Shown here in pieces: positions 1 to 15,613 of a stretch of DNA of 15,613 bases. The notes beneath the pieces were generated by a model. It ran no database searches. It had not been told where the DNA came from and saw only the letters and a list, made by a program, of their open reading frames with translations. Position numbers and translations under genes: made by a program. Location of the stretch: the NCBI GenBank assembly GCA_030671095.1, contig DAOVAK010000017.1, positions 1 to 15,613 on the forward strand, written 5' to 3'. This DNA is from Deltaproteobacteria bacterium. GTDB taxonomy: Bacteria; Desulfobacterota; DSM-4660; Desulfatiglandales; HGW-15. The first letter of the stretch is position 1. Each line of letters starts with the position of its first letter.

Positions 1-1
1 A

Positions 2-313
2 GAATACAGGGTACTAGGCGGAAAGCATGTGGGTAAGAAAGGGATGAAGGGTCGTATTGTCAATCTTTCAAAGAAGGGCTGTTAGGTTGCCTTGACAGAA
101 CCTCTCGCCTTATTAGCTAATATGAAGATGAACCTGGGAGATGTAGATGAGGAGTTAGGGGCCAAGGACTTCTATGGAAAAGTAATTGAGCAATCTAGAA
201 AACAGGGAAATACCTACTTGGTTCGATTTTCAGCGGTCCCACCTGAGATTAGCGCTTATTTCCAGGCACTTCGGCAATACGCTGCCAAAGAAATGCCAGC
301 AGAAAAGATCTGA
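2..313 (+). pseudogene. PilZ-domain protein, 3' part, interrupted by an in-frame TAG
   Basis: One reading frame runs from the left edge to a TGA at 311-313 and reads as a PilZ domain, the fold that binds cyclic di-GMP in many bacteria. The frame is broken once, by TAG at 83-85. Before the stop is the typical segment GRIVNLSKKGC, containing the N-x-S-x-x-G motif (codons at 62-79). After it the domain continues without loss of frame: VALTEPLALLANMKMNLGD, then GKVIEQSR and YLVRFSAVPPEI, the usual strand and helix order of a PilZ C-terminal half. The upstream RxxxR part lies outside the window. A single base change of a TTG or similar codon explains the stop. The part after it could be restarted from TTG at 92, but that piece would lack the ligand motif. 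Alternatives are a sequencing error or UAG readthrough. The family call is confident; the functional state is not. Confidence 0.72.
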
Positions 314-679
314 TCGCCGTTTATTCCCAATGGTAAGTCGCTGCCCTTGCTACGGTCAGTCTTTGCCACAAATTGTGGTCTCCAAAAACAGGCCAATAGT
401 TTTGACTACTGCTTCTATGTGGCGTTCAGGGAACCCCGAAAAAGGCAACATTAGCATTTGTAAGCTTCTAGATTTCAGTGACGTTTTAGAGGCCGTTTTG
501 AGGCAAAAAATCTGTTTTTTCTTCTAAGTCCGATCCTCTGTGCTCTACCCCTCCCAAACCGTCTATTCTAAGTTAAAAGAACCCAATTCCATCTATTTTC
601 TCGGGCAATGTGCCGTACCCGATTCCTTTACTTGGAGAATTTCTAGGAGCTGATGGTTCATTTGGAGGTTAAAATTATT
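314..679. other. Gene-poor stretch with no clear feature
   Basis: No convincing intact gene lies between the PilZ remnant and the promoter of the next gene. A 113-codon open frame covers 186-527, but its first half is only the out-of-frame shadow of the PilZ segment and its second half matches nothing I recognise. Between about 335 and 435, two different frames show cysteine-containing pieces (RCPCYGQS in one, ATNCGL and FDYCFY in the other) that would join into something like a zinc ribbon if frameshifts were allowed. This may be decayed coding sequence, but the signal is weak. No terminator or RNA gene was seen. Confidence 0.4.
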
Positions 680-708
680 TTGACTAAAAGGACTCTCCTC
701 TATATTAT
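680..708 (+). promoter_or_regulatory. Sigma70-type promoter for the AI-2E family transporter gene
   Basis: TTGACT at 680-685 and TATTAT at 703-708 are separated by exactly 17 bp. Each hexamer differs from the consensus at one position. Transcription would start near 715, leaving a short leader before the ATG at 731 that contains AGGG at 717-720 as a modest ribosome binding site. The response regulator gene downstream may be cotranscribed. Confidence 0.72.
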
Positions 709-730
709 TTCCCATTAGGGAAATTAATAA

Positions 731-1792
731 ATGGAAAAAAGCTTTGTCTCAAAAGTCTTCCTTGTTGTCCTTATTGGTATGCTCATTTTGCTCTTACGGC
801 TCTTTTGGGCCTACATTTCCGCCATCATACTCGCCCTTCTTATAGCAAGCGCCTTCTATCCCCTTTACTCCCGCGTGAAAAAGCTACTTAAAGGTGAAGA
901 GCGTGGAGCCTCAATTCTTATGACCATTTTCATATTTCTCGTGCTGGTTATTCCGGTGGGAGGGTTTGTGGGGACCCTCTCCAATGAGGCCTTTGACTTT
1001 TATCGACGGAGCAAGGACGCTGTCTCTTTGCTGAAGATACAGCAAGTCCTTGAGGGTGACTCCATCTGGGCCCAACGCGTGAGGAGAGTGGGAGAGCTGA
1101 CAGGTATCGAGGTGAATCCCGAAACCCTTGAGGAGTTAGCCACAGCACTGGGTAAGAACGTGGGACTCTTCCTGTCTAAACAGCTGCGCGCCGTGGCATC
1201 CAACCTGCTCGACTTTCTGATCCATTTCTTCTTAATGATGTTGGTCGTCTATTACATCTTCAGAGATGGCGAGCGCCTCAAGGATTATATCTCCGAACTC
1301 CTCCCCTTCCCTATTGAACAACAGGAACTCGTGGTGAGCAAATTTCGTGAAATGGCCAGGGCCGTTATCGTTGGCAATGGACTAAACGGCATCATCCAGG
1401 GGATCATTGGAGGCTTTGGCTTTTTTTTCTTCGGGCTGGGATCCCCGTTTCTCTGGGGTACTCTCATCGGATTTATGGCCTTTTTACCCTTCATCGGGGC
1501 AACTATTGTCTATGTTCCGGCATTTATCATATTGATCCTTCAGGGTCAGACCGGAACAGCCATAGGCTTTCTGGTATATAATGGGGCCTACAGTATAATC
1601 ATGGAGTACCTCTTCAAGCCTCGAATGATCGGTAAGGGTATGCGTATGAACGCTCTTCTGGTTTTCATCGGCATACTCGGGGGCATAAAACTCTTTGGTA
1701 TCCTTGGTATTATTTACGGTCCGCTGATCATGACCATCTTCATCACACTGGCTGAGCTCTACAGGCTGGAATACAAAGAGGCAATGGTATAA
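731..1792 (+). CDS. AI-2E family transporter (PerM/YdiK-like membrane protein)
   Basis: This 353-residue polytopic inner-membrane protein has the layout of the AI-2E transporter family. A two-helix N-terminal hairpin (about residues 8-45) and a third helix (about 60-84) precede a soluble, helix-rich segment (about 88-155). A second membrane block runs from about 155 to the end. Family-typical pieces are YYIFRDGERL after the fourth helix, the PFIGATIVYVPA stretch, and the C-terminal GGIKLFGILGIIYGPLI. The length is usual for the family. Members have been tied to autoinducer-2 export, sodium/proton exchange or other efflux, so the substrate cannot be named from sequence. The ATG follows a strong predicted promoter by 22 bp with only a modest ribosome binding site. 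The next gene, a response regulator, starts 72 bp later on the same strand. Confidence 0.9.
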   Translation: MEKSFVSKVFLVVLIGMLILLLRLFWAYISAIILALLIASAFYPLYSRVKKLLKGEERGASILMTIFIFLVLVIPVGGFVGTLSNEAFDFYRRSKDAVSLLKIQQVLEGDSIWAQRVRRVGELTGIEVNPETLEELATALGKNVGLFLSKQLRAVASNLLDFLIHFFLMMLVVYYIFRDGERLKDYISELLPFPIEQQELVVSKFREMARAVIVGNGLNGIIQGIIGGFGFFFFGLGSPFLWGTLIGFMAFLPFIGATIVYVPAFIILILQGQTGTAIGFLVYNGAYSIIMEYLFKPRMIGKGMRMNALLVFIGILGGIKLFGILGIIYGPLIMTIFITLAELYRLEYKEAMV

Positions 1793-1864
1793 GGGGTGTT
1801 AAAACCATGCGTTCATGTTGTAATGCGAACTTGGGAGATTTGATGAATTAAAGGAGACGCCGAA

Positions 1865-2353
1865 ATGGAACCGGAAAAAATGCTCAAAGGGAAGAGAGTC
1901 CTCATCGTGGATGATGAGCCTGATGTTCTCGAACTGCTTACCGAACTCCTGGATATGTGTAAGGTGGACCCCGCATCTTCCTTCGAAGAGGCCAAAGAAC
2001 TTCTTGAGAACAATTACTATCACATTGCGGTCCTCGATATTATGGGTGTGCAGGGATACGAGCTGCTTGAAATTGCAAACGAGCGAGAAATCCCTGCCCT
2101 CATGCTCACGGCACATGCAATTTCCCAAGAGCATCTCAAGAAATCCATTCAGAAGGGGGCCTCTTTTTACGCGCCAAAAGACGAAATAAACAAAATCGCC
2201 ACCTTTTTGGCTGACGTGCTTGAGGCGAGAGAAAAGAAGAAAAACGTATGGGCCAAGTGGTATGAGCGGCTGAGTGGTTTCTGCGATAGGAGATTTGGGC
2301 CTAACTGGAAGGACCAGGATCCAGAATTCTGGGATTCTCTGATCAAGTATTAA
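1865..2353 (+). CDS. Single-receiver response regulator with a short conserved-looking tail
   Basis: This 162-residue protein consists of one receiver domain (about residues 10-120) and a tail of some 40 residues. All phosphorylation residues are present: acidic pair D16-D17, phospho-acceptor D58 in VLDIMG, T82 in MLTAHA and K105 in APKDE. No DNA-binding or enzymatic output domain follows. The tail is aromatic-rich and ends with RRFGPNWKDQDPEFWDSL, a pattern I associate with orphan receiver proteins of Desulfobacterota; that is recall, not a search. The ATG at 1865 is supported by AAGGAG at 1851-1856 with 8-nt spacing. No histidine kinase is in the window, so its partner is elsewhere. It follows the AI-2E family gene and may share its transcript. 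It probably acts by protein-protein interaction in a phosphorelay. Confidence 0.87.
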   Translation: MEPEKMLKGKRVLIVDDEPDVLELLTELLDMCKVDPASSFEEAKELLENNYYHIAVLDIMGVQGYELLEIANEREIPALMLTAHAISQEHLKKSIQKGASFYAPKDEINKIATFLADVLEAREKKKNVWAKWYERLSGFCDRRFGPNWKDQDPEFWDSLIKY

Positions 2354-2379
2354 TCACCAGATGCCGGATACCGGATTCT

Positions 2380-2519
2380 GCCTGCCCGCCGTTCCATCCT
2401 CCGTAGCCCCGCAAACGGGATCTCCGCTTCGCTCCGACTGACTACTGCGGAGGATGGAGAGGACGGGCGGCTTCGCCTTCCCCGACCCGGAACGGGGCGG
2501 GGCAGGCGAGGCGGGCGGG
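2380..2519. repeat. GC-rich palindromic repeat, long copy (140 bp)
   Basis: The element starts with GCCTGCCCGCC (2380-2390) and ends with AGGCGAGGCGGGCGGG (2504-2519); the ends are imperfect inverted repeats (CCTGCCCGCC against GGCGGGCGGG). Inside, 2391-2406 (GTTCCATCCTCCGTAG) is complementary with small gaps to 2442-2460 (CTACTGCGGAGGATGGAGA), so the left half folds into a long hairpin. Both terminal sequences recur exactly at 9979-10016. It is much richer in G and C than its surroundings and fills most of the gap before fbp. It looks like a non-autonomous MITE- or REP-like dispersed element; no encoded protein was seen. Confidence 0.7.
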
Positions 2520-2540
2520 GATGCCAGATGATAGATTTAA

Positions 2541-2545
2541 GGAGG
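2541..2545 (+). promoter_or_regulatory. Ribosome binding site that fixes the fbp start
   Basis: GGAGG at 2541-2545 lies only 1 nt before an ATG at 2547 but 7 nt before a second in-frame ATG at 2553. The spacing therefore favours 2553. Confidence 0.75.
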
Positions 2546-2552
2546 GATGGAA

Positions 2553-3584
2553 ATGGTTACCAGAGGCGTGGGCATTACCGTAACGCAACACCTTCTTAAC
2601 GAACAGCGTCAAAATCCGGAGGCCACCGGAGCCTTCACTCACCTTCTCAACGAATTAATTGTTGCCGCCAAAGTCCTATCTCGGGAGGTAAACAAAGCGG
2701 GTCTCGTGGACATTCTTGGGTACACGGGTGATATCAATGTGCAGCAAGAGAGGGTCCAGAAGCTGGACATTTTTGCCAATCGAGTGATCATAGAGAGGAT
2801 GCAGCATATCGGCCAATTGTGTTGCATGGGTTCAGAGGAGATAGCCGAGCTGATCGATATACCCCCGCAATATCCAAAGGGAAATTACATCCTCCTCTTT
2901 GACCCCCTGGACGGTTCTTCCAATATTGATGTGAACGTGAGTATTGGCACCATATTCGGTATTTATAAAACAGAGAGCGATGAAACGGACGTGGACTTTC
3001 TCCTCAGTCACGCCCTCCAGCCCGGGATCAAACAGGTGGCTGCAGGCTATTTCGTTTACGGCTCAAGCACCATTCTGGTCTACACCACGGGGAACGGGGT
3101 CCATGGCTTCACCCTGTATCCGAGCGTGGGGGAATTTCTCCTCTCCCATGAGAGTATCCGCATCCCTGAAAAAGGAAAGACATATAGCGTCAATGAGGGG
3201 AATTACCAATACTGGGATGATAAGACAAGGGCCTGTGTGGATTATTTCAAGACCAAAGACAAGGACACGGGACGCCCCTATACCTCGCGCTATGTGGGAA
3301 GCCTGGTCGCGGACTTCCACCGTAACCTCCTAAAAGGGGGCATTTTCATGTATCCGGCTGATCTCAAAGACCCCAAGAAACCAAGAGGCAAGTTGAGGCT
3401 GATGGTCGAATGCAATCCTCTGGCCATGGTGGTAAAGGAAGCGGGTGGGTATGCCAGTGATGGGCATGGGCCTATCCTCGAAATACAACCCACCGATTTA
3501 CACCAAAGGGTGCCCCTGTATATCGGAAGCAAGCAGGATGTGGAGACAGCGGAGGCGTTTATCAGCGGTCGCGGGAGTGGGTAG
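2553..3584 (+). CDS. fbp: Class I fructose-1,6-bisphosphatase
   Basis: This 343-residue cytosolic enzyme removes the 1-phosphate of fructose 1,6-bisphosphate in gluconeogenesis. Class I signatures run in order: GDINVQQE (59-66), the metal-binding glutamates of GSEE (E95-E96), FDPLDGSSNIDVNVSIG (116-132) with D117, D120 and the GSS phosphate loop, RYVGSLVADFHRNL, and the C-terminal ECNPLAMVVKEAGG. Length and order are normal for the bacterial and plant-type class I enzyme. The start at 2553 is chosen because GGAGG at 2541-2545 is too close to the in-frame ATG at 2547. The gene is separated from the response regulator by the 140-bp repeat and converges with the HgdB-like gene, with only 13 nt between the two stop codons. 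Class I enzymes are the type inhibited by fructose 2,6-bisphosphate in eukaryotes, which matters because of the gene at 8549-9763. Confidence 0.96.
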   Translation: MVTRGVGITVTQHLLNEQRQNPEATGAFTHLLNELIVAAKVLSREVNKAGLVDILGYTGDINVQQERVQKLDIFANRVIIERMQHIGQLCCMGSEEIAELIDIPPQYPKGNYILLFDPLDGSSNIDVNVSIGTIFGIYKTESDETDVDFLLSHALQPGIKQVAAGYFVYGSSTILVYTTGNGVHGFTLYPSVGEFLLSHESIRIPEKGKTYSVNEGNYQYWDDKTRACVDYFKTKDKDTGRPYTSRYVGSLVADFHRNLLKGGIFMYPADLKDPKKPRGKLRLMVECNPLAMVVKEAGGYASDGHGPILEIQPTDLHQRVPLYIGSKQDVETAEAFISGRGSG

Positions 3585-3597
3585 TCAAATCAACAAT

Positions 3598-4608
3598 TTA
3601 ACCCCTTCCCTTGTCCGTTAGCATCTCAATAAACGTCTCTATGCGGATAGCTGTCCGGCTATCTATTCCGCCAGGACGATCCCCCTCAAGAGTGAGGATG
3701 GGAACAGAGATGCTTTCCCTCAATATGATGTCATATATCTGTCTAAAACAGAATGTCTGCGTGTAATGGATCAATCCGTCTAAGTTTCTCTCCGTGCAAG
3801 CCCTTTTGATATCCTCAATTCTACCCTTCATGTCGTAAGGATATGTGTAGCGAAGATACTGTTCTACGATATCCTCATCTTCATATGGCATGCTGAATTG
3901 CCTCTGGATCTCATTAAAAACAACCCTGCCCCCAAGGGATTCGATACGATCGTAGAAGTCATTGAATATGGGGGGGACACCCAAGAATCCGAGCCTTACC
4001 TCCTCTTTTTTTCCCTTCCTATGTTCAACGCTTACGAGAAACTCATCCAACTCCCGTTCAAATTGGTCAGGATCTGACTTGAAATCCGAGCTACTCACCA
4101 AGAACAGGTGATTCTCAAAACCGCTGACCACATTCTCCTGAAAGGTGAGTCTATCCAGTTCTATCAGTTTTTTTCGGATCCGATCCAGCCTCCTCTTTGC
4201 CGCGCGGATATCAGACCAAGTAGCGGAAAGGGCGCGCCTCAACTTCTCCATCTGGGCCATCAAGAGATCCCTGTCCTGACCTGGGGGATAATTAAAGGGG
4301 ATGATCTCCACGCCTCTTCGGGTGAGAACTTCAGCCAGGGCGACCGTATTGCTACAGTCCCCTCCGGTTACTGCGATGACCCTCTTCACGTTATGGTTTA
4401 TAACCGTGGAGTAGATCCCTTTTATCCATGCACAGATGTTGGGGGCAAATCCAGCTGATTCAGCCTGAGTGATGAGTTTCCCGGGTCTGTCTGAACTGAC
4501 AAAGACATTATTCAAATCCACCGGTTTCAGGCCAGCGGCAAAAACAATTTCAACCGGGATGGTGGAAGTGAGACCAATAACGGATGAAGGCTTCGTTTGC
4601 TGGGCCAA
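3598..4608 (-). CDS. 2-hydroxyacyl-CoA dehydratase D-component family protein (HgdB/FldC/BcrB-like)
   Basis: This 336-residue protein belongs to the HGD-D family, whose members form [4Fe-4S] subunits of 2-hydroxyacyl-CoA dehydratases and benzoyl-CoA reductases. Visible marks are IGLTSTIPVEIVFAAGLKP near the N-terminus, C59 in APNICAW, C85 in TGGDCSN, a central helical linker (about 115-160), the C-terminal HYTQTFCFRQ with C287, and the closing EGDRPGG followed by RIETFIEML. C59, C85 and C287 are the likely cluster ligands; C271 is the only other cysteine. The start is TTG at 4606-4608, backed by GGAGG at 4618-4622 with 9-nt spacing; no ATG or GTG lies between it and the upstream in-frame stop. 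It is the last gene of a coupled set with the phosphoesterase and the radical SAM protein. Neither a second dehydratase subunit nor the ATP-dependent activator is nearby, so substrate and even dehydratase activity are open. Confidence 0.88.
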   Translation of the reverse strand: MAQQTKPSSVIGLTSTIPVEIVFAAGLKPVDLNNVFVSSDRPGKLITQAESAGFAPNICAWIKGIYSTVINHNVKRVIAVTGGDCSNTVALAEVLTRRGVEIIPFNYPPGQDRDLLMAQMEKLRRALSATWSDIRAAKRRLDRIRKKLIELDRLTFQENVVSGFENHLFLVSSSDFKSDPDQFERELDEFLVSVEHRKGKKEEVRLGFLGVPPIFNDFYDRIESLGGRVVFNEIQRQFSMPYEDEDIVEQYLRYTYPYDMKGRIEDIKRACTERNLDGLIHYTQTFCFRQIYDIILRESISVPILTLEGDRPGGIDSRTAIRIETFIEMLTDKGRG

Positions 4609-4612
4609 ATAC

Positions 4613-5260
4613 TTAGGCCTCCACTGAATAGAATTTCATGCGAGGGATCTCAAGACAGGTCAATTTGTTCCCGTAGACGGCCCCTGTATCCAGGCCTATC
4701 TTATTATCCATCACCAGGGGTTCAGCTAAAGGCGTATGGCCAAATATGACCTTCTTTCCAAAGTCATAATCGGAAAAGATGAATGGCTCTCGAATCCATA
4801 TGAGGTCCTCGGTGGCCTGTTTCTCAACCTCCACACCGGGTCTGAAACCCGCATGAACCACATAATACTCATCAAGCTCAATGTATAAGAAAAGGCTTTC
4901 GAAAAAGGCCACATGTTCCGGAGGAATGAGAGCCTCCTTCTCCCCCTTTTCCTCCACCTGGTAGCTTTCTAACGTGGTTATTCCCCCATTGAGAAGCAAC
5001 AGCCTTGGGTCTCCACTATTCAAGAAATCCAGCAAAATATTCTCATGGTTCCCCATGAGACATTGAACGAGGGGAGAGGAATTTGAAATCTCAATAATAT
5101 AATCGACCACACCCTTGGAATCCACTCCCCGATCTATGTAGTCTCCAAGGAAGATCAGTCCGTCTTCCTCAGGTCGCCAGTCGATCTTGTCCATCATCCG
5201 CTTCAGCGGATCCAGGCAGCCATGTATATCGCCAACGATGAATAACCTTTCGCTTTCCAT
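4613..5260 (-). CDS. PPP-family metallophosphoesterase (Ser/Thr phosphatase or Ap4A hydrolase-like)
   Basis: This cytosolic phosphoesterase of about 215 residues carries the full PPP signature: GDIHG (10-14), GDYIDRG (39-45), GNHE (70-73), then HAGF and GHTPL in the C-terminal half. These residues bind two metal ions. Relatives include bacterial PrpE/PphA-type protein phosphatases and symmetrical Ap4A hydrolases, and the sequence alone does not decide between them. The stop codon of the upstream radical SAM gene overlaps the start: TGA at 5260-5262 shares one base with the ATG at 5258-5260, and an in-frame GTG at 5261-5263 is an alternative start one codon earlier. No good Shine-Dalgarno sequence precedes either, which fits translational coupling. 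Its last codons contain the ribosome binding site of the HgdB-like gene. Confidence 0.88.
   Translation of the reverse strand: MESERLFIVGDIHGCLDPLKRMMDKIDWRPEEDGLIFLGDYIDRGVDSKGVVDYIIEISNSSPLVQCLMGNHENILLDFLNSGDPRLLLLNGGITTLESYQVEEKGEKEALIPPEHVAFFESLFLYIELDEYYVVHAGFRPGVEVEKQATEDLIWIREPFIFSDYDFGKKVIFGHTPLAEPLVMDNKIGLDTGAVYGNKLTCLEIPRMKFYSVEA
4618..4622 (-). promoter_or_regulatory. Ribosome binding site for the TTG-started HgdB-like gene
   Basis: On the minus strand GGAGG lies 9 nt before TTG (4606-4608) and inside the last codons of the phosphoesterase gene. It supports the TTG start and suggests coupled translation. Confidence 0.75.
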
Positions 5261-6192
5261 CACAGTCCAAAAACCAGCCGAATTCGGTCCCTGGGGTCGA
5301 GTCGCGTCAGACCCGCTTTCCGCGCTGTATCCGTGGCATCTCTGAACTCCTGAGATGACAAGCGGCGATTGATATGTTCATCCTTATGAGCTTCTCCGCA
5401 GGGCCTGTATTGGTCCATAACATTCACATAGGTGTCGGGAGAGATCTCTTTGACCAGAAATTCAAATACCTTCTCAGAACCGGCAATATTGTCTGGCATG
5501 ACCAGGTGTCTCACCAGCAACCCCCTAAGTGCCAGCCCTCGATCATCTATGATCAGGTCTCCCACCTGCCGGTGCATCTCCTTGAGGGCCGCCATGGCGA
5601 CTTCCGGATAATCAGGGGCCTCGCAATACCTCTCTGCCCATTTTCCATCCCAGAACTTAAAATCGGGCATATAAATATCAAAAATGCCGTCCAAGAGCTC
5701 CAGCGTTTCCACCTTGTCGTAGCCGCCGGAATTATAAACAAGGGGTATTTTCAGACCTTGCTCTACGGCGAGTATCAAGGCTTCGAGCAACTGTGGAACC
5801 ACATGGGTGGGTGTCACAAAGTTGATATTGTGGCAGCCCCTCTCCGAGAGTTGAAGCATCATGGCTGCCATGTGCTCAGGCTCAACCTCTACGCCCTCTT
5901 TCAGGTGGCTGATATCGTAGTTTTGGCAAAAACTGCAGAGTAGATTGCATGAACTGACAAAGATGGTCCCAGACCCATAACTTCCCACGAGGGGCGATTC
6001 TTCACCAAAATGGGCGTTATAACTTGCAACTCGAGCCTTCCTCCCCGTTTCGCAGTAACCCAGCTCTCCCTCCAGGCGGTTCACCTCGCATTCGCGTGGA
6101 CAGAGGCTGCACGACGCCATAAGGTCAATTGCCTTTTCGATACGGCTCGAAAGCTCCCCTTCCCCAAACAACTTTAAATAGGACGGCTCCAT
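5260..6192 (-). CDS. PflX-like radical SAM protein (COG1313 type)
   Basis: This 310-residue protein resembles the uncharacterised PflX group of pyruvate formate-lyase activase homologues. The radical SAM motif is C82-N-L-L-C86-S-F-C89, followed by QNYDIS. Before it lies a second cysteine group, C28, C31, C35 and C47 (CSLCPREC, then GYC), typical of this group and able to hold another cluster or a metal. NFVTPTHVVPQLLEA, PLVYNSGGYDKVETLELLDG and DIYMPDFKFWD are family-typical strands of the partial TIM barrel. A glycyl radical partner is not visible in the window. It heads a three-gene set and overlaps the phosphoesterase start. The ATG at 6190-6192 has only a weak upstream GAGAGG at 12-nt spacing. 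Radical SAM membership is firm; the target is unknown. Confidence 0.9.
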   Translation of the reverse strand: MEPSYLKLFGEGELSSRIEKAIDLMASCSLCPRECEVNRLEGELGYCETGRKARVASYNAHFGEESPLVGSYGSGTIFVSSCNLLCSFCQNYDISHLKEGVEVEPEHMAAMMLQLSERGCHNINFVTPTHVVPQLLEALILAVEQGLKIPLVYNSGGYDKVETLELLDGIFDIYMPDFKFWDGKWAERYCEAPDYPEVAMAALKEMHRQVGDLIIDDRGLALRGLLVRHLVMPDNIAGSEKVFEFLVKEISPDTYVNVMDQYRPCGEAHKDEHINRRLSSQEFRDATDTARKAGLTRLDPRDRIRLVFGL

Positions 6193-6281
6193 GCTGGTGT
6201 AAACCTCTCAGGAGAGTGGGGTGTAGGCCCAAATGCGTGTTTCACCATGGATTTCCATGTATTGGTCGGCCTGGTGTGCCT

Positions 6282-6989
6282 TTAATCCCGACTCTGGCCA
6301 AAAATCCTGAGCAGCATCAAAAAGAGGTTGATGAAGTCAAGATACAAGGAGAGTGCACCCAAGATGGCGCCTTTTCTGATCACGGCCCCGTCGATGCCAG
6401 CAGGCTGAGCCAGTGCCATATTTTTTATTTTCTGCGTATCGTAGGCCGTCAGTCCCACAAAGACAAAGACCCCAATATAGCTTACAATCATGCTCATGGC
6501 ACTGCTCCGAACAAACCAATTAGCCACTGAGGCGATAATGATCCCGATCAGGCCCATGAAGAGAAACCCGCCTAGAGATGTGAGATCTCTCTTGGTGATC
6601 CAGCCATATATGCTGCATGCCAGAAAGGTCCCTGCACAGATAAAAAAGGTGCTGAAAATGGATGCGCTAGTATAGGCTTGAAAAATGAACGAGAAGAGCA
6701 CGCCGTTCAGTGTCGAATAAACCACAAAGAGCGCAGTGGCTGTGCCTGCGCTCATCCTGTTCACCATACCGGCTATGGCGAAGACCAGAGCCAGTTGAGC
6801 TATTATGAGGCCAAAAAAGATAAGACTGTTACTGAAAACGAACCGTAATATGGTCTCATTGGTGGAAACGTAGAAGGCCACAAAACCGGTCAGTGCAAGC
6901 CCGATACACATCCAGTTGTAGACACTTCGAACATAATCATTGACCAGGACCTCTGCCGTTGGCTTGGGTACGGAAATCGGTTCTGCCAT
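6282..6989 (-). CDS. Bax inhibitor-1/YccA family membrane protein
   Basis: This 235-residue protein has about seven membrane helices, starting near residue 25, and a short polar N-terminus. The family signature is clear in SYIGVFVFVGLTAYDTQKIK (about 170-189) and in the last helix LYLDFINLFLMLLRIFG. D184 in AYDTQ and D218 in LYLDF are plausible equivalents of the aspartates that form the pH-sensing pair in the calcium-leak channel YetJ; that assignment is inference. Bacterial members are linked to calcium leak and membrane-protein quality control. The ATG is preceded by GAGGAG (6997-7002) at 7-nt spacing and by a near-consensus promoter, so the gene has its own transcription start. The radical SAM operon begins 89 bp downstream and might be read through from here. 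Confidence 0.93.
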   Translation of the reverse strand: MAEPISVPKPTAEVLVNDYVRSVYNWMCIGLALTGFVAFYVSTNETILRFVFSNSLIFFGLIIAQLALVFAIAGMVNRMSAGTATALFVVYSTLNGVLFSFIFQAYTSASIFSTFFICAGTFLACSIYGWITKRDLTSLGGFLFMGLIGIIIASVANWFVRSSAMSMIVSYIGVFVFVGLTAYDTQKIKNMALAQPAGIDGAVIRKGAILGALSLYLDFINLFLMLLRIFGQSRD

Positions 6990-7035
6990 CTAAAATCTCC
7001 TCAGCTTTATTCTGCTGTTTTTTCTACACCTGTTT

Positions 7036-7063
7036 ATTATAGTTTCTCAGGTAAAATCTTCAA
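7036..7063 (-). promoter_or_regulatory. Sigma70-type promoter for the Bax inhibitor-1 family gene
   Basis: On the minus strand TTGAAG (7058-7063) and a perfect TATAAT (7036-7041) are 16 bp apart. Transcription should begin near 7028, giving a leader of about 40 nt that carries the GAGGAG ribosome binding site. Confidence 0.75.
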
Positions 7064-7104
7064 GTCGTAACTGTGACCAGGTAATGAGCCCCTGAGAGGA
7101 CCGC

Positions 7105-8352
7105 CTAGGTCATAGCCTGAAGGGTCTTAATTCTCTCCAATAGGGGAGGATGAGAGTAGTTGAACCAGACATATAGGGGGTGCGGCCGGAGATTGGAAAG
7201 ATTATCCCTGGCCATCTTTTTCAAAGCCAATATGAGCGGCTCAGCCACCTTCATGACCTTGAAGGCGTGGCGATCAGCCTGTCGTTCAAATCCTCTGGAA
7301 ATGGCCATGGCTATGGGTGAGAGGAAAAAGCCGACGGGCTCCCAGAGAACCGCAACGAGAAACAGTCCCGCATAGGCGGGCATGGAGGAAAACCCAAATG
7401 ATTGATACATGGTCTGCCAATTAATCATCTCGGAGGCAAGATAGAAGAGCACGACAGACGAAAGGCCCATGATAACAAGCTGTTTCTTTATATGATTCCT
7501 TTTAAGATGCCCCATCTCATGGGCAAGCACAGCCAGGATCTCATCATCTTCGTGGGCCTTTATCAGGGTATCGAACAGCACGATTCTTTTGCTTTTTCCT
7601 AAACCCGATAGATAGGCATTCGTATGCCTGCTCCTTCTTGTGGCATCCATCTGGAATACACCCTTGAGGGTAAACCCTTCATTTTCTGCAAGATGCTCTA
7701 TTTTCTCTGAAAGCTCCTCCTGCTCAAGGGGGGTAAACTTGTTGAAAATGGGAGCTATCACTGTGGGATAGATGACCGCCATCAGTATTTGAAAGGAAAA
7801 GAAAATGAGCCAGGCCCAGATCCACCACCTGTTGCCCGCATATTTGACCATAATGAGAAGAAGGGATAGAAGCACGGTTCCGATAATCACTGTTATAAGC
7901 AGCGATTTGATCAGATCTGAAAGCCAGGTTTTCAGGGTTCTCGTATTAAAGCCATATTTTTCTTCAATCACGAAGATATGATAATAGTCGAATGGTAGGT
8001 TTACAATGGCCCCAATCAGACCAGGAACAGCGAAAAAGATCAGGCCGGCCAATACGAAATGGACATCTTTCAAGCCCTCGGCCAACCAGGGTAATAGGCC
8101 GGAGAGGATGATGAAAAGAAAGACGATCTTTCCAGTGATCGTCTCCACATGAGAAAAATTTGTCTTGTCGATGGTGTATCGATTGATTTTTCTTAACTTG
8201 TCCGCATCTATTATTCCGCTAAAGGGCTCAGGCACCTGCTCTTTGTATTTCTTTAGATTTCTTGCATTGATCACCTCGATAATAAGATCTGCTGTGGAAG
8301 TGAAAAGATATAGGGCGAGATAGGCGATTAAGAATGTATTAATAGGTATCAT
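7105..8352 (-). CDS. M48 family peptidase, Ste24 (CAAX protease)-like
   Basis: This 415-residue integral-membrane zinc peptidase has the layout of Ste24/CAAX prenyl protease 1. An N-terminal membrane region (helices near 5-30, 72-90, 97-120, 150-170, 175-200) leads to the catalytic domain. There, HEMGH (278-282) supplies two zinc ligands and the catalytic glutamate, and GFERQAD supplies E356 as third ligand with D360. The family tail HPLYVWFNYSHPPLLERI (391-408) is also present. In eukaryotes the family trims prenylated proteins; bacterial homologues, like the related HtpX, are better seen as membrane-protein quality-control proteases. That role is inference here, but the neighbouring Bax inhibitor-1 family gene, a family also tied to membrane-protein turnover, is consistent with it. 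Start is ATG at 8350-8352, with only a close, weak GAGAG before it. Confidence 0.93.
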   Translation of the reverse strand: MIPINTFLIAYLALYLFTSTADLIIEVINARNLKKYKEQVPEPFSGIIDADKLRKINRYTIDKTNFSHVETITGKIVFLFIILSGLLPWLAEGLKDVHFVLAGLIFFAVPGLIGAIVNLPFDYYHIFVIEEKYGFNTRTLKTWLSDLIKSLLITVIIGTVLLSLLLIMVKYAGNRWWIWAWLIFFSFQILMAVIYPTVIAPIFNKFTPLEQEELSEKIEHLAENEGFTLKGVFQMDATRRSRHTNAYLSGLGKSKRIVLFDTLIKAHEDDEILAVLAHEMGHLKRNHIKKQLVIMGLSSVVLFYLASEMINWQTMYQSFGFSSMPAYAGLFLVAVLWEPVGFFLSPIAMAISRGFERQADRHAFKVMKVAEPLILALKKMARDNLSNLRPHPLYVWFNYSHPPLLERIKTLQAMT

Positions 8353-8548
8353 CTCTCAGTTCGAAGGGCCTCTGCAGAAAAGCTGTCCCATGGCGGAATG
8401 CTAAGATATTTACTTCTACCTTATCATATTGTAAAAGTATTGTACTAAATTTTTTGGCGGACCTTCGTTTCAAGCCGATGAATTTATGGAATAAATTCTA
8501 AGATCTTTCTTTTGAAAGAGGTCTGGTCCACATTACAGGAATATAGGC
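8353..8548. promoter_or_regulatory. Divergent intergenic region with a direct-repeat candidate operator
   Basis: This 196-bp region sits between two divergent starts and must hold the promoters of both the M48 peptidase and the PFK-2/FBPase-2 gene. I found no convincing -35/-10 pair on either strand. Two structures stand out. TATTGTA occurs twice in direct orientation (8427-8433 and 8438-8444), 11 bp apart, about one helical turn. A small inverted repeat, CTTTC and GAAAG around TTTT, lies near 8504-8518, shortly before the kinase gene. Neither has an assigned function. Confidence 0.35.
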
Positions 8549-9763
8549 ATGAAGGACAATAAACTCTATATCGTCATGGTCGGTCTTCCCGCTAGGGGGA
8601 AGTCCATCACAGCCACCAAACTCAAAGAGAACCTAATGCATGACTCGATCAAGACCAGGGTTTTCAACAACGGTGACCTGAGGCGGAAAATGATTCCCCA
8701 GAATACCTCCTACGCCGGATTCTATGATCCGAAGAACAAAGAAGGGGTGGCTATCAGGGAAAAGATAGCCCTCATTAACATGGACAAGGCGCAGAGCTAT
8801 CTCAGGAGAAATGGGGATGTGGCCATTTTGGATGCGACGAATGTGAGCCTAAAACGCAGAAACACCATTCAGAACCTGCTGAACGACCACCCTATCCTCT
8901 TCATTGAATGCATTAACAATGACCAGGAGATCCTCAGCGCTAGCATACAGAGGAAGATAGCTATGCCAGAGTTTGGCCATCTCACCCGAGAAGAGGCCAT
9001 GGAGAGTTTTGAGGAGCGAATCTTCTACTACGAATCTATTTATCATTCTTTGGGTACGGAAAGGAATTTCTTTAGATTGGATTCACTACACACCAGAATC
9101 CTTGAAGAAGAGATAGATCATGATATCCCCTATTATGAGCAGATAAGGGATTTCCTGGTCACAGACACCGTGAAGAACCTCCACCTGATCCGTCACGGAG
9201 AGACCTACTTCAACCTGGAAAATCGGATTGGGGGGGACGCTGACTTAACAGCGAACGGCAGGGCACAGGCCAAGGCCTTGGCCCAACACTTTGCAAAGAA
9301 AAAGATACCGCTCATTTTTACAAGTCAGAAGAAGAGAACGATACAAACGGCAGAGCCCATCAAGGAGATGCAGGGAAACTGTACCATCGTCCCTTTGGCC
9401 GAGTTTAATGAGATCAACAGCGGTATGTGTGAAGGGATGAGTTACGAGGAAATCAGGAAAATCATGCCCCATGTCTATTTTGCAAGAAGAAAGGACAAAT
9501 ACAATTATGTCTATCCTGAAGGAGAAGGCTATATCTCCATGGAAGAGAGAATCGACCGTGGTATCAAGAAAGCGCTTTTTCTAAGTGGGCCCTCTGACAA
9601 CATTATGATCATTGGGCACAGGGCTGCAAACCGAATGATCCTTTCCCATTTCCTCTATCGTCGAAAAGATGATGTGCCCTATGTCTATGTTCCCCTGGAT
9701 AAGTTCTACTATATCTCGACCACTCAAAACAAAAAGGTGTTTCAGTTAAGAAAATACCAATAA
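8549..9763 (+). CDS. Bifunctional 6-phosphofructo-2-kinase/fructose-2,6-bisphosphatase homologue
   Basis: This 404-residue protein has the two-domain order of eukaryotic PFKFB enzymes. The kinase half (about 1-205) has Walker A GLPARGKS (12-19), FNNGDLRR (39-46), matching FNxGxxRR at the eukaryotic sugar-phosphate site, FYDPKN (58-63) and DATN (95-98). The phosphatase half (about 208-404) has RHGET with the phospho-accepting H216, ENRIGGDADLTANGR, FTSQKKRTIQTAEP, the catalytic glutamate E288 in NEINSGMCEGMSYEEIR and the second histidine H357 in IIGHRA. All residues expected for making and breaking fructose 2,6-bisphosphate are present. That metabolite is an established eukaryotic allosteric signal, activating PFK-1 and inhibiting FBPase. 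The usual eukaryotic N-terminal regulatory extension is absent. The gene stands alone, divergent from the M48 gene, with fbp about 5 kb away. A different phosphosugar substrate cannot be excluded. Confidence 0.88.
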   Translation: MKDNKLYIVMVGLPARGKSITATKLKENLMHDSIKTRVFNNGDLRRKMIPQNTSYAGFYDPKNKEGVAIREKIALINMDKAQSYLRRNGDVAILDATNVSLKRRNTIQNLLNDHPILFIECINNDQEILSASIQRKIAMPEFGHLTREEAMESFEERIFYYESIYHSLGTERNFFRLDSLHTRILEEEIDHDIPYYEQIRDFLVTDTVKNLHLIRHGETYFNLENRIGGDADLTANGRAQAKALAQHFAKKKIPLIFTSQKKRTIQTAEPIKEMQGNCTIVPLAEFNEINSGMCEGMSYEEIRKIMPHVYFARRKDKYNYVYPEGEGYISMEERIDRGIKKALFLSGPSDNIMIIGHRAANRMILSHFLYRRKDDVPYVYVPLDKFYYISTTQNKKVFQLRKYQ

Positions 9764-9805
9764 TTTCAGATTGCGCACCTATTGCTGAAGTTCTTCACTC
9801 TCCCG

Positions 9806-9967
9806 TCACTGCTCCATCTGCGGATCTGACAGCTCACGCCTCTGATAGGAGATGCCGCCCCATGTAAAGGATATCTGCCAACAGTCCATAAAAGTCACGA
9901 GATAATGCATAAGAGCTTGTACCCGATACGCGGCCTCCTTGCTCGCCCGAAGGGCTGAGCTTATTTT
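9806..9967 (-). pseudogene. Possible 3' remnant of a gene beside the repeats
   Basis: On the minus strand an open frame of about 54 codons reads from the edge of the GC-rich repeat to a TGA at 9806-9808. Its sequence (SALRASKEAAYRVQALMHYL, then a Trp-rich FTWGGISYQRREL and SDPQMEQ) looks like a protein tail and not like random translation. The WGGxxYxRxxL end is reminiscent of the C-termini of some membrane-anchored family 2 glycosyltransferases, but this is resemblance only. Upstream the frame runs through the repeat copies, so no natural start is visible. It may be a gene truncated by repeat insertion, or chance. Confidence 0.25.
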
Positions 9968-10030
9968 GGCCAATCGCCGCCTGCCCGCCATCGCGAGCTC
10001 AGGCGAGGCGGGCGGGTCTCCCGATTGGCC
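9968..10030. repeat. Palindrome GGCCAATCG/CGATTGGCC enclosing a short GC-rich repeat copy
   Basis: GGCCAATCG (9968-9976) and CGATTGGCC (10022-10030) are perfect inverted repeats; the similarity extends outward imperfectly. Between them is a short copy of the repeat seen at 2380-2519: GCCTGCCCGCC at 9979-9989 and AGGCGAGGCGGGCGGG at 10001-10016, both identical to the ends of the long copy, with only 11 bp between. The whole can fold into one long hairpin in the gap between two convergent genes. It lacks a T-tract on either strand, so it is not a canonical terminator. Confidence 0.65.
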
Positions 10031-10054
10031 AAGAAAAAGTAATCTCTCTGTGCT

Positions 10055-10095
10055 CCCTGCCCGCCATCGCCAATGCTCAGGCAAGGCAGGCGGGT
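10055..10095. repeat. Third, diverged copy of the GC-rich repeat
   Basis: CCTGCCCGCCATCGC recurs at 10056-10070, followed by GCTCAGGC and then AGGCAGGCGGGTCT, closely following the short copy 38 bp to its left (shared CCTGCCCGCCATCGC, CTCAGGC and GGCGGGTCT). The two copies lie in direct orientation. Together with the copy at 2380 they show that this is a family present several times in the genome. Confidence 0.6.
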
Positions 10096-10137
10096 CTGTG
10101 CCTCAGTGGTGAATCTTTTTCTTTGCATTGACATTTC

Positions 10138-10923
10138 TCAGAGTCCCCTTCTATTCATGACTCTCATCTCTCTCGCCTTGGCGTATTTTAGGAAGGACCC
10201 TCCCGCATTCGTGGTGGAAATGACGAAGCCGTCAAAGCCATCGAGGACTCCCAATTCCAGGAAATAAGTCCTTAAAAACATCCACAGACCATGGAGAATG
10301 GGCGTGACGGCATTCACCTTGGCATTTTTCTCAAACAGTTCTTTTGAGGCGAGGTTGGAGTAGTTCTCCATCTTGGCCAGAAGTTCAGAATAATTTCTGA
10401 AGCTGATGTGTTCGATAACCGCATCAAGTCCTCTCACGCCCCCCTCAGTGACCCATCTTTCGTGAACCGGCCTGCCATCAAAACCCCCCACTTTCCTGTT
10501 CACAAGACGCACAATGCGATCAGGCCACCAGCCGCAGTGCTTTATCCATCTGCCATGCAGGTAATTCTTGCGTCTGAAGCCATATGCGGAGATTGTGGCA
10601 TCATTTCTGGCCAGTTCTCCCATTATGATGTGGGCCGTCTCCTGGGGTATCCTCTCATCTGCGTCGAGTATCAAAACCCAGTCATGAAGGCACCGATCAA
10701 CGGCATACTGTTTCTGCCCCGAGTAACCTCTCCACGCCTCAATGAGCACCCTGGCTCCGAGGGATTTGGCCAACTCCACGGTGCCATCCGTACTGCCTGA
10801 ATCCACCACCAGGACTTCGTCTGCAAACGCGACGCTTTGCAGGCAATCTGGAAGCCTCTCTTCCTCGTTCTTCGTGATGATGGCAACAGAGAGCGGGGTC
10901 TTATTCTGCACGTCCTCTTTCAT
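10138..10923 (-). CDS. Family 2 glycosyltransferase, WaaE/KdtX-like
   Basis: This 261-residue GT-A enzyme opens with the classic LSVAIITKNEEERLPDCLQS, then VLVVDSGSTDGT (37-48) and the nucleotide-sugar/metal motif LDADE (86-90). The central and C-terminal parts match lipopolysaccharide-core glycosyltransferases of the WaaE/KdtX type: NYLHGRWIKHCGWWPD, RLVNRKVGGFDGRPVHE and IEHISFRNYSELLAKM. The C-terminus has a hydrophobic stretch (about 208-240), which suggests membrane association. It probably adds a sugar to lipid A-core or a related surface glycolipid; donor and acceptor are unknown. It stands apart from the TraB gene by 205 bp. The ATG at 10921-10923 has no evident Shine-Dalgarno sequence. 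No other surface-polysaccharide gene is in the window. Confidence 0.9.
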   Translation of the reverse strand: MKEDVQNKTPLSVAIITKNEEERLPDCLQSVAFADEVLVVDSGSTDGTVELAKSLGARVLIEAWRGYSGQKQYAVDRCLHDWVLILDADERIPQETAHIIMGELARNDATISAYGFRRKNYLHGRWIKHCGWWPDRIVRLVNRKVGGFDGRPVHERWVTEGGVRGLDAVIEHISFRNYSELLAKMENYSNLASKELFEKNAKVNAVTPILHGLWMFLRTYFLELGVLDGFDGFVISTTNAGGSFLKYAKAREMRVMNRRGL

Positions 10924-11033
10924 AACAATTCAAATATCATGAAAGTTCTGTTTTGTAAAAACTCGGATTTTATCGACAAATTAGACATTGCCTTTTCCAA
11001 TTCCTGTGGAGTCTCTTTCAGTTGACCCCAATT

Positions 11034-11126
11034 TCGCAACGCTATTTTGTAGACATCGCAAAACTGGTCATTGCGAGTCCCGCCAAGCTTGGACCCGCAA
11101 AGGGGGGCGGCGGGGCGAAGGGGGGA
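11034..11126. repeat. Imperfect palindromes in the gap between the TraB and glycosyltransferase genes
   Basis: CCAAGCTTGG (11083-11092) is a perfect 10-bp palindrome, flanked by TTGCG (11071-11075) and CGCAA (11096-11100), so 11071-11100 can form a stem-loop. TTGCGA (11071-11076) can instead pair with TCGCAA at 11056-11061, a motif also found at 11034-11039. A G-rich run, 11101-11125, follows. This looks like another dispersed GC-rich element or a structured leader. On the minus strand it lies after the TraB gene and before the glycosyltransferase. Confidence 0.4.
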
Positions 11127-11128
11127 TT

Positions 11129-12292
11129 TTATGTGAACACCCTCATCATGAGAGGGATGGCCACGAAGGTTCCCAGCGAACTCCCTAGGTTCGTAAATAC
11201 TACTACAAGCAAGATCCGAGTGATCTTATTCTTCCAAAATCCTTTTAGCGTCGAGATGTCTTCAGGCAGGTTCTCAAAATCTCTCACTTTCGGTTTGCCC
11301 AAAAAGGCCTCAACCAGGCCGGAAACCCAGCCGGCAGCAATCATGGGATTGAGAGATGTCATGGGAGAGGCAACAACGGCGGATAGAACCGTCAATGGAT
11401 GGGCCAGGGCAATGGCGGCTCCAAGGCCTGCCAGTACGGCATTAGCCAGAATCCACCACTTGATCATGTGAGCGCCACCGCTGGTTCCAGCCACGAAAAA
11501 ACCGAAGATGATAAACCCCAATATGAGAGCTGGGATACCCCACTTGAACACGCGGGACAGCTGGCCTTTGGGAGGTATTCGCTCCAGCGCAGCCACATCT
11601 ACGGGCTTTTCCCAATACGCCTGAATGCCAGGTACATGTCCTGCCCCGACCACGGCCACGATCCTTCCACCGGGTGCTGTTCTGATCTTATGGGCAAGAT
11701 ACTGGTCCCTTTCATCAATCAAGATGCGTTTAATTTCTGGAAAGGATTCCCCAATTTCTGAGAGGAGGGTCTCGAGGACATCCTTCCTTTTTATCTTCTC
11801 AATATCTTCCTCTTGGATAGCGTCTATTTGCCCTGCTGAAATAATTAGCTGTGCTAACAGCTTTATCTTTCTCCAAAAACCCATGACGCGCCACGTCCGG
11901 GATAGGGTGGTACGGATATCCCTGTCCGCCAAGTGTACATGGGCCCCAATTGCCTCTGCTGAGGCAATGGCTCGCAAGACCTCCTCTCCAGGCCTTATCC
12001 CCAACTTCTTCCCGATTTTCTTCTGGAAGTAGGCGAGCATGAGATTGGAGAGGAGCAAAAAAGCCTTCTTCTCTTTGATAACCTTGAGAAGATCCGTGTC
12101 TTGCCATTTTTTCTTCTTCGTAAGCGATTGAAATCTGGACTCGCAGAGTTCGATACAGACCGTCTCGGGTTTCTCCTCTTCAATGACCTGCGCAACAAGG
12201 TCAGCGCTCTCCCTGGATATGTGGGCTGTTCCGACGAGGGTGATTTCCTTATCTTCGAAATTCAAACGGTGACTGTTGGTGTCGTTCACCAT
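11129..12292 (-). CDS. TraB/PrgY/GumN-family membrane protein
   Basis: This 387-residue protein has an N-terminal TraB domain (about 15-225) and a C-terminal membrane region. TraB signatures are LVGTAHISRESADLV with GTAH at 21-24, CIELCESR (46-53) with E48 and E51, LADRDI (121-126), ERDQYLA (194-200) and VGAGHVPG (215-222). These conserved histidine and acidic residues suggest a metal-dependent enzyme related to the Tiki/ChaN-like group. Hydrophobic helices near 251-270, 277-297, 300-328 and 358-384 anchor it. PrgY, the best-known member, reduces pheromone activity in Enterococcus; in a Gram-negative anaerobe the substrate is unknown. The gene starts 29 bp after the M16 peptidase on the same strand, so cotranscription is likely. 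The ATG at 12290-12292 lacks a strong ribosome binding site. Confidence 0.9.
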   Translation of the reverse strand: MVNDTNSHRLNFEDKEITLVGTAHISRESADLVAQVIEEEKPETVCIELCESRFQSLTKKKKWQDTDLLKVIKEKKAFLLLSNLMLAYFQKKIGKKLGIRPGEEVLRAIASAEAIGAHVHLADRDIRTTLSRTWRVMGFWRKIKLLAQLIISAGQIDAIQEEDIEKIKRKDVLETLLSEIGESFPEIKRILIDERDQYLAHKIRTAPGGRIVAVVGAGHVPGIQAYWEKPVDVAALERIPPKGQLSRVFKWGIPALILGFIIFGFFVAGTSGGAHMIKWWILANAVLAGLGAAIALAHPLTVLSAVVASPMTSLNPMIAAGWVSGLVEAFLGKPKVRDFENLPEDISTLKGFWKNKITRILLVVVFTNLGSSLGTFVAIPLMMRVFT

Positions 12293-12321
12293 GGGTTTAT
12301 CGTCTCTATAATTTCCTGGAC

Positions 12322-15300
12322 TCAGCGCAGTTCAATTTCAGTGTATGGAACGCCCATGCTCTTTGCCAGATCCTTCAGATCCTGCTCGAGGGTGATCTGT
12401 GTCCCATCTTTCCTTCTCACACTGGTCGTCTTATCCGCCACAACAAAGACCTGGAGCTTTTCCGGCTCGAGGAGTTTTCCTGCTAGAGCCCTCAGTTCCT
12501 CCCTCGAGGCGCCCATGAAGGCATCCTGGATTCGTTCGAGGGTGTCCAGGGGCTCCTTGCGCATATAATAACGGCCATAAACCTCCACCAGTTCGGCCGG
12601 CGTGTCCACATTGAAGACAAAACTATTCAGTGCATCGAGCCGTTTCAACTCCAGATCTTTGTGGGGAACGTGTTCCCGTAGCCCCTTCATGATCTCCACC
12701 GTCTCCTGAATCGCCCGGCCTGTTCTGTCACTTTTGCAGCCAATGTATCCAACAAGCATACCCGTCTTCCACCTGTACGTCTGATAAAACCACGCAGCAT
12801 AGACAAACCCCAAATCGTCTCGCAAGCGGGTGTACAACAGGGAATCCTTTCCGCCAAAGACGTTCATGAGGAGACTCACTTTCCAGTAATCTGGATGTGT
12901 ACGCTTTACACTGCTGAGGAGGAGTGCCACCTGAGATTGAACCTGGCCGGGCTTATGGACCAAGGCCAAGATGGGCGGGGTCTCGGGCGGATCATCAAGT
13001 TCCCTCACGGGTGCCCTTTTCTCAGGGAATGCCTGGAAGAGTCGCTTCAACCCTTTTGTGGCTCTGCCCCTTTCAATATCGCCTGAAATGGCCACCACCA
13101 TATTTGAGGGCACAAAATACGCCTTTATGAACTCCTTTAAATCATCCGGCGTGATGGTTGGGATCGTCTTCAAACCGTGGAGGGGATCGCGACCATAGGG
13201 ATGTCCCTTAAAATGCCAGATCTTCGCTTCGCGGCTGCTGACGGTCTGTGCGTCGCCGCCTTGACGCCTGAGCCCGATCAATGCCTGCCGCTTGACCACG
13301 TCAACCACCCGAGGATCGAACCTGGGACGCATCAGGACTTCCTCCAGCAAGGCCAGCCCCTTCTCCCAGTCATCTTTCATCACCGAGAGGCTTACAAGCG
13401 CCTCCTCTGCGTGGACTGAAACGGAGAGTTGTATCGCGTTTTCGTCCAAAGCCAGCGCCAATTCAGCTGGCGAGTATTTCTCGGTCCCACCGCGGATAAG
13501 GGAACCCCTTAGCACATGGGTCAAGCCGGTTTTTGCATCTCTCACATCAACTGCCCCCGCCTTCACAAGAAGGGTCAAATCAATCAAAGGGAGTTCCCGG
13601 TCGGGCAAATAGAATAGGGTCGCCCCCTCCACTTGGGCAGTTTCCGCTTTTGCGTATTTAATCTTTTCAGGGTGACGTTCGAAGGAGAGAGGATGCTCCC
13701 AGCCGAGAGGCGTAGGATAGATTGAGTGGTTGACAAGCGTTTTGGGCCTGAACATCTTGGCTGCGGCCGCTCCACTTACAGCCCTGTCTTCGGTGTATGC
13801 TTCAGGAGGACGCTCAGGCCTGCCACCAGGGATGATATAGACGCTGTTCTGGTTTCTCGTCTGGACAAATTTGTTCGCCACGCGCCTGATTTCCTCCGGC
13901 GTGACTTCTGCTATTTTGTTCAGATAGGTCTTCATGTAGTGCCATCCCACCTGGACTTCTAAAGTCGCCAGAGTGCGTGCCAACTGCTCATTGCTACGCA
14001 TTCTGTCCAAGAAATCTCGCTGGTTCAGCTTCTTGATCCGTTGGAGTTCCCGATGGGAAACCAATTCAGTCTTAAGTCTTTCAACTTCACCAAGAAGAAT
14101 TCTTTGCACCTCTTTGCAGGCCTTCAGGTAGGCCTGCCGCTTCTCTTCATCGCTAAGCGCTTTCTCCTTCAGTTCCTCTGGTTCGTTGGGCGAACCTCCC
14201 AGGATGAGCATACCACCGTAGCGGTTGTCCGGGTTATAGGCCCATGCCTCAACTGCAAGCCCCTTGTTGACGATGTTCTGGATCATACGGGCGCTACGAC
14301 CCTGGCTTAAGATCATGGTCATCGCGTCCAACACGTAGAAATCCTTTGTTCCCATACGGGCCGTATGGAATCCAATCCTGACAAGGGGTGTCCGGGCCCC
14401 CTTCAAGAAACGGACGCTCTGACGCGGACCCTTTTGAAGAGGTTCCCTTGTAACCTCTTCAGGTGCGCGGTTGCCTGCTGGATATCGCTCAAAATAGATC
14501 TCTGCCAGACTCCTGGCCTGCTCCAGCGTCACATCGCCTACCAGCACACAGACTGCATTTGAGGGGTTGTAATATCTCTTGTGAAATGCGATGGCGTCCG
14601 TGGTATTATACTTCTCCATGTCAGGTTTCCAGCCGATGACCGGATTGCGGTAAGGATGAGCCATGTAGGCGGTGGCCTCCAAGTCGAGCCAGGCAGCACC
14701 GTTTGGATTATTGATGTACCGAAAAGCCCACTCCCGCTGCACCACCTCTTTTTCCACGTAGAATTCGCGCCAAGAAGGCTCAAACAACTGTTCGCTGACG
14801 ATTGAAAACCACTGCTCCACCATGTCTGATGGCACTGACATGACGTACTGGGTCTGGTCTTTACTGGTAAAAGCATTGACCCCCACAGCGCCGTTCCTTC
14901 CCAGTTGCGACGAAAAAGCCTGCGGGACATAGATCTTTTGCACCTCAAGCCGCAGCCGCTCCATCTGTTTGAGTTTGGACTCGATCAGGGCCTGGTCAGG
15001 ATGACGTTTAGCCTCCTCTGCCAAGACCACCTGATAAGCGGCCTCAATTTGATCCTGCAGTTCCTGGTCCTTTTTGAAATCTGAAGTGCCTAAGTTCTTC
15101 GTCCCTTTGAACATCATGTGCTCGAGCAGATGCGCAATGCCCGTCTTGCCCGTCTCTTCAAGAGCAGAACCCGCGCGGATAGCAACCCGGCAGGCAACCT
15201 GCGGTGTGGTTGGGCGCTCCACGATCAAGAACTGCATGCCATTATTGAGCTTGAACTCCTTCACATCCAGCCTGATCCTGGAGGCTGGATCCTCAGCTAC

Positions 15301-15363
15301 GCAGATACCTACACCAACTGCCAGAACAAGCCATCCGACAAGAATAGCCCTAAAAAGCCTCAC
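12322..15363 (-). CDS. Secreted M16 family peptidase with two M16 units (pitrilysin-like)
   Basis: This 1013-residue protein begins with a signal peptide (MRLFRAILVGWLVLAVGVG, cleavage near residue 23) and is predicted periplasmic. The first M16 unit carries the inverted zinc motif HLLEH (78-82), followed by MMFKGT. The segment EKEVVQRE (204-211) supplies the downstream glutamate ligand. The usual gap between motif and ligand, about 75 residues, is lengthened here by a charged helical insertion (about 93-145) likely to form a coiled coil. The second half, from about residue 550, repeats the fold with THVLRGSLIRGG where the zinc motif would be, so it is non-catalytic, as is normal for M16 pairs. 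The C-terminal LYTRLRDDLGFVYAAW is family-typical. The start is GTG at 15361-15363, with GGAGG at 15372-15376. The TraB gene follows after 29 bp. Confidence 0.94.
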   Translation of the reverse strand: MRLFRAILVGWLVLAVGVGICVAEDPASRIRLDVKEFKLNNGMQFLIVERPTTPQVACRVAIRAGSALEETGKTGIAHLLEHMMFKGTKNLGTSDFKKDQELQDQIEAAYQVVLAEEAKRHPDQALIESKLKQMERLRLEVQKIYVPQAFSSQLGRNGAVGVNAFTSKDQTQYVMSVPSDMVEQWFSIVSEQLFEPSWREFYVEKEVVQREWAFRYINNPNGAAWLDLEATAYMAHPYRNPVIGWKPDMEKYNTTDAIAFHKRYYNPSNAVCVLVGDVTLEQARSLAEIYFERYPAGNRAPEEVTREPLQKGPRQSVRFLKGARTPLVRIGFHTARMGTKDFYVLDAMTMILSQGRSARMIQNIVNKGLAVEAWAYNPDNRYGGMLILGGSPNEPEELKEKALSDEEKRQAYLKACKEVQRILLGEVERLKTELVSHRELQRIKKLNQRDFLDRMRSNEQLARTLATLEVQVGWHYMKTYLNKIAEVTPEEIRRVANKFVQTRNQNSVYIIPGGRPERPPEAYTEDRAVSGAAAAKMFRPKTLVNHSIYPTPLGWEHPLSFERHPEKIKYAKAETAQVEGATLFYLPDRELPLIDLTLLVKAGAVDVRDAKTGLTHVLRGSLIRGGTEKYSPAELALALDENAIQLSVSVHAEEALVSLSVMKDDWEKGLALLEEVLMRPRFDPRVVDVVKRQALIGLRRQGGDAQTVSSREAKIWHFKGHPYGRDPLHGLKTIPTITPDDLKEFIKAYFVPSNMVVAISGDIERGRATKGLKRLFQAFPEKRAPVRELDDPPETPPILALVHKPGQVQSQVALLLSSVKRTHPDYWKVSLLMNVFGGKDSLLYTRLRDDLGFVYAAWFYQTYRWKTGMLVGYIGCKSDRTGRAIQETVEIMKGLREHVPHKDLELKRLDALNSFVFNVDTPAELVEVYGRYYMRKEPLDTLERIQDAFMGASREELRALAGKLLEPEKLQVFVVADKTTSVRRKDGTQITLEQDLKDLAKSMGVPYTEIELR

Positions 15364-15371
15364 GCTTCATT

Positions 15372-15376
15372 CCTCC
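15372..15376 (-). promoter_or_regulatory. Ribosome binding site that fixes the GTG start of the M16 peptidase
   Basis: On the minus strand GGAGG stands 8 nt before GTG (15361-15363). The ATG just upstream on that strand is out of frame, so GTG is the start and gives an intact signal peptide. Confidence 0.75.
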
Positions 15377-15436
15377 CCTATTCGTTTGATTTTATCCCCC
15401 TACCTCCGTTCACAAAAGAGGGGCATCATTTCCCCA

Positions 15437-15613
15437 CTACTTGATCCGATACATTGGCCATTCTAAATGCGCCTTTTTGCAACGAGGGCACCTACCAGGT
15501 CGCGTGAACCGCCTTCTCTCTTCAAAGACATATCCACAGGCCAGGCACTGGAAAGGCAAAACGACGAGCTTCTTTTTCTGGGCGGCAAGAGAACGTGCAA
15601 TATGAGGTAGATG
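15437..15613 (-). CDS. C-terminus of an HTH/zinc-ribbon regulator (COG3357-like), cut by the window edge
   Basis: On the minus strand 58 codons run from the right edge to a TAG at 15437-15439. The protein reads HLPHIARSLAAQKKKLVV, then a zinc ribbon with two CxxC pairs: CLAC and, 15 residues on, CPRC. It ends LEWPMYRIK. The short LxHIxxSL helix, the CGYVF and RPGRCPRCK stretches and the aromatic last strand match what I recall of predicted transcriptional regulators with a winged-helix domain fused to a C-terminal zinc ribbon. The DNA-binding part would lie outside the window. The gene ends 73 bp before the M16 gene start, on the same strand, so cotranscription is possible. Confidence 0.75.
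   Translation of the reverse strand, partial: HLPHIARSLAAQKKKLVVLPFQCLACGYVFEERRRFTRPGRCPRCKKAHLEWPMYRIK

What the first reader, a model, noticed from the sequence alone, without database searches (positions are those of the whole stretch)
8549..9763. Complete eukaryote-style PFK-2/FBPase-2 in a bacterial genome
Both halves of the fused enzyme are present in the eukaryotic order with catalytic residues intact (Walker A 12-19, H216, E288, H357). Fructose 2,6-bisphosphate is established as a eukaryotic allosteric regulator and is not part of the usual view of bacterial glycolysis. I recall scattered homologues annotated in Desulfobacterota-like genomes but cannot check. If active, this organism could make and destroy this signal.
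Basis: partly seen in the sequence, partly recalled or inferred. Interest (0 to 1): 0.82.

Follow-up and report, generated by a model that had tools for sequence, protein, structure and literature searches.

The report
Bacterial maker-and-breaker of fructose 2,6-bisphosphate
A bacterium carries an apparently intact version of the two-in-one enzyme that in animals, plants and fungi makes and destroys the sugar-burning signal fructose 2,6-bisphosphate; it belongs to a separate bacterial branch of that enzyme, and whether it is active still has to be measured.

Summary
Observation confirmed. The + strand ORF 8549-9763 (404 aa) fuses a 6-phosphofructo-2-kinase (141 bits) and a histidine phosphatase (127 bits); its best solved relatives are mammalian PFK-2/FBPase-2. 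It is not a stray gene: strong matches are in 42 of 297 sampled genomes of a Desulfobacterota-type phylum (34 of 289 without the eight genomes already known to carry it), and in anammox planctomycetes. Catalytic residues and seven of eight polar fructose-6-phosphate contacts checked are identical in 58 of 58 bacterial sequences (the eighth is Thr in 48), but two hydrophobic positions and a C-terminal Tyr of the human pocket differ. The 46 bacterial and 22 eukaryotic sequences in the tree are split by one branch (100/100), so recent transfer from a sampled eukaryote is not supported; the direction of any ancient transfer is open. All 42 genomes hold class I fructose-1,6-bisphosphatase (129 of 255 others do), and in nine loci near the window in identity it lies 2-5 kb upstream, but the association is not significant once ancestry is controlled. 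Most likely a bifunctional PFK-2/FBPase-2; activity and target are inferred. A bacterial exception (Desulfovibrio desulfuricans) is already in print: a new member of a known kind.

The parts
8549..9763 (+). fused 6-phosphofructo-2-kinase / fructose-2,6-bisphosphatase (PFKFB-type), 404 aa plus stop
8552..9064 (+). 6PF2K kinase domain, residues 2-172
   Evidence: Pfam 141 bits; F6P-contact equivalents R45, R46, R70, D95, T97, R103, R157, Y161, and K136
8582..8605 (+). Walker A GLPARGKS, residues 12-19
9179..9739 (+). histidine phosphatase (FBPase-2) domain, residues 211-397; R215-H216, R263, E288, Y299, R313, K317, Y328, H357
   Evidence: Pfam 127 bits; residue table
2547..3584 (+). class I fructose-1,6-bisphosphatase (the enzyme F2,6-P2 inhibits in eukaryotes), 5 kb upstream, same strand; proposed target, inferred
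   Evidence: NCBIfam class 1 FBPase 481 bits; linked in 9 of 59 PFKFB loci
7105..8352 (-). neighbour: M48-family CAAX-type peptidase, divergent from the PFKFB gene (about 196 bp between)
10138..10923 (-). neighbour: family 2 glycosyltransferase, convergent

Best explanation
The gene encodes a minimal bifunctional PFK-2/FBPase-2 without regulatory tails. The N-terminal P-loop domain phosphorylates fructose 6-phosphate at C2 with ATP, and the C-terminal histidine-phosphatase domain removes that phosphate through a phospho-His216 intermediate with E288 as acid/base. The cell can therefore set a fructose 2,6-bisphosphate level. The likeliest effect is competitive inhibition of class I fructose-1,6-bisphosphatase, and perhaps an effect on a phosphofructokinase, so that gluconeogenesis and glycolysis do not run against each other. 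Shown here: both domains, all catalytic and most substrate-contact residues, their conservation in the bacterial group, and relationship of both domains to the eukaryotic enzyme. Inferred: the two activities, the metabolite, the target and the physiology.
Against: No activity or metabolite has been measured. Some of the human pocket is not kept: V70 is Asn in 58 of 58 bacteria, F87 is Tyr in 42 and Phe in 16, T48 is Ser in 55, and Y424 is not Tyr among the four commonest letters (D, N, H, R; 48 of 58), though the C-terminal alignment is unsure. The liver R360 equivalent, Arg in 23 of 26 eukaryotes, is V321 here and Arg in 1 of 58 bacteria; the Q393 position is R358 here and Arg in 40 of 58, as in 10 of 26 eukaryotes. 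Several pocket residues are not specific: the R74 position is Arg in 11 of 11 other kinases, D124 Asp in 9, T126 Thr in 7, R98 Arg in 6; R352 Arg in 4 of 10 other phosphatases. Z does not single out the phosphatase half: isolated FBPase-2 scores 20.3 and a phosphoserine phosphatase 20.2. The FBPase association does not survive control for ancestry: on a RecA tree of 160 genomes only 3 starred independent pairs exist and FBPase differs in about 0.3 of them. Of 17 further PFKFB genomes 2 have no class I FBPase match, and one of the 15 matches is on a probably misbinned contig. No constant neighbour across loci. PFK types are mixed and G258 has none. The model places the two domains differently from PFKFB crystals (rmsd 15-17), and residues 372-404 are of low confidence.
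Confidence: 0.7

Rival explanations
1. The enzyme keeps the PFK-2/FBPase-2 chemistry but acts on another sugar phosphate (for example a different ketose phosphate), so it is not an F2,6-P2 enzyme.
For: Bacteria share pocket-side changes (N41 for V70 in 58 of 58, N123 for C154 in 57 of 58, loss of Y424), the liver R360 position is Arg in only 1 of 58, and the Q393 position is often Arg. No assay of a bacterial member was seen in ten paper searches of an open-access library, most of whose hits were not opened.
Against: The charged F6P contacts named for PFKFB3 are invariant in 58 of 58 (T97 varies), and specific residues of both sites are kept together.
Confidence: 0.19
2. Recent horizontal transfer from a eukaryote (or eukaryotic contamination) brought a ready-made PFKFB into the bacterium.
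For: Same domain order and 27-35% identity to eukaryotic enzymes.
Against: 46 bacterial and 22 eukaryotic sequences are split by one branch with 100/100 support; the highest bacteria-eukaryote identity among 58 x 26 pairs is 37%, while bacterial loci reach 75% to the window and metagenome proteins 95%. The gene block is syntenic in other bacterial contigs. PFKFB lies on contigs of 2.8, 3.3 and 4.2 Mb in G027, G087 and G283.
Confidence: 0.03
3. The protein is made but is monofunctional in practice (kinase only or phosphatase only), as in several eukaryotic isoforms.
For: 3 of 26 eukaryotic rows have lost the catalytic His, so the family tolerates it; in 20 of 58 bacteria, not the window, the RHG glycine is T or A.
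Against: In the window and 58 of 58 bacteria the catalytic residues of both halves are intact.
Confidence: 0.08

Closest known systems
Eukaryotic 6-phosphofructo-2-kinase/fructose-2,6-bisphosphatase (PFKFB1-4, plant F2KP, yeast PFK26/FBP26; names partly recalled)
   Same: Domain order; P-loop kinase and histidine phosphatase; catalytic and charged substrate residues; both domains group with it apart from the other kinases and phosphatases tried.
   Different: Median 32% identity; 404-aa core without regulatory tails; a separate group with a long stem; V instead of Arg at the liver R360 position, Asn for V70, often Arg at the Q393 position.
Bacterial 'histidine phosphatase family / AAA family ATPase' proteins of Desulfobacterota-type bacteria and Scalindua (two of the 120 listed are named 6-phosphofructo-2-kinase/fructose-2,6-bisphosphatase)
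   Same: Same family; 45-95% identity, same two domains.
   Different: No function shown in anything found here; they are the window protein's own group.
Desulfovibrio desulfuricans exception stated in PMC9721465 (citing Rider et al. 2004)
   Same: A bacterium of the same broad group said to be the exception to F2,6-P2 being absent from bacteria (passage seen).
   Different: Rider et al. 2004 is not held, so whether that statement rests on the gene or on the metabolite could not be checked.
alpha-Ribazole phosphatase CobC / PhoE and other branch-1 histidine phosphatases
   Different: No kinase half; the ten sampled lack Y299, K317 and Y328; outside the PFKFB phosphatases at 99/98* (nine sampled).

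Membership tests
PFK-2/FBPase-2 (PFKFB) | N-terminal 6PF2K domain fused to C-terminal His_Phos_1 domain | tested here: met
   Pfam 141 and 127 bits, both over curated cut-offs
PFK-2/FBPase-2 (PFKFB) | Polar kinase F6P contacts (PFKFB3 R74, R75, R98, D124, T126, R132, R189, Y193) | tested here: met
   Window R45, R46, R70, D95, T97, R103, R157, Y161 (residue list from PMC3177832 passages)
PFK-2/FBPase-2 (PFKFB) | Other pocket positions named there (T48, V70, F87, Y424) | tested here: inconclusive
   S19, N41, Y59, N394 (last alignment unsure); conserved as S/N/Y-F in bacteria, different from most eukaryotes
PFK-2/FBPase-2 (PFKFB) | Phosphatase catalytic residues (Arg-His, Arg, Glu, His) | tested here: met
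   R215-H216, R263, E288, H357
PFK-2/FBPase-2 (PFKFB) | Residues for the substrate of the phosphatase (liver Y338, R352, K356, Y367, R360, Q393; recalled) | tested here: inconclusive
   Y299, R313, K317, Y328 kept; R360 position is V321 and Q393 position is R358
PFK-2/FBPase-2 (PFKFB) | Both domains group with the eukaryotic enzyme rather than with other kinases/phosphatases | tested here: inconclusive
   Other phosphatases shut out at 99/98*, other kinases at 91/74 (not starred); only 9 and 10 outgroup rows, long outgroup branches, and a warning that the eukaryotic and outgroup long branches meet in the phosphatase tree
PFK-2/FBPase-2 (PFKFB) | Fold of the full-length enzyme | tested here: met
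PFK-2/FBPase-2 (PFKFB) | ATP-dependent formation and hydrolysis of F2,6-P2 | not testable with these tools
   needs assay
CobC / other single-domain histidine phosphatase | Score above the family's curated cut-off | tested here: not met
   CobC 91.2 bits against 162.9; 15 NCBIfam families matched, all below cut-off

The most novel reading that the evidence does not exclude
Desulfobacterota-type bacteria, and a few anammox planctomycetes, run a genuine fructose 2,6-bisphosphate signal, made and destroyed by an ancient bacterial branch of PFK-2/FBPase-2. The fused enzyme predates or accompanied the origin of eukaryotes, so that the textbook eukaryotic regulator was inherited from, or shared early with, bacteria of the group that some syntrophy models (recalled) name as a partner in eukaryogenesis.
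Probability: 0.2. Interest if true: 0.88.

Novelty: new member of a known kind. Interest (0 to 1): 0.6.

Why it matters
F2,6-P2 is described as a eukaryotic regulator of the glycolysis/gluconeogenesis switch. A sizeable bacterial group that keeps the catalytic residues of both halves in 58 of 58 sequences makes two questions directly testable with one purified protein and one metabolite measurement: do bacteria use this signal, and where did the eukaryotic enzyme come from? It would also give a minimal, tail-free enzyme for studying how the kinase and phosphatase halves are balanced.

Tried and rejected
Eukaryotic contamination or recent transfer: not supported by the tree and the synteny. Phage or plasmid cargo: 10 pattern hits in viral contigs, none a relative; of 55 plasmid records matched, none had a place covering 80% of the query. 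Operon partner: none constant across 59 loci. A specific PFK type as partner: no; a motif was read in 28 of 50 PFK loci and the types are mixed. FBPase association: raw Fisher p 1.1e-11, not upheld with independent pairs. The FBPase structure model was too poor to use (pLDDT 37) and was not searched. The first RecA tree used an antisense seed and is discarded; one search replaces it. Spirochaetal occurrence: only the centre genome G451 of 198 has a strong match, on a 4.1-kb contig with the window-type gene block: probably misbinned. Rfam: nothing at the gathering threshold. Promoter/terminator scan 8330-9860: no more than chance.

Rows dropped or chosen: my ORF picker lost L014, L017 and L018 (L049 is the same locus as L017), so they are not among the 58; aligned separately, the key residues are kept. 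Four duplicate loci were left out of the 59. Bacteria were thinned from 58 to 46 and eukaryotes from 26 to 22 for the tree, bacteria to 23 for the domain trees. In the 297 genomes 45 were over the Pfam cut-off; the 3 at 27-35 bits (G214, G263, G302) were counted as lacking PFKFB. Eight of the 42 (G001, G003-G006, G009, G011, G012) were genomes already known to carry the gene. The strong planctomycete genome (G002) is likewise the centre of its search: 0 of the other 148 had a strong match. G242 had no RecA match and is not in the RecA tree; the 119 PFKFB-negative genomes of that tree were taken from the best RecA scores listed, not at random.

Full report
Observation. The + strand ORF 8549-9763 encodes 404 aa from ATG to TAA. 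Pfam 6PF2K (141 bits, residues 2-172) and His_Phos_1 (127 bits, residues 211-397) are both far over their cut-offs. By sequence the best solved relatives are PFK-2/FBPase-2 entries 3bif/1bif and human PFKFB3 (E about 2e-62 to 2e-61, aligned over residues 6 or 7 to 385).

Extent of the family. A protein search gave 2807 proteins at E <= 1e-3, of which the best 120 are listed; those 120 carry both domains and are 68-95% identical to the window protein. Where a source names them, names include Desulfobacteraceae, Deltaproteobacteria, Candidatus Scalindua rubra, and two already called 6-phosphofructo-2-kinase/fructose-2,6-bisphosphatase. A scan of one genome per species matched 43 stretches, of which 30 encode a relative, two of them partial. 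In the phylum of locus L001's genome, 42 of 297 sampled genomes have a match over 100 bits; eight of these were already known carriers, so 34 of the other 289. In a planctomycete phylum only the centre genome (Scalindua) of 149 is strong, though the protein list holds further Scalindua-named proteins and L002 is a Brocadiaceae contig. In the phylum of a spirochaete-labelled bin only the centre genome of 198 is strong, and it looks misbinned. The window's own genome is not held.

Active sites. Among 58 bacterial sequences the equivalents of PFKFB3 R74, R75, R98, D124, R132, R189 and Y193, and of K168, are invariant, and T126 is T in 48 (residue list from passages of PMC3177832; K168 is recalled). 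Other positions that paper names are not kept: V70 is Asn in 58 of 58, F87 is Tyr or Phe, T48 is mostly Ser, and Y424 is mostly D, N, H or R in an unsure alignment. In the phosphatase half R215, H216, R263, E288, R313, K317, Y328 and H357 are invariant and Y299 is kept in 56 of 58. R263 matters because PFKFB3 is said to owe its weak phosphatase to Ser302 at that place (passage of PMC6131595). The liver numbering Y338/R352/K356/Y367/R360/Q393 is recalled; the R360 position is V321 here and Arg in 1 of 58 bacteria, and the Q393 position is R358. As a control, 11 other P-loop kinases and 10 other histidine phosphatases from related genomes share the general catalytic residues and some pocket residues (R74 11 of 11, D124 9, T126 7, R98 6 of 11; R352 4 of 10) but lack others (R132, K168 and Y193 0 of 11; Y299, K317 and Y328 0 of 10), with gaps at several of these positions. 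Three loci lost by my ORF picker keep the key residues.

Ancestry. A careful tree of 46 bacterial and 22 eukaryotic sequences (animals, plants, fungi, an MMETSP transcript, and some unnamed sequences that I labelled eukaryotic) puts each group on one side of a single branch with 100/100 support. The highest bacteria-eukaryote identity in 58 x 26 pairs is 37%, and the window has 27-35% to eukaryotes. Separate domain trees keep the sampled other phosphatases (9 rows, 99/98*) and other kinases (10 rows, 91/74, not starred) outside; bacterial and eukaryotic rows are each single there too (kinase 92/85 and 93/91, phosphatase 92/97 and 100/98*), but outgroup branches are long and the program warns that long branches meet. 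One fusion event and an old split is the simplest reading; the direction of transfer cannot be read from this, and protist sampling is thin.

Possible target. In the window a class I fructose-1,6-bisphosphatase (481 bits) lies 5 kb upstream on the same strand. The same linkage (2.2-5.0 kb) is in 9 of 59 loci, or 8 of the 34 that have at least 5 kb upstream. Apart from the window itself, these loci are 65-74% identical to the window in PFKFB and share a conserved block with opposite-strand genes between, so this is not an operon, and they are not shown to be one clade. All 42 strong PFKFB genomes have a class I FBPase match against 129 of 255 others (Fisher p 1.1e-11; 34 of 34 without seeds, p 7e-10); GlpX, the other FBPase, is equal in both, 8 of 42 and 48 of 255; PFK is in 41 of 42 and 223 of 255. 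Of 17 further PFKFB genomes 15 have a match. However, on a RecA tree of 160 of the 297 genomes (41 with PFKFB, 119 without, of which 78 have the FBPase) PFKFB needs only 8 changes, and independent pairs give no significance (3 starred pairs, 8 on all branches). The link is suggestive and unproven. That class I FBPases are inhibited at the active site by F2,6-P2 is knowledge of that family (recalled).

What is known. [quoted passage not shown] 2004 (that paper is not held). A 2025 glycolysis review treats the regulator for mammals and plants in the four passages seen. Ten paper searches listed no paper whose title or abstract start describes a characterised bacterial PFK-2/FBPase-2; apart from passages of five papers they were not opened, and the library lacks most subscription journals.

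Verdict. Real, apparently intact, and part of a substantial bacterial group within a known enzyme family. The most likely mechanism is a make-and-break cycle of F2,6-P2; both activities and the target are inferred. The interest lies in a cheap decisive test, and in the old bacterial-eukaryotic split.

Noticed in passing
L028 (contig JAFGRV010000525.1), 1-4129: A 4.1-kb contig in a Spirochaetales-labelled bin carries the window-type block (FBPase, ApaH-like, radical SAM, Bax1, partial PFKFB); the bin's only FBPase match is on it, so it is probably misbinned.
   Followed up: partly
PFKFB family alignment, window residue 217: In 20 of 58 bacterial sequences the RHG glycine next to the catalytic His is Thr (17) or Ala (3), for example L011, L024 (Thr) and L010, L025 (Ala); all 26 eukaryotic rows have Gly.
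   Followed up: no
PFK genes of PFKFB genomes (L101-L150): Several phosphofructokinase types co-occur: GGDG with PKTIDND, GGED with PKTIDGD (the Asp is usually a sign of PPi dependence, recalled), and long forms of about 440 aa; motifs were read in 28 of 50 loci. G258 has no PFK match.
   Followed up: partly
window 3598-4608 (-): 2-hydroxyglutaryl-CoA dehydratase D-component family protein (136 bits), only weakly like the double-cubane reductase (51 bits against a 350-bit cut-off), present in 8 of 59 loci.
   Followed up: no
window about 9985-10100: G+C-rich intergenic stretch after the PFKFB gene in which a motif like CCCGCCATCGC...GGCGGG occurs twice by eye; the repeat finder at 22 nt or more did not report it.
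   Followed up: no
window 2547-3584, residues 26-31: The class I FBPase reads ATGAFT where E. coli reads ATGELT in the N-terminal segment; if this is the AMP site (recalled), allosteric control by AMP may differ.
   Followed up: no
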